A stretch of DNA of 64,000 nt. It comes from Paracoccus aerodenitrificans (lineage in GTDB: Bacteria; Pseudomonadota; Alphaproteobacteria; Rhodobacterales; Rhodobacteraceae). This document shows, one piece after another, positions 1 through 64,000 of the stretch. The notes under the pieces were generated by a model. The model was given only the letters and a program-made list of their open reading frames with translations. It was not told the DNA's origin and searched no databases. Made by a program: the position numbers and the translations under genes. The stretch spans positions 2,046,001 through 2,110,000 of the forward strand of contig NZ_CP115784.1 of NCBI RefSeq assembly GCF_027913215.1, written 5' to 3'. The first letter of the stretch is position 1; every line of letters starts with the position of its first letter.

Positions 1-1
1 G

Positions 2-520
2 AAGCCGGTGGGCAACGCCTACCGGCTGCGCAGGATTCCCTTTCCCAGCGATACGCTGTGGACGGCGACTTTGCCCTGGGGCGATGTTTACACTTCGGGG
101 ATTTCAACCGGGGTGCCGAACGGCATGGTCTATGCGGCATTGCCGCTTCCGGCAGGGATACTGACAAAACTGACCTCTCCCATCCGCAGCCTGTTCGGCA
201 AGCCCTTTGTGAAAAGCCGTCTGGAAAAGCTCATCCGCAAGAATTTCTCGGGCGGGCCGGACGATCAGGCCCGGGCCGAAGAGCGGACCGAGTTCTGGGG
301 CGAGGCCATCGCGCCCGGCGGAAAGCGGCTGGAGATGCATTTCTCGGCACCGAATGTCTACAGCCTCACGGTGGATGCTGCGGTTGGCATTACCTGCTGG
401 TGCCATGATCACGAGGGCGACACCGCAGGCTATTTCACCGCGTCGATGCTGATGGGAAAGGAATTCATCAGCACTCTGACGGATGTTTCGCCCATGACCG
501 AGGTGACACAGGCAGGCTAA
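2..520 (+). CDS. Saccharopine dehydrogenase-like oxidoreductase, C-terminal part
   Basis: The reading frame is open to the left edge (Lys-Pro-Val-Gly-Asn...). The first GTG at position 8 is therefore probably an internal valine and the gene is cut by the window. About 172 residues are visible. The tail, with a WGEAIAPGGKRLEM stretch followed by a hydrophobic segment ending near a GYFTASMLMG motif, resembles the C-terminal half of saccharopine dehydrogenase-like (trans-acting enoyl reductase type) proteins. The NADP-binding half would lie outside the window. It is followed after 99 bp by pcs on the same strand. The family call rests on the general shape of a partial protein and is uncertain. 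Confidence 0.5.
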   Translation, partial: KPVGNAYRLRRIPFPSDTLWTATLPWGDVYTSGISTGVPNGMVYAALPLPAGILTKLTSPIRSLFGKPFVKSRLEKLIRKNFSGGPDDQARAEERTEFWGEAIAPGGKRLEMHFSAPNVYSLTVDAAVGITCWCHDHEGDTAGYFTASMLMGKEFISTLTDVSPMTEVTQAG

Positions 521-536
521 GCCCCTTTCGGAAAGC

Positions 537-580
537 GCTTCGGCAACAATAAAAGCAGTTTCAGGGTCAACAGCCGAAGC
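537..580. repeat. Inverted repeat between the oxidoreductase and pcs genes
   Basis: GCTTCGGC at 537-544 is matched by its exact complement GCCGAAGC at 573-580, with a 28-base loop. It begins 17 bp after the stop of the first gene. There is no T-run after it, so it is at best a weak or Rho-assisted terminator or an mRNA end-protecting hairpin. Confidence 0.3.
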
Positions 581-619
581 TGACTTGCCTGCGGCCCGCG
601 CGGATGCGAAAACGCCGGG

Positions 620-1309
620 ATGGAAATTCGCGTCAAAGCCCTGTTCGTCCATTTGCTGACCGCAAGCGGAGCGGTGTTCTCGATGCTGGCCATGCTGGCG
701 GCGGTCGAGGAAGAATGGTCGATCATGTTCCTCTGGTTGATCGTCGCCCTTGTGGTTGACGGAATCGACGGCCCGCTTGCGCGTCGTTATCGCGTCAAGG
801 AAAACTGGCCGATCTATGACGGTGTCCTGATGGATCTGATCATAGATTTCCTGACTTATGTGTTCATCCCGGCCTTTGCTCTGTTTGAATCTGATCTTCT
901 GCCCGGCTGGACGGGATGGTTCGCGATCATTGCCATCACCTATGGATCGATCCTGTATTTTTCCGATACGAGGATGAAAACCAGAGATAATTCCTTCGCC
1001 GGGTTCCCCGCATGCTGGAATATGGTGGTGCTGGTCCTGTTCGCACTGAAACCGAATTTCTGGATCATTCTGGCCATCGTCATCGTGCTGACAGTCGCGA
1101 TGTTCACCAATGTGAAATTCATTCATCCGGTCCGTACTGAGCGTTGGCGGATGATCTCGCTGCCGATTGCGGCTGCATGGGTCGCATTCAGCCTCTGGGC
1201 GATCTTTGTCGATTTTCACCCGGCAAGCTGGGCCAATTGGGGTCTGGTGATCACAAGCATATGGCTTCTGGTCGCCGGTGCCTTGCAGCAACTGACCGAA
1301 AAGGACTGA
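620..1309 (+). CDS. pcs: Phosphatidylcholine synthase
   Basis: Integral membrane CDP-alcohol phosphotransferase that condenses CDP-diacylglycerol with choline to give phosphatidylcholine in one step at the inner membrane. The protein has 229 residues, the usual length, and several hydrophobic segments. The signature is complete: D47-G48-x-D50-G51-x2-A54-R55, then 12 residues, then G68-x3-D72-x3-D76. The 12-residue spacing is that of Pcs rather than of phosphatidylserine or phosphatidylglycerophosphate synthases. The ATG at 620 is the first one ahead of the first membrane helix, though the ribosome site is weak. Pcs is typical of alphaproteobacteria that take up choline. Confidence 0.9.
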   Translation: MEIRVKALFVHLLTASGAVFSMLAMLAAVEEEWSIMFLWLIVALVVDGIDGPLARRYRVKENWPIYDGVLMDLIIDFLTYVFIPAFALFESDLLPGWTGWFAIIAITYGSILYFSDTRMKTRDNSFAGFPACWNMVVLVLFALKPNFWIILAIVIVLTVAMFTNVKFIHPVRTERWRMISLPIAAAWVAFSLWAIFVDFHPASWANWGLVITSIWLLVAGALQQLTEKD

Positions 1310-1442
1310 CTCTTTCGGGGACAGATCCGGTCGCCGCGCGGGAGGGTCAAACCCCTGCCCGGCAGGCCGGAACCATATTAATCCTTGATCCTGTGGTATT
1401 TCCGCCCATTATCAGGCGCGACATCTGATACCGGGGGAAAGA

Positions 1443-2915
1443 ATGTTCCATCGCTGGAAAACAACGACAGCCGTCTTCGCGCTGATGGCCTCACCGGCTC
1501 TTGCCGCGCAGGATTCGATTACGCTTGGAATGGTTCTGGAGCCCCCGGGTCTTGACCCGACAGGAAATGCGGCGGCGGCGATTGATGAGGTCGTCTATTC
1601 CAACGTCTTCGAAGGTCTCACGAAGTTCGGTCCCGACGGAGCGATCCTGCCCGCGCTCGCCGCAAGCTGGGATATTGAGGACGATGGCAAAACCTATGTT
1701 TTCCATCTGAATGAGGGCGTGACCTTTCATGATGGCGCTGAGTTCACCGCCGAGGATGTCGTGTTCTCTCTGGACCGCGCCCGTGCCGAGGACTCGACCA
1801 ATGCACAGAAAACGCTGTTCGAGGGCATTGAGTCGGTAGAAGCGGTCGATCCCGCCACGGTGCGCGTCACGCTTGCCGCGCCGGATGGGCTGTTCCCGTT
1901 CAAGATGGCATGGGGCGATGCCGTCATGCTGGATGAGGCCTCTGCCGCCGATGCGGCAACCCGCCCCGTCGGCACGGGTCCGTTTCGCTTTGTCGCATGG
2001 CGGCAGGGCGATTCCATCAACCTTGAAGCATTTGACGGGTATTGGGGTGAAAGACCCGCCCTGAAGACCGCGACATTCCGCTTTATCGGCGATCCGACAG
2101 CCGCGTTTTCATCGCTGATGGCCGGAGATGTCGATGCGTTTCCGATCTATCCGGCACCGGAAACCCTTGCCCAGATCGAGGCCGATCCACGTTTCAAGGT
2201 CATTGTCGGCACGACCGAAGGGGAAACCATCCTCAGCATGAACAAGGCTGCCCCGCCTCTGGACGATATTCGGGTGCGCGAGGCGATTGCCCATGCCATC
2301 AACCGGCAGGAACTGATCGACGGTGCGATGTTCGGATACGGAACGCCAATCGGCACACATTTCGCGCCACATCATCCGGATTACGTGGATCTTACCCAGC
2401 AATCGGATTTCGATCCCGACCGGTCGCGGGAATTGCTGGCCGAGGCCGGAGCAGAGGATCTGAGCCTGCGCCTTGCCCTGCCTCCGACGCCCTATGCCCG
2501 CCGTGGCGGGGAACTGCTTGCGGCACAGCTTCGCAATGTCGGCATTCAGACCGAGACCACCAATATGGAATGGTCGCAATGGCTTGAGACGGTTTTCACC
2601 GGCAAGGATTACGATTTGACCATCATCAGCCATGTCGAGCCGATGGATATCGAGATCTATGCCCGCGACGATTACTATTTCAACTATTATAATGAAGATC
2701 TGAAATCCGTCATGGCAGAGGTCAATGTCACGACCGATGACGCCAAGCGGTCAGAGTTGCTGAAGCAGGCGCAGACGATCATCGCCGATGATTTCGCCAA
2801 TGCCTATCTGTTCCAACTGGCAAAGACCGGGGTCGCGGATGCCCGGATCGAAGGTCTGTGGGAGAATTCTCCGACACCGGCGAATGATCTCTCGCAGGTT
2901 CGCTGGACCGAATAA
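1443..2915 (+). CDS. ABC transporter substrate-binding protein, family 5 (peptide type)
   Basis: Periplasmic binding protein of the oligopeptide/dipeptide/nickel class, 490 residues. A signal peptide ends at about residue 22 (ALMASPALAAQ). The family features are in order: the LEPPGLDP start of the mature protein, the YSNVFEGLTKFGPDGAI segment, the FTAEDVVFSLDR motif, and the C-terminal region with a NYYNEDL segment. The ATG follows a strong GGGGGAAAG site. No permease or ATPase gene lies beside it, so it is an orphan in this window and its ligand cannot be read from context. It converges on the lytic transglycosylase gene with a 22-bp gap. Confidence 0.88.
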   Translation: MFHRWKTTTAVFALMASPALAAQDSITLGMVLEPPGLDPTGNAAAAIDEVVYSNVFEGLTKFGPDGAILPALAASWDIEDDGKTYVFHLNEGVTFHDGAEFTAEDVVFSLDRARAEDSTNAQKTLFEGIESVEAVDPATVRVTLAAPDGLFPFKMAWGDAVMLDEASAADAATRPVGTGPFRFVAWRQGDSINLEAFDGYWGERPALKTATFRFIGDPTAAFSSLMAGDVDAFPIYPAPETLAQIEADPRFKVIVGTTEGETILSMNKAAPPLDDIRVREAIAHAINRQELIDGAMFGYGTPIGTHFAPHHPDYVDLTQQSDFDPDRSRELLAEAGAEDLSLRLALPPTPYARRGGELLAAQLRNVGIQTETTNMEWSQWLETVFTGKDYDLTIISHVEPMDIEIYARDDYYFNYYNEDLKSVMAEVNVTTDDAKRSELLKQAQTIIADDFANAYLFQLAKTGVADARIEGLWENSPTPANDLSQVRWTE

Positions 2916-2937
2916 GCCACCGCCTGCGGAGAAAGGA

Positions 2938-3867
2938 TCAGTTGCGCAGGACGATGCAGCGGATCCCGACCATCTTCGCCTTCTGGCAGAAGCGGTTCGC
3001 GTCGCCGCGGGCATCCCAGCCGACCTGAGCCGTATAGACCCGGCGTCCGCCACCACGCAGCGACCGGCGCACATAGCTGACGCGCTTGCCGTCCAGTATC
3101 GGGCCAAGCGCCCGGTTCAGCCGGTTGATCTGCCCCTGCACACCCCCACGGGTCGGATGTGAAGCAAGGATCACGCCCCAGGGCGACGGCGCTTCATCCT
3201 GCCCGCCCGTGGTGAATTCCCGCAACTCACGGTTTCCGGCAAGCCTTGTACAGGCCTCCAGAAACGGGGCATCGCCATCAAGACGAAGATCCAGCTTATC
3301 CGCGCCTGGAGGATCCTCGCGCCACCGCCAGGCGTTGAACCCGGTAATCGCCTCGACATAATCCTGTGTCTCATAAGGCAGCGTCCCGCCGGAACGCATG
3401 AAGCGGTCCGCACGGTTTTCACCGCCATTATAGGCCACCGCAGCGATCCCGATCGAGCCATAGAACCGGCTCAGCCTGCTCAGATAGGCGGCCGATACGG
3501 AAATCGCCTCGGCCGGGTTGAAGGGATCATGCAGGTCGACAATCGCGGCCGTGCTGGGGATGAACTGGGCAATCCCTTCGGCCCCGGCAGGAGAAATCGC
3601 GCTTGGCTCGAACCGGCTTTCCTTCCACAGAAGGCGGGCCAGAAAATTCTTGTCCAGCCCCTGCCGGGATGCCGCGCGTTCGATATTGCGGCAGACATCG
3701 GCCACATATGTATCCAGATAAACGCAATATAGCCCGTCCGCCGTGCAACGCCGATTTTCGGCTTCTGTCATCGGCGGAAGCCCATAAACGGCATCTACCG
3801 CAGGCCGCGCGGAAACGCTGCCTGCGCCAAGCGCCACGGCAAGAAAGAGACTGAAAAATCGGCGCAT
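2938..3867 (-). CDS. Periplasmic lytic transglycosylase, SLT domain plus SPOR-like tail
   Basis: Predicted peptidoglycan lytic transglycosylase of 309 residues. A signal peptide covers about residues 1-20. The SLT fold begins near residue 60. The catalytic glutamate is E83 in LLWKESRFEPSAISPAG, followed by GIAQFIPST and the AVAYNGG motif of the family. The last 80 residues (WGVILASHP...GIRCIVLRN) look like a divergent SPOR peptidoglycan-binding module. An endogenous role in wall remodelling is more likely than a secretion-linked role, since no secretion genes are near. The next gene upstream on this strand ends 105 bp away. Confidence 0.85.
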   Translation of the reverse strand: MRRFFSLFLAVALGAGSVSARPAVDAVYGLPPMTEAENRRCTADGLYCVYLDTYVADVCRNIERAASRQGLDKNFLARLLWKESRFEPSAISPAGAEGIAQFIPSTAAIVDLHDPFNPAEAISVSAAYLSRLSRFYGSIGIAAVAYNGGENRADRFMRSGGTLPYETQDYVEAITGFNAWRWREDPPGADKLDLRLDGDAPFLEACTRLAGNRELREFTTGGQDEAPSPWGVILASHPTRGGVQGQINRLNRALGPILDGKRVSYVRRSLRGGGRRVYTAQVGWDARGDANRFCQKAKMVGIRCIVLRN

Positions 3868-3887
3868 CCGCTCTGCCCTGCTGTGAC

Positions 3888-3901
3888 CCCACTATAGGGG
3901 A
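3888..3901. repeat. Short dyad CCCC-ACTATA-GGGG upstream of the transglycosylase
   Basis: A 4-bp GC dyad flanks ACTATA, 21 bp ahead of the transglycosylase start on the minus strand. Read on the minus strand the centre is TATAGT, a fair -10 element, but I see no matching -35. It may be a small operator or a chance occurrence. Confidence 0.2.
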
Positions 3902-3971
3902 ATTAGCAAATCGCGGCGGCTCGGGAAACCGTCTGAACGCCGATTTCGAACATGAGCGAGGCCCGGCGCTT

Positions 3972-4895
3972 TTAACCCAGCTCGGCTGCGGCCTTCCGCG
4001 CCTGACGCGCTGCCTTCCGCGCTTTGCGCTGCGCTTTACGAGCTTTTTCCTCAGCCTCTTCCGCGGTCTTGCGGCGCTTCTTGGTGTCTTTCTTCTGCAT
4101 CTTTCTGGCGGCCTCGGCAGCTTTCGCAGCGGCCTTGTCAGCCTTGGCAGCGCGAAGCTCGGCAGCCTCGGTCAATTCCCGGACGCGCTCGGTTGCCTGA
4201 TCTGCCTTTTCCGCCTTCGGCTGATTCTGCACACCGGCAGCAACCGCAGGCGCCGCTATAGCGCTTGCTTTGCCGGCTTCCGCGACAGGCTTCTGAGAGC
4301 GCTGTCCGGCTTTCGTATCAGCAGGCACTGGACCCGTTACAGAGCAGGTCCGGGCGGCACCGCTGCCATCCGCGACCATCACCTTGCCTGCATCCGTCTT
4401 ATCCTGAGAAGCGGAAGCAGGTTTTGCTTTGCCGACCTTGCGCGGTCCGCTGCCGCGCCGATCAGGCTGTGCGCCCGCCTTGCCCCGAGATGCACGCTTC
4501 ACCGCACCGCTGCGCGTTGCGGCTTTCCGCCCCGCCGATGCAGCGGAGGCAGGTTTGGCCGCAGCCTCTCCGGCCTGCTGTGCTGCCGCATCTTCGCGCT
4601 TTTTGCGTTCAGCCGAAGCGCGACGCAATGCGGCGGCAAGGTATTTTTCTTTCTCAACCGTGCCTTCATTTCCGCTTGCGGGCGCAGCTCCGGCGGGATC
4701 GGCCTTGCCCCGGGCTTCACGCCGCTGACGATTGCCAACGCCACGCGCCTTGTCGCGCAATGCCCGCAATCTTGAAATCATACTCGTCAGCTCTGTATCG
4801 GACAGGGTCGCGATTTGCGGCCGACGGGATTTCTGGGCCAGTTCAAGCTCATCACCCGAAAGGGCACGATGTTCTTCCCTGTTAAAATTCGGCAT
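3972..4895 (-). CDS. Ala/Lys/Arg-rich basic protein with a conserved short N-terminal domain
   Basis: 307 residues from the ATG at 4895, which follows a GGGGAC site. An in-frame start 60 bp further upstream has no such site. Residues 1-65 (MPNFNREEHRALSGDE...) form a structured-looking domain rich in Arg and Glu. The rest is low-complexity Ala/Lys/Arg. The last 60 residues are helical repeats of the KAARKA/KARKAQRKA kind, like histone H1-type or Lys/Ala-rich tails. No membrane segment or signal is seen. I cannot assign a function. Nucleic-acid binding is a guess from charge alone. It stands alone between two oppositely regulated wall genes. Confidence 0.6.
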   Translation of the reverse strand: MPNFNREEHRALSGDELELAQKSRRPQIATLSDTELTSMISRLRALRDKARGVGNRQRREARGKADPAGAAPASGNEGTVEKEKYLAAALRRASAERKKREDAAAQQAGEAAAKPASAASAGRKAATRSGAVKRASRGKAGAQPDRRGSGPRKVGKAKPASASQDKTDAGKVMVADGSGAARTCSVTGPVPADTKAGQRSQKPVAEAGKASAIAAPAVAAGVQNQPKAEKADQATERVRELTEAAELRAAKADKAAAKAAEAARKMQKKDTKKRRKTAEEAEEKARKAQRKARKAARQARKAAAELG

Positions 4896-4976
4896 TTCAG
4901 TCCCCGGTTGTACAAATCCATCATAACTGACGCTAACCGGCAAAGGAAGTTCCAAAAATTTCCGTCGCTTGAACGG

Positions 4977-5001
4977 AAAACCCCGGCCTGAAAGGCCGGG
5001 G
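4977..5001 (-). terminator. Rho-independent terminator of the L,D-transpeptidase gene
   Basis: CCCCGGCCT at 4981-4989 and AGGCCGGGG at 4993-5001 form a perfect 9-bp stem with a GAA loop. On the minus strand the hairpin is followed by TTTT (4980-4977). It lies 25 bp past the stop of the transpeptidase gene and separates it from the basic-protein gene. Confidence 0.88.
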
Positions 5002-5025
5002 TCCCGAATGTCACAAAATATTTAC

Positions 5026-5808
5026 TTATCCCCGAACGGCGCTTTCGACCGGACTGACACCAGGTGCTGCAGTCGGCATTGCGGCATCCATCGTCTGGCT
5101 GGCCGGGATTGCATAACCCTCGGGCGACTCGATGACGCGACCCTCATACTGAACGCTTTCGGCGCGTGTCCGGACATGCACCGGGGTTCCGTTCGGCACG
5201 CGGTTGAACAGATCCATGATGTCCTGATTGAACATGCGGATACATCCTGCCGAGGTCGCCTTGCCGATTGACGACGGGTCTACCGTGCCGTGGATCCGGT
5301 AGTATGTGTCGCGACCGCCCTGATACAGATACAGCGCACGCGAACCCAGCGGGTTTTCCGGACCGCCGGCCATGCCGCCTTTCAGCGGGCCATAAAGCTC
5401 TGGCTGGGTGGCAACCATGTTCGCGGTCGGCGTCCAGCTTGGCCATTCCGCCTTGCGGGCAATCGTTCCGTTGCCAGAGAAGTTCTGACCGGCCTTGCCG
5501 ACAGCAACGCCATAACGCTCCGCCATGCCACCGGCCTGCACATAATAGAGCAGCCGTGCAAACGGATCGACAACGATCGTGCCGGCGGATTCGGGTCCGT
5601 TATAAGGAACGGTGGTGCGCATCGTGCGCTCATTCAGATAGGCTGTCTTCACCGCTGCGATATCGATCGGCTCTCCGTTCGGGCCGCTATCGACGCGTGC
5701 CTCGTAATAGCTGGGAACGAATTTCTGTGGAGCGGTAACGACGGGCTGGCTTGGACCGCAGGCAGCGAGGCCGAGAACGGCAGCAAGCGCGACATAGATA
5801 ATGCGCAT
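5026..5808 (-). CDS. L,D-transpeptidase lipoprotein (YkuD domain)
   Basis: 260 residues from the ATG at 5808, preceded by AGGAAG. Upstream in-frame starts would precede a clear lipoprotein signal and are rejected. The lipobox is L14-A15-A16-C17, predicting a lipid anchor. The YkuD catalytic motif is present: H173 in YRIHGTVDPSS and C189 in TSAGCIRMFNQD. Enzymes of this family make 3-3 peptidoglycan cross-links or attach proteins to the wall by a cysteine mechanism, acting in the periplasm. It is a single-gene unit with its own terminator. Confidence 0.9.
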   Translation of the reverse strand: MRIIYVALAAVLGLAACGPSQPVVTAPQKFVPSYYEARVDSGPNGEPIDIAAVKTAYLNERTMRTTVPYNGPESAGTIVVDPFARLLYYVQAGGMAERYGVAVGKAGQNFSGNGTIARKAEWPSWTPTANMVATQPELYGPLKGGMAGGPENPLGSRALYLYQGGRDTYYRIHGTVDPSSIGKATSAGCIRMFNQDIMDLFNRVPNGTPVHVRTRAESVQYEGRVIESPEGYAIPASQTMDAAMPTAAPGVSPVESAVRG

Positions 5809-5986
5809 TCTGACTTCCTTCCATGACGCTCCAGGAGCAGACCGGAGACGTAAAAACAGTATAGGCGGCGGCGAACGCAGCCCATTCATTAACCGGCTAT
5901 CGCCCCGCAACGCAGGTGAAAGCAAGAGTTCGGCCGCGAGGTTCCCGTTATTTTGAACAAATTGCAGCCTTTGCGCCGCACCCGTG

Positions 5987-8872
5987 TTACTTTTGCCGCA
6001 GTGCCTGCTTCACCGGCCGGACTGGCAGCATCGGTCCCAGATAGCGCCCGGTATGGCTTTCCGCGACCTCGGCAACATCCTCGGGCGTGCCGGTCGCCAC
6101 GATCTGTCCGCCACCATCACCGCCTTCGGGGCCGATATCGACGATCCAGTCGGCGGTTTTGATGACATCCAGATTATGCTCGATCACAACCACCGTATTG
6201 CCCTGTTCGACAAGGTGATGCAGCACCTCCAGAAGCTTGCGGACATCCTCGAAATGCAGCCCGGTGGTCGGCTCATCAAGAATATAAAGCGTCTTGCCGG
6301 TCGAGGCGCGGCTGAGTTCCTTCGCCAGCTTGACCCGCTGTGCCTCGCCACCTGACAGCGTTGTCGCCTGCTGGCCGACCTTCACATAGCCAAGGCCCAC
6401 CTGCATCAGCGCATCCATCTTACGCCGGATCGAGGGAACCGCCTTGAAGAATTCCTGCGCCTCTTCGATGGTCATGGCCAGTACATCGGCGATGGACTTG
6501 CCCTTGAACAGCACCTCCAGCGTCTCGCGGTTATAGCGCTTGCCGTGGCAAGTTTCGCATTCGACATAGACGTCGGGCAGGAAATGCATCTCGATCTTGA
6601 TGACGCCGTCGCCCTGACAGGCCTCGCAGCGCCCGCCCTTGACGTTGAAACTGAACCGCCCGGGCTTATAGCCCCGCGCTTTCGATTCCGGCAGATTGGC
6701 AAACCAGTCGCGGATATGATCGTAAGCGCCGGTATAGGTCGCCGGGTTCGAGCGCGGGGTACGTCCGATGGGGCGTTGGTCGATGTCGATGACCTTGTCG
6801 AGATTTTCCAGCCCCTTGATCGTTTCACACGGCGCAGGGGCCTGACGCGCACCGTTCAGCCGCGCCGAGGCGGTTTTGAACAGGGTTTCGATGGTCAGGG
6901 TGGATTTGCCGCCGCCCGACACGCCGGTGACGCAGACGAATTTGCCAAGCGGGAATTCGGCGGTCACGTTCTTCAGGTTGTTCCCGGTTGCGCCGACCAC
7001 GGTGACGGCCTTTCCCGTCCCCTTGCGGCGTTCCTGCGGCACGGCGATCTCGCGAATCCCGGACAGATATTGCCCGGTGAGGCTGGCACTGTCGGCGGCG
7101 ATTTCCTCGGGCGTGCCTTTGGCGACCACCCCACCGCCATGCACACCTGCTCCCGGCCCCATGTCGAAGACGTAATCGGCATTGCGGATCGCATCCTCGT
7201 CATGCTCGACCACGATCACCGAGTTCCCTTGATCACGCAGCCCTTTCAGTGTGCTGATCAGGCGGTCATTATCACGCTGATGCAGCCCGATGGACGGCTC
7301 ATCCAGCACATAGAGCACGCCGGTCAGCCCCGAGCCGATCTGGCTGGCCAGCCGGATCCGCTGGCTTTCGCCGCCAGAAAGTGTCCCCGCCGCGCGGGAC
7401 AGCGTCAGGTAGTCCAGCCCGACATTGACCAGAAAACCTAGCCTTTCGCGGATCTCTTTCAGGATCGCGACAGCGATTTCGTTTTTCTGCTTGCCCAGAT
7501 GGTTCGGCGCATCCTGTACCCAGTCAAGCGCCTCGTGAATGGATTTCTCAACCACCTGTCCGACATGATGATCGGCGATCCTGACGCAAAGCGCCTCGGG
7601 GCGGAGGCGATAGCCATTGCAGACCTGGCAGGGGCGGTTGTTCTGATACCGCTCCATCTCCTCGCGAACCCAGTTGGAATCGCTTTCACGCAGGCGGCGC
7701 TGCATGTTCGGGATGACGCCCTCGAACTGGCGCGTCACCTCATAGATGCGACCGGCATCGTCAAAGCGGAACTTGATCTCATCCTTGTCCGAGCCATAGA
7801 GGAACAGCTTTTTGATTTTCTCGGGCAGATCGCGCCACGGGGTTTTCTTGTCGAAGCCGTAATGCTTGGCGAGCGCGTTGACGGTCTGGGTCAGATAGGC
7901 GGATTTCGACTTGGCCCAGGGCGCGATGGCACCACCTGCAATCGACAGCGCCTGATCCGGCACCACCAGATGTTCGTCGAAGAATAACTCGACCCCAAGC
8001 CCGTCGCATTCCGGGCAAGCCCCCATCGGCGCGTTGAAGGAAAACAGGCGCGGCTCGATCTCCGGCAGGGTGAAGCCGCTGACCGGGCAAGAGAAATTTT
8101 CGCTGAAAGTGATACGCTCGGGTTCGCCCGCATCGCTTTCCTCCCCTGCGCCACTCGCGATTTCGAGGATCGCGATACCGCTCGCCAGATCGAGGGCGGT
8201 GCGCAGGGAATCGGCAAGCCGCGTCTCCATCCCTTCGCGGACAACAAGGCGGTCGACCACCACGTCGATATTATGGCGATATTTCTTGTCGAGCTCCGGC
8301 GGCGTATCGATTTCGTAAAACTCGCCATCGACCTTCACGCGCTGAAAACCCTGTTTGCGCAGTTCGAGGAATTCCTTCTTATATTCCCCCTTCCGGTCCC
8401 GCACGATGGGCGCCAGAAGATAGCCGCGCGTTCCCTCCTCCATCGCCATGATGCGATCGACCATATCCTGCACCTGCTGCGCCTCGATGGGCAGGCCGGT
8501 GGCGGGGCTGTAGGGCGTCCCGACGCGGGCAAATAGCAGGCGCAGATAGTCATAGATCTCGGTCACCGTGCCGACGGTGGAGCGCGGGTTCTTGCTGGTC
8601 GTCTTCTGCTCGATGGAGATCGCCGGGCTCAGCCCGCTGATATGGTCCACATCCGGCTTGCCCGCCATATCGAGAAATTGCCGTGCATAGGCAGACAGGC
8701 TTTCGACATAGCGCCGCTGCCCTTCCGCATAGATCGTATCGAACGCCAGCGAAGATTTCCCCGACCCGGACAGCCCGGTAATCACCACAAGCTGATCGCG
8801 CGGAATATCCATATCCACGTTCTTGAGGTTATGTTCCCGCGCACCGCGAATTTCGATGAACTTCTGTTCCAT
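5987..8872 (-). CDS. uvrA: Excinuclease ABC subunit A
   Basis: DNA damage recognition ATPase of nucleotide excision repair, 961 residues, the normal length. It has two ABC halves: Walker [13 protein letters not shown] near residue 35 and [13 protein letters not shown] near residue 650. Signature motifs [12 protein letters not shown] and [12 protein letters not shown], and [11 protein letters not shown] and [11 protein letters not shown]alker B regions, follow in order. Zinc-binding CxxC pairs are visible ([32 protein letters not shown]). It is transcribed alone. A LexA box of the alphaproteobacterial type lies 68 bp upstream. Confidence 0.98.
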
Positions 8873-8939
8873 GGATATGTCCCGCCGTTCTGGCCCAAGC
8901 GCATCAGATAATCATGGAGTCCGAAAGCACAAGCTGATA

Positions 8940-8954
8940 GAACATTAACAGAAC
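8940..8954. promoter_or_regulatory. LexA (SOS) box upstream of uvrA
   Basis: GAAC-ATTAACA-GAAC is an exact GAAC-N7-GAAC direct repeat, equal to GTTC-N7-GTTC on the uvrA strand, which is the LexA recognition motif of alphaproteobacteria. It ends 68 bp before the uvrA start and 16 bp before the divergent GFA gene. A possible -35/-10 pair (TTGTGC, 16 bp, TATCTG) for uvrA lies just downstream of it, so LexA binding there could block uvrA transcription. Confidence 0.8.
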
Positions 8955-8969
8955 AAATGGGAGAGTGAA

Positions 8970-9320
8970 ATGGCTGTTCATCACTATACCGGAAGCTGCC
9001 AGTGCGGCGCGGTCACGTTCGAGGTAGATACTGATCTGGATCAGGTGAATATCTGCAATTGCTCACGCTGCCAGCGAATCGGCGCGGTCTGGAGCTTTGT
9101 GCCGGCCGAATCGGTCAGAATGGTCCGCGACGGGCCGACGACCGAATTTCTGTTCAACAAGAACGCGATTTCGCACCGCTTCTGTCCGACTTGCGGGGTC
9201 GAAGCCTATGCGGTCGGTGAGAATAACGGGCAGAAGATGATCGGGATCAACGTCAATTGCCTTGAGGGCGTGGATCCGCGCAGCCTTTCCGCAAAAATGG
9301 TTGACGGCGCGAGTTTCTGA
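8970..9320 (+). CDS. GFA family zinc protein
   Basis: 116 residues with the GFA (glutathione-dependent formaldehyde-activating enzyme-like, CENP-V) fold. The zinc ligands are complete: C10-x-C12, C29-x-C31-x2-C34 and C72-x2-C75. A GGGAG ribosome site precedes the ATG. Members of this family are now usually annotated only as GFA-family proteins because the glutathione-formaldehyde activity is not established for most of them. It is divergent from uvrA across the LexA box and is followed by the intergenic repeat at 9330. Confidence 0.88.
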   Translation: MAVHHYTGSCQCGAVTFEVDTDLDQVNICNCSRCQRIGAVWSFVPAESVRMVRDGPTTEFLFNKNAISHRFCPTCGVEAYAVGENNGQKMIGINVNCLEGVDPRSLSAKMVDGASF

Positions 9321-9329
9321 CGCGCCGTC

Positions 9330-9400
9330 CGACGGGGTAAGGGGCGCTGCCCCTCGCCGCTTGCGCGGCTCACCCCGGGATATTTTTGTGAAGAAGAAAT
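9330..9400. repeat. Hairpin-rich intergenic repeat element (Rhodobacteraceae type)
   Basis: The 80-bp gap between two convergent genes contains nested palindromes: GGGGC-GCT-GCCCC at about 9341-9353, GCCGC-TTGC-GCGGC at about 9357-9370, and an outer GGGGT/ACCCC pair. These are followed by the tail GGGATATTTTTGTGAAGAAG. Sequences of this form (GC hairpin, then a GGATATTTTTG-AAGAAGAA tail) are scattered between genes in many Rhodobacteraceae genomes, from my general knowledge. Only one copy is seen in this window. It may act as a bidirectional transcription end. Confidence 0.6.
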
Positions 9401-10791
9401 CAGAAATGGATGGCGCGACCATAGGCCGAGAGGACTGATTCGTGCATCATCTCCGAGAGGGTCGGATGCGGGAAGATGCTTTCCATCAACTCTGCTTCCG
9501 TGGTTTCCAGCGTCTTGCCGACGACATAGCCCTGAATCAGTTCGGTGACTTCGGCACCGACCATATGTGCGCCCAGAAGCTCTCCGGTCTTGGCGTCGAA
9601 GACAGTTTTCACCAGCCCGTCCGGCTCTCCAAGCGCGATGGCCTTGCCGTTGCCGATGAAGGGGAATTTGCCGACCTTGACCGTATATCCGGCGGCTTTC
9701 GCCTTTTCCTCGGTCAGTCCGACTGACGCGACCTGCGGGTTGCAATAGGTACAGCCGGGGATCGAGCTCGGCTTGATCGGGTGGACATTTTGCCCCGCGA
9801 TAAGTTCGGCAACCATCGTCCCCTCATGGCTGGCCTTATGCGCAAGCCAGGGCGCACCCGCCACGTCGCCAATCGCATACAGACCGTCCACGCCGGTGCG
9901 GCAATATTCATCGGTGACAACATGGGTGCGGTCGATCTTGACGCCCAGTTTCTCCAGCCCGAGATCCTCGACATTGCCGACAATCCCGACAGCAGAGATC
10001 ACCGTGTCGAATTCCATCTTCTCGGTTTTGCCACCGGCTTCGACCGAGGCGATCACCTTGTCATCCTTACGGTCCAGCGACTTCACCGTCGCCTTCTCCA
10101 TGATCTTCATGCCCTGTTTTTCGAATTGCTTCTTGGCCAGAGCACTGATTTCGGCGTCTTCGACCGGCAGGACACGGTCCATGACCTCGACAACCGTCGT
10201 GTCGGCCCCGAGCGTGTTGAAGAAGCTGGCAAACTCGATCCCGATCGCTCCCGAGCCGATCACCAGCAATTTCTTCGGCATATGCGGCGGTTTCAGCGCG
10301 TGTTTGTAATTCCAGACGCGCTTGCCGTCAGGCTCCAGCCCCGGCAATTCGCGAGCGCGGGCGCCGGTTGCGAGGATGATATTCTTCGCGGTCAGCTCTT
10401 CGCTTCCCTTATCGGTCTTGACGCTGACCTTGTCGGGCGCGGGAATGGTCGCGGCCCCCATCACGACAGTGACCTTGTTCTTCTTCAGCAGATGACCGAC
10501 ACCGCCGGAAAGCTGCTTGGCGACACCGCGCGACCGTTCGACGACTTTTTCGATGTCATAGTCGAACTTATCGGCAGAAAGGCCGAAATCCTTGGCACGC
10601 TCCATCAGGTGATAAACCTCGGCCGAGCGCAGCAGCGCCTTGGTCGGGATGCAGCCCCAGTTCAGGCAGATGCCACCCAAATGCTCGCGCTCGACACAAG
10701 CGACCTTCATTCCCAACTGCGCTGCGCGGATCGCCGCCACATAGCCGCCGGGTCCCGCCCCGATTACGATCACGTCGAAACTCTGAGCCAT
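9400..10791 (-). CDS. lpd: Dihydrolipoyl dehydrogenase
   Basis: FAD-dependent E3 subunit that reoxidises the dihydrolipoyl arms of 2-oxoacid dehydrogenase complexes with NAD+. 463 residues. The N-terminal FAD motif is GAGPGGYVAA. The redox-active disulfide is C42-x4-C47 (GGICLNWGCIPTKALL). The second nucleotide motif is VIGSGAIGIEFASFF. The catalytic His-Glu pair is in FPHPTLSEMMHES near the C-terminus. A strong GGAGG site precedes the ATG. No E1 or E2 genes are adjacent, so which complex it serves cannot be told here. The tryptophan before the second cysteine (NWGC rather than NVGC) is seen in some alphaproteobacterial paralogues. Confidence 0.95.
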   Translation of the reverse strand: MAQSFDVIVIGAGPGGYVAAIRAAQLGMKVACVEREHLGGICLNWGCIPTKALLRSAEVYHLMERAKDFGLSADKFDYDIEKVVERSRGVAKQLSGGVGHLLKKNKVTVVMGAATIPAPDKVSVKTDKGSEELTAKNIILATGARARELPGLEPDGKRVWNYKHALKPPHMPKKLLVIGSGAIGIEFASFFNTLGADTTVVEVMDRVLPVEDAEISALAKKQFEKQGMKIMEKATVKSLDRKDDKVIASVEAGGKTEKMEFDTVISAVGIVGNVEDLGLEKLGVKIDRTHVVTDEYCRTGVDGLYAIGDVAGAPWLAHKASHEGTMVAELIAGQNVHPIKPSSIPGCTYCNPQVASVGLTEEKAKAAGYTVKVGKFPFIGNGKAIALGEPDGLVKTVFDAKTGELLGAHMVGAEVTELIQGYVVGKTLETTEAELMESIFPHPTLSEMMHESVLSAYGRAIHF

Positions 10792-10830
10792 GCCAACCTC
10801 CTCGGAAAATATAGTTCAACGTTAAACCAA

Positions 10831-11403
10831 TTACCCGGCCTCATCAAGCGACAGGGTTCCCTTAACCATCGCTGCATAGCCGCCTTGTTCAAGGAACTCT
10901 CTCTCGCGCGGAGTCGTTTCCCGGCCAAGGGCGTCGTTGCGCCAGGGGAAGCGTCCGAAGCTGCGAATGACGTCGCGATGCAGCCTGGCATGACGCAAAT
11001 TATTGCCGGGAAGGCGTTCTTCAAACAGCGTTACAGCGCGATTCTGGTCACCCATTTCCTCGGAATGCATGAAAGGCATATAAAAAAACTGACGTGGTGC
11101 ATCTTCGGTTTGCATGTCGAAACCGGCGGCGATTGCCTTATCCGCCGTCTGCCGGGCCAGCTTGTCGGTCGCAAAGCTTCGCGCCTCATCGCGGAACATG
11201 TTGCGCGGCAGTTGATCGGTCAGGATCAGCGTTGCCAATGCACCTTCGCGGCTGCCTGACCAGGATTCGGCAAGTGTATCCGCATGGCTCCAGGCTTCGG
11301 AAAACTGATCCCGGCAACGCTGGTCGAGGGCGTCGCTTGACTCGTACCACTGCTTTTCGCCCACATCCTCAAGCCAGAATTGGATTACGTCCTGTGGCGT
11401 CAT
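10831..11403 (-). CDS. DUF924 family protein
   Basis: 190 residues from the ATG at 11403, which has a GGAG site 8 bases upstream. A start 54 bp earlier would add an odd Ala/Thr-rich stretch without a ribosome site. The sequence follows the DUF924 (YgfB-unrelated, all-helical TPR-like) pattern: VIQFWLEDVGEKQWYES near the start, LILTDQLPRNMFR in the middle, FFYMPFMHSE, and a final FGRFPWRNDALGR segment. The function is unknown. It lies between lpd and the MFS gene on the same strand with a 39-bp gap to lpd. Confidence 0.8.
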   Translation of the reverse strand: MTPQDVIQFWLEDVGEKQWYESSDALDQRCRDQFSEAWSHADTLAESWSGSREGALATLILTDQLPRNMFRDEARSFATDKLARQTADKAIAAGFDMQTEDAPRQFFYMPFMHSEEMGDQNRAVTLFEERLPGNNLRHARLHRDVIRSFGRFPWRNDALGRETTPREREFLEQGGYAAMVKGTLSLDEAG

Positions 11404-11480
11404 ATTCTGTACTCCGATCATCGCAGTCATGGTTGCAGCGACGGCGAAGCTTCGCAAGCGGGATTTGGGTCTTTAACAGG

Positions 11481-12860
11481 TCAGCGGCGATCATCACCTT
11501 CGCCGCTTCCCTCATCCTGTACGGATCCGCCAGACGATTCCGGATCTTGCGGCGCGTTCCCGGCCTCGCCCGGTGAATAATCTTCCGCAGCGGCCAGATC
11601 CTGCTCCTCGGCCTCATCAGCCGGGCGCGGATCGTCAGAACTGGCTTCGAAAGTATATTCGACAGCAACAGGGCTGACGGTCGGCGTCACCACGGCGTAA
11701 CCGCCGGTCTCGCTTGTCGCAACGGATTCACGACGGGTCATGCGCCATGCCGTATATGCGGCAAGCAGCGACATCAGAAGGCCGACATAGATCCAGTATC
11801 CGTCCGGCCCGACAAGCGCCATCAGGCGACCCACGATCAAAGGACCACCGACAGCGCCCACCCCGTTCAGGAACATCAGCCCGGCCGAGGCGGCTGCCAT
11901 ATCATCCGCATCCAGCAGATCATTGGCATGGGCCAGAAGCAGTGCGTAAACCGGGTTGGCCACCGCTCCGGCAAGTGCGGCACCGGCAAGGATGCCCCAG
12001 ATCCCCAGATCAAAGCTGAGGACAAGCGTCACTCCAACCACGCCCAGGATCAGCAATTGCAGCATCAGACGGCGGCGATCCATCCGGTCCGATAGCCAGC
12101 CGATGGGGAACTGTGCGATCAACCCGCCAAGATAGATTGCCGCAACGACACCCGAAATCTCACGTACGCTGAGCCCTTCAATCGTCCCCCAGACCGAGGT
12201 CATCCCCAGCAGGGCTGAGAACACGCTGCCCATGATACAGATCCCGACACATCCCAGAGGGCTGACGCGATAGAGACGCAGAAAGCTCATCCGTTTCAGT
12301 TCTCCGAAGGCCGGGGCTGGCTGGACCGACAGAAGAATGGGCGTGAAGGCCAGAGAAACCAGAACGGACGGAATGATGAACACCGTATAGCCGCCAGGAT
12401 CGCCGATATTGACCAGAAGCTGTGCCGTGATCACACCGATCATCTGCACGATCATATAAAGCGACATCGCCTGGCCGCGCTTATCGTTGCTGGTCGAGGC
12501 GTTCAGCCAGCTTTCAGCCGTGATATAGACACCCGAGAACGAGAAACCGATCAGCAGGCGCAGAAGCGCCCAGACAATCCAGTTCGGGATCGCCGGATAC
12601 ATGATCAGAACCGCCGAAATGAGTGAGCCGAGCGCAGCGAAGACGCGCACATGCCCGACCCTCTGGATCATGCCCGGCGCGAACATGCTGCCCAGAAGGA
12701 AACCGCCGAAATAGGCGGACATGACCACGGCAAGCCGATCGGTCGACATGGTCTCGATCCCGCCGCGAATACCCAGCAGCGTACCCTGCATCCCGTTGCC
12801 GACAAGCAGCAGCATGATGCCAAGAAGAAGTGGCCATGTCGAACGCAGAACCGAAATCAT
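11481..12860 (-). CDS. MFS transporter with long acidic C-terminal tail
   Basis: 459 residues with about 12 hydrophobic segments of the major facilitator fold. The motif between helices 8 and 9 reads [14 protein letters not shown], and the N-terminal half has [21 protein letters not shown], typical of the YcaD/UMF-type MFS subgroup. The last 60 residues are a hydrophilic tail rich in Asp, Glu, Ser and Gly, probably cytoplasmic and disordered. Substrate unknown. It overlaps the end of queA by 4 bp (ATGA), so the two are translationally coupled, although a shared function is not obvious. Confidence 0.85.
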
Positions 12861-13915
12861 TTTGTCCCCTCGGGAATAAGCAGCGATGCATCGCCGTAGG
12901 AAAAGAACCGGTATTCCGTATCAACTGCGTGACGATAGATGTCACGAACGCGATCCTGCCCCATCAGCGCCGAGACCAGCATCAGAAGCGTCGATTTCGG
13001 CAGGTGAAAATTTGTCATCAGCGCATCGGTGACTTTGAACCGATAGCCCGGATAGATAAAAATATCCGTCTCCGCCGCAAACGGCGCGACGCGCCCCGCA
13101 TCGTCGGCAGCCGTTTCGATCAGCCTGAGCGCCGTCGTCCCCACCGGGATAATCCGCCCGCCAGCAGCCTTGGTCTCATTGATTACAGCGGCGGCCTCCG
13201 GAGTGACCTCTCCCCATTCGGCATGCATCCGATGGGTTTTCACATCCTCAACCTTTACCGGCAAAAACGTCCCGGCACCGACATGCAATGTGACATGGGC
13301 AAAGCGGATTTCGCGCAGGCGCAGCGCTTCCAGCAAGGCATCATCGAAATGCAGGCTGGCGGTCGGAGCCGCCACCGCCCCTGAATTTCGCGCCCAGACG
13401 GTCTGATAATCGGTGCGATCCGCCTCATCCGGTGCGCGCTGCGCGGCGATATATGGTGGCAGAGGCATCTTTCCGACCTTTTCCAGAGCCTCATCCAGAG
13501 CCCCACCCTTCGCATCGAATTGCAGCGTGAGTTCAGTATCGCGCAAGGCTTCAACCCGAGCGGACAGAGTATCACCGAAGCGAATCGTCTCGCCCTGCCT
13601 GAGCTTGCGCAGAGGCCGGGCCAGAGCCCGCCATCCATCAGCCGCAGGCTCAAGCAGCGTGATCTCTATTTTCGCGGTGACGTCCCCCTGCGGCGTCGTC
13701 CGGGTCCGTGTTCCCGAAAGCCTTGCCGGGATCACCTTCGTATCGTTCAGTACCAGCAGATCGCCCGGCTGAAGCAATTCCGGCAGATCAAACACATGAC
13801 GATCCGCGAGTCCGTCGCTGTCAGCCACCAGCAACCGGGCCGCGCTGCGGGGCCTTGCAGGGCGCGTTGCAATCAGCGCCTCGGGCAGGTCGAAGTCGAA
13901 ATCGGACAGCTTCAT
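12857..13915 (-). CDS. queA: S-adenosylmethionine:tRNA ribosyltransferase-isomerase
   Basis: Penultimate enzyme of queuosine synthesis. It transfers and isomerises the ribose of S-adenosylmethionine onto preQ1 at position 34 of target tRNAs, giving epoxyqueuosine. 352 residues, normal length. Family segments are [53 protein letters not shown], and the C-terminal [17 protein letters not shown] with [12 protein letters not shown]. The expected tgt gene is not beside it. It is the first gene of a two-gene unit with the MFS gene. Confidence 0.96.
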
Positions 13916-14115
13916 CAGCGGGCTAATGCTAGGTCATCAATTGCAGGTCAACCCCCGCATATTAGCAAGCGCAGAGATTTTACATCCTCTGTGAATAAGA
14001 GCGTCTGACACCGCCCCAGAACCCTTCCGATACGACCAATTATCCACCACGCGCAAAGGATGGCTCTTGCCTTCTGGCCGACCGGCACGGTTTCCACAAC
14101 ATTGCGATTCGGGGC

Positions 14116-14156
14116 AAAAAAAAGACACCCCGGATTTTATGCAAATCCGAGGCGTC
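14116..14156 (-). terminator. Rho-independent terminator of map
   Basis: A 14-bp stem with two imperfect pairs (14143-14156 with 14124-14137) and a 5-base loop is followed on the minus strand by eight consecutive T (14123-14116). It lies 43 bp past the map stop codon. This is the strongest intrinsic terminator in the window. The remaining part of this 283-bp gap (13916-14115) is the leader of queA, in which I see no clear promoter. Confidence 0.93.
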
Positions 14157-14198
14157 TGTTATCACGCAGGATCTTCCCGCCGCAGCGAGATCGCCGGA

Positions 14199-15002
14199 TC
14201 AGCCCAAATCGGGGAAGAATTTACCCACCGGCGACAGGGTAAAGATTTCCGCCCCATCCGCAGTCACACCGATGGAATGCTCAAACTGGGCGGAAAGCGA
14301 TTTGTCCCGCGTCACGGCGGTCCAGTCATCGGCCAGAACCTTGGTTTCCGCCCGGCCCAGATTGATCATCGGCTCAATGGTGAAGAACATGCCTTCCTCG
14401 ATCTTAGGCCCCTTCCCCGGCCGACCGAAATGCAGCACATTCGGCGCGGCGTGAAAGACCCGGCCCAGACCGTGCCCGCAGAAATCGCGCACCACGGACA
14501 TGCGCTGCCCCTCGGCATATTCCTGAATCGCCCAGCCAATATCGCCGAATGTTGCGCCGGGGCGTACCGCCTCAATCCCCTTCATCAGCGCATCATGCGT
14601 GACCTGCATCAGACGACGCGCCTTTACCGAGGGCTTGCCCGCCACATACATGCGTGACGTATCACCATACCACCCATCGACGATCACCGTGACGTCGATA
14701 TTCAGGATATCACCATCCTTCAGGACCTTTTCACCCGGTATGCCGTGGCAGACGACATGATTGACGCTGATACAGCTTGCATGCTGATAACCGCGATAAC
14801 CGATCGTGGCGGAAATCGCGCCAGCCTCTTCGATCCGGTTGCGAATGAAATCGTCTATCGCCCCGGTCGTCGCGCCGGGCTGCACAAGCGGACCGACCTC
14901 ATCGAGGATCTGCGCCGCCAATTTGCCAGCTTTATGCATGCCCGCAAAATCGCCGGGCTGATGGATGCGGATTCCTTCCCGCGTCAGAGAGCCGTCATTC
15001 AT
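14199..15002 (-). CDS. map: Methionine aminopeptidase, type I
   Basis: Removes the initiator methionine from nascent proteins. 267 residues from the ATG at 15002. The longer frame upstream would run into the divergent cinA-like gene and adds a non-family sequence. The five metal ligands are recognisable: two Asp in NIDVTVIVDGWYGDTSRMY, His in GHGLGRVFHAAP, Glu in FFTIEPMI, and Glu in the final VTADGAEIFTLS. The N-terminal RIHQPGDFAGMHKAGKLAA stretch is typical of type I enzymes. It ends in a strong terminator. Confidence 0.95.
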   Translation of the reverse strand: MNDGSLTREGIRIHQPGDFAGMHKAGKLAAQILDEVGPLVQPGATTGAIDDFIRNRIEEAGAISATIGYRGYQHASCISVNHVVCHGIPGEKVLKDGDILNIDVTVIVDGWYGDTSRMYVAGKPSVKARRLMQVTHDALMKGIEAVRPGATFGDIGWAIQEYAEGQRMSVVRDFCGHGLGRVFHAAPNVLHFGRPGKGPKIEEGMFFTIEPMINLGRAETKVLADDWTAVTRDKSLSAQFEHSIGVTADGAEIFTLSPVGKFFPDLG

Positions 15003-15096
15003 GGGTAAACCTCGTTCTGGCCCTGACATAACCATGCCGGGCGACTTGTTCCACCCCTCAGCCGCGCGTAAACTGCGCCTGCTTACGGAGGTTCCC

Positions 15097-15837
15097 ATGC
15101 AATCCAACAACAAGACCGCCGCCATTCTGGTTATCGGCGATGAGATCCTCTCTGGTCGGACCCGTGAGGGAAACGCGCATTATCTGGCGGGCGTGCTGAA
15201 CAGCGTCGGCATCGACCTCAAGGAAATTCGTGTCGTCGCCGATGAAAAACCGCTGATCTCCGAGGCGATCCGTGCGCTCGACAGCTCTCTCGGCGGGCGC
15301 TACGATCTTCTGTTCACATCGGGCGGGATCGGTCCGACCCATGACGACGTGACAGCCGATGCGGTCGCAGAGACATTCGGCGTCGGCATCGAGATGAACG
15401 AAGACGCACTGGCGGTCATGCGTGCAAGATGGGAGGCGCGTGGCGTGCCTGTCACCGGCAACCGCACCCGCATGGCACGTATCCCGCTCGGCGCTGAACT
15501 GATCCCAAATTCGGTCAGCGCCGCACCGGGATTCCATCTGGGCCACACCTATGTCATGGCCGGTGTCCCCGAGGTCTTCCGCGCAATGGTAGACGCCGTG
15601 CTGCCGACCCTGCCAGTCGGCCAGCCTCCGGTCAGCGAATCCCTTAACGTCGATCGCGGCGAATCCGATGTCGCAGAGGAACTGAAAGCCGTAGCGGAAA
15701 GCTATTCCGACCTGTCACTGGGGTCCTATCCCTGGCAAAAAGACGGCGTTTACGGGACGGTACTGGTCGTGCGCGGCCTTGATAGCGCACGGGTTGCCTC
15801 GGCAATGGCGGAGTTGAAGCTGAAGGTCGGGGCCTGA
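15097..15837 (+). CDS. CinA-like molybdopterin-binding domain protein
   Basis: 246 residues from the ATG at 15097, which follows ACGGAGG. Family motifs of the CinA/MoCF nucleotide-utilising domain are clear: AILVIGDEILSGRTREGN at the start, LFTSGGIGPTHDDVTADAVAE in the middle, and NSVSAAPGFHLGHTYVMAGVPEVFRAM. It has only this N-terminal domain and lacks the C-terminal nicotinamide-nucleotide amidase domain of full CinA. The role of the stand-alone form is unclear. It starts 95 bp from the divergent map and is 2 bp from the following GNAT gene, so the two form an operon. Confidence 0.88.
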   Translation: MQSNNKTAAILVIGDEILSGRTREGNAHYLAGVLNSVGIDLKEIRVVADEKPLISEAIRALDSSLGGRYDLLFTSGGIGPTHDDVTADAVAETFGVGIEMNEDALAVMRARWEARGVPVTGNRTRMARIPLGAELIPNSVSAAPGFHLGHTYVMAGVPEVFRAMVDAVLPTLPVGQPPVSESLNVDRGESDVAEELKAVAESYSDLSLGSYPWQKDGVYGTVLVVRGLDSARVASAMAELKLKVGA

Positions 15838-15839
15838 TC

Positions 15840-16547
15840 ATGTCCCCGTCGCTGGAACGCGCCTTCGAGGAAAGCTGGCCTGCAGCAGAATATATCGAGA
15901 CCGGAGGGCTGCGCACAGGTCGCGGACTCGGCGGCGGAATGCGCGTCAGTTCAACCCGGCCAACAGGGTCCGAATGTCACGAGGATGATATCGACCGTGC
16001 CGTCGAGATACATCAAGGCTGGTCGCAGAACCCGGCCTTCCGGGTGCCCGAGGGCCATCCGCTTGAAGAGATCCTCAAAACACGCGACTGGCAGCCAAAC
16101 ACAAGGACGCTGATCCTGTCCGCGGCTGTCACGGAACTGGCGGATCGCGATATTCCGCCCGTGACAAGCTTCGCCATCTGGCCGCCTCTGGCGATTCAGA
16201 AAGAATTGTGGACGGAGCAGGGAATTGGTGCGGCGCGGCAGGAGATCATGTCACGCGTTGAGCTTCCCAAAACGTCAATCCTTGGCCGTATCGACGACCG
16301 CGCAGCAGGCACGGCTTTCGTCGCCGCTGCCAGAGACCATGCCGCGCTTCACGCCCTAGAAGTCATCGAGACTCAGCGTCGCAAAGGTCTGGCAGGCTGG
16401 ATCGTCAGAAACGCCGCTTTCTGGGCGCAGCAACAGGGCTGCAAAACCATGTTTCTTGCGGTGACTGCGCAGAACCGGCCTGCCATCGCCCTGTATAAAA
16501 CCCTCGGCTTCTCGGAAATCGCCGCCTATCATTACTGGCAGCGCTGA
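15840..16547 (+). CDS. GNAT family N-acetyltransferase
   Basis: 235 residues. The C-terminal 80 residues hold the GNAT acetyl-CoA fold: ALEVIETQRRKGLAGWIVRNAAFWAQQQG (motif A with R-x2-G-x-A) followed by TAQNRPAIALYKTLGFSEIAAYHYW. The N-terminal 120 residues have no familiar motif apart from LGGGMRVSSTRP, which resembles the opening of GNAT proteins that begin with an RLGGWxxR-like segment. The ATG lies two bases after the stop of the cinA-like gene. The acceptor substrate is unknown. Confidence 0.8.
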   Translation: MSPSLERAFEESWPAAEYIETGGLRTGRGLGGGMRVSSTRPTGSECHEDDIDRAVEIHQGWSQNPAFRVPEGHPLEEILKTRDWQPNTRTLILSAAVTELADRDIPPVTSFAIWPPLAIQKELWTEQGIGAARQEIMSRVELPKTSILGRIDDRAAGTAFVAAARDHAALHALEVIETQRRKGLAGWIVRNAAFWAQQQGCKTMFLAVTAQNRPAIALYKTLGFSEIAAYHYWQR

Positions 16548-16555
16548 TCCTTCGG

Positions 16556-16939
16556 TCAGCCCTGGCTTGTCGCCATCCGACGCAATTCACGCTTCAGCAG
16601 ATCCAGCTCGGCCCGGATCAGGTCTATTTCCGCCCTCAGATCCATCTCCAGAGGACGCCCGGCCACGATATTCAGCACCGCCAGCCGCTCTGCCACAACG
16701 CCCGGAGTCGCCTCGGCACCCTGATCCGCCATCAGCATGAAGCTTTGCACCCCATCCGACAGTCTGTTCGCAGGCACAGCGATCTCGATCCGCCATGCGC
16801 CATCTTCCTCTTGCTGAGGCCGCGCCTCGGCAACAGGATCGCCCATGTGAACCAGCAGAACACGCTCAGGAACTTGCTCACGTTTCAGGCGTCCCGCCCA
16901 GACACCGCCTTTCAGTCCCAGCGATTCGAATTCAGACAT
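16556..16939 (-). CDS. Small protein of unknown function
   Basis: 127 residues from the ATG at 16939, with AGGGGTG upstream. It starts 7 bp after the stop of the next gene upstream and belongs to the same unit. Residues 1-90 look like a small beta-rich domain (GLKGGVWAGRL, VLLVHMGDPVAEA, WRIEIAVPANRLSDGVQSFML). The last 35 residues are a probable coiled coil (LRAEIDLIRAELDLLKREL). No signal or membrane segment is seen. I do not recognise the family. It could be a partner of the neighbouring protein. Confidence 0.6.
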   Translation of the reverse strand: MSEFESLGLKGGVWAGRLKREQVPERVLLVHMGDPVAEARPQQEEDGAWRIEIAVPANRLSDGVQSFMLMADQGAEATPGVVAERLAVLNIVAGRPLEMDLRAEIDLIRAELDLLKRELRRMATSQG

Positions 16940-16946
16940 GTCACCC

Positions 16947-17732
16947 CTATAAATTGGCACGAGACCGCCGCGACAAAACGATCTCGCGCAGATTGATCGC
17001 ATTCATCACCGGTTTCTCGAAGATCAGATCCAGCCAGATCCTGTCCAGACGCCTCTCGTTCATCTCTGTCAATGCAAGATCAAATTCGATGACATGGCTG
17101 TTTACAGGCCCCGCACGCAATTCACCCAGATGCCTTACCAACTCCTCGGTATTCGGGCCGTTCCCGATATTCATCCTGGCATAAATATCCATATCCCGCT
17201 CGATCTCGATCGCGGTATCCAGCCGCAGAATGTGATTGCGGGTCAGGCCGTTCAAAGCCTCATCCGGCAGATCTATGGCCAGCGACAGGAAGCTGCCTGT
17301 AAATCCCAGCACCTCGATACGGATCGCGTAGCTTGCGAGATCGGTCGTATGCACATTCTGGATCTGGCGCAGTGTCAGTGCACGCTCTTCGCAATCATGC
17401 CAGATGGTAGCATCCTCCCCAAGCCGCGCACCGGGTTCCGGCAGCGCAAGCCCCGAGGGAACCGCGCGGCGCGACAGCAGACCGGGCCGCCAACGCCAAT
17501 CGCTGCCGAGCGGCAGTTGAAGTGAGTAGATATCTGCCCGCGACGCAAGAACGCGGTGCGATGATTGCTGAATAAACCGGTCCAGATCGCGGCGAAGTGT
17601 CGCCGCCTCATCAGACAGTTCGCGCAAGCGGTTCGGCGCCATCCCTGAAACCGAAGCACTCAGCGAAGACCACTGTTTCTGCACCCTCCGGCGCATGGCG
17701 CGATGCAGCCAGATTTTGGCTCGAGTTGCCAT
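16947..17732 (-). CDS. Uncharacterised protein, possibly DUF6478 family
   Basis: 261 residues from the ATG at 17732, preceded by GGGAATTC. A longer frame upstream adds an unrelated hydrophobic stretch. The N-terminus is basic (MATRAKIWLHRAMRRRVQKQW), followed by an amphipathic helix, then a beta-rich region with RWRPGLLSRRAVPSGLALP and LGFTGSFLSLAIDLP, and a C-terminal FDLALTEMNERRLDRIWLDLIFEKP. It resembles a family I associate with Rhodobacterales only (DUF6478), but this is from memory. It starts a two-gene unit. A CtrA-type box lies 69 bp upstream. Confidence 0.6.
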   Translation of the reverse strand: MATRAKIWLHRAMRRRVQKQWSSLSASVSGMAPNRLRELSDEAATLRRDLDRFIQQSSHRVLASRADIYSLQLPLGSDWRWRPGLLSRRAVPSGLALPEPGARLGEDATIWHDCEERALTLRQIQNVHTTDLASYAIRIEVLGFTGSFLSLAIDLPDEALNGLTRNHILRLDTAIEIERDMDIYARMNIGNGPNTEELVRHLGELRAGPVNSHVIEFDLALTEMNERRLDRIWLDLIFEKPVMNAINLREIVLSRRSRANL

Positions 17733-17800
17733 CTGAATTCCCGTCCAAAAACAAAGCCCGAGATCGGCATAAACAAGCCGGCACAATCGGACAAGGCGCG

Positions 17801-17815
17801 TTAAGGTTGTTTTAA
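17801..17815. promoter_or_regulatory. CtrA-type box TTAA-N7-TTAA
   Basis: TTAAGGTTGTTTTAA is an exact full CtrA binding motif. It lies between two divergent genes, 69 bp upstream of the unknown protein gene (minus) and 78 bp upstream of the CAP-domain lipoprotein gene (plus). In Rhodobacterales CtrA controls motility, gene transfer agent and envelope genes. Which of the two genes it controls is not evident. Confidence 0.6.
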
Positions 17816-17893
17816 TCTTTTTACCGCACCCTGAGATGGTCCGGTCTTAGTTCCCGATTTTTTCACGACAATTTCGACGAACTGAGGTTCATC

Positions 17894-18490
17894 ATGAAAA
17901 TTTCTGTTATGATTGCGCTTTCCGCAGCGCTGATGGCCATTTGTTCCTGCTCAAGCGATCCCAGACCCAAGGAAAAAACGATCCATGCACGGACATCGAC
18001 GGTATCTCCACGGCTGCCATCCGGTGTCGTCAGTGTAAAGGGCGGACAACCCGTCCAGGTCAGCGCGGCCGGCGCCGCAAGCTGTTCTGAAACAACCGCT
18101 GATATGTCTGCATCAGCACTCTCATATACAAACGGATTGCGCGCCCGGCATGGTCTGGAACCGCTTAAGGCAAACCGCAGCTTGCAACTCGCCGCACGGG
18201 CGCATGCCTGTGATATGGCCAGTTTCGGCTGGATGAGCCATCGCGGCAGCCATAGTGCGGGACCGGCTGAGCGGGTGAAAGCCGTTGGATATCGTCCGCG
18301 TATTACCGCCGAAAATATTGCGGCGGGAAATTTCGACCTGAACCGCACACTGACGGAGTGGTCGCGCTCTCCCAACCATCGCAACAATATCTTGCTGCCA
18401 AGCATATCGGAATTCGGCATCGGACATGCGCTGTCGGCTGATGGAAAGTCGCATTTCTGGACTGCTGTCTATGCAGACCCCGCTGGCTGA
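17894..18490 (+). CDS. CAP (SCP/PR1) domain lipoprotein
   Basis: 198 residues. A short signal with a lipobox-like Met-Ala-Ile-Cys (residues 15-18) predicts a lipoprotein, although the -3 residue is unusual. The CAP domain occupies the second half: LSYTNGLRARHGLEPLK, LQLAARAHACDMASFGWMSH, ITAENIAAG, LTEWSRSPNHRNNILL and EFGIGHALS. The H, E, E/H cluster of the CAP cavity is present. Bacterial YkwD-like proteins of this type are exported, and their activity is mostly unknown. It converges on cls with a 47-bp gap. The CtrA box upstream suggests cell-cycle or GTA-linked control. Confidence 0.85.
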   Translation: MKISVMIALSAALMAICSCSSDPRPKEKTIHARTSTVSPRLPSGVVSVKGGQPVQVSAAGAASCSETTADMSASALSYTNGLRARHGLEPLKANRSLQLAARAHACDMASFGWMSHRGSHSAGPAERVKAVGYRPRITAENIAAGNFDLNRTLTEWSRSPNHRNNILLPSISEFGIGHALSADGKSHFWTAVYADPAG

Positions 18491-18537
18491 AAGCGAAACC
18501 CGGCCTTCAACGGCAGAATCACCCCTTGTCATGCCGC

Positions 18538-19968
18538 TCAAAGCAGCGGCGTGGCAAGCGATAAAGTATTATTGCGGATTTTGCGCCAGACCGGCCATGC
18601 TTCAACTTCGGCAAGTGTCAACTCACGCGCACGTGCGATATAGGTTTTCTGACGCTCATCGATTCGGTCTATGATGCCTTCACCTGAGACAAGCAGATTC
18701 ATTTCATAGTTCAGTTCAAAACTGCGCCGATCCAGATTTCCGCTGCCGATCATCGCTACTCGCCCATCGACAGTGGCCAGCTTGGAATGCAGCAAACCGC
18801 CTTTGAATTGCATGATCCGCACGCCTGCCCGCAGCAAACCAAGATAGAAACCTTCCGATGATGCCTCGACAAAAAGCGAATCGTTCCGCGCGGGCAGGAT
18901 CAGCGTCACATCCACCCCGCGCCGCGCACAGGCCTGAAGCGCATTATCAAGCGCGGTTGTCGGCACGTAATAAGGCGTCGTGATTACGACATTTTTCCGT
19001 GCAGCGGCCAGCATCGCCGTAATGCAGTCGGAAACGCTTCCCTGACGCCGGTCCGGACCTGTCGCAAGAGCCTGCGCGATCACGCCCGGTTTTTCCACGG
19101 CAGGGACGGTATTCAGCAATTCTGTTCCCAGATCGCTGCCGGTATAGCTCATCCAGTCAGCCAGAAAGACGGCCTGCATCTGGCGCAGCACAGGCCCTTC
19201 GATGCTGAACCATACATCGATCCAGGGCGCATATTTCGGTTTCGCCGAGAAAGCCATATCGGCGGCATTCCTGCTGCCCGTGAAGCCAATCCTGTGGTCG
19301 ACAAGCACGATCTTGCGGTGATTTCGCAGATCCAGCCGCCGTGTCAGCGCTCTGAAAAGCGAGATTCCCGTAGGCATCGCCTGAACCGTTTCGATCCCGG
19401 CATTTTCCATCGCGTTCCATATCGCGGACCGGATAAAGCTGCGCGAGCCGAACGCATCCACGACGATACGGCAGGCCACGCCGCGTTCAGCCGCGCGAAT
19501 CAGTGCCTCGGCAACACGCCGTCCCGACGTATCGTCCAGCCAGATATAGAACAGCACATGGACATGATCCTGCGCCGAATCTATGGCATCGATCATCCGG
19601 TCGAACGCATTATCGCCCTCGTCCAGCAGATCGAAGCGATTGCCGCTGACCGGGTCCATGCCTCCGACCGCCCGCACACTGCCGACGATCCCCGCGATCC
19701 AGTCCGGCGGGTCCGTCACGGCATTGGGACTGGGCACCCACATGCCGGTCAGCCGCTGCCTGACATCCGCGGAACGCTGCCGCTCGGCCTGCGCGATACG
19801 CACCTCGCCGAACAGCAGATAGGCAAGAATGCCCACCACAGGAAGCGATTCCACGACGATGATCCAGGCAACGCGGACCGAGGGCTCCATCCGCGAGCGC
19901 GTCAGGACCCGCAAGACGACAAGCAGTGCCAGAAAGTAATGTGTAAAGGCTAACAGGGATGTCCACAT
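18538..19968 (-). CDS. cls: Cardiolipin synthase (phospholipase D type)
   Basis: 476 residues. Two N-terminal membrane helices (about residues 3-22 and 30-52) are followed by two phospholipase D catalytic motifs: [18 protein letters not shown] and [20 protein letters not shown], each with the H-x-K-x4-D core. The enzyme condenses two phosphatidylglycerols, or phosphatidylglycerol with another phospholipid, to give cardiolipin at the inner membrane. The N-terminal [27 protein letters not shown] segment is typical of ClsA. It is divergent from accD by 96 bp. Confidence 0.93.
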
Positions 19969-20064
19969 GGTCGCCCATCAAACCCTGACAACTCTGCAGG
20001 TGCAATTGCAATTCTCCGGCTCCCGGCCTATCTGTGCCGAAAGTCCGCCGAGGAGCAGCCGTCG

Positions 20065-21000
20065 ATGAACTGGATCACGAATTATGTCCGCCCGCGCCTC
20101 AATTCGCTGTTCTCGCGGCGGGAAGTCCCCGAGAATCTCTGGAGCAAATGCCCTGAATGCGGGACCATGCTGTTCCATCGCGAACTGGCCGACAACCTAC
20201 AGGTCTGCACGAATTGCGAACATCATCTGCCGATTTCACCGCGTGACCGCTTCAATGCGCTGTTCGACAGCGGCATTTTCAAGGAAATATCGGTTCCCGA
20301 GCCGATTGCCGATCCGCTGCAATTCCGCGATCAGAAGAAATATCCCGAGAGGATGAAAGCGGCGCAGAAATCCACCGGCGAAAAGGAAGCGATGCTGGTC
20401 GGCGAGGGCGAGATCGGTCGTACTCCGGTCGTCGCCGCCGCGCAGGATTTTTCGTTCATGGCCGGCTCGATGGGCATGTATGTCGGCAACGCCATCATTG
20501 CCGCGGCCGAGCGTGCCGTGAAGACCAGACGGCCGCTGGTTCTGTTCTCGGCCGCCGGAGGGGCGAGGATGCAGGAAGGGATTCTGTCCCTGATGCAGAT
20601 GCCCCGCACCACCGTCGCCGTCGAGATGCTGAAAGAGGCGCAACTGCCCTATATCGTGGTTCTGACTCATCCGACGACCGGAGGCGTCACAGCCTCCTAT
20701 GCGATGCTCGGCGATGTTCAGATCGCGGAACCCAATGCGCTGATCTGCTTTGCCGGGCCGCGTGTCATCGAGCAGACCATCCGCGAAAAGCTTCCCGAAG
20801 GCTTCCAGCGGGCCGAATATCTGCTGGAGCACGGGATGCTGGATCGTGTCACCAAACGCGGCGATCTGCGCGAGGAACTGATTGTTATTCTGCGGATGAT
20901 GATGAAGCAGGCACCGGCAGTAATGGGCGAATTACCTGCCCCGGCGGCACCGGAGCAGATCGCCGCTCCGGCACCTGCCGAAGAAGACGCCAAGGCCTGA
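20065..21000 (+). CDS. accD: Acetyl-CoA carboxylase carboxyltransferase subunit beta
   Basis: Beta subunit of the carboxyltransferase that makes malonyl-CoA, the first step of fatty acid synthesis. 311 residues. The N-terminal zinc ribbon is C29-x2-C32-x15-C48-x2-C51. The crotonase-like core has [20 protein letters not shown] and [16 protein letters not shown]. The last 20 residues are an Ala/Pro-rich tail. A GAGGAG site precedes the ATG. folC follows after 18 bp, the same gene order as in many proteobacteria. Confidence 0.97.
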
Positions 21001-21018
21001 GCCCCGGCCTGATTCCAG

Positions 21019-22293
21019 ATGGATCATTCCGACCTCATCCTGCAGCGCGTCATGGGGCTGCATCCGAAGATGATCGACCTTTCGCTGGACCGGATGCGGG
21101 TTCTTCTGGCGGATCTTGGCAATCCTCAGGACAAGCTGCCTCCGGTCGTGCATATCGCCGGAACGAATGGCAAAGGCTCGACCCTCGCAATGATCCGCGC
21201 CGGGCTGGAATCGGCTGGGATGGCAGTTCACGCCTATACCTCGCCGCATCTTGTGCGGTTCCATGAACGGATCAGGCTGGCGGGCCATCTGATCCCCGAG
21301 GAAAACCTGTCAGATATCCTGACCGAGATCGAACGGATCAATGCGGGCCGCCCGATCACCTTCTTTGAGCTTACGACGGCAGCCGCGTTTCTGGCATTTT
21401 CGCGCAGCAAGGCCGATTACACGCTGCTTGAGGTGGGTCTCGGCGGCAGGCTCGACGCAACGAATGTCGTCAAGAACCCTGCCCTGACGATCATCACGCC
21501 GGTCAGCATAGACCACACGCAATATCTGGGGGACACGCTGCCTCTGATCGCGGCTGAAAAGGCAGGGATCCTGAAACGCCGCGTTCCCTGCATTATCGGC
21601 CATCAGCAGGATGAAGCGTTGCGGGTCATAGAGGATCGCGCCGCAAGGCTGTTTGCGCCGGTCATTGCCTCCGGCCAGCATTGGCATGTCGCGACGGAAC
21701 CCGATGGCATGATGTTTCAGGACGAGCGCGGGCTGATCGATCTGCCCGTCCCGAACCTGCCCGGACCGCATCAGATCAGCAATGCCGGAACCGCGATTGC
21801 GGCTTTGCGTGCGCTTGGTTTCGGTGCCCCCGAGGCTATCGCCGCCGTGACACAGGCCGAATGGCCCGCGCGGATGCAGCGTCTGCGGCATGGGCCTCTG
21901 GCGCAGCTTGCGGCGGCGCATGGCTGCGAATTATGGCTCGATGGCGGTCATAATGCGGCGGGGGGCGATGCCATTGCCGCGACGCTCGGCGCATTGTCCG
22001 CAAAGCCCACCCATCTGATCTGCGGCATGCTGAACACGAAGGATGTCGCCGGATATCTGCGCCCGCTCTCGGAGGTCGCGCAAAGCCTGACTGCCGTTTC
22101 GATTCCCGGAGAGCCGAACACCCTGCCCGCCGAGGCCACACAGGACGCAGCCCGTTCAGTCGGACTTGATGCCGGAACCGCACCCGACACGGAACACGCC
22201 GTCGCGACGCTGGCCAACGCCAATCCCGGCGCGAGATTGCTGATCTGCGGATCTCTGTATCTTGCCGGGCAGGTGCTTCGCGAGAACGGCTAG
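21019..22293 (+). CDS. folC: Folylpolyglutamate/dihydrofolate synthase
   Basis: Adds glutamate to folates, and in bacteria usually also makes dihydrofolate from dihydropteroate. 424 residues. The P-loop is HIAGTNGKGSTLAMI. The DHFS-type LEVGLGGRLDATNVV, ITPVSIDHTQYLGDTL and IAAEKAGILKRRVPCI motifs follow, and the C-terminal ligase domain has LWLDGGHNAAGGDAI. It is in operon with accD. Its TAG stop is read from the same CTAG that gives the convergent zapE its stop. Confidence 0.95.
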   Translation: MDHSDLILQRVMGLHPKMIDLSLDRMRVLLADLGNPQDKLPPVVHIAGTNGKGSTLAMIRAGLESAGMAVHAYTSPHLVRFHERIRLAGHLIPEENLSDILTEIERINAGRPITFFELTTAAAFLAFSRSKADYTLLEVGLGGRLDATNVVKNPALTIITPVSIDHTQYLGDTLPLIAAEKAGILKRRVPCIIGHQQDEALRVIEDRAARLFAPVIASGQHWHVATEPDGMMFQDERGLIDLPVPNLPGPHQISNAGTAIAALRALGFGAPEAIAAVTQAEWPARMQRLRHGPLAQLAAAHGCELWLDGGHNAAGGDAIAATLGALSAKPTHLICGMLNTKDVAGYLRPLSEVAQSLTAVSIPGEPNTLPAEATQDAARSVGLDAGTAPDTEHAVATLANANPGARLLICGSLYLAGQVLRENG

Positions 22294-23408
22294 GCGTCCT
22301 GCCCCTGACCGGGATCGCTGCCCCATCTGGCATCCTGCATTTCGCGCAGACGCGAGGCCGTCCGCTCGAATTCGAAACTGCCCTCGCCTTCGAGATACAG
22401 CGCCTCGGGTTCGGCGGCGGCAGAGGCGATGACGCGGATCTTCGCCTCATAGAGCGCGTCAATCAGCGTCACGAAGCGCTTCGCCTCATTGAAATTCGAC
22501 GATGACAGCAGCGGGATATCCTCCAGCACCAGAAGATCCACCGCTTTTGCAAGCGTAAGATAATCCGCCGGGCCAAGCGCCTTACCGCAAAGCTCCCAGA
22601 AGCCGGTGCGTCCCATCCGGTCCAGATGTTCAGGAATTTCGACCTTCCGGCCCTGCACTTCCAGAACAAGCGGGCTTGTCTGCCGGTCTCCGGTCAATTC
22701 CTTCCAGACCGCGTCGATCTCTGCACGGGTTTCACGATTGAGCGGGCTGAACCAGACCTGATCGCCGCCAGCCCGCCCCTGCCGGTGATCATTTTCGCTG
22801 TCCAGAGCATGAACCTCCATCCGTTCACGGATCAGACCGATAAACGGCACGAAACGCTGGCGGTTCAGGCCGTTCTTGTAAAGATCTTCGGGAACGCGAT
22901 TCGAGGTGGTGACGATGCAAACGCCACGCTCAAACAGCACCTGAAACAGCCTGCCGACGATCATCGCATCGGCGATATCCGTGATCTGCATCTCATCGAA
23001 ACAGAGCAGCCGCGCCTTGTCGGCGACAGCATTCGCGACCGGGCGGATCGCATCGCGTTCACCGCGCTTGCGGACCTCATTCAGCCCGGACTGGATTTCC
23101 TGCACGAATTCATGGAAATGGACGCGGCGCTTTGCGTCGATCGGAGCCGCCTCCATGACAAGATCCATCAGCATGGATTTCCCGCGCCCGACGCCTCCCC
23201 ACAGATAAAGCCCGCGCACTCCTTCCGGCGCGGTCTCATCCTGACCGCCGAACCAGCTTCGCCAACCAGAGCGTGACGGGGCGGGCGCTTCTTCCTTCAG
23301 CGTTGCGACAAGATCGTCCAGAACGGGCAGAACCTCGCGCTGCGCTGCATCCTCCTTCAGTTGCCCGCTGGCGACAAGGGCATCGTAAAGCTCCGTTACG
23401 CTTGGCAT
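22290..23408 (-). CDS. zapE: Cell division protein ZapE (AFG1-like ATPase)
   Basis: 372 residues. AAA-type ATPase with Walker A LYLWGGVGRGKSMLMD and Walker B LLCFDEMQITDIADAMI, followed by CIVTTSNRVPEDLYKNGLNR, which is diagnostic for the AFG1/ZapE family. In gamma-proteobacteria ZapE acts at the Z-ring late in division, while the mitochondrial homologue is tied to protein turnover. Its start overlaps the GDPD stop by 1 bp (TGATG), so it is the third gene of the ridA-GDPD-zapE unit. Confidence 0.93.
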   Translation of the reverse strand: MPSVTELYDALVASGQLKEDAAQREVLPVLDDLVATLKEEAPAPSRSGWRSWFGGQDETAPEGVRGLYLWGGVGRGKSMLMDLVMEAAPIDAKRRVHFHEFVQEIQSGLNEVRKRGERDAIRPVANAVADKARLLCFDEMQITDIADAMIVGRLFQVLFERGVCIVTTSNRVPEDLYKNGLNRQRFVPFIGLIRERMEVHALDSENDHRQGRAGGDQVWFSPLNRETRAEIDAVWKELTGDRQTSPLVLEVQGRKVEIPEHLDRMGRTGFWELCGKALGPADYLTLAKAVDLLVLEDIPLLSSSNFNEAKRFVTLIDALYEAKIRVIASAAAEPEALYLEGEGSFEFERTASRLREMQDARWGSDPGQGQDA

Positions 23409-24154
23409 CAGGGCCGGTAATCTTCGAAGGTAATCCCGTCGGCGACCTTGCGGGCTTCCGCCTCTTCCGCAGCAGAGCGCACTGTCCAGGTCAGCACGGG
23501 CACGCCTTTCGATTTCAGATCCGTCACCGCTTCATTCGCCAGATCCACCTGATGATGAGAGATAAAACTGACCCCTGCCCGCCCGAAATCCTCGATCCGG
23601 GACAGTTTCTCGCGGGTCTCATCGTCCAGCATCGGCCAATCATCCTTGCTGAACGCAGCGGTTGTCAGGCCCCGGGCGATATCCGGCGCGGCCTTGCCGA
23701 ACGCCTCGACGGTGTTGGGGTTGAAAGACATCACCGCAACAGGTCCCTCATAGGCCTCAAGCAGGGACGCGACCTGATTATGAACCTCACCGATAGAGGT
23801 CCCCAGCCGTCCATCCTGATCCTTGATTTCGATCAGCAGCGGCACCCGCCCGGCAACCAGTCTCAGCGTATCGGCAAGGGTCGGAATGGTTTCTTCCGTA
23901 TCCGCCAGCCTGATTTCCGCCAGATCGTCCAGATCCATATCGGTGATATAACCCTCATCATCGCTCATCCGCAGCAGATCGTAATCATGGAACACCATCG
24001 GCGTTCCGTCAGCGGCAGGCTGAATGTCCAGCTCGATCCCGTATCCGGCCTCGATGGCGGCGGTGAAGGCCGCCAGAGAGTTTTCGGGCACGCCAGCGGA
24101 ATGAAGCCCGCGATGCGCGATGGGCAAGCGCAGGAAATCCGGATGCAGGCTCAT
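23408..24154 (-). CDS. Glycerophosphodiester phosphodiesterase
   Basis: 248 residues, cytoplasmic since no signal is seen. The catalytic motif is complete: IAHRGLHSAGVPENSLAAF, then GIELDIQPAADGTPMVFHDYDLLRM. These supply the His-Arg, Glu, Asp and His residues of the family. The C-terminal VPVLTWTVRSAAEEAEA segment (VxxWTVN-type) is also typical. It hydrolyses glycerophosphodiesters to sn-glycerol 3-phosphate and alcohol, possibly in lipid headgroup recycling. It is the middle gene of a tightly overlapping three-gene unit, with ATGA overlap to the RidA gene. Confidence 0.92.
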   Translation of the reverse strand: MSLHPDFLRLPIAHRGLHSAGVPENSLAAFTAAIEAGYGIELDIQPAADGTPMVFHDYDLLRMSDDEGYITDMDLDDLAEIRLADTEETIPTLADTLRLVAGRVPLLIEIKDQDGRLGTSIGEVHNQVASLLEAYEGPVAVMSFNPNTVEAFGKAAPDIARGLTTAAFSKDDWPMLDDETREKLSRIEDFGRAGVSFISHHQVDLANEAVTDLKSKGVPVLTWTVRSAAEEAEARKVADGITFEDYRP

Positions 24155-24609
24155 GATGCCACCTGAAAGATTGCGTCGATTTCAACCGCGACGCCCCTCG
24201 GCAGAGAGGGCGCCGAAACGGCAGCACGGGCGTGACGGCCCGCATCTCCGAACACTTCGACCATCAGATCGGAGCAGCCATTCACGACCTCGGGCTGATC
24301 GGTGAAATACGGAGTAGAGTTCACGAAGGCGGTCAGCTTGACGACCCGCTCGACCCGGTCGAGCGAGCCAAGCGCGGCCCGTGCCTGCGCCAACAGAGCA
24401 AGACCACAGGAACGCGCCGCTTCAACTCCGTCGGCAAGCTCCATATCCTCGCCGAGCTTTCCTGTGATCAGCCCATCGGGGCCGTTTGAGATCTGACCTG
24501 AAATGAACAACAGATTCCCCGAAAGCTGATAGGGAACATAATTCGCAACAGGAGACAGGGCCTCGGGAAGATGGATATTCAGTTCGCGAAGGCGGGCATC
24601 AATGGACAT
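24151..24609 (-). CDS. RidA/YjgF family protein
   Basis: 152 residues, a little longer than canonical RidA (about 128) and closer to the longer YjgH/Rid2-like subgroups. Motifs are LLFISGQISNGPDG near residue 33 and the C-terminal HARAAVSAPSLPRGVAVEIDAIF, which contains the conserved arginine of enamine/imine deaminases. RidA proteins destroy reactive 2-aminoacrylate. Activity in this subgroup is less certain. It is the first gene of the ridA-GDPD-zapE unit. Confidence 0.85.
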   Translation of the reverse strand: MSIDARLRELNIHLPEALSPVANYVPYQLSGNLLFISGQISNGPDGLITGKLGEDMELADGVEAARSCGLALLAQARAALGSLDRVERVVKLTAFVNSTPYFTDQPEVVNGCSDLMVEVFGDAGRHARAAVSAPSLPRGVAVEIDAIFQVAS

Positions 24610-24628
24610 TGGCGGCTCCGAAGTTATT

Positions 24629-24656
24629 CGGGCCGATCCTAGGACGGAACGGCCCG
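24629..24656. repeat. Inverted repeat between ridA-like and FMN reductase genes
   Basis: CGGGCCG at 24629-24635 and CGGCCCG at 24650-24656 form a 7-bp stem around a 14-base loop. It is downstream of the FMN reductase and 20 bp upstream of the RidA start, both on the minus strand. Without a T-run it is a weak terminator candidate. It could also be part of the RidA operon promoter. Confidence 0.3.
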
Positions 24657-24684
24657 GTTGTTGAAGCCCAATCTGTGCGCTGTC

Positions 24685-25245
24685 TCAGCGCAGCGTGGCA
24701 AGAGCCTTCGACCACCGCGCCAGTTCGGCAATCATGGTATTGGCGCTGTCGGCAACGATCTGCGGCGCATCGAACCGGCCATCCTTCAGATGATCGAACA
24801 CCATCGGCACGGCAACCTGTTCGGTCAGTGGCACGACTTTCAGCGTCGTCAGCACTTCCTTGGCACCCTGAGTCGAGCGCATCCCGCCAGAGATACCGCC
24901 ATAGGAGACGAAACCGGCCGGCTTATACGCCCATTCAAGCGCAAGATAATCCACCGCGTTGAAGAAACTGGGCGGCGGGGCGAAATTATACTCGGGCAGC
25001 ACGAAAACAAACGCGTCCGAGCCATCGATGATCTCAGCCCATTTCCGGGTGTGGTCCTTGGTGTATTTCTGCGCACGCGGATGATGCGGTTCATCCAGAA
25101 GCGGAAGGTCGATCTCGGCAAGATCGGACAGGATGACCTCATCGAAACCGCCGGGATTGGCCTTGGCGTGGCCGAAAAACCAGTTGCCGACCGGCTCGCC
25201 ATTGCGCTCAGGGCGGGTGCTGGTGATGATGACATTCAGTTTCAT
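24685..25245 (-). CDS. NADPH-dependent FMN reductase / flavodoxin-fold protein
   Basis: 186 residues. The N-terminal phosphate loop is ITSTRPERNGEPVGNWF, and the second family motif is FVFVLPEYNFAPPPSFFNAVDYL, with SYGGISGGMRSTQGAKEVL after it. This is the NADPH-dependent FMN reductase (SsuE/ChrR/azoreductase-like) fold. It probably reduces flavin or quinones in the cytosol. An AGAGG site precedes the ATG. It is a single-gene unit between smc and the RidA operon. Confidence 0.88.
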   Translation of the reverse strand: MKLNVIITSTRPERNGEPVGNWFFGHAKANPGGFDEVILSDLAEIDLPLLDEPHHPRAQKYTKDHTRKWAEIIDGSDAFVFVLPEYNFAPPPSFFNAVDYLALEWAYKPAGFVSYGGISGGMRSTQGAKEVLTTLKVVPLTEQVAVPMVFDHLKDGRFDAPQIVADSANTMIAELARWSKALATLR

Positions 25246-25374
25246 GGTAAAAACCTCTTTAGGGACAGGCCCGACCTATTCCCGATGCTGCACTGCCGCA
25301 AGGGCAGAGAGGGATAAGAAACGCGAGCGCCGGATATCGCGCCCCGCCGCACTGGAAGCATCGCCCATGCCGGG

Positions 25375-28300
25375 TCAGGCCACCAGTTGTTCGGCCCGCT
25401 GAAGATCGACGCTGACAAGCTGGCTGACACCTTGTTCAACCATCGTGACCCCGAAAAGCCGGTCCATTCGCGCCATCGTCACCGCATGGTGGGTGATGAT
25501 AAGAAAACGCGTCTGGGTCCGCCGGGTCATCTCATCCAGCAAATCGCAGAAACGGCTGACATTGGCATCGTCCAGAGGCGCGTCGACCTCATCCAGCACA
25601 CAGATCGGTGCCGGATTCGCCAGAAACACCGCGAAGATCAGCGCCAGAGCGGTCAGGGTCTGTTCACCTCCGGACAGCAGCGAAAGCGTCGAAAGCTTCT
25701 TGCCCGGCGGCTGGCACATGATTTCCAGCCCCGCCTCCAGAGGATCGTCGGATTCGACCAGAACCAGCTTCGCCTCGCCGCCGCCGAAAAGATGTGTGAA
25801 CAAAGTGGTGAAATTGCTGTTCACCGTATCGAAGGCCGCAAGCAGCCGCTCGCGACCCTCGCGATTCAGGCTGGCGATTCCCGTGCGCAGCTTGCCGATG
25901 GCGGCTTCTAGATCCTCTTTTTCTCCGGCCAGCTTGCCGCGTTCTTCCTCAAGCTCGCGCTTGTCGTCATCCGCACGAAGATTGACCGGGCCAAGCGCAT
26001 CGCGATTCGCCCGCAGCCGCGCTATCTGATCCTCAAGCCGGTCGGCGGGTGTTTCGGTATCGCATTCACCAAGGCTTGCCAGCAAACCATCCGGCGTGGC
26101 CTCTGTTTCTTCGAAGATCCGGTCCCGCGCAGCCGCTTCGGCATCATTCGCAGCCTCGGCGCGGGCCTCGCGCACCGCCCGCTGCTCGCGCATATCCGAG
26201 GCATTCCGCTCTGCATCGCGCTCTGCCGCCGAGGCGTCGCGCAGGAAATCCTCAGCCTGCGACAAGGCTTCACGCGCTTTCTCCAGCCGAAGCTTTGCGG
26301 CTTCTTCGGCGGCTTGCAGCGTATCGCGACGCTCGGCCAGCACGGCAGGCTGGCGTTCAGCTTCGGTTAACTCGGCCTGAGTTGACTGCAAACGCCCATC
26401 CAACTCGGCGGCGCGTGTACCGGCCTGTTCCAGACGGGTTTTCCAGCCGGATTCCTCTTTGGCGATCTCTTGCAGGCGACGGTTTCGGGCCGCTCCCTCT
26501 TGCTTCAGCTCATCAAGCGCACTGCGCCGGGTCATGGTCGCGATACGGGCAGCCTCGACCCCGGTTCGTGCAGCCTCGACTGCCGCAACCGCAGCGCCGC
26601 GGTCGGGCAAAGCATCAAGTTGACGCTGCGCATCCGACAGTCTTGCACGCGCATCGGCTTCGTCTTCGCGGTGCCGCATCAATTCGGCGCGGGACGATTC
26701 CGAGCGGGCCTTGGCCATCGACAAATCGCTTTCCGCCCTGGTCTCCTGCCGGGCCGCCTCGGACAGTTTTCTTTCAGCGTCGCGCCGCGCCTCGCGGGCG
26801 GCTTTATCGGCAGTATTGGCCTGCGCAAGCCGGGACCGGGCGGCCTCATGGGCGCTGATGGCATCCCCGGCACGCCGCACCGCCGCTTCTGACGCCGCGC
26901 GTGTTTCCTTCAGCCGGTTGACCTGCTCAAGATGCCGCGCGGCAGAGGACGAGGATTCGCCGGGCATGACCCGCATCCCGTCCCATCGCCACAGCCCGCC
27001 ATCCCGCGTCACAAGGCACTGTCCCGGTCTCAGCCCTTGCTGCATCGCTGCGGCCATCGCCCCGTCATCCGCCAGACCGATCTGGGAAAGACGCCGCGCC
27101 AGAAGCTGCGGAGCGGTCACATGCGATGACAAAGGAGCAGCCCCATCGGGAAGTGGCGCCGCATCGTCGTAATCCGGCAACTCGGTCCAGCCCGACCCGC
27201 CATCGGCCAGCCCGACTGCGAGATCGTCGCCAAGCGCCGCGCCTAATGCCGCCTCGAACCCTTTCGCGACAGTCACCTGATCCAGAAGCGACGAACCATC
27301 GCCCGCTCCTCGTGCGACCAGTTTTTCCAGAGCGGCCATTTCGGCTTTCAGCGCCCCGGACTCTCCCTCGATTTCGGCGCGGGCGGCGCGGGCAGCGGAC
27401 TCGGCGCTTTCGGCCTCGGCACGGGCGGTTTCAGCCTCGGTCAGTGAGGTCTCTGCGTCTTGAACCGCCAGAGCCGCAGCTTCTCGCCCGGCCTCCGCGA
27501 TTTTCAGCGCCTCTGCGGCAGCGTCACCGGCCTCATCCGCATGTTTCGCCGCCAGTTCCGATTGACTCGCGGCGCGTCCTGCGCGGTCACGCAGGGCGGT
27601 CAGATCCGACACCAGCCTTTCAGCCGATTGCGCCTGAGCCGCAAGCCGGGCGGATTCATCGGTCAGTTCTGCCAGCTTCGCTTCGACGGCCCGAAGCGCC
27701 CCGGCAGCCTCGTGGGCAGCCTCTGCCGCCTGTTCGAGCTTGCCTTCATGTCCCTGCCCGGCCTGCTGCAACGCATCCTTTTCGGCGTGCAGACGGTCGA
27801 TCACCTCGGTCGCATCGCGGTTCAACTGGCCTTCACGGTCGATATCCCGCGTCAACTGCGCGATCCGTCCGCGCAATGTGGCGATGGCAGCCGTCGCTCG
27901 CGCCTCGGCTTCGTCCAGCGTCTCGCGATCCACAACGGCCCGGGACAGGACCGCAGCCGCAACCTGCTCTTCTTCGCGCAGGGGCGGCAGACGGGTTTCA
28001 GCAGCTTCCCGTGCAGCGATGGATTTTCTCGCCAAAGCCTCGGTTTCCGCCGCTGTTTTCATCGCCTCGCGCAGCGCCTCTGCCGCCGCCACACGCGACT
28101 CTTCGGCCTCGGCCCAACGCCGATACAGCAACACGCCCTCGGCCTGACGCAGCGCCGCTCCGATCTCACGATATTTCGCCGCTGCCCGCGCCTGACGTGT
28201 CAGCGACGCTGCCTGGGTGGCAAGCTGATCGAGCGTATCATCTACGCGTGTCAGATTGCTCTCAGCACCATTCAGCTTCAGCTCGGCCTCATGGCGGCGG

Positions 28301-28824
28301 GCATAGAGGCCTGAAATCCCGGCTGCTTCCTCAAGAATCCGTCGCCGCGATTTGGGTTTGGCGTTGATCAGCTCGGAGATCTGCCCCTGCCGCACAAGCG
28401 CAGGCGAATGCGCCCCTGTCGAGGCATCCGCAAACAGCATCTGCACATCCCGCGCCCGCGCTTCCTTGCCGTTGATCTTATAGGCAGAGCCGGCATCGCG
28501 CGTGATCCGCCGTACGATGTCGATTCCATCCGCATCGTTTACCGTCGCCGGAGCAAGCCTTTCGCGGTTATCGATGGTCAGCGTCACCTCGGCATGACCA
28601 CGCGCACCCCGCCGCGAGGTGCCCGCGAAGATCACATCCTCCATCCCGCCGCCGCGCATGGCGCTTGGACGGTTTTCGCCCATGACCCACCGCAGAGCCT
28701 CCAGCAGATTCGATTTGCCACAGCCATTCGGTCCAACCACCCCGGTCAGACCTTCCCGGATGATCAGGTCGGTCGGATCGACAAAGGATTTGAAGCCATT
28801 CAGCCTGAGGCGGTCGAATTTCAC
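25375..28824 (-). CDS. smc: Chromosome segregation protein SMC
   Basis: 1149 residues. Two ATPase half-domains sit at the ends: Walker A VVGPNGCGKSNLLEALRWVMGE near residue 32, and the signature LSLLSGGEQTLTALAL with Walker B PICVLDEVDAPLDDANV near the C-terminus. Between them are two long Ala/Glu/Arg-rich coiled coils broken by a hinge near residues 490-600 (GDDLAVGLADGGSGW...). The start is GTG at 28824. Forms the condensin-like ring with ScpA and ScpB, which are not here. Most long frames on the opposite strand of this gene are by-products of its GC-rich coiled-coil codons. Confidence 0.97.
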   Translation of the reverse strand: MKFDRLRLNGFKSFVDPTDLIIREGLTGVVGPNGCGKSNLLEALRWVMGENRPSAMRGGGMEDVIFAGTSRRGARGHAEVTLTIDNRERLAPATVNDADGIDIVRRITRDAGSAYKINGKEARARDVQMLFADASTGAHSPALVRQGQISELINAKPKSRRRILEEAAGISGLYARRHEAELKLNGAESNLTRVDDTLDQLATQAASLTRQARAAAKYREIGAALRQAEGVLLYRRWAEAEESRVAAAEALREAMKTAAETEALARKSIAAREAAETRLPPLREEEQVAAAVLSRAVVDRETLDEAEARATAAIATLRGRIAQLTRDIDREGQLNRDATEVIDRLHAEKDALQQAGQGHEGKLEQAAEAAHEAAGALRAVEAKLAELTDESARLAAQAQSAERLVSDLTALRDRAGRAASQSELAAKHADEAGDAAAEALKIAEAGREAAALAVQDAETSLTEAETARAEAESAESAARAARAEIEGESGALKAEMAALEKLVARGAGDGSSLLDQVTVAKGFEAALGAALGDDLAVGLADGGSGWTELPDYDDAAPLPDGAAPLSSHVTAPQLLARRLSQIGLADDGAMAAAMQQGLRPGQCLVTRDGGLWRWDGMRVMPGESSSSAARHLEQVNRLKETRAASEAAVRRAGDAISAHEAARSRLAQANTADKAAREARRDAERKLSEAARQETRAESDLSMAKARSESSRAELMRHREDEADARARLSDAQRQLDALPDRGAAVAAVEAARTGVEAARIATMTRRSALDELKQEGAARNRRLQEIAKEESGWKTRLEQAGTRAAELDGRLQSTQAELTEAERQPAVLAERRDTLQAAEEAAKLRLEKAREALSQAEDFLRDASAAERDAERNASDMREQRAVREARAEAANDAEAAARDRIFEETEATPDGLLASLGECDTETPADRLEDQIARLRANRDALGPVNLRADDDKRELEEERGKLAGEKEDLEAAIGKLRTGIASLNREGRERLLAAFDTVNSNFTTLFTHLFGGGEAKLVLVESDDPLEAGLEIMCQPPGKKLSTLSLLSGGEQTLTALALIFAVFLANPAPICVLDEVDAPLDDANVSRFCDLLDEMTRRTQTRFLIITHHAVTMARMDRLFGVTMVEQGVSQLVSVDLQRAEQLVA

Positions 28825-29099
28825 GCGTGCATTCCCGGAATCGGTTCTGGTGCCGGAGATTGTTCAGATCGCGCCGCGTGAAGTCAAATCAAAACCGCAA
28901 CATATGGGGATAACAGGCAAGATATCCACAATTTGTTGGGCGATAATCAAGATTTTTTGGCGCGACTGTCAGGCCGCGCCTCATACCACACAGCGACAGG
29001 CAACCGGATCGGACAGGATCGCCGCTTGCATGGCTGCTTGCCGAAGTGGGAATGGCTCTGCCTCTGGCAACCGGAAGCAAAGCTGCATAACTTCGCGAT
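28825..29099. other. Divergent intergenic region between smc and lrgA
   Basis: 275 bp without a gene. The smc-proximal 120 bp are AT-rich for this genome (ATTTGTTGGGCGATAATC, GATTTTTTGG) and probably hold the promoters of both sides, but I see no clean -35/-10 pair. The part nearest lrgA is GC-rich and unremarkable. Confidence 0.4.
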
Positions 29100-29453
29100 A
29101 TGATCCCTGCATTGACTCTGATCCTCTGTTTTCAGCTTGTCGGAGAGGTCGCCTCGCGCGGCCTGAACCTGCCTTTGCCCGGTCCGGTGGTCGGGCTGGT
29201 GCTGCTTGTGTTCGCCTGCAGCGCCAGCCCTGCCCTTGTGCAGCGTCTGAGACCGGTCGCGCAGTCCCTGCTGTCCCATCTTTCGCTGTTTTTCGTTCCC
29301 GCCGGAGTGGGCGTCGTCACCCATATGCCGACAATCGCGCAGCACGGGATCGGCATCGGCATTGCGCTTGCCGTTTCCACCGTTCTTGCCATTGCCGCCG
29401 GGGCGCTGACATTCGCCGCGGTTGCGCGGCTGATCGGAACGCCCGATGACTGA
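29100..29453 (+). CDS. lrgA: CidA/LrgA family holin-like membrane protein
   Basis: 117 residues with four hydrophobic segments. The N-terminal FQLVGEVASRGLNLPLPGPVVGLVLL motif is the LrgA/CidA signature, with FFVPAGVGVV following. These small proteins act with LrgB in control of murein hydrolase export, lysis, or pyruvate and other solute transport, depending on species. The ATG at 29100 has no good ribosome site. It overlaps lrgB by 8 bp. Confidence 0.88.
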   Translation: MIPALTLILCFQLVGEVASRGLNLPLPGPVVGLVLLVFACSASPALVQRLRPVAQSLLSHLSLFFVPAGVGVVTHMPTIAQHGIGIGIALAVSTVLAIAAGALTFAAVARLIGTPDD

Positions 29454-30162
29454 TCCGGCGCTGATCTGGTCCTATCTTGCCAGCCAGCCGCTGCTTTGGC
29501 TGACGGCGACTCTGGCGGCGTATTGGGTGGGGGATGCGCTGTTCCGGCTGGCGGGACGCAACAGCGTCGCCAACCCGGTTCTGATCGCGGTGATCATTCT
29601 TGCAACGGTGATCATGCTCAGCGGGACCTCCTATCAGACCTATTTCGAAGGTGCGCAATTCGTTCATTTCATGCTGGGTCCGGCAACTGTCTGTCTTGCG
29701 CTGCCGCTTTACGATAATCTCAAACGGGTCCGGCGGGCGCTTCTTCCGGTGATCGCATCGCTTGTGGTCGGGTCCGTGACCGCCATCGTCTCGGCGCTTG
29801 CGATTGGCGAACTGTTCGGGCTGAACGAGGTCTTGCTTGCCTCGCTGGCTCCGAAATCCACCACCGCCCCGGTCGCCATCGGTATCGCCGAGCGGATCGG
29901 AGGACAGCCCACCTTGACCGCAGCGCTTGTGCTTCTGACCGGTATTTTCGGGGCGATTGTCGTGACCCCTCTGCTGAATGCGCTGAAAGTCAGGGACTGG
30001 CGGGCGCGTGGTTTCGCAATCGGTGTCGCGGCACATGGGATCGGCACGGCCCGCGCCTTTCAGGTCAATGAAACCGCCGGAGCCTTCGCCGGCATCGGCA
30101 TGGGGCTGAACGCCGTGCTGACTGCTATTATCGCGCCATTTGTCCTGAGCCTGTTTTCATGA
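29446..30162 (+). CDS. lrgB: LrgB family membrane protein
   Basis: 238 residues with about six hydrophobic segments. Family motifs are NPVLIAVIIL near residue 42, LAPKSTTAPVAIGIAERIGG in the middle and AAHGIGTARAFQVNE towards the end. It forms the partner of LrgA. It overlaps lrgA at its start by 8 bp and the next gene by 4 bp at its end (ATGA), so all three are one transcription unit. Confidence 0.93.
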   Translation: MTDPALIWSYLASQPLLWLTATLAAYWVGDALFRLAGRNSVANPVLIAVIILATVIMLSGTSYQTYFEGAQFVHFMLGPATVCLALPLYDNLKRVRRALLPVIASLVVGSVTAIVSALAIGELFGLNEVLLASLAPKSTTAPVAIGIAERIGGQPTLTAALVLLTGIFGAIVVTPLLNALKVRDWRARGFAIGVAAHGIGTARAFQVNETAGAFAGIGMGLNAVLTAIIAPFVLSLFS

Positions 30163-31286
30163 GCCTGACAGTCACCGTCCATCAGGCCATCGCAGAAATC
30201 CCGGCGGCTGAATGGGATGCCACCGGCGCCGGGCGGAATCCCTTCACCACACATCGCTTCCTTGCCGCTCTTGAGGATTCCGCGTCGGTCGGAGGCCAGA
30301 CCGGATGGGTTCCCGCACATCTCGCGGCACGGGACGAGGACAGCCTGCTCGGCGTGGCTCCTTGCTATATCAAGCTGCATAGTCAGGGCGAATATATCTT
30401 CGATCATGCATGGGCCGACGCGCTCGAACGCGCGGGCGGCCAGTATTATCCCAAGCTGCAATGTGCCGTCCCGTTCACTCCGGTCACCGGCCCGAGACTG
30501 ATCGCAAACGACCCCGCCGTGCAGACCGGGCTTCTGAACGCAATGGCGCAGTTTTGCACCCAGAACGGGCTGTCAGGTGCTCATGTCACGTTCTGCACCG
30601 AGGCAGAGGCAAGGCTTGGACAGAACGCAGGCTTCCTGCCGCGCACGACCCAGCAATTCCATTGGGTGAATGAAGATTACGCGGATTACGAGGATTTCCT
30701 GTCCCGCCTTTCATCGCGAAAGCGCAAGAATCTGCGCAAGGAACGCTCTCGCGCCCAGGAATTCGGCGGGCGGATTCTTCGACTTCAGGGCGATGAGATC
30801 CAGCCCGGGCATTGGGACGCATTCTGGGCCTTCTATCAGGATACGGGCGCACGGAAATGGGGCCGCCCGTATCTGACCCGCAATTTCTTCGACAGGCTGC
30901 ATGAGACGATGCGCGACGATGCGCTACTGGTTCTGGCAGAGCGTGACGGAGTGCCGGTTGCCGGTGCGCTGAATCTGGTCGGACCCGATGCGATCTATGG
31001 CCGCTATTGGGGCGCGGTCGAGGAACATGCCTTCCTGCATTTCGAGATGTGCTATCATCAGGCCATCGATTACGCGATAGAACACGGGCTGTCCCGGGTC
31101 GAAGCGGGCGCACAGGGCGAACACAAGCTGGCTCGCGGGTATCTTCCGACAGAGACCTATTCGCTGCACTGGGTGGCCGATCCCGGTTTCCGCCGCGCTC
31201 TGGAGGATTACCTTCTGCGAGAGCGCGAAGCGGTCGGGGAGGAAATCGAGTTCCTGCGTGACTGGGGCCCGTTCCGGCGGGGCTGA
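30159..31286 (+). CDS. COG3146/DUF482 GNAT-type protein (peptidoglycan-associated)
   Basis: 375 residues. Family markers are NPFTTHRFLAALEDS near residue 24, GEYIFDHAWADALERAGGQYYPKLQ, PFTPVTGPRLI, the RLSSRKRKNLRKERSRA basic segment, and the C-terminal VEAGAQGEHKLARGYLP. This is a two-domain GNAT (FemAB-like) family often called a predicted peptidoglycan biosynthesis N-acyltransferase. The substrate is not known. It is translationally coupled to lrgB, which makes an envelope role plausible. Confidence 0.88.
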   Translation: MSLTVTVHQAIAEIPAAEWDATGAGRNPFTTHRFLAALEDSASVGGQTGWVPAHLAARDEDSLLGVAPCYIKLHSQGEYIFDHAWADALERAGGQYYPKLQCAVPFTPVTGPRLIANDPAVQTGLLNAMAQFCTQNGLSGAHVTFCTEAEARLGQNAGFLPRTTQQFHWVNEDYADYEDFLSRLSSRKRKNLRKERSRAQEFGGRILRLQGDEIQPGHWDAFWAFYQDTGARKWGRPYLTRNFFDRLHETMRDDALLVLAERDGVPVAGALNLVGPDAIYGRYWGAVEEHAFLHFEMCYHQAIDYAIEHGLSRVEAGAQGEHKLARGYLPTETYSLHWVADPGFRRALEDYLLREREAVGEEIEFLRDWGPFRRG

Positions 31287-31294
31287 GGCCGCAC

Positions 31295-31320
31295 CCGCCG
31301 ATCCGCCCGATATTCGGCGG
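31295..31320. repeat. Inverted repeat between convergent genes
   Basis: CCGCCGA at 31295-31301 pairs with TCGGCGG at 31314-31320 around a 12-base loop. It lies in the 55-bp gap between the convergent COG3146 and amidohydrolase genes. With no T-run on either side it is only a weak candidate for a bidirectional transcription end. Confidence 0.35.
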
Positions 31321-31341
31321 CAGATGATCCGGGGCGGCTTT

Positions 31342-32109
31342 CTAAAGCCCGGCCTGCTCCAGCAGCCCGTCAAGTACCGTCGCAAGCCGCCCGGCCCATT
31401 CCGCCTGCCCGGTCTCATCCTCGATCAGATCGTTGCGGATCTCGATCAGAACATTCGGACGGCCATGCGCAAGCGCGTGACGATCAATCGAGTCGCCTGC
31501 CAGATGACCGCTATAGGGCTCATTATCGCCCGTGACCCAACCTTCCGCGCGGCAGCGTTCGATCAGCAGAGGGGCAAGACGCTCATCATGATGGGAATAC
31601 AGCACGGCAACCGACCAAGGGCGCGGGGGGCGTCCGCGCAATTGCGGGGTAAAGCTGTGAATCGCGCAGATCGCCCGGTCGGGAATCGCGGCTGCCGCCC
31701 GCTCAAGCGCGTCGTGATAGGGCCGGTAGAGAAGCTTCAGCCGACGCTCTTTCTCGGCCTTGTCCGCATCTCGGTTGGCTGGAATCACCGTACCGTCATA
31801 GAGCCGCATCAACAGAGTCGGGTCGTCCTCGCCCCGGTTCGGATCGATCACCAGCCGCGAAAAATCAGAACCGATCGCCGGCGCATTCATTCTGGCACCC
31901 AGATGCCGAGCCACCCCAGCCGCGCCGATATCATAGGCGATATGCCGCGCCATATCCGCCGCCGCAATGCCCAGATCGCCGCCACCGACCCAGTCAGGTA
32001 CGCGGTTGGTGGCGTGATCGCAAGTGATCAGCCAGCGGCTGTCCCGGCCCGCATCCTCGGCCCAGAACGCATCTTCCCGGATCGTCATGTCATCTTTCAT
32101 ACACGCCAT
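31342..32109 (-). CDS. N-formylglutamate amidohydrolase family protein
   Basis: 255 residues. Family segments are WLITCDHATNRVPDWVGGG near the start, AYDIGAAGVARHLGARMNAPAI, FSRLVIDPNRGEDDPTLL, AICAIHSFTPQLRGRPRPW and the C-terminal VLIEIRNDLIEDETG. The zinc-binding His and Glu pattern of the HutG/N-formylglutamate amidohydrolase fold is present. No other histidine-utilisation genes are near, so the substrate is open. Three ATG codons could start it (32109, 32100, 32088). None has a good ribosome site, and the first is one base from a perfect dyad. Confidence 0.85.
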   Translation of the reverse strand: MACMKDDMTIREDAFWAEDAGRDSRWLITCDHATNRVPDWVGGGDLGIAAADMARHIAYDIGAAGVARHLGARMNAPAIGSDFSRLVIDPNRGEDDPTLLMRLYDGTVIPANRDADKAEKERRLKLLYRPYHDALERAAAAIPDRAICAIHSFTPQLRGRPPRPWSVAVLYSHHDERLAPLLIERCRAEGWVTGDNEPYSGHLAGDSIDRHALAHGRPNVLIEIRNDLIEDETGQAEWAGRLATVLDGLLEQAGL

Positions 32110-32110
32110 T

Positions 32111-32129
32111 TACGTGAATTCTTCACGTA
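32111..32129. promoter_or_regulatory. Perfect dyad TACGTGAA-N3-TTCACGTA, operator candidate
   Basis: A 19-bp perfect inverted repeat with a 3-bp centre lies directly in front of the amidohydrolase start and 63 bp upstream of the pyk start on the other strand. Its length and symmetry fit a dimeric repressor site. It would overlap the transcription start or the start codon region of the amidohydrolase gene. No regulator gene is adjacent. Confidence 0.6.
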
Positions 32130-32191
32130 CTGCCAGTTGTCGGCGGCGGCGCTTTCCTTCATGATAGCGGAAACATTCCTGGAGGATTTGC

Positions 32192-33637
32192 ATGAGACGC
32201 CACCGCAATATCAAGATCGTCGCGACGCTTGGTCCCTCATCCTCTGACTACGACATGATCCGCGCCCTTTTCGAGGCCGGGGCCGATGTGTTCCGGCTGA
32301 ATATGAGCCACGGCGATCATGCCGACCACAAGGCGCGCTATGACGCGATTCGCCGGATCGAGCAGGATACAGGCCGCCCGATTGCCATTCTGGCCGATTT
32401 GCAGGGCCCAAAACTGCGGGTCGGGGTCTTTGCAGCAGGCGAACATGATCTCGCCGAAGGGCAGAAATTCCGTTTCGATCTCGACGAGACAGAGGGCGAC
32501 GCATCCCGCGTCCAGCTTCCTCATCCCGAAATCTTCGAGGCGCTCGAACCGGGGTCGGAACTACTGGTCAATGACGGCAAGATCCGCCTGAAGGTCGAGG
32601 AATGCGACAATTACCACGCCAATTGCGTGGTGACGATCGGCGGCACGATCTCGAACCGCAAGGGTGTGAATGTCCCGGATGTCGTGCTGCCCCTCGCAGC
32701 ATTGTCCGAGAAAGACCGCAACGATCTGGAATTTGCCTGCGAACTGGGGGTAGATTGGCTTGCGCTGTCCTTCGTCCAGCGGGCCGAAGACGTGCTGGAG
32801 GCTCGCCGCCTTGCAAAAGGCCGCGCGGCTGTTCTGTCGAAGATCGAGAAACCTTCGGCTGTCCGGGCCTTCGACGAAATCCTGAAAGTCTCGGATGGGA
32901 TCATGGTTGCGCGTGGCGATCTTGGCGTCGAATTGCCGGTTCAGTCGGTCCCGCCGATCCAGAAGCAGCTTGTGCGGAAATGCCGGGCTGCGGCGAAGCC
33001 GGTGATTGTCGCGACCCAGATGCTGGAATCGATGATCGAAAGCCCGATGCCGACCCGCGCCGAGGTCTCCGACGTGGCAAACGCCATCTATGAGGGCGCG
33101 GATGCGGTGATGCTTTCCGCCGAATCCGCCGCCGGGGCGTATCCGGTCGAGGCCGTGACCACGATGGATCATGTCGCCCGCTCGGTGGAAACCGACCCGA
33201 CCTATCGCGAGGTGATCGAGGCATCGCGCAAGGCAGACCGTAAGATCGTCGCTGACGGCATCGTCGCCGCCGCGCGTGAAATCGCCGAAACGACGGATAT
33301 CGCCGCCATATGCGCACATACCCAATCTGGCACGACCGTGACCCTCGTCGCCCGCGAGCGCCCGCGCGTGCCTATTCTGGCGCTGTCGCCGATCTCGTCC
33401 GTGCTGCGCCGTCTCTGCCTGACATGGGGAACGCATTGCGTGGCGACCCAGCCGCTGCACCGGTTCCGCGAGGCGGTTATCAGCAGCGTCCGCGTCGCCC
33501 GCGAGGCCGGATTCGCTGATGAAACGCAGCAGGTCGTCATCACGGCAGGCGTTCCGTTCAATGTCGCAGGCACGACGAATATCCTGCGTGTGGCAACCTG
33601 CGACGAAAACTTGCTCAAACGTTCGGATGCAGAGTAA
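32192..33637 (+). CDS. pyk: Pyruvate kinase
   Basis: Converts phosphoenolpyruvate and ADP to pyruvate and ATP. 481 residues. The catalytic domain opens with KIVATLGPSSSDYDMI, then FRLNMSHGDHADH. The metal- and substrate-binding segment is AAVLSKIEKPSAV, followed by DGIMVARGDLGVELP and the signature KPVIVATQMLESMI with PTRAEVSDVANAIYEGADAVMLSAESAAG. The C-terminal allosteric domain is shorter than in some species but complete. The ribosome site is GGAGG. Confidence 0.97.
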   Translation: MRRHRNIKIVATLGPSSSDYDMIRALFEAGADVFRLNMSHGDHADHKARYDAIRRIEQDTGRPIAILADLQGPKLRVGVFAAGEHDLAEGQKFRFDLDETEGDASRVQLPHPEIFEALEPGSELLVNDGKIRLKVEECDNYHANCVVTIGGTISNRKGVNVPDVVLPLAALSEKDRNDLEFACELGVDWLALSFVQRAEDVLEARRLAKGRAAVLSKIEKPSAVRAFDEILKVSDGIMVARGDLGVELPVQSVPPIQKQLVRKCRAAAKPVIVATQMLESMIESPMPTRAEVSDVANAIYEGADAVMLSAESAAGAYPVEAVTTMDHVARSVETDPTYREVIEASRKADRKIVADGIVAAAREIAETTDIAAICAHTQSGTTVTLVARERPRVPILALSPISSVLRRLCLTWGTHCVATQPLHRFREAVISSVRVAREAGFADETQQVVITAGVPFNVAGTTNILRVATCDENLLKRSDAE

Positions 33638-33668
33638 ATCACCCCCTGAACAACCAAAGGGCTGATTT

Positions 33669-33878
33669 ATGGCTGACTTCCTTTTCCTTCTGGGCGTTGC
33701 ACTTTGCGTGTTTTCCGTTGTCGCCGCGATTATTGCGGTGCTGCAAACCCGTGCGCCGCGTATCGCGGCCATTCTTCTGGTCGCCGGCATCTTGCTGACC
33801 GGCCTGGCCGCATGGATGCAGCCGGGCATCGTCAGCGTCGATCAGATCGGTGCCGCATGGGGACGGGTGACCGGCTGA
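33669..33878 (+). CDS. Small membrane protein of unknown function
   Basis: 69 residues with two hydrophobic segments (about 3-24 and 31-48) separated by a short basic turn (TRAPR). It starts 31 bp after pyk, with AAAGGG upstream of the ATG. Codon use and position suggest a real gene co-transcribed with pyk. I do not recognise a family, and small genes of this kind next to pyk occur in Rhodobacterales as hypothetical proteins. Confidence 0.65.
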   Translation: MADFLFLLGVALCVFSVVAAIIAVLQTRAPRIAAILLVAGILLTGLAAWMQPGIVSVDQIGAAWGRVTG

Positions 33879-33884
33879 TCCTGC

Positions 33885-33913
33885 TTGCATTTCGATGCGC
33901 TTCCCCGTATAGG
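33885..33913 (+). promoter_or_regulatory. Sigma-70-type promoter of rpmI-rplT
   Basis: TTGCAT (33885-33890), a 17-bp spacer and TATAGG (33908-33913) give a good housekeeping promoter, ending 75 bp before the rpmI start. The 5' leader from about 33920 to 33988 has a GC-rich palindromic patch (GCGGCCGGCCG) but I could not identify a known L20 autoregulatory structure. Confidence 0.65.
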
Positions 33914-33988
33914 GGCGGCTTCAATCCCGCGCGGCCGGCCGAAATGGCATTGCCGAGTCGCGCGTAAACCTCTGACAAGGAGTGTAAA

Positions 33989-34189
33989 ATGCCGAAGATG
34001 AAGACCAAAGCAGCCGCCAAAAAGCGGTTCTCCACGACGGCCTCTGGCAAGGTGAAATCGGCTCAGGCCGGTAAACGCCACGGCATGATCAAGCGCACGA
34101 CGAAGTTCATTCGCGATGCGCGCGGCACCACCGTCCTGTGCGACGCGGATGCCAAGATCGTCAAGAAATACATGCCCTATAACCGCTGA
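33989..34189 (+). CDS. rpmI: 50S ribosomal protein L35
   Basis: 66 residues, the normal length, beginning [15 protein letters not shown] and ending KKYMPYNR, both diagnostic for bL35. It is strongly basic. AAGGAG precedes the ATG. rplT follows after 15 bp, the conserved rpmI-rplT order, here without infC upstream. The N-terminal MPKMKTKxxAKKRF and the [14 protein letters not shown] patterns are intact. Confidence 0.98.
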
Positions 34190-34204
34190 TCGGAGAACTG
34201 AGAT

Positions 34205-34564
34205 ATGGCACGCGTTAAATCCGGCAAGGTGACCCACGCCCGTCACAAGAAGGTGATGGATCAGGCGAAGGGCTATTACGGCAACCGCTCGCGCAATTTC
34301 CGCACCGCGACTCAGGCCGTTGACAAGGCCAATCAATACGCCACCCGCGACCGCAAGAACCGCAAGCGCAATTTCCGCTCGCTGTGGATTCAGCGGATCA
34401 ATGCGGCTGTCCGCGCGATTGATGCCGACATGACCTATTCGCGCTTCATCAGCGCTTTGACCAAAGCAGGCATCGAGGTAGACCGCAAAGTGCTGGCCGA
34501 TCTGGCCGTGCATGAGCCCGAAGCCTTCGGCGCCATCGTCGAAAAGGCGAAAGCGGCTGCATAA
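34205..34564 (+). CDS. rplT: 50S ribosomal protein L20
   Basis: 119 residues, typical for bL20, with [18 protein letters not shown] at the start, [17 protein letters not shown], and the C-terminal [23 protein letters not shown]. It binds 23S rRNA early in assembly. In some bacteria it also represses its own operon. It is co-transcribed with rpmI and ends 23 bp before a terminator. Confidence 0.98.
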
Positions 34565-34587
34565 GCCCCTGCTTCAGGGATAATCCG

Positions 34588-34620
34588 GAAACCCGCGCCT
34601 CGGTGCGGGTTTCTTCGTTT
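34588..34620 (+). terminator. Rho-independent terminator of rpmI-rplT
   Basis: GAAACCCGC at 34588-34596 and GCGGGTTTC at 34605-34613 form a perfect 9-bp stem with an 8-base loop, followed by TTCGTTT. It lies in the gap between the convergent rplT and the carboxylesterase gene, and reads in the rplT direction. Confidence 0.85.
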
Positions 34621-34632
34621 ATGGGCCTCTGT

Positions 34633-35937
34633 TCAGCCCTGCGGCAGGAAACGGATCACGCCCGGCAGATCGCTGCCGACATTTTCCCCACGCGCGAAAT
34701 CAGCCCAAAGCTTGCGCAGCGGTGCACCGATCCGTGTCAGTTCATCCAATGACATGCCGGGCGGCAGAAGCGGCGTTCCTATCCAGTCCAGGGCCGGAAA
34801 AAGCAGCGGCAGCTCAGACAGATGCGCCCGCCCGAACGCGCCCGGCCCCCACTCAGTCAAGAATGAGGTGGCCTTTCCCCCGGCCTGCCGATATCGCCGG
34901 GCGAAGTTCCGAGCGGGGCGACCGTAAATATGCGACGTCAAAGAGCGTACCGCAACGCGGCGCACCGGATCGAGCATCCGGCCCGCCAAATCAGAGGAAG
35001 GCGGCATGAACAGTCCGGCTTCATCCTGCGTATGACCGATCATGATGGGCAGATCCTGCGCGATACGGTCCCAGGCTTGTCTCAGGTCGCTTTCAGCCGG
35101 GAAAGGGGCCTCTCCGAATTCCGGGCCGAACGGCATCAGGCCTGACAGTCCGTATCTTTGTGCTGCCTTTCGGACAGCGTGCTGCCGGGCGAGGATCTCG
35201 GATATGGGCATGCCGGAGGTCAATATCCCCGCGGCCCGGCGCATCGCATTCCGCATCCGTCGTGATCGCAGGGGAAGGTTCAGCGGTGCGCTCTGGATAA
35301 TCGCGGCTTGGAACAGACGCCCCGCATGTTCGGTCAGCATCAGCCGCGCGGCAAGATCACCGCCGGAGGACTGCCCGAACAGTACAACCCGCCCCGGATC
35401 GCCGCCAAATGCTGCAATGTTGCGTGAGACCCAACGTAGTGCCGCGATCACGTCGAACGCACCAAGATTGGCTGGCCGCCCCGCACCGGAAAGCCAGCCC
35501 AACAGACCCAGCCGATATGTCACCGAAACCACCACGACGCGCTGTTCGGACACGAGCGCCGAGGGGTCGAAAACAGCCATATCTCCCGCACCTGCCTCAT
35601 AGCTGCCGCCATGCATCCAGACCATGACCGGCAGGCCCTCTGCCTGTTCAGGCGCTGTGACGGAAAGATTCAGACAATTTTCATCGAAACCGAGCCTGTC
35701 AAACGCCGTCGGAAGCGCGGCATCGAGCCGGGCTATAGGCAGTTGCGGACATGCGGGGGACCAGCTTGTCGCATTGACCGGGGCTGCCGCCACCTCACGC
35801 GGATATTCCCACCGCCCCGCCTGCGCATAGGGAATTCCGGTCGCTTTCAGCAGGCCGCCCTGAAGGCGACAGCGAATCTGTCCCATCCGGGTCCGGCGCT
35901 CTGCGAAACCGGGCGCGGTCTTTGCGTCGTCCTTCAT
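34633..35937 (-). CDS. Type B carboxylesterase / para-nitrobenzyl esterase family
   Basis: 434 residues from the ATG at 35937 with GGGAAAG upstream. The much longer frame would run under the divergent STAS gene promoter. Carboxylesterase type B motifs are ENCLNLSVTAP, VMVWMHGGSYEAGAGD for the oxyanion hole, and FGGDPGRVVLFGQSSGGDLAARLML with the nucleophile serine in G-Q-S-S-G-G. The catalytic Glu/Asp is expected in IIGHTQDEAGLF. No signal peptide is seen, so it is probably cytosolic. The protein is shorter than the usual 480-550 residues. The final GADFARG-like stretch reads WADFARGENVG. Confidence 0.88.
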   Translation of the reverse strand: MKDDAKTAPGFAERRTRMGQIRCRLQGGLLKATGIPYAQAGRWEYPREVAAAPVNATSWSPACPQLPIARLDAALPTAFDRLGFDENCLNLSVTAPEQAEGLPVMVWMHGGSYEAGAGDMAVFDPSALVSEQRVVVVSVTYRLGLLGWLSGAGRPANLGAFDVIAALRWVSRNIAAFGGDPGRVVLFGQSSGGDLAARLMLTEHAGRLFQAAIIQSAPLNLPLRSRRMRNAMRRAAGILTSGMPISEILARQHAVRKAAQRYGLSGLMPFGPEFGEAPFPAESDLRQAWDRIAQDLPIMIGHTQDEAGLFMPPSSDLAGRMLDPVRRVAVRSLTSHIYGRPARNFARRYRQAGGKATSFLTEWGPGAFGRAHLSELPLLFPALDWIGTPLLPPGMSLDELTRIGAPLRKLWADFARGENVGSDLPGVIRFLPQG

Positions 35938-36015
35938 CGAGTCACTTTCCCTGTTCACCCGCTGGTAAGTTTTACACGCTAGGGATGCCAAAAGGCAGAC
36001 AGAAGCGAGGCCGAT

Positions 36016-36342
36016 ATGGACGTGAAGATACATGACGAATCCGGACAGATCGTGATCTGCATGGCCGAAAAACGGCTGGACGCGGCAATTGCGGGTCAGT
36101 TCAAGGATACGGTCCGGCCGCATGTCGCCTCTGAGGGGGGCGATCTGGTGCTGGATCTGTCTGCGGTCGAGTTTCTGGACAGTTCGGGCCTGGGCGCGGT
36201 CATCGCATTGCGCAAGGCGCTGCCGAATGGGCGGCGGATGTATTTGCGGGGGCTGACGGCCAATGTCGATCGGGTGTTCCGCCTGACCCGGATGGATCAG
36301 ATTTTCGACATTATCCCAACCGACGAAAGCGGTGCAGCATGA
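36016..36342 (+). CDS. STAS-domain anti-sigma factor antagonist
   Basis: 108 residues, entirely a STAS domain. The phosphorylation-site loop reads FLDSSGLGAVIALR, with S56 matching the serine that is phosphorylated in SpoIIAA/RsbV. It starts 78 bp from the divergent esterase. Its stop overlaps the following ATPase gene by 4 bp (ATGA). In the partner-switch scheme the unphosphorylated form binds the kinase/anti-sigma factor and releases its target. No sigma factor or PP2C phosphatase gene lies in the window. Confidence 0.9.
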   Translation: MDVKIHDESGQIVICMAEKRLDAAIAGQFKDTVRPHVASEGGDLVLDLSAVEFLDSSGLGAVIALRKALPNGRRMYLRGLTANVDRVFRLTRMDQIFDIIPTDESGAA

Positions 36343-36821
36343 TCGCCGGTCGCAACGCCAGCAATTCGGGGCAAAGCAAATCCGCCTCCGGTCAGATCTT
36401 CGTATTCTCGCGCAGCTTTCTGGCGACGCCGGAGCTGGTTCGGGGGCTGCTGGTGGAAATGACCGAGCGCATCGGGCCGCATGTATCCGGGGACCTGATT
36501 GGCCGGGCAGAGCTGGTTCTGGCGGAATTGCTGAATAATGTTGTCCAGCATGGCAGCGCGGGCTGCCCGGGACAGGCGCCGCTGGTGCATCTCAGCGTAG
36601 TGGCCCAGAATGACGGTTTGGCCTGCTCGGTCAGCGATGATGGCGGCCTGCTTCCGCATGTCTGCCTGTCATCGAAAGCGCCTGAACCCAGCAGTTTCCC
36701 GGAAGGCGGGTTCGGCTGGTTCCTTATCGGGCATCTGACGCAGTCTCTGGCCTATTTCCGCGAAAACGACCGGAACTTCGTCGCCTTCACCGTGCCGATG
36801 AACGCGGTAGATCCGGGATGA
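36339..36821 (+). CDS. HATPase-fold anti-sigma factor / serine kinase (RsbW-like)
   Basis: 160 residues. The GHKL ATPase fold shows the N-box ELVLAELLNNVVQHG, the G1-box VSDDGG and the G2-like GFGWFLIGHLTQSL. This is the RsbW/SpoIIAB type, which phosphorylates its STAS partner. It is translationally coupled to the STAS gene. The N-terminal 20 residues are Ser/Asn-rich and may be flexible. The two genes form an orphan partner-switch module next to the polyamine genes, which have their own promoter. Confidence 0.88.
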   Translation: MIAGRNASNSGQSKSASGQIFVFSRSFLATPELVRGLLVEMTERIGPHVSGDLIGRAELVLAELLNNVVQHGSAGCPGQAPLVHLSVVAQNDGLACSVSDDGGLLPHVCLSSKAPEPSSFPEGGFGWFLIGHLTQSLAYFRENDRNFVAFTVPMNAVDPG

Positions 36822-36848
36822 GCCGCGTCGCATCATCGTCACGCTTCC

Positions 36849-36877
36849 TTGCGAAACAGGTTAACGAGGTCTATATC
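36849..36877 (+). promoter_or_regulatory. Sigma-70-type promoter of the polyamine genes
   Basis: TTGCGA (36849-36854), 17 bp, TATATC (36872-36877) lies in the 84-bp gap before the carboxynorspermidine decarboxylase gene. It would start transcription about 22 bp ahead of the ATG. This makes the polyamine pair independent of the partner-switch genes, at least in part. Confidence 0.6.
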
Positions 36878-36905
36878 CTCGCCTTCACTCGCAGGGGGAC
36901 GCCGA

Positions 36906-38000
36906 ATGCTCGAGACGCCATATTACCTGATGGATATTGCCGCTCTGCGCCGCAACATGGAAATCGTTGCCAAACTGCGCGAGGCATCCGGTGCCAAGGC
37001 GCTTCTTGCGCTTAAATGCTTCGCCACATGGTCGGTTTTCGATTCGATGCGCGACTATATGGATGGCACGACCTCTTCTTCCCTGTTCGAACTGCGCCTC
37101 GGGCGTGAAAAATTCGGCAAGGAAACCCATGCCTACTCGGTCGCCTGGTCCGATCACGAAATCGACGAAGCCATCGGCTATGCCGACAAGATCATCTTCA
37201 ACTCGCTGAGCCAGCTGGACAGATTTGCGGACAAGGCCAGCGGGATCGCCTGCGGTTTGCGGCTGAATCCACGCTTTTCAACCTCTGGCTTCGATCTTGC
37301 CGATCCGGCGCGGCCTTTCTCTCGTCTGGGGGAATGGGATATGGAGCGGCTTCGGCAGGCAGGCGACCGGATCAGCGGCGTGATGATTCACTATAATTGC
37401 GAAAATGGCGATTTCGATCTGTTTTCTGCTCAGTTGGACCGGATCGAAGCCGAATTCGGCGATTTCCTCAAGCAACTCGACTGGATCTCGCTTGGCGGTG
37501 GTATCCATTTCACCGGCGAGGGTTATCCGCTGGAAAAGCTTGCCGACCGGCTGAAGGCGTTCAGCGACCGGATGGGGGCGCAGATTTTCCTTGAACCGGG
37601 TGAAGCTAGCATCACCGGAACCGCGACGCTGGAAGTGTCGGTGCTGGACATCATCGATAACGGCAAGAAAGTGGCCATCGTCGATTCCAGTATCGAGGCG
37701 CATATGCTGGATCTTCTGATCTATCGTGAAACGGCGAAGCTGCCGATGCAGGGCGGCCATCCCTATCAGATCGCGGGCAAGACCTGCCTCGCCGGCGATA
37801 TTTTCGGAGACGCCCAGTTCGAGCACCCGCTGAAGATCGGGGACCGGATCAGCATCGCGGATGCCGCAGGCTATACGATGGTCAAGAAAAACTGGTTCAA
37901 CGGGGTGAACATGCCTGCCATTGCGATCCGGGAAGAAAACGGAACGATACGGCTGGTCCGCGACTTCACTTATGACGATTATCGGGACAGCCTGTCCTGA
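36906..38000 (+). CDS. nspC: Carboxynorspermidine decarboxylase
   Basis: PLP-dependent fold III decarboxylase, 364 residues from the ATG at 36906 with AGGGGGA upstream. The PLP lysine is in ALLALKCFATWSVF near residue 38. Further motifs are SSSLFELRLG, LRLNPRFSTSGFDLADP, the glycine-rich GGGIHFTGEGYPLEKL and FLEPGEASITGTATL. It removes CO2 from carboxynorspermidine or carboxyspermidine to give norspermidine or spermidine. In alphaproteobacteria lacking SpeD/SpeE this route makes spermidine from putrescine. It is followed after 14 bp by the dehydrogenase of the same pathway. Confidence 0.95.
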   Translation: MLETPYYLMDIAALRRNMEIVAKLREASGAKALLALKCFATWSVFDSMRDYMDGTTSSSLFELRLGREKFGKETHAYSVAWSDHEIDEAIGYADKIIFNSLSQLDRFADKASGIACGLRLNPRFSTSGFDLADPARPFSRLGEWDMERLRQAGDRISGVMIHYNCENGDFDLFSAQLDRIEAEFGDFLKQLDWISLGGGIHFTGEGYPLEKLADRLKAFSDRMGAQIFLEPGEASITGTATLEVSVLDIIDNGKKVAIVDSSIEAHMLDLLIYRETAKLPMQGGHPYQIAGKTCLAGDIFGDAQFEHPLKIGDRISIADAAGYTMVKKNWFNGVNMPAIAIREENGTIRLVRDFTYDDYRDSLS

Positions 38001-38014
38001 CACCGAAGGGGGAA

Positions 38015-39241
38015 ATGTTGAAGAAGAACGTTCTCATCATCGGCGCCGGAGGCGTCGCGAATGTCACCGCGCATAAGGTTGCGCAATGGGCTGCGGAATT
38101 CGGCGATCTGCATATCGCTTCACGCACGAAATCCAAGGCCGATGCGATTGTCGCCTCCTTGCGCGAAAAAGGGCATGATATGCCCTTCGCCACGCATGAG
38201 GTTGACGGCATGAACTGCCAGGCCGTGGCCGAGTTGATCCGGCAGACCGAAGCCGGGATCTGCATCAATGTTGGCTCTGCCTTCATTAACATGACCGTCC
38301 TTCAGGCCTGTATCGACACGAAATGCGCCTATATCGACACCGCGATCCATGAAGAACCGGACAAGATCTGCGAAACGCCGCCTTGGTACGGCAATTACGA
38401 ATGGAAACGGCGCGAGGCTGTAGAAAAGGCCGGAATGACCGCCATTCTGGGCGCAGGGTTCGATCCGGGCGTGGTCAATGCCTATGCACGGCTGGCCGAG
38501 GATGAGTATTTCGACGAAATCACCTCGATCGACATCGTCGATATCAATGCAGGCAGCCACGGTCGCTATTTCGCGACCAATTTCGACCCTGAGATCAATT
38601 TCCGCGAGTTTACCGGCACGGTTTATTCCTGGCAAAACGGCGCCTGGCAGGAAAACAAGATGTTCGAGGTCGGTCGGGAATGGGATCTGCCCGTGGTGGG
38701 CAAGCAGACCGCCTATATGTCCGGCCATGATGAGGTGCACAGTCTTTCCGCGCGTTACAGCGGCGCGGATGTGCGCTTCTGGATGGGCTTCGGTGAGCAT
38801 TACATCAACGTATTTACCGTGCTGAACTCTCTGGGCCTTCTGTCCGAACAGCCCGTGACCACCGCCGAAGGTCAGGAAGTCGTGCCGCTGAAACTGGTCA
38901 AGGCGGTGCTGCCGGACCCGTCCAGCCTCGCCCCGGACTATACCGGCAAGACCTGCATCGGCGATCTGGTGAAGGGGCGCAAAGACGGCATGGAAGGCGA
39001 GGTCTTCATCTATAACGTCGCCGATCACAAAGATGCCTACACCGAGGTCGGCAGTCAGGGCATCAGCTATACGGCCGGTGTTCCGCCCGTCGCCGCCGCA
39101 ATCCTGATCGCCCGCGGCGACTGGGATGTGAAGCGCATGGCAAATATCGAGGACCTACCTGCGCGACCCTTCCTTGAATTGCTGGGTGAGATGGGGCTTC
39201 CGTCGCGGGTGATCGACTCTCGCGGTGATAACCCGATCTGA
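38015..39241 (+). CDS. Carboxynorspermidine/carboxyspermidine dehydrogenase
   Basis: Saccharopine dehydrogenase-like enzyme of 408 residues that reductively joins aspartate semialdehyde and a diamine, using NADPH. The Rossmann motif is LIIGAGGVANVTAHKVAQ. HIASRTKSKADAI and the catalytic-domain AILGAGFDPGVVNAYARL follow. The C-terminal NVADHKDAYTEVGSQGISYTAGVPPVAAAIL is diagnostic of the CANSDH family. Start choice: the ATG at 38015 is only 2 bases from the AGGGGG site, whereas the next codon, TTG at 38018, is better spaced, so the true start may be TTG giving MKKNVLIIG. Confidence 0.94.
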   Translation: MLKKNVLIIGAGGVANVTAHKVAQWAAEFGDLHIASRTKSKADAIVASLREKGHDMPFATHEVDGMNCQAVAELIRQTEAGICINVGSAFINMTVLQACIDTKCAYIDTAIHEEPDKICETPPWYGNYEWKRREAVEKAGMTAILGAGFDPGVVNAYARLAEDEYFDEITSIDIVDINAGSHGRYFATNFDPEINFREFTGTVYSWQNGAWQENKMFEVGREWDLPVVGKQTAYMSGHDEVHSLSARYSGADVRFWMGFGEHYINVFTVLNSLGLLSEQPVTTAEGQEVVPLKLVKAVLPDPSSLAPDYTGKTCIGDLVKGRKDGMEGEVFIYNVADHKDAYTEVGSQGISYTAGVPPVAAAILIARGDWDVKRMANIEDLPARPFLELLGEMGLPSRVIDSRGDNPI

Positions 39242-39282
39242 GACGCATCCGCCTGAGGATTAACAAAAAATATGCGGAATAA

Positions 39283-39316
39283 AGAACGCGGCGTGGAACC
39301 TCCCGCGCCGCGTTCT
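39283..39316 (+). terminator. Hairpin after the polyamine genes
   Basis: AGAACGCGGCG at 39283-39293 pairs perfectly with CGCCGCGTTCT at 39306-39316, an 11-bp stem with a 12-base loop. It lies 41 bp past the dehydrogenase stop. The downstream tract is GCGTTATG, poor in T, so it is a probable rather than certain terminator. Confidence 0.6.
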
Positions 39317-39357
39317 GCGTTATGTCGGACCATCTTACGGACAGAACGGAGATATCT

Positions 39358-40674
39358 ATGGCCCCCAAGCCGCGCTATACGGCCCAGCATCGCTTTCCGG
39401 TAATCGACAGGGAAACGGAAAAGCCGCGCGGCGTACCGGGATGGGCCATTGTCGGGATTTTCCTGATTTTGCTGTTCAACTTCATCACCTCGGCCGCTGC
39501 GTTTCTGATGCCGGTTACGCTGGCGATCCTGCTGTTTTTCGTCTTCGTGCCGTTCCGGCGGCTGATGGGGAAGATCGGCATCGGCGCTGGAATCTCGGCC
39601 GCAATCGTCACCATCGGGATGGTTGCCCTTGTCGGCGGGCTTGGCTTTTTCGTGTCCGGTCCGATCAGTGATATCGTCGAGGACAGCCCGCAAATCACCC
39701 AACGGCTGGAAGAGCGTTTCGAATCGCTTCGTGAAAGCGTCCGCCCGCTTGAAGAGGTCGCGGCCAAGATCGACAGCGTCACGAATGGCGGCGATGAGGA
39801 AGAAAGCGAGCCTATCCAAGAGCCTCCTGCGCCGGGTATTTCCCTGCCCGAAGAAGCGACAGGCGCTGCCAGCAGCGTCGTAACCGCGACCGCCGAGCAG
39901 ACCGGTGATCAGGAAATCCGCGTCAGCGTCGATACCGAGGACGCCTCGACACTTGAGACCCTCGCTTCTGCGGGGCCATCGGTTGCCGGTCAAATCGTTT
40001 TTACATTGTTTTTATTGTTCTTTTTACTCGCCTCAGGAGACCTGCTTTACCTGAAAATCGTGCAGAGCTTCGATTCACTGCGCGAGAAACGCGCCGCCTA
40101 TGAGGCGTTGCGAGAAATCGAGGCCGCTCTTGGCTCATATCTGGGTGCGATCACTCTGATCAATGCGGGGCTGGCGATCTGTATCGGGCTAGCCATGTGG
40201 ATATGGGAGATGCCGCAGCCTCTGCTGTGGGGCGTTGCAGCATTTATCCTGAACTTTATCCCCTATCTGGGTGCGGTGACGGGGGTGGCTGTGTCCTTCA
40301 TCATCGCGCTGATAAGTTTCGACGATATCTATACGCCGATGCTGGTCGCGGCGACCTATCTTGGGTTTACCTCACTGGAAGGGCAGTTGATCACGCCCTA
40401 TTTCGTGTCGCGCCGATTGCAGCTTAACACGGTGGTCGTGTTCATTACCGTGGCGCTGTGGGCGTGGCTGTGGTCGGTACTGGGTATGGTCGTGGCCGTC
40501 CCGATGCTGGTCGTTCTTAAGGTTCTTGCCGACCATATTCCGGGGCTGGAAAAGCTGGGAAATTTCCTTGCCGGCGAAGCACCTCCGGAACTGGAGGACG
40601 ATGATGAGGAAGATGCCCGCGAGATCGTCGAGGACGGGAATGACCGTGAGGTTACCGCTCCGCAAGGCGCATGA
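39358..40674 (+). CDS. AI-2E family (PerM-like) membrane transporter
   Basis: 438 residues from the ATG at 39358, which has GGAG 7 bases upstream. An in-frame ATG 36 bp earlier has no such site. Six to eight membrane segments with a family C-terminal core (NFIPYLGAVTGVAVSFIIALISF, LEGQLITPYFVSRRL, WAWLWSVLGMVVAVPMLV). The region around residues 120-190 is hydrophilic and acidic, and the last 30 residues are rich in Asp and Glu. Members have been linked to autoinducer-2 export, ion antiport or other exports. Substrate unknown. Confidence 0.9.
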   Translation: MAPKPRYTAQHRFPVIDRETEKPRGVPGWAIVGIFLILLFNFITSAAAFLMPVTLAILLFFVFVPFRRLMGKIGIGAGISAAIVTIGMVALVGGLGFFVSGPISDIVEDSPQITQRLEERFESLRESVRPLEEVAAKIDSVTNGGDEEESEPIQEPPAPGISLPEEATGAASSVVTATAEQTGDQEIRVSVDTEDASTLETLASAGPSVAGQIVFTLFLLFFLLASGDLLYLKIVQSFDSLREKRAAYEALREIEAALGSYLGAITLINAGLAICIGLAMWIWEMPQPLLWGVAAFILNFIPYLGAVTGVAVSFIIALISFDDIYTPMLVAATYLGFTSLEGQLITPYFVSRRLQLNTVVVFITVALWAWLWSVLGMVVAVPMLVVLKVLADHIPGLEKLGNFLAGEAPPELEDDDEEDAREIVEDGNDREVTAPQGA

Positions 40675-40690
40675 CCGCCTGACCAGCGTC

Positions 40691-40722
40691 TGAACCCGCC
40701 CGGATTTAAGCTGGCGGGTTCA
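40691..40722 (+). terminator. Hairpin after the AI-2E-type gene
   Basis: TGAACCCGCC at 40691-40700 pairs perfectly with GGCGGGTTCA at 40713-40722, a 10-bp stem with a 12-base loop, 16 bp after the stop. No T-run follows, so it is Rho-assisted or an RNA-end hairpin. The rest of this 177-bp gap leads to hspQ and contains AT-rich stretches but no clear heat-shock promoter. Confidence 0.6.
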
Positions 40723-40851
40723 GCGGCAGGCCGATACGGAACAATCTTGCTTCACCGATCACTTTTGCGCATAGCCTGTCGGCAAGCTTGACCTGTTTAT
40801 GGACAGATGTTCTCAAAGCGCGTAAAACGCTTCAATTCTACAGAGGTTTCT

Positions 40852-41178
40852 ATGGAAGCGCGAACCGCGAAATATATGATTGGCCAGGTGGTGCGTCACC
40901 GTTCGCATCCTTTTCGCGGGGTGGTGTTCGATATCGACCCTGAATTCGCCAACTCGGAAGAATGGTATCAGTCCATTCCCGAAGATGCACGGCCCGAAAA
41001 GGATCAGCCCTATTATCATCTCTATGCGGAAACCGAGGCGACCTATTACGTCGCCTATGTGTCCGAGCAGAATCTGGTTGCCGATCAGTCGGGCGAACCG
41101 GTCGAACATCCCGAATTGATGGATTTGTTCGGAGAGTTCGAGGACGGGTATTATCCGCTTCAGGCGACGCTGAATTAG
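40852..41178 (+). CDS. hspQ: Heat shock protein HspQ
   Basis: 108 residues from the ATG at 40852 with CAGAGG upstream. The HspQ/YccV-like fold is recognised by KYMIGQVVRHRSHPFRGVVFDIDPEFAN, SEEWYQSIPEDARPEKDQPYYHLYAE and the C-terminal YVSEQNLVADQSGEPVEHPE. HspQ binds DnaA and enhances Lon substrate turnover in enteric bacteria. The adjacent radical SAM gene begins 5 bp after the stop. Confidence 0.93.
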   Translation: MEARTAKYMIGQVVRHRSHPFRGVVFDIDPEFANSEEWYQSIPEDARPEKDQPYYHLYAETEATYYVAYVSEQNLVADQSGEPVEHPELMDLFGEFEDGYYPLQATLN

Positions 41179-41183
41179 GTCAG

Positions 41184-42236
41184 GTGGCGCTGGAAAGTTC
41201 AGACGTGACACGGCCCAGCAAGGCAGTAACCTCGGTCCCTGAACTGGTCGAGGCTGGCTTCGCCGATCCGGCAGAGGCGGATATGCTTCATGCCGTGACA
41301 AAGGAATTCCGCATCCGGATCACACCCGAGATGCAACAACCCGCAACCGGCATCGCGGCGCAATTCGTTCCCGACAAGCGCGAGCTTCTGACTCGCCCCG
41401 AAGAGCTTGCCGATCCGATCGGCGACACGGTTCACAGCCCCGCGTCCGGCCTGACGCATCGCTATCCAGACCGCGCCATCCTGCATGTGACGCAGACCTG
41501 CGACGTTTACTGCCGCTTTTGCTTCCGCCGTGAGGTCGTCGGCGCTGCGGGTCCCCTGCCAGCGGATCAGTTGGACGCAGCACTTGATTACATCGCGCGG
41601 ACGCCTCAGCTGCGCGAGATCATTCTGACCGGCGGCGACCCTCTGACATTGTCGCCGCGCCGGTTGACTGAGATCATGCAGCGTCTGGACGCCATCCCGC
41701 ATATCGAGATTCTGCGTCTGCACAGCCGCGTGCCGGTTGTCACGCCGGACCGGATTGCCGGTTTACTGCCCGCATTGCGCTGCGTCCGGGCCGCGGTATT
41801 TCTGGTCATTCACACCAATCACCCCGATGAACTGACCGCTTCGGCCCGCGAGGCAATCAGCCGTCTCGCCGATCACGGCATTCCGCTTTTGTCACAATCC
41901 GTGCTGCTTCGGGGCGTGAATGACGATGCCGGTATTTTGGCGAGGCTGTTCCGCGATCTCACCGCGCTGAGAGTGACCCCGTATTATCTGCACCATTGCG
42001 ATCTCGCGCGGGGCACAAGTCATTTCCGCACGACGATCCGCGAAGGGCTGGACATTATCGCGTCGCTTCGCGGCCACCTCTCGGGGATCGCTATCCCAAG
42101 CTATGTGCTGGATCTGCCCGGAGGATTTGGGAAAGTGCCGCTGGATTCAAACGCCGTTATTCCGACCAGCGACGGGCATTGGAGGATTACCGATTGGCGC
42201 GGACAAGTTCACGACTATACCGATCCCAAACGCTGA
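41184..42236 (+). CDS. Lysine 2,3-aminomutase-like radical SAM enzyme
   Basis: 350 residues from the GTG at 41184, with another GTG at 41205 (343 residues) equally possible. Both have modest ribosome sites. The radical SAM cluster is C106-x3-C110-x2-C113 (CDVYCRFCF, numbering from 41184). The PLP-binding lysine is in LPGGFGKVPLDSN near the C-terminus. The family includes lysine 2,3-aminomutase and EpmB, which makes beta-lysine for EF-P. The short length fits EpmB better than true KamA. The hspQ gene ends 5 bp earlier, so the two are an operon. Confidence 0.88.
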   Translation: MALESSDVTRPSKAVTSVPELVEAGFADPAEADMLHAVTKEFRIRITPEMQQPATGIAAQFVPDKRELLTRPEELADPIGDTVHSPASGLTHRYPDRAILHVTQTCDVYCRFCFRREVVGAAGPLPADQLDAALDYIARTPQLREIILTGGDPLTLSPRRLTEIMQRLDAIPHIEILRLHSRVPVVTPDRIAGLLPALRCVRAAVFLVIHTNHPDELTASAREAISRLADHGIPLLSQSVLLRGVNDDAGILARLFRDLTALRVTPYYLHHCDLARGTSHFRTTIREGLDIIASLRGHLSGIAIPSYVLDLPGGFGKVPLDSNAVIPTSDGHWRITDWRGQVHDYTDPKR

Positions 42237-42249
42237 GCAGTTCCGCAGC

Positions 42250-43860
42250 TCAGGACCCGCTCAATATCATATCCGCAGCTTTTTCGGCAATCATCACCAC
42301 CGGGGATGCCGTATTCCCCGACACGATCCTCGGCATAATCGAGGCGTCGACGACCCGCAACCCGTGCAACCCTTTCACACGCAGCATCGGATCAACAACG
42401 GCCTGATCGTCGCTGCCCATTCGGCATGTGCCGACCGGATGGAAAATCGTCGTGCCGATATTGCCGGCCTGTTCCAGCAGATCGGCATCGCTTTGGATCT
42501 CCGGGCCGGGCAGAATTTCCTCGGGCGAATAGGGTTTCAGTGCCTCGGCGGTCATGATCTCTCGAGCCTGCCGGATCGAGGTCACGGCGATGCGCTTATC
42601 CGCCTCTGCCGAAAGATAATTCAGCCGTATCTCGGGCTGTTCGTCCGGCTCGGGGGTGGTGATATGACAGCTTCCCCGACTTTCCGGGCGCAAATTGCAG
42701 ACCGAGACCGTAACGGCAGGAAAACCATGCAGCGGATCACCCAGCTTATCCGTCGAGAGCGGCTGCACATGATATTCCAGATCGGGCATGTCCAGCGCAG
42801 GATCGGATTTCGTGAACATGCCGAACTGGCTGGGTGCCATCGAAAGCGGGCCGCCTCGGTTCAGCGCATATTGCGCCGCCATTCTGGCTTTTCCCATCAG
42901 CGAATTGGCCAGAGTGTTCAGCGTAAGCGTGTTGCGCACCCTGAAAATCGTGCGCAATTGCAGATGATCCTGCAAATTCTCTCCGACCGAGGGAAGCGCA
43001 TGCTGAACCTTGATCCCCAGCCCCGTCAGCAGATCCGGGTTTCCGATGCCCGAATGCTCAAGCAATTTGGGCGAGTTGATCGCGCCGGCAGTCAGCAGGA
43101 CCTCACCGGCGAAAGCCTCGTGCAGCCTGTCCTTATGACGAAAACGGACGCCGCTGACCCGCTTGCCTTCCAGAATCAGTGCATCGGTCGGGGCATGGGT
43201 CAGAACCCGCAGATTTGGCCGCTTCATCGCCGGACGCAGAAAGCCCTTGGCAGTATTCCACCGCACGCCGTTTTTCTGGTTCACCTCGAAGAAGCCGGAA
43301 CCTTCATTATTCCCATCGTTGAAATCGGCACGAGGATGGATGCCGAATTCGGTTGCGCCCTGCTGCACCGCGCGAAGAATTTCCCATTCAAGCTTCTGGC
43401 GCGACACCTTCCACTCTCCGCCCGCGCCATGCAGATCGCTTTTCCCACCGTGATAATCCTCGGATTTCAGGAAATAGGGCAGAACATCCTTCCAGGCCCA
43501 TCCGGGATTTCCCAATTGACGCCAGAGATCATAATCGGTCGACTGCCCGCGCATATAGATCATGCCATTGACAGAGCTGCACCCACCCAGCACCTTACCC
43601 CGCGGATAGGTCAGGCTGCGCCCGTTCAGCCCCGGCTCAGCAGCCGTGCGCATCATCCAGTCGGTTCGGGGATTGCCGATGCAATAGAGATATCCGACGG
43701 GGATATGTATCCAGCGGTAATTATCCGAACCGCCAGCTTCCAGCAGCAGGACCTGTTTCTTCGGATCAGCACTCAGCCGATTTGCCAGCACACAGCCCGC
43801 CGTCCCGGCCCCAACGATAATGAAATCATATTTCTGGCCCGGAGGTATTTCGTGACTCAT
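42250..43860 (-). CDS. GMC family oxidoreductase (choline/alcohol dehydrogenase type)
   Basis: 536 residues from the ATG at 43860, with GGAGGA upstream. FAD-binding motif FIIVGAGTAGCVLANRLS near residue 12, GGSSSVNGMIYMRGQ in the middle (GMC signature 1 region), AGAINSPKLLEHSGIG (signature 2) and catalytic His in HPVGTCRMGSDDQAVVDP. This is a BetA/AlkJ-like subtype. The usual betI-betB partners are absent, so choline is not a safe substrate. It oxidises an alcohol, probably linked to the respiratory chain. The double-domain LysR gene lies 145 bp upstream on the same strand. Confidence 0.92.
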   Translation of the reverse strand: MSHEIPPGQKYDFIIVGAGTAGCVLANRLSADPKKQVLLLEAGGSDNYRWIHIPVGYLYCIGNPRTDWMMRTAAEPGLNGRSLTYPRGKVLGGCSSVNGMIYMRGQSTDYDLWRQLGNPGWAWKDVLPYFLKSEDYHGGKSDLHGAGGEWKVSRQKLEWEILRAVQQGATEFGIHPRADFNDGNNEGSGFFEVNQKNGVRWNTAKGFLRPAMKRPNLRVLTHAPTDALILEGKRVSGVRFRHKDRLHEAFAGEVLLTAGAINSPKLLEHSGIGNPDLLTGLGIKVQHALPSVGENLQDHLQLRTIFRVRNTLTLNTLANSLMGKARMAAQYALNRGGPLSMAPSQFGMFTKSDPALDMPDLEYHVQPLSTDKLGDPLHGFPAVTVSVCNLRPESRGSCHITTPEPDEQPEIRLNYLSAEADKRIAVTSIRQAREIMTAEALKPYSPEEILPGPEIQSDADLLEQAGNIGTTIFHPVGTCRMGSDDQAVVDPMLRVKGLHGLRVVDASIMPRIVSGNTASPVVMIAEKAADMILSGS

Positions 43861-43889
43861 CCTGATCCTCCCCGCCTGTTCCTTCAGCG

Positions 43890-43916
43890 CCATAAGATGT
43901 TGATAGCGCATTATGG
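43890..43916. promoter_or_regulatory. Inverted repeat upstream of the GMC oxidoreductase
   Basis: CCATAA (43890-43895) and TTATGG (43911-43916) are perfect complements 15 bp apart, 30 bp ahead of the oxidoreductase start. A LysR-type gene ends 89 bp further on. It could be its operator, but the dyad is short. Confidence 0.3.
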
Positions 43917-44005
43917 AATCCTAGGCCAATCTCCGGCGAGGATACGGGAAAGATGAGGTTCGTCTTGATAGCCCCGGCAATATGCCAGCCGCATCGGCGG
44001 AAGCG

Positions 44006-45172
44006 TCAGACGACGCTTACCGATGTTTGACGCAACATATCCAGAAACTCCTGCTGAGCGCCTGTCGGCTGCCATCCCGTGCGGATCGTAAGGCCAACGG
44101 GACGGTTGGAATCAGGTATGTCGATGGGGACGATTGCAAGCGCTTCGACTTTCGCCTCTGCCTCAGCCTGAAGCCGAGATAATGCGCCAAGATGATCGCT
44201 TCCCCGAAGCAGTTCGCGCAGCAGAGTAGCCGAGGAGGTCACGATCGCCTTCTGTTCACGATCCTCGCAGAGAATGGGTTCCAGATTGGACCAGATCTGC
44301 GTTCCCCGGCGCGGCACGACCCAAGGATAATCTGCTAGTTCCTCGGGGCTGACGCCATTGCGCGACAGGATGGGGTGGTCTTTTCGCGAGACGATCACGA
44401 CAGAATCGTCGAACAGGCGCTCTTGCTGAATATCGTCAGTAGCAGCCGCGGGCCGCAATGCGCCGATCAGCACGTCGATTTCGCCTCGCCGGAGCCCCGA
44501 CAGCAACTCATCGTAGCATCCATCCACGACTTCAAACTCAAAATCGGGCTGGGAGGAACGGAAACGCAGCATGGTTTCGGGCAGCAGGCTTGCCTGAGAC
44601 AAGGGCAGCGCACCGATGACGATACGTCCCCGCGCGCCGCCTGCCATTGCGGAAAGCTCGGCAGCGGCCTGATCTATCTCGGAAAAAGCCAGCCGCGCCG
44701 CATGGGCAAGTTGCCGCGCAGCGCGTGTTGCGATGAGGCCATGCGCCGTGCGTTCAAAGAAACGCATTCCGGCAGATTGTTCCAGCAGGCTGGTCGAGCG
44801 GTGAACGGTCGGCTGCGCCAATCCCAGCTTGCGGGCGGCCAGCGTGAAATTTTCCGTCTCGGTCACGGCGATCAGCGCCGTTAGCTGCGGCCGGGTCGCC
44901 TGAAACTTGATATTACGCGCCATATCCGACATGGCGGCATCCAGATGAGACAGAGCACGCTCGGTCCGCCGGGCAACGATATCACCAGCCCTTGTCAGAA
45001 AAATTCCCTGAGAGGTTCTTTCCAGCAGTGCTATGCCCGCCTCTTGCTCAAGCTTGTTCATCGCTTGCGTGACGGCAGGTTGCGAGACATGACACAGCTC
45101 AGCCGTGCGGGTCACCGAATGGGTGGCCGCAAGATGCTGGAACATGCGTAAATGGCGAATACTGGATTGCAA
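44006..45172 (-). CDS. LysR-type regulator with two winged-helix DNA-binding domains
   Basis: 388 residues from the TTG at 45172, which has a GGAGGA site 4 bases upstream. A longer frame from 45250 or 45223 has no ribosome site and would place the dyad at 45203 inside the gene. First LysR-type HTH: residues about 5-63 (LRMFQHLAATHSVTRTAEL, SQPAVTQAMNKLEQEAG). Second LysR-type HTH: residues about 95-153 (LTALIAVTETENFTLAARK, AQPTVHRSTSLLEQSAG, FERTAHGLIATRAARQL). Then the substrate-binding domain, about 182-388. Normal LysR proteins have one HTH and about 300 residues. Its target is unknown. The GMC gene downstream is a candidate. Confidence 0.92.
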   Translation of the reverse strand: MQSSIRHLRMFQHLAATHSVTRTAELCHVSQPAVTQAMNKLEQEAGIALLERTSQGIFLTRAGDIVARRTERALSHLDAAMSDMARNIKFQATRPQLTALIAVTETENFTLAARKLGLAQPTVHRSTSLLEQSAGMRFFERTAHGLIATRAARQLAHAARLAFSEIDQAAAELSAMAGGARGRIVIGALPLSQASLLPETMLRFRSSQPDFEFEVVDGCYDELLSGLRRGEIDVLIGALRPAAATDDIQQERLFDDSVVIVSRKDHPILSRNGVSPEELADYPWVVPRRGTQIWSNLEPILCEDREQKAIVTSSATLLRELLRGSDHLGALSRLQAEAEAKVEALAIVPIDIPDSNRPVGLTIRTGWQPTGAQQEFLDMLRQTSVSVV

Positions 45173-45498
45173 GATGTCCTCCGAATGAAGAACAGAATAG
45201 CTCTTTACCTTGCGTAAAGCCATGATTTTGTGAAACTTGATGGCAGACAATTTAGTTTATTTTTATGAGCTTGCGGATTTGGACGGTCGCGGCGGCTATT
45301 CGATCCGAATTAACGGGCGACAGCTAACGCCTATACTGAAACAGTCTGGATCCGGAATCGAAGGCTGCAAGAATGATGACAGTCGTCTCCTGCAGGATTC
45401 ACACATGGCTTATCCTCCAAGATCGAAAAACAGCGAAACCATGTCCCGCAAGCGGCCAGACCGTTCCCTTACCCGATGCCCGGCGATAAACAGCAACT
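45173..45498. other. Divergent intergenic region, LysR gene to ABC exporter
   Basis: 326 bp with no convincing gene. The part next to the LysR start holds the ribosome site and the CTTTAC dyad. 45230-45270 is AT-rich (AGTTTATTTTTATGAGC) and is the likely promoter zone. The rest up to 45498 has no clear motif. A 116-residue frame crossing this region has no ribosome site and no familiar motif, and I do not believe it. Confidence 0.5.
45203..45219. promoter_or_regulatory. LysR-type operator CTTTAC-N5-GTAAAG
   Basis: A perfect 6-bp dyad with a 5-bp centre, containing TTAC...GTAA as the T-N11-A core of LysR-type binding sites. It lies 31 bp upstream of the TTG start of the LysR gene, a usual place for an autoregulatory site. 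It also faces the divergent ABC exporter gene, 280 bp away. Confidence 0.55.
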
Positions 45499-47199
45499 AT
45501 GCTTCGCGAGTTTTTTACATATTACCGCCCGCATCGTCGGCTTTTCTGGATCGATTTCGGCTGCGCGGTCCTTTCCGGCCTGCTTGAACTGGCCTTCCCG
45601 CTGGCAATCACGGGATTCATCGATCATCTGCTTCCGCGCGGCGACTGGGGCCTGACCCTGCTCGCAGCAGCCGGGTTGCTGGTTCTTTATGCCGTCAATG
45701 CCGGGTTGCTGATCATCGTGACCTATTGGGGCCATAAGCTTGGCATCAATATCGAGACCGAGATGCGCTCCCGTGCATTCGATCACCTGACACGGCTGTC
45801 ATGGCGTTGGTATGACCGCGCCCGTACCGGAAAACTGGTTGCCCGAGTCACCCGTGATCTTGAGGAAATCGGAGAAGTCGCGCATCACGGCCCCGAGGAC
45901 GCTTTCATCGCGGTGATGACCTTTATCGGCGCGTTCCTGATGATGTTCTGGATCAATCCGCAACTCGCGCTGATCGTCGCGCTGATCGTGCCCGCGATGG
46001 TGGCGATTCTGGTGGTGTTCGGCGGACGAATGACCCGGGCATGGCAGGCGATCTATTCCCGTGTCGGAGATTTCAACGTGCGGCTGGAAGAGGCGCTCGG
46101 CGGGGTTCGCGTGGTTCAGGCATTCGGCAATGAAGCGCATGAAAACCACCTTTTTGCCGGAGATAATGCCCGCTATCGCAGCGAAAAGATCGAGGCATAC
46201 CGGATCATGGCGATCTCGAATGCGCTGCAATATATGGGCATGCGGCTGGTTCAGGTCGTAGTCATGGTGATCGGAGCAGCTTTCGTGCTGAAGGGCGATC
46301 TCACAACTGGTGGTTTTGTCGGATTTCTTCTGCTGGTCGGCGTGTTTTACCGCCCGCTGGAGAAGATCGCGGCCGTGCTTGAGACCTATCCACGCGGCAT
46401 CGCAGGGTTCCGTCGCTATCAGGAACTGCTGGCGACCGAACCGGAAATCGCAGATTCCCCCGACGCATCGGAAGCCCCTGCCCTGCGCGGAGATATCCGG
46501 TTCGAGAATGTCGAGTTTTCCTATGCCGACAGCCGCAATGTGCTGACCGCGGTGGATCTGTCGATTTCAGCCGGCGAGACCGTCGCCTTTGTCGGCCCCT
46601 CAGGTGCGGGCAAGACCACGCTTCTGGCGCTTCTGCCAAGGTTTTACGAACCGAGCGGGGGCCGGATTGCGATTGACGGCATCGCCCTTCAGCAGATGAC
46701 GCTGAATTCCCTGCGCCGACAGATCGGGCTGGTCAGTCAGGATGTCTATCTGTTCGGCGGTACTCTACGCGAAAATATCGCCTATGGCAGGCTGGGTGCC
46801 ACGGATGCCGAGATCCTTGACGCCGCGCATCAGGCGCAGCTTTCACCGATGATCGCCGCCCTGCCCGAAGGTCTGGATACGATCGTCGGCGAGCGCGGTG
46901 TGATGCTGTCGGGCGGGCAGAAGCAGCGCGTGGCGATTGCCCGCGCATTTCTGAAGAACCCGCCGATCCTGATCCTCGATGAGGCGACCTCGGCGCTCGA
47001 TACCGCCACTGAACGCGAGATACAGGCCGCGCTTGATCGCCTTGCCGTCGGGCGCACCACATTGATTATCGCGCATCGGCTGGGGACGATCCGGCATGCT
47101 GACCGCATCGTCGTGATGCAGGAGGGCAGGATTGTCGAAACCGGCACGGATGATGAGTTGCGTGCCCGGAATGGCGTCTATGCGACGCTGTCGAACTGA
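45499..47199 (+). CDS. ABC exporter, fused permease and ATPase (MsbA-like)
   Basis: 566 residues. The N-terminal half has six membrane helices (residues about 15-310). The ATPase begins near residue 335: Walker A FVGPSGAGKTTLLALLPRF, Q-loop IGLVSQDVYLFGG, signature MLSGGQKQRVAIARAFL, Walker B ILILDEATSALD and H-loop IIAHRLGTI. This is the lipid A/multidrug/siderophore exporter half-transporter fold acting as a homodimer. It overlaps the convergent SIP gene by 22 bp. The nearby iron genes make a role in siderophore export possible but unproven. Confidence 0.92.
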   Translation: MLREFFTYYRPHRRLFWIDFGCAVLSGLLELAFPLAITGFIDHLLPRGDWGLTLLAAAGLLVLYAVNAGLLIIVTYWGHKLGINIETEMRSRAFDHLTRLSWRWYDRARTGKLVARVTRDLEEIGEVAHHGPEDAFIAVMTFIGAFLMMFWINPQLALIVALIVPAMVAILVVFGGRMTRAWQAIYSRVGDFNVRLEEALGGVRVVQAFGNEAHENHLFAGDNARYRSEKIEAYRIMAISNALQYMGMRLVQVVVMVIGAAFVLKGDLTTGGFVGFLLLVGVFYRPLEKIAAVLETYPRGIAGFRRYQELLATEPEIADSPDASEAPALRGDIRFENVEFSYADSRNVLTAVDLSISAGETVAFVGPSGAGKTTLLALLPRFYEPSGGRIAIDGIALQQMTLNSLRRQIGLVSQDVYLFGGTLRENIAYGRLGATDAEILDAAHQAQLSPMIAALPEGLDTIVGERGVMLSGGQKQRVAIARAFLKNPPILILDEATSALDTATEREIQAALDRLAVGRTTLIIAHRLGTIRHADRIVVMQEGRIVETGTDDELRARNGVYATLSN

Positions 47200-48215
47200 C
47201 CCGCCGCAGCGTTCCAATAAGCGGCGAGATGCGTCCGATCCTTCGGCCAGCGGAGATTCACCGCCGCTTTCAGGGGCTGAAGCCGTGATCTTTCCGTCGC
47301 GATCCAGACACGATCCGCAGAGACCTCCCCCGCCTCCAGTCGCTGCGTCAGTTCCGTCTCTCCTGCCGGTGAATGTTCCAGTCTGAGACCGGGATGATCC
47401 GCAAAAGGATAATCGGCAGACGCGCCGAAAAGATGGCACACAATCAGCGTATCCTGTGCCTGCGCGGCGATGATCCGCGACAGTGCCGGATAGGCGGTTT
47501 CATCTCCGGCAATCAGAAGCCGTGCGGCAACGGGAATGCCGCCGCCTCCGGGACCCATCAGGCCAAGTTCGGCTCCGGTCGCCGCCTTGTCCGCAAAGCC
47601 GCAGATGCGACCGCCCTCATGCACGAAAATATCCGTTTCCATCCATCCTGCAACCGCATCGATGGCCGAGACGGTATAGGCCGGACGGTGAAGCTCCTGC
47701 GGCCAGACGGTCTGGCCCCGCGCGGAAAGATGCGGCCATTCCGTCTTATGCAGCGGATGGGGCGGGATCAGGCGGAAATGGATCATATCGCGGTCAAAAC
47801 GATCCAGCCGCTCCCCTTCGATCCGCAATCGCTGGAAATGCGCACCGATCTTGCGAACCGACGCCACACGCGCAAGGCTGAAATTCGGCGGCGTCTGACC
47901 GGCCTGATCCGGGCCGGACCAAGCCAATGCCAGATCCGGTTCGGCCAGCAATTCCGCAGCATAGTAAGCCACTGTCTCTTTCAGGGAAAACAGCCATTCA
48001 TTTGTCGCGGCCCGGACATAGGCCACGCTGAACGCACCGCTGCGCCGCGCCCCGATTTCTCCGTTCCCAAGCTTCAGCCAAGTCGAGCGGCCATGCCCGG
48101 AGTGAAGTTCCAGCCCGAATTCCTCGGCCTGACGGCGCAGAATCGTGTCGAGACGCCCGAACTCGACCTGTAACGGCGCTTCAGCCTGAAACGGGGGAAG
48201 CGGATCATGTCTCAT
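47178..48215 (-). CDS. Siderophore-interacting ferric reductase with N-terminal DUF2218
   Basis: 345 residues. Residues 20-95 match DUF2218 (FGLELHSGHGRSTWLKLGNGE...LFSLKETVAYYAAEL). The rest is the SIP flavoprotein: the FAD-binding RPAYTVSAIDAVAGW motif, GPGGGGIP, and LLIAGDETAYPALSRIIAAQ. These cytoplasmic enzymes reduce ferric siderophores to release iron. It converges with the ABC exporter gene with a 22-bp overlap, and lies 49 bp downstream of the tonB gene on the same strand. The context supports iron release after TonB-dependent uptake. Confidence 0.92.
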   Translation of the reverse strand: MRHDPLPPFQAEAPLQVEFGRLDTILRRQAEEFGLELHSGHGRSTWLKLGNGEIGARRSGAFSVAYVRAATNEWLFSLKETVAYYAAELLAEPDLALAWSGPDQAGQTPPNFSLARVASVRKIGAHFQRLRIEGERLDRFDRDMIHFRLIPPHPLHKTEWPHLSARGQTVWPQELHRPAYTVSAIDAVAGWMETDIFVHEGGRICGFADKAATGAELGLMGPGGGGIPVAARLLIAGDETAYPALSRIIAAQAQDTLIVCHLFGASADYPFADHPGLRLEHSPAGETELTQRLEAGEVSADRVWIATERSRLQPLKAAVNLRWPKDRTHLAAYWNAAAGQFDSVA

Positions 48216-48264
48216 GCAGTATCCTTTCCGGGCAGGCCGGGTTCAGCCCCCGCCAGCGGTATTT

Positions 48265-49221
48265 TCAGCGCAATGCGATAGAGATGGGCTGGACGAAAGA
48301 CGCAGTCTGCCCGTTCGGCGGTGCCGGCATCCGGGGCAGACGCGCAGCCTGACGCGCAAGTGCGGCGTCTATCTGCGCATTCCCGGTTGAACTGACAAGC
48401 CTGCCAGAGGCGGAACCGTTCGCCGAAACCGTCACCGCCACCTGAATCGTCACGCTTCCGCCACCGCCGCCGCGAATACGGGTGCGTGACATATGGCGGG
48501 AAATCGCGGATCCGACGCGAGAACTCCAACTGGCCATCTGCTGCGGGGATGCAGCGGGATTTCCGGTCGTCTGGCGCTGACCGCCGCCACCTGCACCGCC
48601 CTGACGCCGCTGCGTCTGCTGCTGCGACTGTGCCGGAGCCTGACGCTGAGGGGCGGCCTGACGCTGTTGCGTGGGCTGCTGGCGCTGCGGCTCGGGTTGG
48701 CGTTGGGGTTCGGGCTGACGCTGCGGCTCACGACGGGGTTGCGGCTCGGGCTGCCGCCGCTCTGGCCGTGCTGTCGGACGTTCCGAGGTTTCAAGCAGCA
48801 ATGCTGACTGCGGCAACAGCTCGGCAAAATCGTTGATCGGAGGCAGTTCCGTCATCGGCGGCGCTTCGAAATCCGGCGCGGGCAGCGGTTCAGGCACCAG
48901 ATCGGCGAAATCCTCGACCGGGGGCAGTTCAGTCATTTCCGGCGGGGTGAAATCCGGCGCGGGGGGCGGGGCTTCTTCTTCCGCGACAGGCACCTCTTCC
49001 GCGAGCGCTTCCTCGGCGCCGGGCGCATCGTCTTCATTCGCCGGGCCCGGAGGCGGCTCCGGCATCACCATGTCGATAAAAACCGCCTCGGTCACGCCAA
49101 GCGCTTCGGCGCGTTGCGATGCCTGAATGAACCAGACGCCTGCCGCGACATGCGCCGCAAGCACCAGAAGACCGGCCCCGCCCCAGACAACCAGATCACG
49201 GGATGGACCGTCACCGGTCAT
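48265..49221 (-). CDS. tonB: TonB energy transducer
   Basis: 318 residues. One N-terminal membrane helix (about 10-32), a long periplasmic linker rich in Pro, Glu and then Gln/Arg (residues 55-210), and a C-terminal TonB domain (about 233-318: SRVGSAISRHM, VTIQVAVTVSANGSASGRLV, ALARQAARLP). A 22-residue unit is repeated at 89-110 and 116-137 (MTELPPVEDFADLVP, MTELPPINDFAELLP). It couples the ExbB-ExbD proton motor to outer-membrane receptors. Its start overlaps exbD by 4 bp. Confidence 0.93.
   Translation of the reverse strand: MTGDGPSRDLVVWGGAGLLVLAAHVAAGVWFIQASQRAEALGVTEAVFIDMVMPEPPPGPANEDDAPGAEEALAEEVPVAEEEAPPPAPDFTPPEMTELPPVEDFADLVPEPLPAPDFEAPPMTELPPINDFAELLPQSALLLETSERPTARPERRQPEPQPRREPQRQPEPQRQPEPQRQQPTQQRQAAPQRQAPAQSQQQTQRRQGGAGGGGQRQTTGNPAASPQQMASWSSRVGSAISRHMSRTRIRGGGGGSVTIQVAVTVSANGSASGRLVSSTGNAQIDAALARQAARLPRMPAPPNGQTASFVQPISIALR
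48811..48957 (-). repeat. Tandem duplication inside tonB
   Basis: Codons 89-110 and 116-137 of tonB code for near-identical 22-residue units (15 to 16 identical positions by eye), 27 residues apart. They lie in the extended periplasmic linker, so length change would be tolerated. Confidence 0.8.
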
Positions 49222-49721
49222 TGCGCAGCCTCCTCCGCGGCAGGTGCAGAAGCGGTAACCGGCGCGGCTGCACCATCTGCCTGCGCGGCATCGGCAGCAG
49301 CGCCTGCGGTGTTCCCGTCCATGCCGACAAGCGCGATCTTGGTATAAGCCGCGTCGCGCATGCTGTTCATGACATCCATGACCTCGCCATAGCTGACCGA
49401 TTTATCGGCACGCAGAAAGATCCGCGTTTCCCGGTCCCCATCGGTCCCCGCTTCCAGAGATTGCCGCAACTGGCCCGGCGGAACCGGCTCATTCCCAAGC
49501 GTCATCGTCAGATCGGACGAAACGGTCAGCCAGACCGGCTCATCCGGGCGCTCAGAGGCCGAACCGCGCGAGGTCGGCAGATCGACATTGATATCGACAG
49601 TCGCCAGCGGCGCTGCCACCATGAAGATGATCAGCAGCACCAGCATCACGTCAATGAAAGGCGTCACGTTGATTTCGTGATTTTCCTCCAGCGAGTCGCC
49701 TTCCTGCATCCGGCCTGCCAT
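49218..49721 (-). CDS. exbD: Biopolymer transport protein ExbD
   Basis: 167 residues. One membrane helix (about 20-40) with the conserved aspartate D24 in the VTPFIDVMLVLLIIFMVAAP motif that carries protons. The periplasmic domain contains VDINVDLPTSRG and IFLRADKSVSYGEVMDVMNSMRDAAYTKIALVG. The last 40 residues are Ala-rich and unlike most ExbD proteins. The start is 2 bp from the exbB stop. The order exbB-exbD-tonB is a standard iron-transport energy operon. Confidence 0.95.
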   Translation of the reverse strand: MAGRMQEGDSLEENHEINVTPFIDVMLVLLIIFMVAAPLATVDINVDLPTSRGSASERPDEPVWLTVSSDLTMTLGNEPVPPGQLRQSLEAGTDGDRETRIFLRADKSVSYGEVMDVMNSMRDAAYTKIALVGMDGNTAGAAADAAQADGAAAPVTASAPAAEEAAQ

Positions 49722-49722
49722 G

Positions 49723-50802
49723 TCAGATCCTCCGGGTTTCGGCGAAGTCTATGTCGCGGCTGACCAGACGTTCGATCCCCGCTGCGGCCTCGGAAAGACG
49801 CATGCGGTATCCGGTGATCATCCGCGCGAAGTAGTTATAGATCACCACCGCCGGAATAGCGGCAACCAGACCGAGAGCCGTCGCCAGCAACGCCTCGGCA
49901 ATCCCCGGCGCAACCACGGCAAGATTCGTCGTCTGCGATTCCGAGATGCCGATAAAGCTGTTCATGATCCCCCATACCGTACCGAACAGGCCGACAAAGG
50001 GCGCGGTCGAGCCAATCGTCGCCAGCAGGCCCGTACCGCTTCCCGCCTGACGCCCGGCGAAGGAAACGATGCTGGACAGATAGGACGAAATCCGCTCTTT
50101 CAGCCCGTCAGTGCCCGAATTCGCCAAAGCGGGCGAGGATCGCCCGATCTCGATCGAGGCAGCACGCAGCATCCGGCTGGCCGGGTCACGGCGGCCTGCA
50201 CTGGCGGCAACCGCAGAATCAAGATCACGCGCTCGGGCGATCAGATCGGCGCTGCGGCGTGCATTGCGGTTCGCGCCCCAGATCTCAAGCAGCTTCACCA
50301 GCAGGATGGTCCATGTCACGACCGAGGCGAATGCCAGCCCTATCATGACCGATTTGACCACAATATCGGCGGCCATGAACATGCCCCACGGGGACAGATC
50401 ATGCGGCAGCGTGTTCTCGGCAGGAGCGAGTTCCGTCACAACAGAAGGAACCTCACCGACCGGCTCTGCCTCATCCGCCACCGTCGCGCTTGCGCCTGCC
50501 TGTGTATCTGTGTCCGCCGCAGCGGTCTCTGCCGCCCCTGTCGTCGGTTCACCAACACCCGCCGCTGGCTGCGCCGTATCTGTGGCAGGCTGCGCCGCAT
50601 CGGATGCCGTTTCGGCGGCGCTTGGCGCCGGTTCCGCAGCGCCGGTCTGCGCAGTCGTGGCCGCCGGAGCGGTTTCGGCTTCTGCGGCTTCCGTACTGCT
50701 CTGATCGGGCTGCACGGATTGCGACCATGCCATGCCCGAGGCCCCCAGAGAAACTGCGACACACGCGGCCAGTGCGGTGCGGCGGATTAAGAATTGCGAC
50801 AT
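49723..50802 (-). CDS. exbB: ExbB with long N-terminal periplasmic extension
   Basis: 359 residues from the ATG at 50802. A signal peptide covers about residues 1-28 ([19 protein letters not shown]). Residues 29-120 are an Ala/Thr/Glu-rich segment. The MotA/TolQ/ExbB proton channel domain starts near residue 140 ([15 protein letters not shown]) with the family core [30 protein letters not shown] and [19 protein letters not shown]. The extension is found in other alphaproteobacterial ExbB proteins, and its role is unknown. The gene starts the exbB-exbD-tonB unit. Confidence 0.93.
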
Positions 50803-51136
50803 GAGGAACTCGCTTGGCTGTGTAAAATCGACCCGAATGGAGGGTTGCTGCGCATATTTCAAATCCGAGTATTACTGTCAACATACGTTGGAAAGATGCA
50901 AGAGTTTGCCATCCGATAGCTTTCCGAACGTCATCTGCAGGCAACACGCACAACCCTGAGCAGAGGCTCATTTCGGGAGGGGTGCGATATACGCGCGGCA
51001 CTTGCGGAATGTGCACCCCGAAAGGCAAAAATGTGTGAAAATCCGCGCATTATGCCCCATACAAAACAGGGTTTCTTGCCGTTGCCCCGGCAATCACATA
51101 ACAGTCGCATGTCAACTTCTACCCGGATCCTCACGC
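50803..51136. other. Divergent intergenic region between exbB and opgG
   Basis: 334 bp without a gene. Two hairpin-like elements are visible: GGGGTGC (50979-50985) with GCACCCC (51013-51019), extended by TTTCG/CGAAA across a 3-base bulge; and TTGCCG-N6-CGGCAA at 51076-51087 to about 51093. I find no clear Fur, Irr or RirA site. The AT-rich part near exbB (GAGTATTACTGTCAACATACG) is the likely promoter area. Confidence 0.45.
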
Positions 51137-52696
51137 GTGAAACGTCGCAACTTTATTGGCACAATGACTGCCGCCGCCGCGCTCGGCACAGCCTCCCGGG
51201 GCTTCGCGCAAAACTCTCCTGATGCGGCAGAGGGTGAAACCTCATCCGAATCATCCGCACCGTTCGGTTTCGAAAGCGTTGCCTCCATCGCGGCAGGCGT
51301 CGCTTCGCGTGAATGGGAATCGCCGGCCCGCAAATTGTCCGGGCCGTTCGCGGATATCGACTATGATGCCTATCGCGCCATTCGCTTCCGCCGCGACGCC
51401 GATCCCTGGAAGGATATTCCCGGTTTCGGGCTGGACCTGCTGTCTCCGGGGATGATTTTCTACGAACCCGTGCGGATCAATATGGTCAATGAGGGCATCC
51501 CGCAGCCGATGCCCTTCGATCCCTCGGTATTCGACTTCGACCCGGCCTTTTTCCCGGCAGATGCGGCCGACGCCACGCCCGACGAAATGGGCTGGTCCGG
51601 ATTCCGCATCCGCAACGCGCTGAACAAGCCCGATATTCTGGACGAACTCGCGGTATTTCAGGGCGCATCCTATTTCCGGGTACTTGGCCGGGGCAATCGC
51701 TATGGCCTGTCGGCCCGCGGCCTGGCCATTCGCACCGGAAGCGCCGAGGGCGAGGAGTTTCCGGTGTTCCGCGAATACTGGATCCATCAGCCCAATCAGG
51801 AAACCGGCTCCGTCACGATACAGGCATTGCTGGACAGCCGCTCGGTAGCCGGAGCCTATGAATTCGTGATCACACCCGGCACCGATTCTCTGGTGAAAAC
51901 GCGCGTGGCGCTGTTCCCCCGCACCGATCTGGACCGCGTGGGGATCGCACCGCTGACCTCGATGTTCTGGTTCGGCCCCGCCGACGGAGGGATCTTCGAC
52001 GATTACCGCCCCGCCGTGCATGACAGCGACGGATTGCAGATGATCACCGGCTCGGGTCAGCGTCTGTGGCGGGTGCTAAGTAATCCGGCGAAGCTTCAGA
52101 TTTCGGCCTTTGTGGATCAGGACCCGCGCGGTTTCGGTCTGATCCAGCGGCCACGCGATTTCGTGGATTACGAGGATGCGGAAGCCAATTATGAGCTTCG
52201 CCCCTCCGCCTGGATCGAGCCGAAAGGCGATTGGGGTCGCGGAACGGTTTCGCTTATCGAAATTCCGGTCGACAGCGAGTTTCACGACAATATCGTCAGC
52301 TTCTGGCAGCCTTCCGACCCTCTCGAAGCAGGGACCCGCAGCGACTTCGCCTATACGCTCGGTTTCGGAGACCGGGTTGTCCCCGAAGCGACGCTGGCCA
52401 GGGTGGCCTCGACCCGGTCGGGGCTGTCGGTCAATCGCCCCGGGGTGAGCGGGTTCGTCATTGATTTCGATCTGGCACCGTTCACCGGGCGCGATGATCC
52501 CGCCGCTGTCGTCAATGCCGCACGTGGAAAGATCGAAAACGCCTATCTGCTGCGCCTGCCGGAACAAGGCCTGATGCGGCTGTCCTTCGAATATCTGCCC
52601 GAAGGTGCCGAGGTTGCCGATCTCAGCGCGGTTCTGGAAGGGTCCGAAGGCATGAACCTGTCGGAAACCTGGCTTTACAGATGGTCAGAGGGCTAG
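51137..52696 (+). CDS. opgG: Periplasmic glucan biosynthesis protein, MdoG/OpgG family, with Tat signal
   Basis: 519 residues from the GTG at 51137, chosen because it puts a twin-arginine signal at the start (VKRRNFIGTMTAAAALG) that ends at about residue 25. The mature protein follows the MdoG pattern: FGFESVASIA, FADIDYDAYRAIRFR, GWSGFRIRNALNKPDILDELAVFQGASYFRVLG, LSARGLAIRTGSAEGEEFPVFREYWI. It shapes the beta-glucan backbone in osmoregulated periplasmic glucan synthesis. The Tat signal is more like E. coli OpgD than OpgG, but the operon order is that of opgG. The start codon is uncertain, since an ATG lies inside the signal. Confidence 0.9.
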   Translation: MKRRNFIGTMTAAAALGTASRGFAQNSPDAAEGETSSESSAPFGFESVASIAAGVASREWESPARKLSGPFADIDYDAYRAIRFRRDADPWKDIPGFGLDLLSPGMIFYEPVRINMVNEGIPQPMPFDPSVFDFDPAFFPADAADATPDEMGWSGFRIRNALNKPDILDELAVFQGASYFRVLGRGNRYGLSARGLAIRTGSAEGEEFPVFREYWIHQPNQETGSVTIQALLDSRSVAGAYEFVITPGTDSLVKTRVALFPRTDLDRVGIAPLTSMFWFGPADGGIFDDYRPAVHDSDGLQMITGSGQRLWRVLSNPAKLQISAFVDQDPRGFGLIQRPRDFVDYEDAEANYELRPSAWIEPKGDWGRGTVSLIEIPVDSEFHDNIVSFWQPSDPLEAGTRSDFAYTLGFGDRVVPEATLARVASTRSGLSVNRPGVSGFVIDFDLAPFTGRDDPAAVVNAARGKIENAYLLRLPEQGLMRLSFEYLPEGAEVADLSAVLEGSEGMNLSETWLYRWSEG

Positions 52697-52699
52697 GTT

Positions 52700-54802
52700 T
52701 TGCCAGTTGATGCTGAAAATATCGCGGTCGCGCCAACGACCGCCAACATGCCTGCGGCCGTCCCGCCCGAGGCGCCTCTGGATATGCCGGTTCAGGATCT
52801 GAGCACCGTGCCCTCTGGCGGGCCGGGCTTTACCGCATCTGCGCCAGAGGTGCGCCTTGCACGATTGGTGGCCTTTGGCGGTACGGCTGTAATCACCGCC
52901 TTGGGTGCATGGCAGATGTGGGCGGCTTTCGGCGCGAATATTCAGATATTGCAGTATGTCCTGCTGTTTCTTTTTACCATCACCTTCGCCTGGATCGGCT
53001 TCAGCTTCTGCTCGATGCTGGCCGGGCTGAGCTGCCGTCAGCATGAGACACCCGCCGAAGATGGCGATGCCCGTATCGCGATCCTCATGCCGGTCTATCA
53101 TGAGGACCCGGTGGACAGTATGGGTCTGCTGGCGGCTCTGGCCGGTCAGATCGAATCTGAGGGGCTGAGCGACCGGACCGAGATCTTCGTCCTGTCCGAC
53201 AGCCGCTCTGCCGAGATTCTTGCCGCTGAAGCCCTGGCGGTGGCGGCCCTGCGCGAGCGCTCGCCGGTTCCGGTCTGGTATCGGAGGCGTACGGATAATA
53301 CCGGGCGCAAATCGGGAAATATCGCCGAGTTCATCCGGCGATGGGGTGGCCGCTATGATCAGATGGTGGTTCTGGACGCGGACAGCGTGGTTTCCGGCGA
53401 CGTGATCCGGCAAATGTCGGCGCGGATGTCGGCGGACCCTGCCTTGGCATTGATCCAGACCATTCCCATGCTGGTTCATGGCCAGACCATCTTTGCCCGC
53501 GTGATCCAGTTCGCCGGTCGTATCTACGGCCCCGCCATCGCGCGTGGTGTGGCGGCGTGGTCCGGCGATAACGGAAATTTCTGGGGCCATAACGCCATGA
53601 TCCGGGTCAGCGCCTTCGCTGCCTGTTGCGGTCTGCCCGAACTGCCCGGAAAGGCCCCGTGGGGCGGCACGATCCTGTCGCACGATTTCGTGGAGGCTGC
53701 CTTGCTGAGACGCGCAGGATGGAAGGTCCGCCTCGACTGGGATCTGCGTGCAAGCTATGAGGGCTGCCCGCCGACCCTGCTTGATATGGCGGTCCGGGAA
53801 CGGCGTTGGGCGCAAGGCAATCTTCAGCATCTCCGGGTCATCGGCGCACGCGGCTTTACCGCAATCAGCAAGGTGCATTTCGCCATCGGCATCATGGGGT
53901 TCCTGATGAGCCCGATCTGGCTGGCCCTGATCCTTGTCGGCCTGATCCTGACCGCCAATGTGATCCTGTCCAGCCCGGTTTATTTCCCGACGACCTATCA
54001 GCTTTTCCCCGACTGGCCGACATTCGATGCACGGCGGATGGTCTGGCTGCTGGCCGCCTCGGCGGCGTTGCTGCTGGTGCCCAAATTCATCGCAGTAGGC
54101 CGCGCCTGGCGGCGTCCTCTGGCAAGCGAGCGCGGGACCAGACCGCATATCCTGTTAAGCGCCGTGTTCGAGATCGTCATGTCGGCGCTGATCGCCCCCG
54201 TGCAGATGCTGATCCAGACGCGGCAGATCTCGGAAATCCTGATGGGCCGCAGCTCTGGCTGGGAAAGTCAGGTCCGCAAAGGCTCTATGCCGCCCTGGGG
54301 CGTGGTTCTGCGCCGACACTGGATGCATGTCGCCGCAGGATTGGTGACGACGATCGCCATCGCCTATCTGTCGCCTGCACAGCTTGTCTGGCTGTCTCCG
54401 ATCCTTGCCGGGCTGATCCTTGCGCCGCTGACATCGCGCTGGACGGCTTCTCCGATCCTCGGACGATGGGCACGGGCGGCGGGGCTGCTGGTGACCCCGG
54501 AAGAACGCGAGATCCCTCCGGTCATGGCCGAGTCGGTCAATCAGTCGCGCTATCTGCGCGTACCTGCGGACGCCACCGCCGAGCTGGGCCGGAATGCACA
54601 GGCCCGCGCAGCCTATATGTCGCTGATCCCGCCACAGCCTGGCCGGCCCATTCCCGAGCGGCTATCGGCGATCTCGGCACAGGCGAAGATCGACGTAGCG
54701 AAAAACCAGTCGCAGGCACTGAGTTTCCTTGACCCCGACGAATGCGAGGCGTTACTGAACGACGCCCTGCTTATTGAACGATGGTCACGCCTGCCTGAAT
54801 GA
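52700..54802 (+). CDS. opgH: Glucan glucosyltransferase OpgH (MdoH)
   Basis: 700 residues, starting at TTG (52700) 3 bp after the opgG stop, with AGG upstream. An internal ATG at 52748 is an alternative. About six to eight membrane segments surround a family 2 glycosyltransferase domain: ILMPVYHEDPVDSM, the DxD-like VVLDADSVVSGDVI, GHNAMIRVSAFAACCGLP, and ERRWAQGNLQHLRVIG near residues 365-380. It polymerises glucose from UDP-glucose and extrudes it through the membrane. It overlaps opgC by 4 bp. Confidence 0.95.
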   Translation: MPVDAENIAVAPTTANMPAAVPPEAPLDMPVQDLSTVPSGGPGFTASAPEVRLARLVAFGGTAVITALGAWQMWAAFGANIQILQYVLLFLFTITFAWIGFSFCSMLAGLSCRQHETPAEDGDARIAILMPVYHEDPVDSMGLLAALAGQIESEGLSDRTEIFVLSDSRSAEILAAEALAVAALRERSPVPVWYRRRTDNTGRKSGNIAEFIRRWGGRYDQMVVLDADSVVSGDVIRQMSARMSADPALALIQTIPMLVHGQTIFARVIQFAGRIYGPAIARGVAAWSGDNGNFWGHNAMIRVSAFAACCGLPELPGKAPWGGTILSHDFVEAALLRRAGWKVRLDWDLRASYEGCPPTLLDMAVRERRWAQGNLQHLRVIGARGFTAISKVHFAIGIMGFLMSPIWLALILVGLILTANVILSSPVYFPTTYQLFPDWPTFDARRMVWLLAASAALLLVPKFIAVGRAWRRPLASERGTRPHILLSAVFEIVMSALIAPVQMLIQTRQISEILMGRSSGWESQVRKGSMPPWGVVLRRHWMHVAAGLVTTIAIAYLSPAQLVWLSPILAGLILAPLTSRWTASPILGRWARAAGLLVTPEEREIPPVMAESVNQSRYLRVPADATAELGRNAQARAAYMSLIPPQPGRPIPERLSAISAQAKIDVAKNQSQALSFLDPDECEALLNDALLIERWSRLPE

Positions 54803-55923
54803 AACGGATCACTGCGCTTGACATGCTGCGCGGCTACGCGCTGGCCGCGATCATGATCGATCATATGCCGGGCGGGTTTCTGCGCGACTATACGCTGGCG
54901 AATTTCGCGGTGTTCGACGCGGCAGAACTTTTCGTGCTGCTGTCGGGCTTTCTGGTCGGGTTGGTCTGGGTCACGATAGAGAGCCGGGACGGTCGCCGGG
55001 CCGCTCAGTTACGCTTTCTGCGACGTGCGGCGCAGGTCTGGCTGGCACTGGTTGTCGGAGGCATCATGCTGGCGCTGCTGTCCCGACTGCTGTTCACGCT
55101 TGGCATGGAGCATACGGCTGTATGGTCGGAATATGCCCGCTGGGTCGTGGAACATCCTGTCGGCTATCTGGTCACACTTAGTACACTATGGATGCAGCCG
55201 AACCTGCTGGATGTACTTGCGCTCTATGTCGTCGTGCTGGCATTCGCGCCGCTGACCGTGCCGGTCCTTCTGCGCTATCCTTGGGTCTTCGCGATTGCCT
55301 CGGCAGGGCTGTGGGCGGTGTCGGTTCCGCTGAACCAGATGCTGCCGAACCACAGATCTTCCGGCGGGATGCTGTTCAACCCGTTTGCGTGGCAGGCCCT
55401 GTTTCATGCCGGTGTTGCGATGTGCGCATTCCGCCAGCAGATCATGCCGGTTCTGCGGCGTCACTCTACAGCGTTGACGATCATCTGTTCGGTGATCGTG
55501 ATCTACAGCTTCGCACTGGCGCAGTTCTGGCGCTATGGACCCGAGTTGAAAGAGTTCTGGCGGATCATTCGTGAGCCGATCATGCCCATCGACAAATGGT
55601 CTCTGGATGGAATGCGCTTTACCGCGATACTTGCCGCAAGCTGGCTGGTCGCCGTCCCTCTGGCCCCGCTTTTCGCGTGGCTGGCGGGGACATGGCCGGG
55701 ACGGGCCTTGGCGGTGATCGGACGGGGCGGGCTGGTTTCCTTCGTTGCCTGCGTCATGCTGTCGGTTCTGGGCGACGCGCTGATGACCTTGCCGGGCGGA
55801 GCGACTGACATGTTCCGCCTGTCGGTCGAAATCTGGACGCTTGGCGTCTTATGGCTGGTGGCCGAAATAGAAAAACGGCGCAGCCGCAACAGGCGGAGCG
55901 CCGTCAGACCGGCAGGGCAATAA
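54799..55923 (+). CDS. opgC: OpgC membrane acyltransferase (glucan succinylation)
   Basis: 374 residues with about ten membrane segments. The N-terminal ALDMLRGYALAAIMIDHMPGGF and AAELFVLLSGFLVGLVW motifs are typical of the OpgC family, which succinylates periplasmic glucans in Rhodobacter relatives. It is distinct from the gamma-proteobacterial MdoC by sequence type. It starts within the opgH stop (ATGA) and so is the third gene of opgG-opgH-opgC. The end converges on the YncE-like gene with a 27-bp gap. Confidence 0.9.
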   Translation: MKRITALDMLRGYALAAIMIDHMPGGFLRDYTLANFAVFDAAELFVLLSGFLVGLVWVTIESRDGRRAAQLRFLRRAAQVWLALVVGGIMLALLSRLLFTLGMEHTAVWSEYARWVVEHPVGYLVTLSTLWMQPNLLDVLALYVVVLAFAPLTVPVLLRYPWVFAIASAGLWAVSVPLNQMLPNHRSSGGMLFNPFAWQALFHAGVAMCAFRQQIMPVLRRHSTALTIICSVIVIYSFALAQFWRYGPELKEFWRIIREPIMPIDKWSLDGMRFTAILAASWLVAVPLAPLFAWLAGTWPGRALAVIGRGGLVSFVACVMLSVLGDALMTLPGGATDMFRLSVEIWTLGVLWLVAEIEKRRSRNRRSAVRPAGQ

Positions 55924-55936
55924 TCTTACCCTGCCC
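55912..55936. repeat. Inverted repeat at the end of opgC
   Basis: GGCAGGG (55912-55918) pairs with CCCTGCC (55930-55936) around an 11-base loop that includes the opgC stop. It lies between two convergent genes and may help terminate both, but there is no T-run. Confidence 0.35.
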
Positions 55937-55950
55937 CTTCACGATGCCGA

Positions 55951-57348
55951 TCAGTTCGGGTTGATGCGCATGATGCTGCCCGGGCCGTCCTCGCCATTCG
56001 ACTTATTGACGGCATAGACATTGCCACGGCCATCGGCACGCAGTTGGTTCGGCTGATACCCGCCCTCCAGATTGGCGACCACCTCACCATCCGTATTGAC
56101 GACGGTAATCGTACCCGATCCACGGTTCGACACGAATGCAAGACGCGATTCCGGCTCGAACGCGACGTTCAGCGCACCTGCGCCCACCTCGACATCATGC
56201 AGAACCTCGCCGGTTTCGGCGTTCAGGATCAGCAGGTTGTCGGTCTGCTGAGAGGCGACGAAAAGCAGGTTGTCCTGCGGATCATAGGCCGCACCGGAAG
56301 CAGAGCCCGCGCCGGGCAGCGGGAAGACCTTCACCTCGCCCGAGGCCAGATCGACCACAGCCGCCTGAGGCGAGGCAAGGCTGACCGTGACCAGCTTGCC
56401 ACCCTCTGCGTCGATATCGAGGCTCATGACCGAGAATTCCGCGCCACGGCCCACCGGCTCGATCACGATCGGATCAAGCTCTTCCAGCGTTTCCGAGTTA
56501 TAGACCTTGATCTCGTTGGTGAAGGTGGCGCTGACATAGGCGCGGTTATTCGCCTCGTCGAACACGGCATCGCGGGAATGTTCGACCAGACCCGGCTCGA
56601 ATTGCTTGACCAGAGACAGGTCCGACGCCTTATAGACGGCAATCGTGTTCTGGCGGGTATTGCTCACCCAGATATTGCCGTTCTTGTCGTCCACACCGAC
56701 GCCATACACAGCGAACACGCCGCCATCGCTGCCATCTTGGCGTGCAGGTGCCGCATCCGGCGTGACCTGAGCGATGATTTCCAGCGTATCGGCATCCAGC
56801 TTGCTGATCATCGAGTCGCTGACCGGCGGACGTCCGACAGCCGAGGTGACGAACACGGCATTTTCAGCCTCGCTGTAATCCACCTGATACAGGCCGCGGG
56901 CGACCTCGGCGGTGGCGATCTCGAAATTCTCTGCGCCGCTGATCGCGATCTCGGGCGAGACTTTCATGTTCACAACCGTTGCGGCGGCCGGATCCTCGGC
57001 GATCACGACGATTGGCTGAAGACCGGTCGCGGCCTCTTCATCCACTTGCAGCTCAAGGCTGAAATTGCCCTGCGGATCGACCGAGATCGGGCCGTCTGCG
57101 TTCAGCACATTCGTGCCACGCATCAGCGTGATCTGCTGACCGGGAACCAGACCTTCGCCTTCGATCACCGCCGGATTGCCCGGATAAAGCGCCGATGCGT
57201 CTCCAGCGGCCCCGGCACTGACGCGCCCGGTGAATTCGTCACTGCTGGGCGTGAAGATGGTTTGCGCCAGAAGCGGTGTCGCCCCAAGGCTCAGCGTCAG
57301 AGCCGTCGCTCCGGCAAGATATCTCAATCGGGCTGTGTGGATATTCAT
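55951..57348 (-). CDS. YncE-like seven-bladed beta-propeller protein
   Basis: 465 residues. A signal peptide ends at about residue 28 (GATPLLAQT). Residues 40-130 form a separate N-terminal beta domain. The rest has repeated strands of the YVTN/NHL beta-propeller type (VDYSEAENAVFVTSAVG, NGNIWVSNTRQNTIAVYKA, ANNRAYVSATFTNEIKVYN, DNLLFVASQQTDNLLILN, ESRLAFVSNRGSGTITVVN, GNVYAVNKSNGEDG). E. coli yncE is iron-regulated and sits next to a TonB receptor gene, as here. The exact function is unknown. It is read from the same strand as the receptor, after a terminator. Confidence 0.85.
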   Translation of the reverse strand: MNIHTARLRYLAGATALTLSLGATPLLAQTIFTPSSDEFTGRVSAGAAGDASALYPGNPAVIEGEGLVPGQQITLMRGTNVLNADGPISVDPQGNFSLELQVDEEAATGLQPIVVIAEDPAAATVVNMKVSPEIAISGAENFEIATAEVARGLYQVDYSEAENAVFVTSAVGRPPVSDSMISKLDADTLEIIAQVTPDAAPARQDGSDGGVFAVYGVGVDDKNGNIWVSNTRQNTIAVYKASDLSLVKQFEPGLVEHSRDAVFDEANNRAYVSATFTNEIKVYNSETLEELDPIVIEPVGRGAEFSVMSLDIDAEGGKLVTVSLASPQAAVVDLASGEVKVFPLPGAGSASGAAYDPQDNLLFVASQQTDNLLILNAETGEVLHDVEVGAGALNVAFEPESRLAFVSNRGSGTITVVNTDGEVVANLEGGYQPNQLRADGRGNVYAVNKSNGEDGPGSIMRINPN

Positions 57349-57384
57349 ATCCTCGATCTCCTGAAAAAGCTGTGAGTGGCTTGT

Positions 57385-57431
57385 CGCGGGATCGGACTGG
57401 CTTTGACAGCGCAGATACAGCCGATCCCGCG
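57385..57431 (-). repeat. Inverted repeat in the leader of the YncE-like gene
   Basis: CGCGGGATCGG (57385-57395) is a perfect complement of CCGATCCCGCG (57421-57431), an 11-bp stem with a 25-base loop. It lies between the receptor terminator and the start of the YncE-like gene, 37-83 bp ahead of its ATG. It would be a strong hairpin in the leader RNA or a wide operator. The start has a GGAG ribosome site. Confidence 0.5.
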
Positions 57432-57443
57432 GAGAAAAGTCAA

Positions 57444-57470
57444 CCGCACGCCCTTCAAAAGGGCGTGCGG
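57444..57470 (-). terminator. Terminator between the receptor gene and the YncE-like gene
   Basis: CCGCACGCCCTT (57444-57455) and AAGGGCGTGCGG (57459-57470) form a perfect 12-bp stem with a 3-base loop, 29 bp past the receptor stop. On the minus strand it is followed by TTGACTTTTC. It should stop or strongly reduce read-through from the receptor into the YncE-like gene. Confidence 0.82.
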
Positions 57471-57499
57471 AAAGGTCGTTATCACTTGCTCCGAACCGC

Positions 57500-59758
57500 T
57501 TAGAAGGACTGGTTCAGAGACAGGTAGAACGCACGTCCCGGTTCGTTGAACGTGTTCGCACCGCTGCCCGAGTCGGTTCGCACAATCGTCTTGTCGAACA
57601 GGTTGCTGACACCGAGCGACATGTTTGCCGTATCGTTGATATCCCAGTTCATGCCCAGATTGACCAGAGTATAGGCATCACGATTGGTCGTATCGGTGAA
57701 GTCTTCATTGGTGGTCGAACTTACCGTAGCCGCCTCGATCTCGCCATAATGGGTGGCCGAGAGCGTGAAGGTCATCGCATCGGTGACGAACCAGTCCAGC
57801 GAGGCGTTGATCGTGTAATCCGGCACAAGGCTCAGCGGTTCGCCGTTATCCTGTTCGGATTTGATCATCTTGGTGAAGTTCGCGTTGAAGGCGAAATTCT
57901 GGCCCAGATCGGTCGAGAAGTTGCCTTCCAGACCCGAGATAACCGCGTTTTCCTGGTTCTCCCAGCGATACAGACGGTTGGTCGTGGCGCCTTCATTATA
58001 CTGATAGAAGCCCGAACCGATGCGGTTGTCGTAATCGTTGTGGAAATAGGTCAGGCTGGCATTGACGTTGTTATACCCCTGATAAGCGACACCGATTTCC
58101 TTGTTGATGCTCTTTTCCGGCTCAAGATCCTGGTTACCCAGAACATAGCAGGGACCGCTGAGACGTTCGCCGTCTATAAACGGACAACCATTGCCGCGCG
58201 TGACATAGACGTAATTCGGGTTAAGCTGATACAGGTTCGGGGTCTTGAAGGCGCGGGCGATACCGACTTTCATCGACCATTCGTCGTTGAACTGATAGCT
58301 TGCGTTCAGGCTTGGCGACCAGTTCGACCCGAAATTGTCATTATAGTCGTAACGCAGCGCCGGAGTCAGCGTCAGCTTGTCATTCCACTCGATATTGGCT
58401 TCAGCATACAGCCCGACCGTATATTGATCGCTCTCGGGATCACGTTCGGTGCCATCGGCCTCCACGCCAACCTGTGAAGCAAGGCTTTCATCAAGGCCGC
58501 CACGGATCGACGATGCGTCATCCATGAACTCACCGCGATAATCCGCACCCAGAGTCGCACGGCCCGGACGGCTCATTACGTCAAACGGCATGATCCATTC
58601 GGTCTTGGCGCTGATATTGTCCAGCTCAATCGTGGTGAACGCGGTTGCATCGTTCTCACCATCGCCATCCGTATCGACGCAGTTGGTGATATTGTCCTCT
58701 ACGCTTCCCGCCGTGCCGGAACACAGGCGAGAGTTGCGGGTGTTTTCCCATTGCAGATAGCTGTTCGATTCACCGAAATCATATTGACCGCGATGGGTAA
58801 CAGCCAGAGTGCGGCGATACATGCGGTTGGTTTCCTCGCCGATCAGGTTGACGTCGTCACCAACGGTTTCCTGAATCGCGCCGTTACGCGAGTCACCCGC
58901 ATATTCGTTGCCCTGCCGAGAAAAGCTGCCTTCAAAATCAATCGCGTGTTCAGCGTTGATATCCCAGGTCAGCAATGCGCCAAAGTCTTTGTTGGTCACA
59001 CCTTCTGTACCTGCAAGCGTGCGTGTGCTTTCTTCGCCGCGGAACTCATACGGAACCTCGGGGTTCAGATCCGGCGCATCGCCCTCGGTTTCATTATAGT
59101 TGCCGAAGACGCGGAAGGTCAGGTTTTCGGCAATCGGCCCGGCCAGCATGAAGTTGGTCCGCTTGGTCTCACCTTCCTTGTTGTTCTCGGGGAATTCGAG
59201 ATGGACACCCACCTGCCCCATGAACTCGGTCGGGCGCTTGGTGATGATGTTGACAACACCACCCGACGCACCCGAGCCATACCGCGCCGCTGCCGGGCCG
59301 CGAATGACTTCGATCCGCTCGATCAACTCAGCCGGAACCCAGTTCGAATCGCCGCGCGTGTCGCGCTCGCCGCCACGGCTCATCTTGACCGAGTTCCGCG
59401 ACAGAACCGGCTTGCCGTCGATCAGGATCAGCGTGTTTTCCGGGCCCATGCCGCGAATATCGATCTGACGCTGGTTGCCGCGCTGCCCGGTCGCTGTCGC
59501 GCCGGTCAGGTTGACGCCCGGCATCTTGCGCACGATTTCCGAGATATCGTTCGTAACAGGCTGTTTTTCGATATCTTCTGCGGCGATGGTCGAGGCACCG
59601 AGCGCCTGTTTCACCTGCTCTTCCGCAGACAGAACGATCGTGTCCAGCACGATCGGCTGATCCGCCGTTCCGACCTCCTGCGCGACGGCAGGAAGCGCCG
59701 TGCTTGCCATCAGCAGGGCCATAGCAGCGGAACATGTAAATTTATTAGGCTGCGCCAA
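57500..59758 (-). CDS. TonB-dependent siderophore receptor (FepA-like)
   Basis: 752 residues from the TTG at 59758, which has a perfect AGGAGG site 7 bases upstream. An ATG 24 bp further upstream lies on the far side of that site. A signal peptide ends near residue 27 (MALLMASTALPAVAQE). The TonB box is near DTIVLSA. The plug domain has VRKMPGVNLTG, QIDIRGMGPENTLILIDGKPV and VIRGPAAARYGSGASGGVVNIITKRP. The barrel ends in phenylalanine. The long plug and the size fit the catecholate FepA/PirA/IroN branch. The substrate is an inference. Confidence 0.92.
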   Translation of the reverse strand: MAQPNKFTCSAAMALLMASTALPAVAQEVGTADQPIVLDTIVLSAEEQVKQALGASTIAAEDIEKQPVTNDISEIVRKMPGVNLTGATATGQRGNQRQIDIRGMGPENTLILIDGKPVLSRNSVKMSRGGERDTRGDSNWVPAELIERIEVIRGPAAARYGSGASGGVVNIITKRPTEFMGQVGVHLEFPENNKEGETKRTNFMLAGPIAENLTFRVFGNYNETEGDAPDLNPEVPYEFRGEESTRTLAGTEGVTNKDFGALLTWDINAEHAIDFEGSFSRQGNEYAGDSRNGAIQETVGDDVNLIGEETNRMYRRTLAVTHRGQYDFGESNSYLQWENTRNSRLCSGTAGSVEDNITNCVDTDGDGENDATAFTTIELDNISAKTEWIMPFDVMSRPGRATLGADYRGEFMDDASSIRGGLDESLASQVGVEADGTERDPESDQYTVGLYAEANIEWNDKLTLTPALRYDYNDNFGSNWSPSLNASYQFNDEWSMKVGIARAFKTPNLYQLNPNYVYVTRGNGCPFIDGERLSGPCYVLGNQDLEPEKSINKEIGVAYQGYNNVNASLTYFHNDYDNRIGSGFYQYNEGATTNRLYRWENQENAVISGLEGNFSTDLGQNFAFNANFTKMIKSEQDNGEPLSLVPDYTINASLDWFVTDAMTFTLSATHYGEIEAATVSSTTNEDFTDTTNRDAYTLVNLGMNWDINDTANMSLGVSNLFDKTIVRTDSGSGANTFNEPGRAFYLSLNQSF

Positions 59759-59838
59759 CGCCAGTCCTCCTATTCGTATCATTATTTGTGGGACGCTGGC
59801 AGTATGGCTTGCGACATGCAGCAATCGCAGTGATGGCT

Positions 59839-59854
59839 GTTAACTTCGGTTAAC
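59839..59854. promoter_or_regulatory. Tandem palindromes GTTAAC-TTCG-GTTAAC
   Basis: Two copies of the 6-bp palindrome GTTAAC lie exactly 10 bp apart, one helical turn. It sits 81 bp upstream of the receptor start. It may be a regulator site, or an imperfect CtrA-type box since it reads TTAA-N6-TTAA, one base short of the consensus spacing. As RNA it would form a UUCG-capped hairpin. Confidence 0.4.
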
Positions 59855-59973
59855 GCGGCGGGGCGTGAAAGAAAAGAAACCGGGGTAAATAGCGCGGAAT
59901 TAATATCCGATTTTTTTAGTCGGGTTGCAAAATCGACACAGCGATGTGTTCATTTCGTGAGGTCGGATTAGAT

Positions 59974-60053
59974 GCTGCATCCGTTGCGGTCGGTCGTTGC
60001 AATCCGGCATGGCTCTGATTTAAATAACGCGCATCCGCGATTGCGGATGCAGC
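59974..60053 (+). repeat. Overlapping inverted repeats in the DUF475 gene leader
   Basis: GCATCCGC (60031-60038) and GCGGATGC (60043-60050) form a perfect 8-bp hairpin with a GATT loop. The right arm, as CGGATGCAGC (60044-60053), can instead pair perfectly over 10 bp with GCTGCATCCG (59974-59983). The two folds exclude each other, an arrangement seen in attenuators. There is no T-run after the short hairpin. Confidence 0.45.
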
Positions 60054-60141
60054 CTGTGGTGACCGGGCCCCTCTGGCGGATGTGGCGGCACATTCGTGAT
60101 GTCGGCACTAAATCAATCATGAGCCGCATAGGGATGCTGTC

Positions 60142-61215
60142 ATGCAATCCTCGTCTTCCGATATGCCCGCCAGGGGCATGTTTCAGTATTTCAAATGGGC
60201 CTTCATCGTCACCATTGCCGGGTTGATCCTGGGCGCTGTTCTGGGCTGGCAGATGACCGGCACGGTCGGCGGGATGCTGACCATTTTCTTCATCTGCGCC
60301 GTATTGGCGGTGCTGGAAATCTCGCTCTCCTTCGATAATGCCATCGTCAACGCCAACAAGCTGAAAGACATGACCCCGGTCTGGCAGCGCCGCTTTCTGA
60401 CCTGGGGGATCATCATCGCGGTTTTCGGGATGCGGATCGTCTTTCCGCTGCTGATCGTGGTGATCGCCGCGAAGATCGGGCCGTGGCAGGCGATGGTTCT
60501 GGCGGCGACGAAACCCGCCGAATATGCCGCGATCATGCATGATGCGCATCTGCCCATCGCCGCATTCGGCGGTACGTTCCTGATGATGGTCGGGCTCAGT
60601 TTCTTCTTCGATCACGAAAAGGATGTGCACTGGGTCAAATGGCTGGAAGGCAAGATGCAGCGATACGCCACGATCCGCGGCATCGAAGTCGCCGTGGCGT
60701 TGGTGACCGTGTTGATTTTCTCGCGTTTCCTCGATCCGGTTGAGGCGGAAATCTTCTTCAAATCCGCGATATGGGGCCTGCTGACCTTCCTGCTGGTCGA
60801 GGTTCTGGGCGGACTTCTGGACAGCACTCAGGAAGCGATGGAGGCCGGCGCCAAAGGCGGTTTGGGCGCATTTCTGTATCTGGAGGTGCTGGATGCCTCG
60901 TTCAGCTTTGACGGGGTGATCGGGGCTTTTGCCCTGACACAGAACCTGTTCGTCATCGCCATCGGCCTGGGTATCGGCGCGATGTATGTGCGCTCGATGA
61001 CCATCATGCTGGTCGAGAAAGGTACGCTGATGCAGTACCGCTATCTGGAGCATGGGGCGTTTTATGCGATCATCGCGCTGTCGCTGATCATGTTCCTGCA
61101 ATCCCTGATCGAGATTCCCGAGGTCGTAACCGGGTTGGGCGGCGCGGGGCTGATCGGGCTGTCGCTCTGGTCCTCGATCCGCTGGAACAGGGTCTTCGGG
61201 ACCGGCGCTGCGTAA
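60142..61215 (+). CDS. DUF475 / TerC-like integral membrane protein
   Basis: 357 residues with about nine hydrophobic segments. The family core is LAVLEISLSFDNAIVNANKLKDM near residue 60 and LEVLDASFSFDGVIGAFALTQN near residue 250, the two SFDN/SFDG repeats that are conserved between TerC and DUF475 proteins. TerC-type proteins are linked to metal-ion efflux (manganese in some) and tellurite resistance. The role of the DUF475 branch is not established. AGGGA precedes the ATG. The leader has two exclusive hairpins. Confidence 0.9.
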   Translation: MQSSSSDMPARGMFQYFKWAFIVTIAGLILGAVLGWQMTGTVGGMLTIFFICAVLAVLEISLSFDNAIVNANKLKDMTPVWQRRFLTWGIIIAVFGMRIVFPLLIVVIAAKIGPWQAMVLAATKPAEYAAIMHDAHLPIAAFGGTFLMMVGLSFFFDHEKDVHWVKWLEGKMQRYATIRGIEVAVALVTVLIFSRFLDPVEAEIFFKSAIWGLLTFLLVEVLGGLLDSTQEAMEAGAKGGLGAFLYLEVLDASFSFDGVIGAFALTQNLFVIAIGLGIGAMYVRSMTIMLVEKGTLMQYRYLEHGAFYAIIALSLIMFLQSLIEIPEVVTGLGGAGLIGLSLWSSIRWNRVFGTGAA

Positions 61216-61226
61216 CCGTTGATCAG

Positions 61227-61250
61227 GCGTCCGCCCATGCCGGCGGACGC
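61227..61250 (+). terminator. Hairpin after the DUF475 gene
   Basis: GCGTCCGCC (61227-61235) pairs with GGCGGACGC (61242-61250), a perfect 9-bp stem with a 6-base loop, 12 bp past the stop. It is followed by TTGTCCCC, a weak T-run. It lies between convergent genes and could serve both. Confidence 0.65.
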
Positions 61251-61282
61251 TTGTCCCCGGGCGGCAGCGTCGGCAGATGGTT

Positions 61283-62128
61283 CTACAGACCGTTCCGATC
61301 AAGAAACGCATTTACGGCCGATGTCGCACGGTCGCGCAATTCAGCGTTGAATTCGAGCACCGAGAACGCCGCCCGTTCCTGTTGCTCGAAACCGTGGCCT
61401 GCCTCTTCGTAATAAATCAGATCGATGGATGCGCCGAGCTTGCGCAGCTCTGCCGCCATTTCCTCGCAATCCGGGGCAAGGCGAAGCTCATCCTGCCCGG
61501 CAATGATCATCAGCATGGGCGGAGCATCGGACCAGTCGCCGCTGACCGCGCCGTTCAGCGCCCCGCAATAGGGATACAGCACGATCGCCGCCCCGACACG
61601 ATCCAGCAGCCGTTTGGGCGGCGCGGGCCACTCGGAGAGACCCGGCGCGACCTCTCCCGTCAGCGTCTGAGCGATGAATTCCAGCACACTCCACCCGCCA
61701 TGAGAGGCCCCCAGCAGGATCACATCATCGCGCTTGCTGGCGGCCATCGCCACGGCAAGATCACCCGCACGCTCGGCCCCGGTCAGCACCTGCCCCATAC
61801 AAAGCAGCCGCCAGCTTTCCATCTGATCCAGATCGCGCGGCGTATGGCTGTCGAGGATCAGCCCCGGATGCCCGCGTTCCGCGAAGGTCCCGGCCCAATA
61901 TTCCATATTATCGTGAACCCCGTCGCATCCGGACAGAAGTACCGCCCCGGCATCGCTGACCGGCCCCTCGGGAACCATACGCCAGCCGGGCGAAAGCATG
62001 GTCAGCCTGTCCTGCGGCGTATCGGTGACCGCCGCGATCCCTGCCCAGTTCCGCAGCGTGTTCACGCCGATCACCACAGGGATCAGCAGCAGAAAGGCAA
62101 CGATCAGCCAGACCCTACGCCGCTTCAA
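61283..62128 (-). CDS. Membrane-anchored alpha/beta hydrolase
   Basis: 281 residues from the TTG at 62128. This TTG overlaps the TGA stop of the gene upstream (TTGA), with AGAGGG 9 bases before. A longer frame would lie inside that gene. One N-terminal signal anchor (RRRVWLIVAFLLLIPVVIGVN) is followed by an alpha/beta-hydrolase: VLLSGCDGVHDN, nucleophile elbow ILLGASHGGWSVLEF, acid in IIAGQDELRLAPDC, and His in EEAGHGFEQQE. This is a dienelactone hydrolase-like arrangement with the active site probably on the periplasmic side. Substrate unknown. Confidence 0.82.
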   Translation of the reverse strand: MKRRRVWLIVAFLLLIPVVIGVNTLRNWAGIAAVTDTPQDRLTMLSPGWRMVPEGPVSDAGAVLLSGCDGVHDNMEYWAGTFAERGHPGLILDSHTPRDLDQMESWRLLCMGQVLTGAERAGDLAVAMAASKRDDVILLGASHGGWSVLEFIAQTLTGEVAPGLSEWPAPPKRLLDRVGAAIVLYPYCGALNGAVSGDWSDAPPMLMIIAGQDELRLAPDCEEMAAELRKLGASIDLIYYEEAGHGFEQQERAAFSVLEFNAELRDRATSAVNAFLDRNGL

Positions 62129-63777
62129 TTTTCGCAACCCTCTTGCTTGCCATTTCCGCAGCGCTGCTTGAGTCGCTCTGTATCCGCATCGGTCCAGCCT
62201 TCGGGCGCAGTCACGGCCTCCCACGCGCCGATATAGTCATGCGCGTAATAGGAATGGCCGTGCCCGCCCGGAACGCTCAGCGCGAATGCCATATCCAGCG
62301 CAAGCTGGAACTGGGTCACGACCGGCATGAAGCGCAGATCGGGAGAGACATCCTCGGCAGGAGGCTGGCGCATCCAGACAGGTGCCCGCCACAGCGAGCT
62401 TGGTTGATAAAACACGATCGGATCGCTTGAATATTGCAGGAACACCAGACGCATATCGCCCCAGCCATCCGGCCCACCTGCGGATTTCGTATGGCTGGCA
62501 AAGCGCACCAGCCGCCCGTCGCCCACCTCCGGCGCGACATAGGGCGTATCGGGATTGCGCGCCGCCATCGCCTCATTCCACCGCGCCGAGGGGAATGGAG
62601 GACCGGCCCAAAGCGCCCCGTCAATCGGGTCATCCAGCAGGATTTCCAGCGTGGTGCCGTACATCGACGCCCATGCACCGAGGCTGAGGCCGTGAATATA
62701 CAGCCTTGGGCGGTCATCCTCTGGCAGGGTCCGCCAATAGCCGTGGACCGTCTCGATCAGTTCGCGGGCCTGCTCCAGCCCCGCATCCGTTTCGAAAATC
62801 AGCGCAAGCGGCGATTGCAGATAGGAATACTGCACCGCCACCGAGGCGATATCGCCGCCATGCATATATTCCAGCACATCGAAACTGCCCGGATCGAGCC
62901 AGCCCGTTCCTGTCGGCAGCGCCACGATCAGCACTTCCCGGTCGAACGCGCCGACGCGCTGCAACTCGGACAGGGCCATATCCGCCCTTTCCTTGGGCGT
63001 GTCCGCATTGGCCAGGCCGACATAGATCCGCAGAGGATTTTGGGCCTCTTCGCCGGTGAATTCTGCGATTGCAGCGGCATCCGGGCCACCATTGATGAAA
63101 TTCCGGCCCGGTTGGCCCATCGCGCCCCAATCGACAGGCGACGCATTGCTGCCGGAACGCAAAGGATCTGAGGGCGGCGCCTGATCTGTGTCGAACAGTT
63201 TTTGAGCAACCGTATATGAGGAATCCGCAGCCCCGATCAGGCGATTCACCACCCCGTCACGGGTGACGATGAACAGCAGCAGCGCCACGATCAGCAGGCC
63301 GGAAATATTGGCCGTACGCTCGGGCATGAAGCGATACAGCCAGAGACGAACGCGGTTAAAGATGACCCGCACAAGACCGCCAAGCATCATCAGAAGCGTG
63401 AAAACCAGAAATGCCACGATGATCATCTGGACGATCCGCGCAGAGCTTACGAGCTCCATCCCCATCCGGTCGCGAATCGCGTTCTGCCATTCTCCGACCT
63501 TGGCAAGCGACAGGATCAGCGCGACCAGAACCGGAGCGCCGACCAGAAGATGACCGACGATAAAGGCCGGCCCCCTCAGCACCGGCAGATACATTTGCAG
63601 CCACAGCGTCAGCAGCAGGCGTCCCGCCATATAACCAAGAGCTGCGACAATTCCGCCCAGCAATCCCTGCATGAACCAGTCACGCGGAATCAGAGACGGC
63701 GTCAGGGAAGCGGAAAAGAACAGCAATCCCAGAAAAAGCGGCACAAGCGAAACGCCGAACGGTTTTTTCCAGTTCAT
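62125..63777 (-). CDS. Membrane protein fused to alpha/beta hydrolase (PF10081 type)
   Basis: 550 residues. Five to six N-terminal membrane helices (about residues 8-195) are followed by an alpha/beta-hydrolase domain of about 340 residues. RIYVGLANADTPKERADMALSEL begins the domain. The nucleophile is in LYIHGLSLGAWASMYG. WAGPPFPSARWNE, RLVRFASHTKSAGGPDGWGDMRLVFLQYSSDPIVFY and the His of GHGHSYYAHDY follow. The architecture matches the Abhydrolase_9 family plus its N-terminal membrane domain. Function unknown. It is coupled to the second hydrolase by a 4-bp overlap. Confidence 0.85.
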   Translation of the reverse strand: MNWKKPFGVSLVPLFLGLLFFSASLTPSLIPRDWFMQGLLGGIVAALGYMAGRLLLTLWLQMYLPVLRGPAFIVGHLLVGAPVLVALILSLAKVGEWQNAIRDRMGMELVSSARIVQMIIVAFLVFTLLMMLGGLVRVIFNRVRLWLYRFMPERTANISGLLIVALLLFIVTRDGVVNRLIGAADSSYTVAQKLFDTDQAPPSDPLRSGSNASPVDWGAMGQPGRNFINGGPDAAAIAEFTGEEAQNPLRIYVGLANADTPKERADMALSELQRVGAFDREVLIVALPTGTGWLDPGSFDVLEYMHGGDIASVAVQYSYLQSPLALIFETDAGLEQARELIETVHGYWRTLPEDDRPRLYIHGLSLGAWASMYGTTLEILLDDPIDGALWAGPPFPSARWNEAMAARNPDTPYVAPEVGDGRLVRFASHTKSAGGPDGWGDMRLVFLQYSSDPIVFYQPSSLWRAPVWMRQPPAEDVSPDLRFMPVVTQFQLALDMAFALSVPGGHGHSYYAHDYIGAWEAVTAPEGWTDADTERLKQRCGNGKQEGCEN

Positions 63778-63841
63778 CGCACCCTCTCAAACAGTGACAT
63801 CCAGTCTCGGGCGGCACAGTATCCCCTGAACCGCCATCCGG

Positions 63842-63885
63842 CCAGAGCAGCGCGGCAAACAATCTGCCGCAACGCGGCGCTCTGG
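63842..63885. repeat. Imperfect inverted repeat upstream of the hydrolase pair
   Basis: CCAGAGC (63842-63848) with GCTCTGG (63879-63885), and inside it GCGGCA (63852-63857) with TGCCGC (63865-63870), form a two-part hairpin with an internal loop. It lies 65-108 bp ahead of the membrane hydrolase start. It may be a leader structure or the end of a transcript from elsewhere. Confidence 0.35.
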
Positions 63886-63976
63886 ACCTGAGCGGGCGGC
63901 AATGCCATCCTGACATTAATTTTTATGATGTCCTCTCACACGCCGGAGATCCGGCCCGTATCAGACAAGAAGTCAT

Positions 63977-64000
63977 ATGCTGGATAAATCCGACCCCGTC
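63977..64000 (+). CDS. Possible start of a gene cut by the right edge
   Basis: An ATG at 63977 opens a frame of eight codons (MLDKSDPV) to the window end, with ACAAGAAG upstream as a possible ribosome site. An AT-rich patch at about 63918-63928 could be a promoter. Nothing more can be said from eight codons. Confidence 0.3.

Follow-up and report, generated by a model that had tools for sequence, protein, structure and literature searches.

A two-headed LysR-type regulator of the GalR family, probably orphaned from the gal genes, in Paracoccus aerodenitrificans

The Paracoccus aerodenitrificans window analysed here (64,000 nucleotides; contig NZ_CP115784.1, positions 2,046,001 to 2,110,000) encodes a LysR-type transcriptional regulator with two different winged-helix heads in front of a single substrate-binding domain (SBD). 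Its homologues place it in a family spread widely among Proteobacteria, that of the gallate-pathway regulator GalR, in which the double head is the rule. We consider it probable (roughly 0.6) that the window protein is an orphaned GalR, that dimers of its family clamp a two-part operator, and that this particular copy has been recruited to another signal and other targets. Each GalR-family chain carries two unlike heads for reading DNA, both with a linker behind them, ahead of one effector domain; in the mechanism that we propose, a dimer would therefore present four heads. Such a dimer would clamp, at fixed spacing, a TAGC-N6-TTAT dyad and, 14 bp further on, a TTNNNNWTTG block that may touch the promoter -35 box, and would do there what an ordinary LysR tetramer does on its RBS and ABS. 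Binding of oxalomesaconate would then switch on galB and the transport genes. In the window protein, the heads are kept and the putative effector cleft is altered, and the regulator would have been recruited elsewhere.

The regulator gene is read from the minus strand (Table 1), where its frame runs open as far as position 45250; the plus-strand reading of the same interval contains four stops. The TTG start aligns with an ATG, GTG or TTG in 11 aligned relatives. Pfam reports HTH_1 in two stretches of the protein, not in one only, and a single LysR_substrate domain; the protein as a whole scores 106.4 bits for HTH_1 (cutoff 26.6), and LysR_substrate scores 115.2 bits. This bears out the sequence-only reading of two genuine LysR heads joined to one sensor. 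The protein thus has the traits of the LysR superfamily, an N-terminal HTH_1 and a C-terminal LysR substrate-binding domain, but departs from the usual layout of exactly one head per chain, and we treat the two-headed layout as a variant inside the superfamily. By analogy with other LysR proteins, the first linker stretch would have a helix role. The two heads are identical at only 19 of 60 positions in the best of ten registers tried. In a weakly resolved tree of heads (80 columns, 21 of 62 forks open), the 20 first heads (HTH1) of the family cluster together, with one long-branched single-head row among them, and the 20 second heads (HTH2) split into two groups. Recent internal duplication of the head is not supported by this degree of identity and tree placement, as the sequence-only reading had already concluded from the divergence of the two units.

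Table 1. Features of the regulator and its surroundings (positions in the window)
Feature	Position	Strand	Basis
Tandem-head LysR-type regulator, GalR family, 388 aa, TTG start	44006..45172	minus	ORF, Pfam, homologues
Shine-Dalgarno-like GGAGGA before TTG start	45177..45182	minus	sequence
HTH1, first winged-helix head, residues 5-63	44984..45160	minus	Pfam HTH_1; Q31, T35 in 359/359
First linker stretch, residues 64-94	44891..44983	minus	lowest conservation in the protein
HTH2, second winged-helix head, residues 95-153	44714..44890	minus	Pfam HTH_1, second stretch
Second linker stretch, residues 154-178	44639..44713	minus	alignment
Single SBD, residues 179-388	44009..44638	minus	Pfam LysR_substrate
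Residue 193, putative effector cleft, Gln here, Arg in 355/359	44594..44596	minus	alignment
Residues 292-294, Gln-Ile-Trp here, Pro-x-Arg in family	44291..44299	minus	alignment
Dyad CTTTAC-N5-GTAAAG upstream of regulator	45203..45219	.	sequence; not conserved in kin
GMC oxidoreductase, 94 bp downstream of regulator	42250-43911	minus	Pfam
TonB-like, ExbD and ExbB genes, syntenic landmark	48265..50862	minus	Pfam TonB_2, ExbD, MotA_ExbB

A search with the window protein returned 1316 matches at E <= 0.001; the top 120, with the window protein counted among them, span 96-100% of the query and are 374-411 aa long. Likewise, the best 120 of the 1553 matches to a Pantoea member and of the 1187 matches to a Pseudomonas member are similar in length and architecture. 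The recurrence of the same length and architecture in the best 120 rows of each of the three homologue lists refutes the reading of the gene as two LysR genes joined by a sequencing frameshift or by faulty gene calling, an artefact against which the sequence-only reading had cautioned and to which we now attach a negligible probability. Its proposed search for other proteins of the same layout was fruitful, with two HTH_1 stretches in all 9 chosen tandem relatives, as opposed to one in the single-headed control (L090); another copy from a genome without gal genes (L031) also has two. Aligned members are homologous to the window protein from end to end, both heads included, at 27-66% identity. 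The layout, first taken to be exceptional among LysR proteins, turns out instead to be the norm of a large known regulator family. Among the titles and abstract openings listed from the open-access (non-subscription) literature, none describes a two-headed LysR protein, and the passages containing the words sought concern other families or single-headed proteins.

In Alphaproteobacteria, 46 of 385 genomes match the family profile at E <= 1e-50, with at most four candidates scored per genome; by reading of the rows, the copy is matched from the first head on in 14 of the 46, and in the others the match starts only at model position 52-96, as it does in single-head relatives. Within Paracoccus, a member is present in 26 of 125 genomes at E <= 1e-60. 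A scan of genome contigs with a single protein gave only two partial, distant matches. The best-scoring single-head relative (G252:C13, locus L130) reaches 318 bits against the family profile; no second head was seen in frame upstream of it, and by eye it has Arg at the apparent equivalents of R193 and R294. This protein may be similar to the ancestral form that preceded the gain of a second head.

Conservation was assessed in 359 of the 360 listed family proteins, one of 276 aa being left out by length. The HTH1 recognition-helix residues Q31 and T35 are kept throughout, and in HTH2 Q120 is found in 358 and P121 in 353 of the 359. This bears on the possibility that HTH1 no longer reads DNA and, together with its linker, forms an extra dimer or tetramer contact, HTH2 alone reading an ordinary LysR operator. 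Such a division of labor would agree with the fact that both the single-head relatives and the solved LysR chains that score best match the protein over HTH2 and the SBD, with the first linker being the least conserved stretch both in the 120 nearest and in all 359 proteins, and with the better conservation of HTH2 than of HTH1 in the 120 nearest (mean column entropy 0.79 vs 1.07). Over the 359 proteins, however, the two heads are about equally conserved (1.41 for HTH1 and 1.36 for HTH2; 1.65 for the SBD), and HTH1 is retained in all six other Paracoccus copies that have an intact frame and lack gal genes (G008, G444, G469, G015, G030 and G456; see below). We regard this possibility as unlikely, and the oligomerisation-only role that the sequence-only reading had considered for one head is disfavored by its invariant recognition-helix residues.

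In passages of two published studies, GalR is described as a LysR-type activator of galBCD whose effector is oxalomesaconate (PMC9942251; PMC12314914); induction by 4-oxalomesaconate has been published for the P. putida protein (PMC9942251) and for that of Pseudomonas sp. NGC7 (PMC12314914). The same sources describe a GalR RBS-like sequence, ATAAGTAAAAAGTAT, and, upstream of galB, a conserved stretch of nearly 40 nt. The words HTH, helix-turn-helix and domain are absent from the main text of PMC9942251, as is the word HTH from that of PMC12314914.

The gene neighborhoods agree with assignment to this family. From 19 plasmid loci picked for spread, 16 were left after two single-head controls and one unannotated record had been omitted. 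A 4-carboxy-4-hydroxy-2-oxoadipate aldolase is annotated nearby in 8 of these 16, in most cases with a 4-oxalomesaconate tautomerase or hydratase. In another two loci, a PIG-L gene adjoins a gene for a VOC protein or catechol 2,3-dioxygenase, a pair that belongs to the cluster of one aldolase-bearing locus, and one further locus has protocatechuate 4,5-dioxygenase genes. The other five annotated relatives are without an oxalomesaconate-pathway gene nearby, and two of them have amidohydrolases. In Pseudomonas oryzihabitans, the two-headed regulator is divergent from galB-galC-galD in a complete gal region that also holds a gallate dioxygenase, an aromatic-acid MFS transporter and an OprD porin; similarly, galBCD adjoins the two-headed gene of the Pantoea relative. 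Pfam assignments support the labeling of the Paracoccus neighbors as galB (PIG-L), galC (RraA-like aldolase), galD (PrpF) and a TRAP binding protein (DctP).

Alignment of the DNA before galB in 19 alphaproteobacterial loci revealed a two-part element of 38 bp with nearly fixed spacing, namely TAGC-N6-TTAT, 14 bp, and TTNNNNWTTG. The pattern TAGC-N6-TTAT-N11..17-TT-N4-W-TTG was found 37 times in the 1.10 Mb of DNA examined, a count in which overlapping loci recur and which includes part of the DNA used to derive the pattern, and never in five shuffled sets; the spacer was 14 in 33 of these matches and 13 in 4. As a broader test, whole genomes, which contain the same loci, were searched with spacers of 13 or 14 allowed. 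The operator was present in 16 of the 18 Paracoccus genomes that have both the regulator and gal genes, in none of the 8 that have the regulator but not the gal genes, and in 2 of 26 control genomes without the regulator; the reversed pattern gave no match in the 52 genomes. All 24 sites in regulator-bearing genomes have the 14-bp spacer, although 13 was also allowed. The two gal-bearing Paracoccus genomes without an exact operator are G443 and G474. In the latter (locus L087), the copy is broken: the two-headed regulator, which adjoins galC/galD-type genes, can be followed no further than about residue 227, and transporter-like sequence then continues in another frame (by eye). The two matches in control genomes, both of them Paracoccus (G006:C3:13409-13446 and G012:C86:9400-9437), occur once each and are nearly the same in sequence.

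Base counts over 28 unique 14-spaced sites, compiled without the 13-spaced sites and the two control-genome matches, show a preference outside the fixed letters for A at position 8 and C at position 10 of the first block. In the second block, position 31 favors C and position 33 favors G or A, and position 34 is A in 27 of the 28. The final TTG may partly coincide with the promoter -35 box. Weaker mirror copies of the operator precede the divergent TRAP operon: in a weight matrix to which the galB sites of L032 and L091 contribute (scores 44.6 and 43.7), two mirror copies outside the matrix score 23.9 and 23.5. The first block has no match in five loci with gal-type genes from beta- or gammaproteobacteria or distant alphaproteobacteria (L023, L026, L029, L030 and L088), nor in L021 and L025. 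By eye, L023 has a 13-spaced variant of the operator, and the gammaproteobacterial galB promoters of L026 and L088, while giving no pattern match, contain sequences like the published RBS.

The extended operator that the sequence-only reading had suggested thus becomes plausible, as relatives have a 38-bp two-part element of nearly fixed spacing. Two unlike heads fit two unlike blocks, and each head would then read one of them. By itself, a two-part operator is no proof that DNA is contacted by both heads, because single-head LysR proteins also use RBS and ABS. The main alternative is that the element is an ordinary RBS/ABS pair occupied by a tetramer, in which the extra heads raise affinity or bridge distant sites by looping. 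In the classical LysR model, as outlined in passages of PMC12609908, a tetramer occupies RBS and ABS and a dimer slides on the ABS, and RBS and ABS are the terms in which PMC9942251 interprets the P. putida GalR site; moreover, the mirror copies before the TRAP operon would suit bridging. However, the blocks differ in sequence and their spacer is nearly fixed, features that are hard to account for with a single kind of head, and we find the tetramer alternative somewhat unlikely.

Searches of the window genome (G000; 3.56 Mb, 99.98% complete) for GalC and GalD found neither. Among the 26 Paracoccus genomes with the regulator, 18 have galC (76-100% identity) and galD (72-100%) on the regulator's contig within about 11 kb, the 100% rows being the queries themselves; more distant paralogues (26-55% identity), present in many of the genomes, were left out of this count. 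The eight genomes with the regulator but without galC/galD are G000, G008, G444, G469, G015, G030, G497 and G456. In the gal-bearing genomes G494 and G431, a tonB-exbD-exbB block is found 13.0 and 8.6 kb from the regulator, respectively, and the intervening DNA carries the gal and TRAP genes. In the window and in G008, G015, G444 and G469, the distance from the regulator to this block is 0.7 to 9 kb, with no gal gene found between them. Gene order thus suggests that the absence of gal genes from the window is explained by a missing gal/TRAP interval between the regulator and the tonB-exbD-exbB block; the block was not seen in the fetched DNA of G030 and of gal-bearing G465. In the regulator tree, from which the broken copies of G474 and G497 and the class-wide G211, G280, G153, G418, G106 and G252 were left out, gal-less G008 groups with gal-bearing G494 (support 99/97) and gal-less G030 with gal-bearing G431 (97/90). 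Because gal-less copies interleave with gal-bearing ones in this tree, several separate losses of the gal genes in Paracoccus appear likelier than one; gains are the alternative.

Operators were likewise sought in the window genome, where the exact pattern has no match. With one mismatch allowed, there are two matches in G000 and one each in G015 and G469, and none in G008, G444 and G030; the reversed control gives one match (in G015) across nine genomes. In the window itself, the best weight-matrix score is 5.6, inside the range of 20 shuffles (2.0-18.9). Diverged operators would escape this matrix, as it misses the 13-spaced L023 variant (score 1.0).

The changes in the protein itself are concentrated outside the heads. 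At columns conserved to at least 93% in gal-bearing Paracoccus (G443, G456 and outgroup rows left out), the window protein differs at 1 of 22 in HTH1 and 0 of 28 in HTH2; the second linker has 3 differences in 12 such columns and the SBD has 12 in 66. Pooled over six gal-less regulators, 63 of 396 SBD cells differ; for the three nearest gal-bearing kin, the only ones taken into the comparison, the count is 9 of 202 (Fisher p 3e-5, in a test that ignores ancestry); for the heads, the corresponding counts of 8/300 and 3/152 show no difference (p 0.76). The SBD trend in gal-less copies is not clean, since drift is uneven: gal-less G444 has only 2 changes in 66, and among more distant gal-bearing copies G500 has 11 in 71 and G424 and G024 have six each.

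Three near-invariant residues of the putative effector cleft are altered in the window protein. P292 is found in 356 and R294 in 358 of the 359 family proteins, the window protein being the sole exception at 294; R193 is also lost in three others of the 359, and two plasmid relatives outside that set lack it as well. In alignment to OxyR chains, P292 stands opposite a cysteine in one chain and a serine in another, at the position that we take to be that of the peroxidatic cysteine of the effector pocket. Since the alignment places P292 at this pocket position, we read R193Q, P292Q and R294W as probable loss or change of the old effector, and the window protein as a GalR that would have been released from oxalomesaconate sensing. 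With gal genes and operator not found, heads conserved and cleft changed, recruitment to another signal and other targets seems the most likely outcome.

Orphaned copies can also decay. The regulator of G497 (locus L080, no galC) is a remnant without HTH1 and with an in-frame TGA, and the altered cleft residues of the window copy could be seen in the same light, as those of a functionless leftover after gal loss. Against this, the window gene has a full-length open frame and a good ribosome site, its head columns are kept at 49 of 50 while the SBD has moved, and six other gal-less Paracoccus genomes have open-frame copies. We therefore hold simple decay of the window copy to be quite improbable and retain the reading of a recruited regulator.

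For such a regulator, the window offers candidate sites and targets. The dyad upstream of the gene, proposed in the sequence-only reading as an operator, is real and may possibly be an autoregulatory site; as a conserved family operator it is not supported, as it is in none of the seven relatives whose upstream DNA was read (these have other dyads or none; L031, for example, has a different one there), and by our estimate its occurrence is near chance expectation. By eye, four gal-less copies have part of AATCATGG-NN-TTAC before the gene in common, and gal-bearing G431 resembles it more faintly, a likeness too slight to build on. The adjacent GMC oxidoreductase gene, to which the sequence-only reading had linked the regulator, had to be rejected as a conserved partner: it was not found at this place in the relatives examined, and in tblastn it has two partial matches in 33 related stretches, one in G424 and one in G037, a genome from another family, both at a distance of about 6 kb from the regulator. 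In the reference set of the gene-order scan, its place was taken by a longer opposite-strand frame. It is best regarded as a candidate lineage-specific target. On a Croceicoccus marinus plasmid (L127), a family member lies near aldehyde dehydrogenase and GMC genes, not gal genes, with the GMC gene two genes away; the presence of a GMC gene near the regulator both there and in the window is possibly a coincidence.

More tentatively, and as a possibility that we would rate below an even chance, GalR-family proteins could be viewed as half-tetramers whose two heads on two blocks 14 bp apart let a dimer stand in for the LysR tetramer, a module that would have been freed repeatedly in Paracoccus by deletion of the gal regulon, with heads kept and sensor rewired. 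LysR proteins are among the commonest bacterial regulators, and, if this holds, a natural family that joins two heads in each chain to an operator of two rigidly spaced parts would let LysR geometry be tested with a dimer. There is also relevance for design, as GalR already serves in gallic-acid biosensors, according to a passage of PMC9942251. The orphaned copies amount to a small natural experiment in which a regulator outlives its regulon, the heads conserved and the sensor changed.

Among known systems, GalR of Pseudomonas is closest. The P. oryzihabitans protein encoded beside galBCD and gallate dioxygenase belongs to the same family, with two HTH_1 stretches and LysR_substrate, and many Pseudomonas hold homologues of about 400 aa, several of them named regulator of gallate degradation (in the best 120 of 1187 matches). 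The KT2440 GalR was not found by name among the matches listed, so that its two heads are inferred from its Pseudomonas relatives. In contrast to these proteins, the window copy is without galC, galD and an exact operator in its genome and has lost the three near-invariant cleft residues. The fldY product of Sphingobium likewise has two HTH_1 stretches and is encoded beside an aldolase (fldZ) and a 4-oxalomesaconate hydratase gene, with an operator-like sequence upstream whose first block is altered (by eye), but is only 35% identical to the window protein.

Single-head LysR proteins resemble the second half of the chain. The best NCBIfam match is TIGR02424 (PcaQ), at 207.1 bits with the best stretch over HTH2 and the SBD, which is far below the curated cutoff of 303.8, so the window protein is not a PcaQ by this model. 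PcaQ carries one head, and the likeness of PcaQ-kind proteins to the window protein lies over HTH2 and the SBD. Similarly, HTH2 and the SBD align with TsaR (3fxq), OxyR (6g1d) and a CbbR-type protein (5y2v) over nearly the whole length of these chains. Among the best 60 of 63 matched PDB sequences, all of at most 332 aa, none has the two-headed layout. CutR, a LysR activator that works as a dimer, is a precedent for the proposed GalR dimer but, as described in passages of PMC12609908, has one head per chain (34 kDa) and binds one inverted repeat. Passages on the AraC/XylS regulators (PMC6018408; PMC4486848) offer an analogue in the way of working: two helix-turn-helix units per chain lie on adjacent DNA grooves, and one unit can instead meet RNA polymerase. 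The AraC/XylS proteins differ from the GalR family in their unrelated fold, other domain order and lack of wings, and the likeness that we draw is one of function, with no claim of membership.
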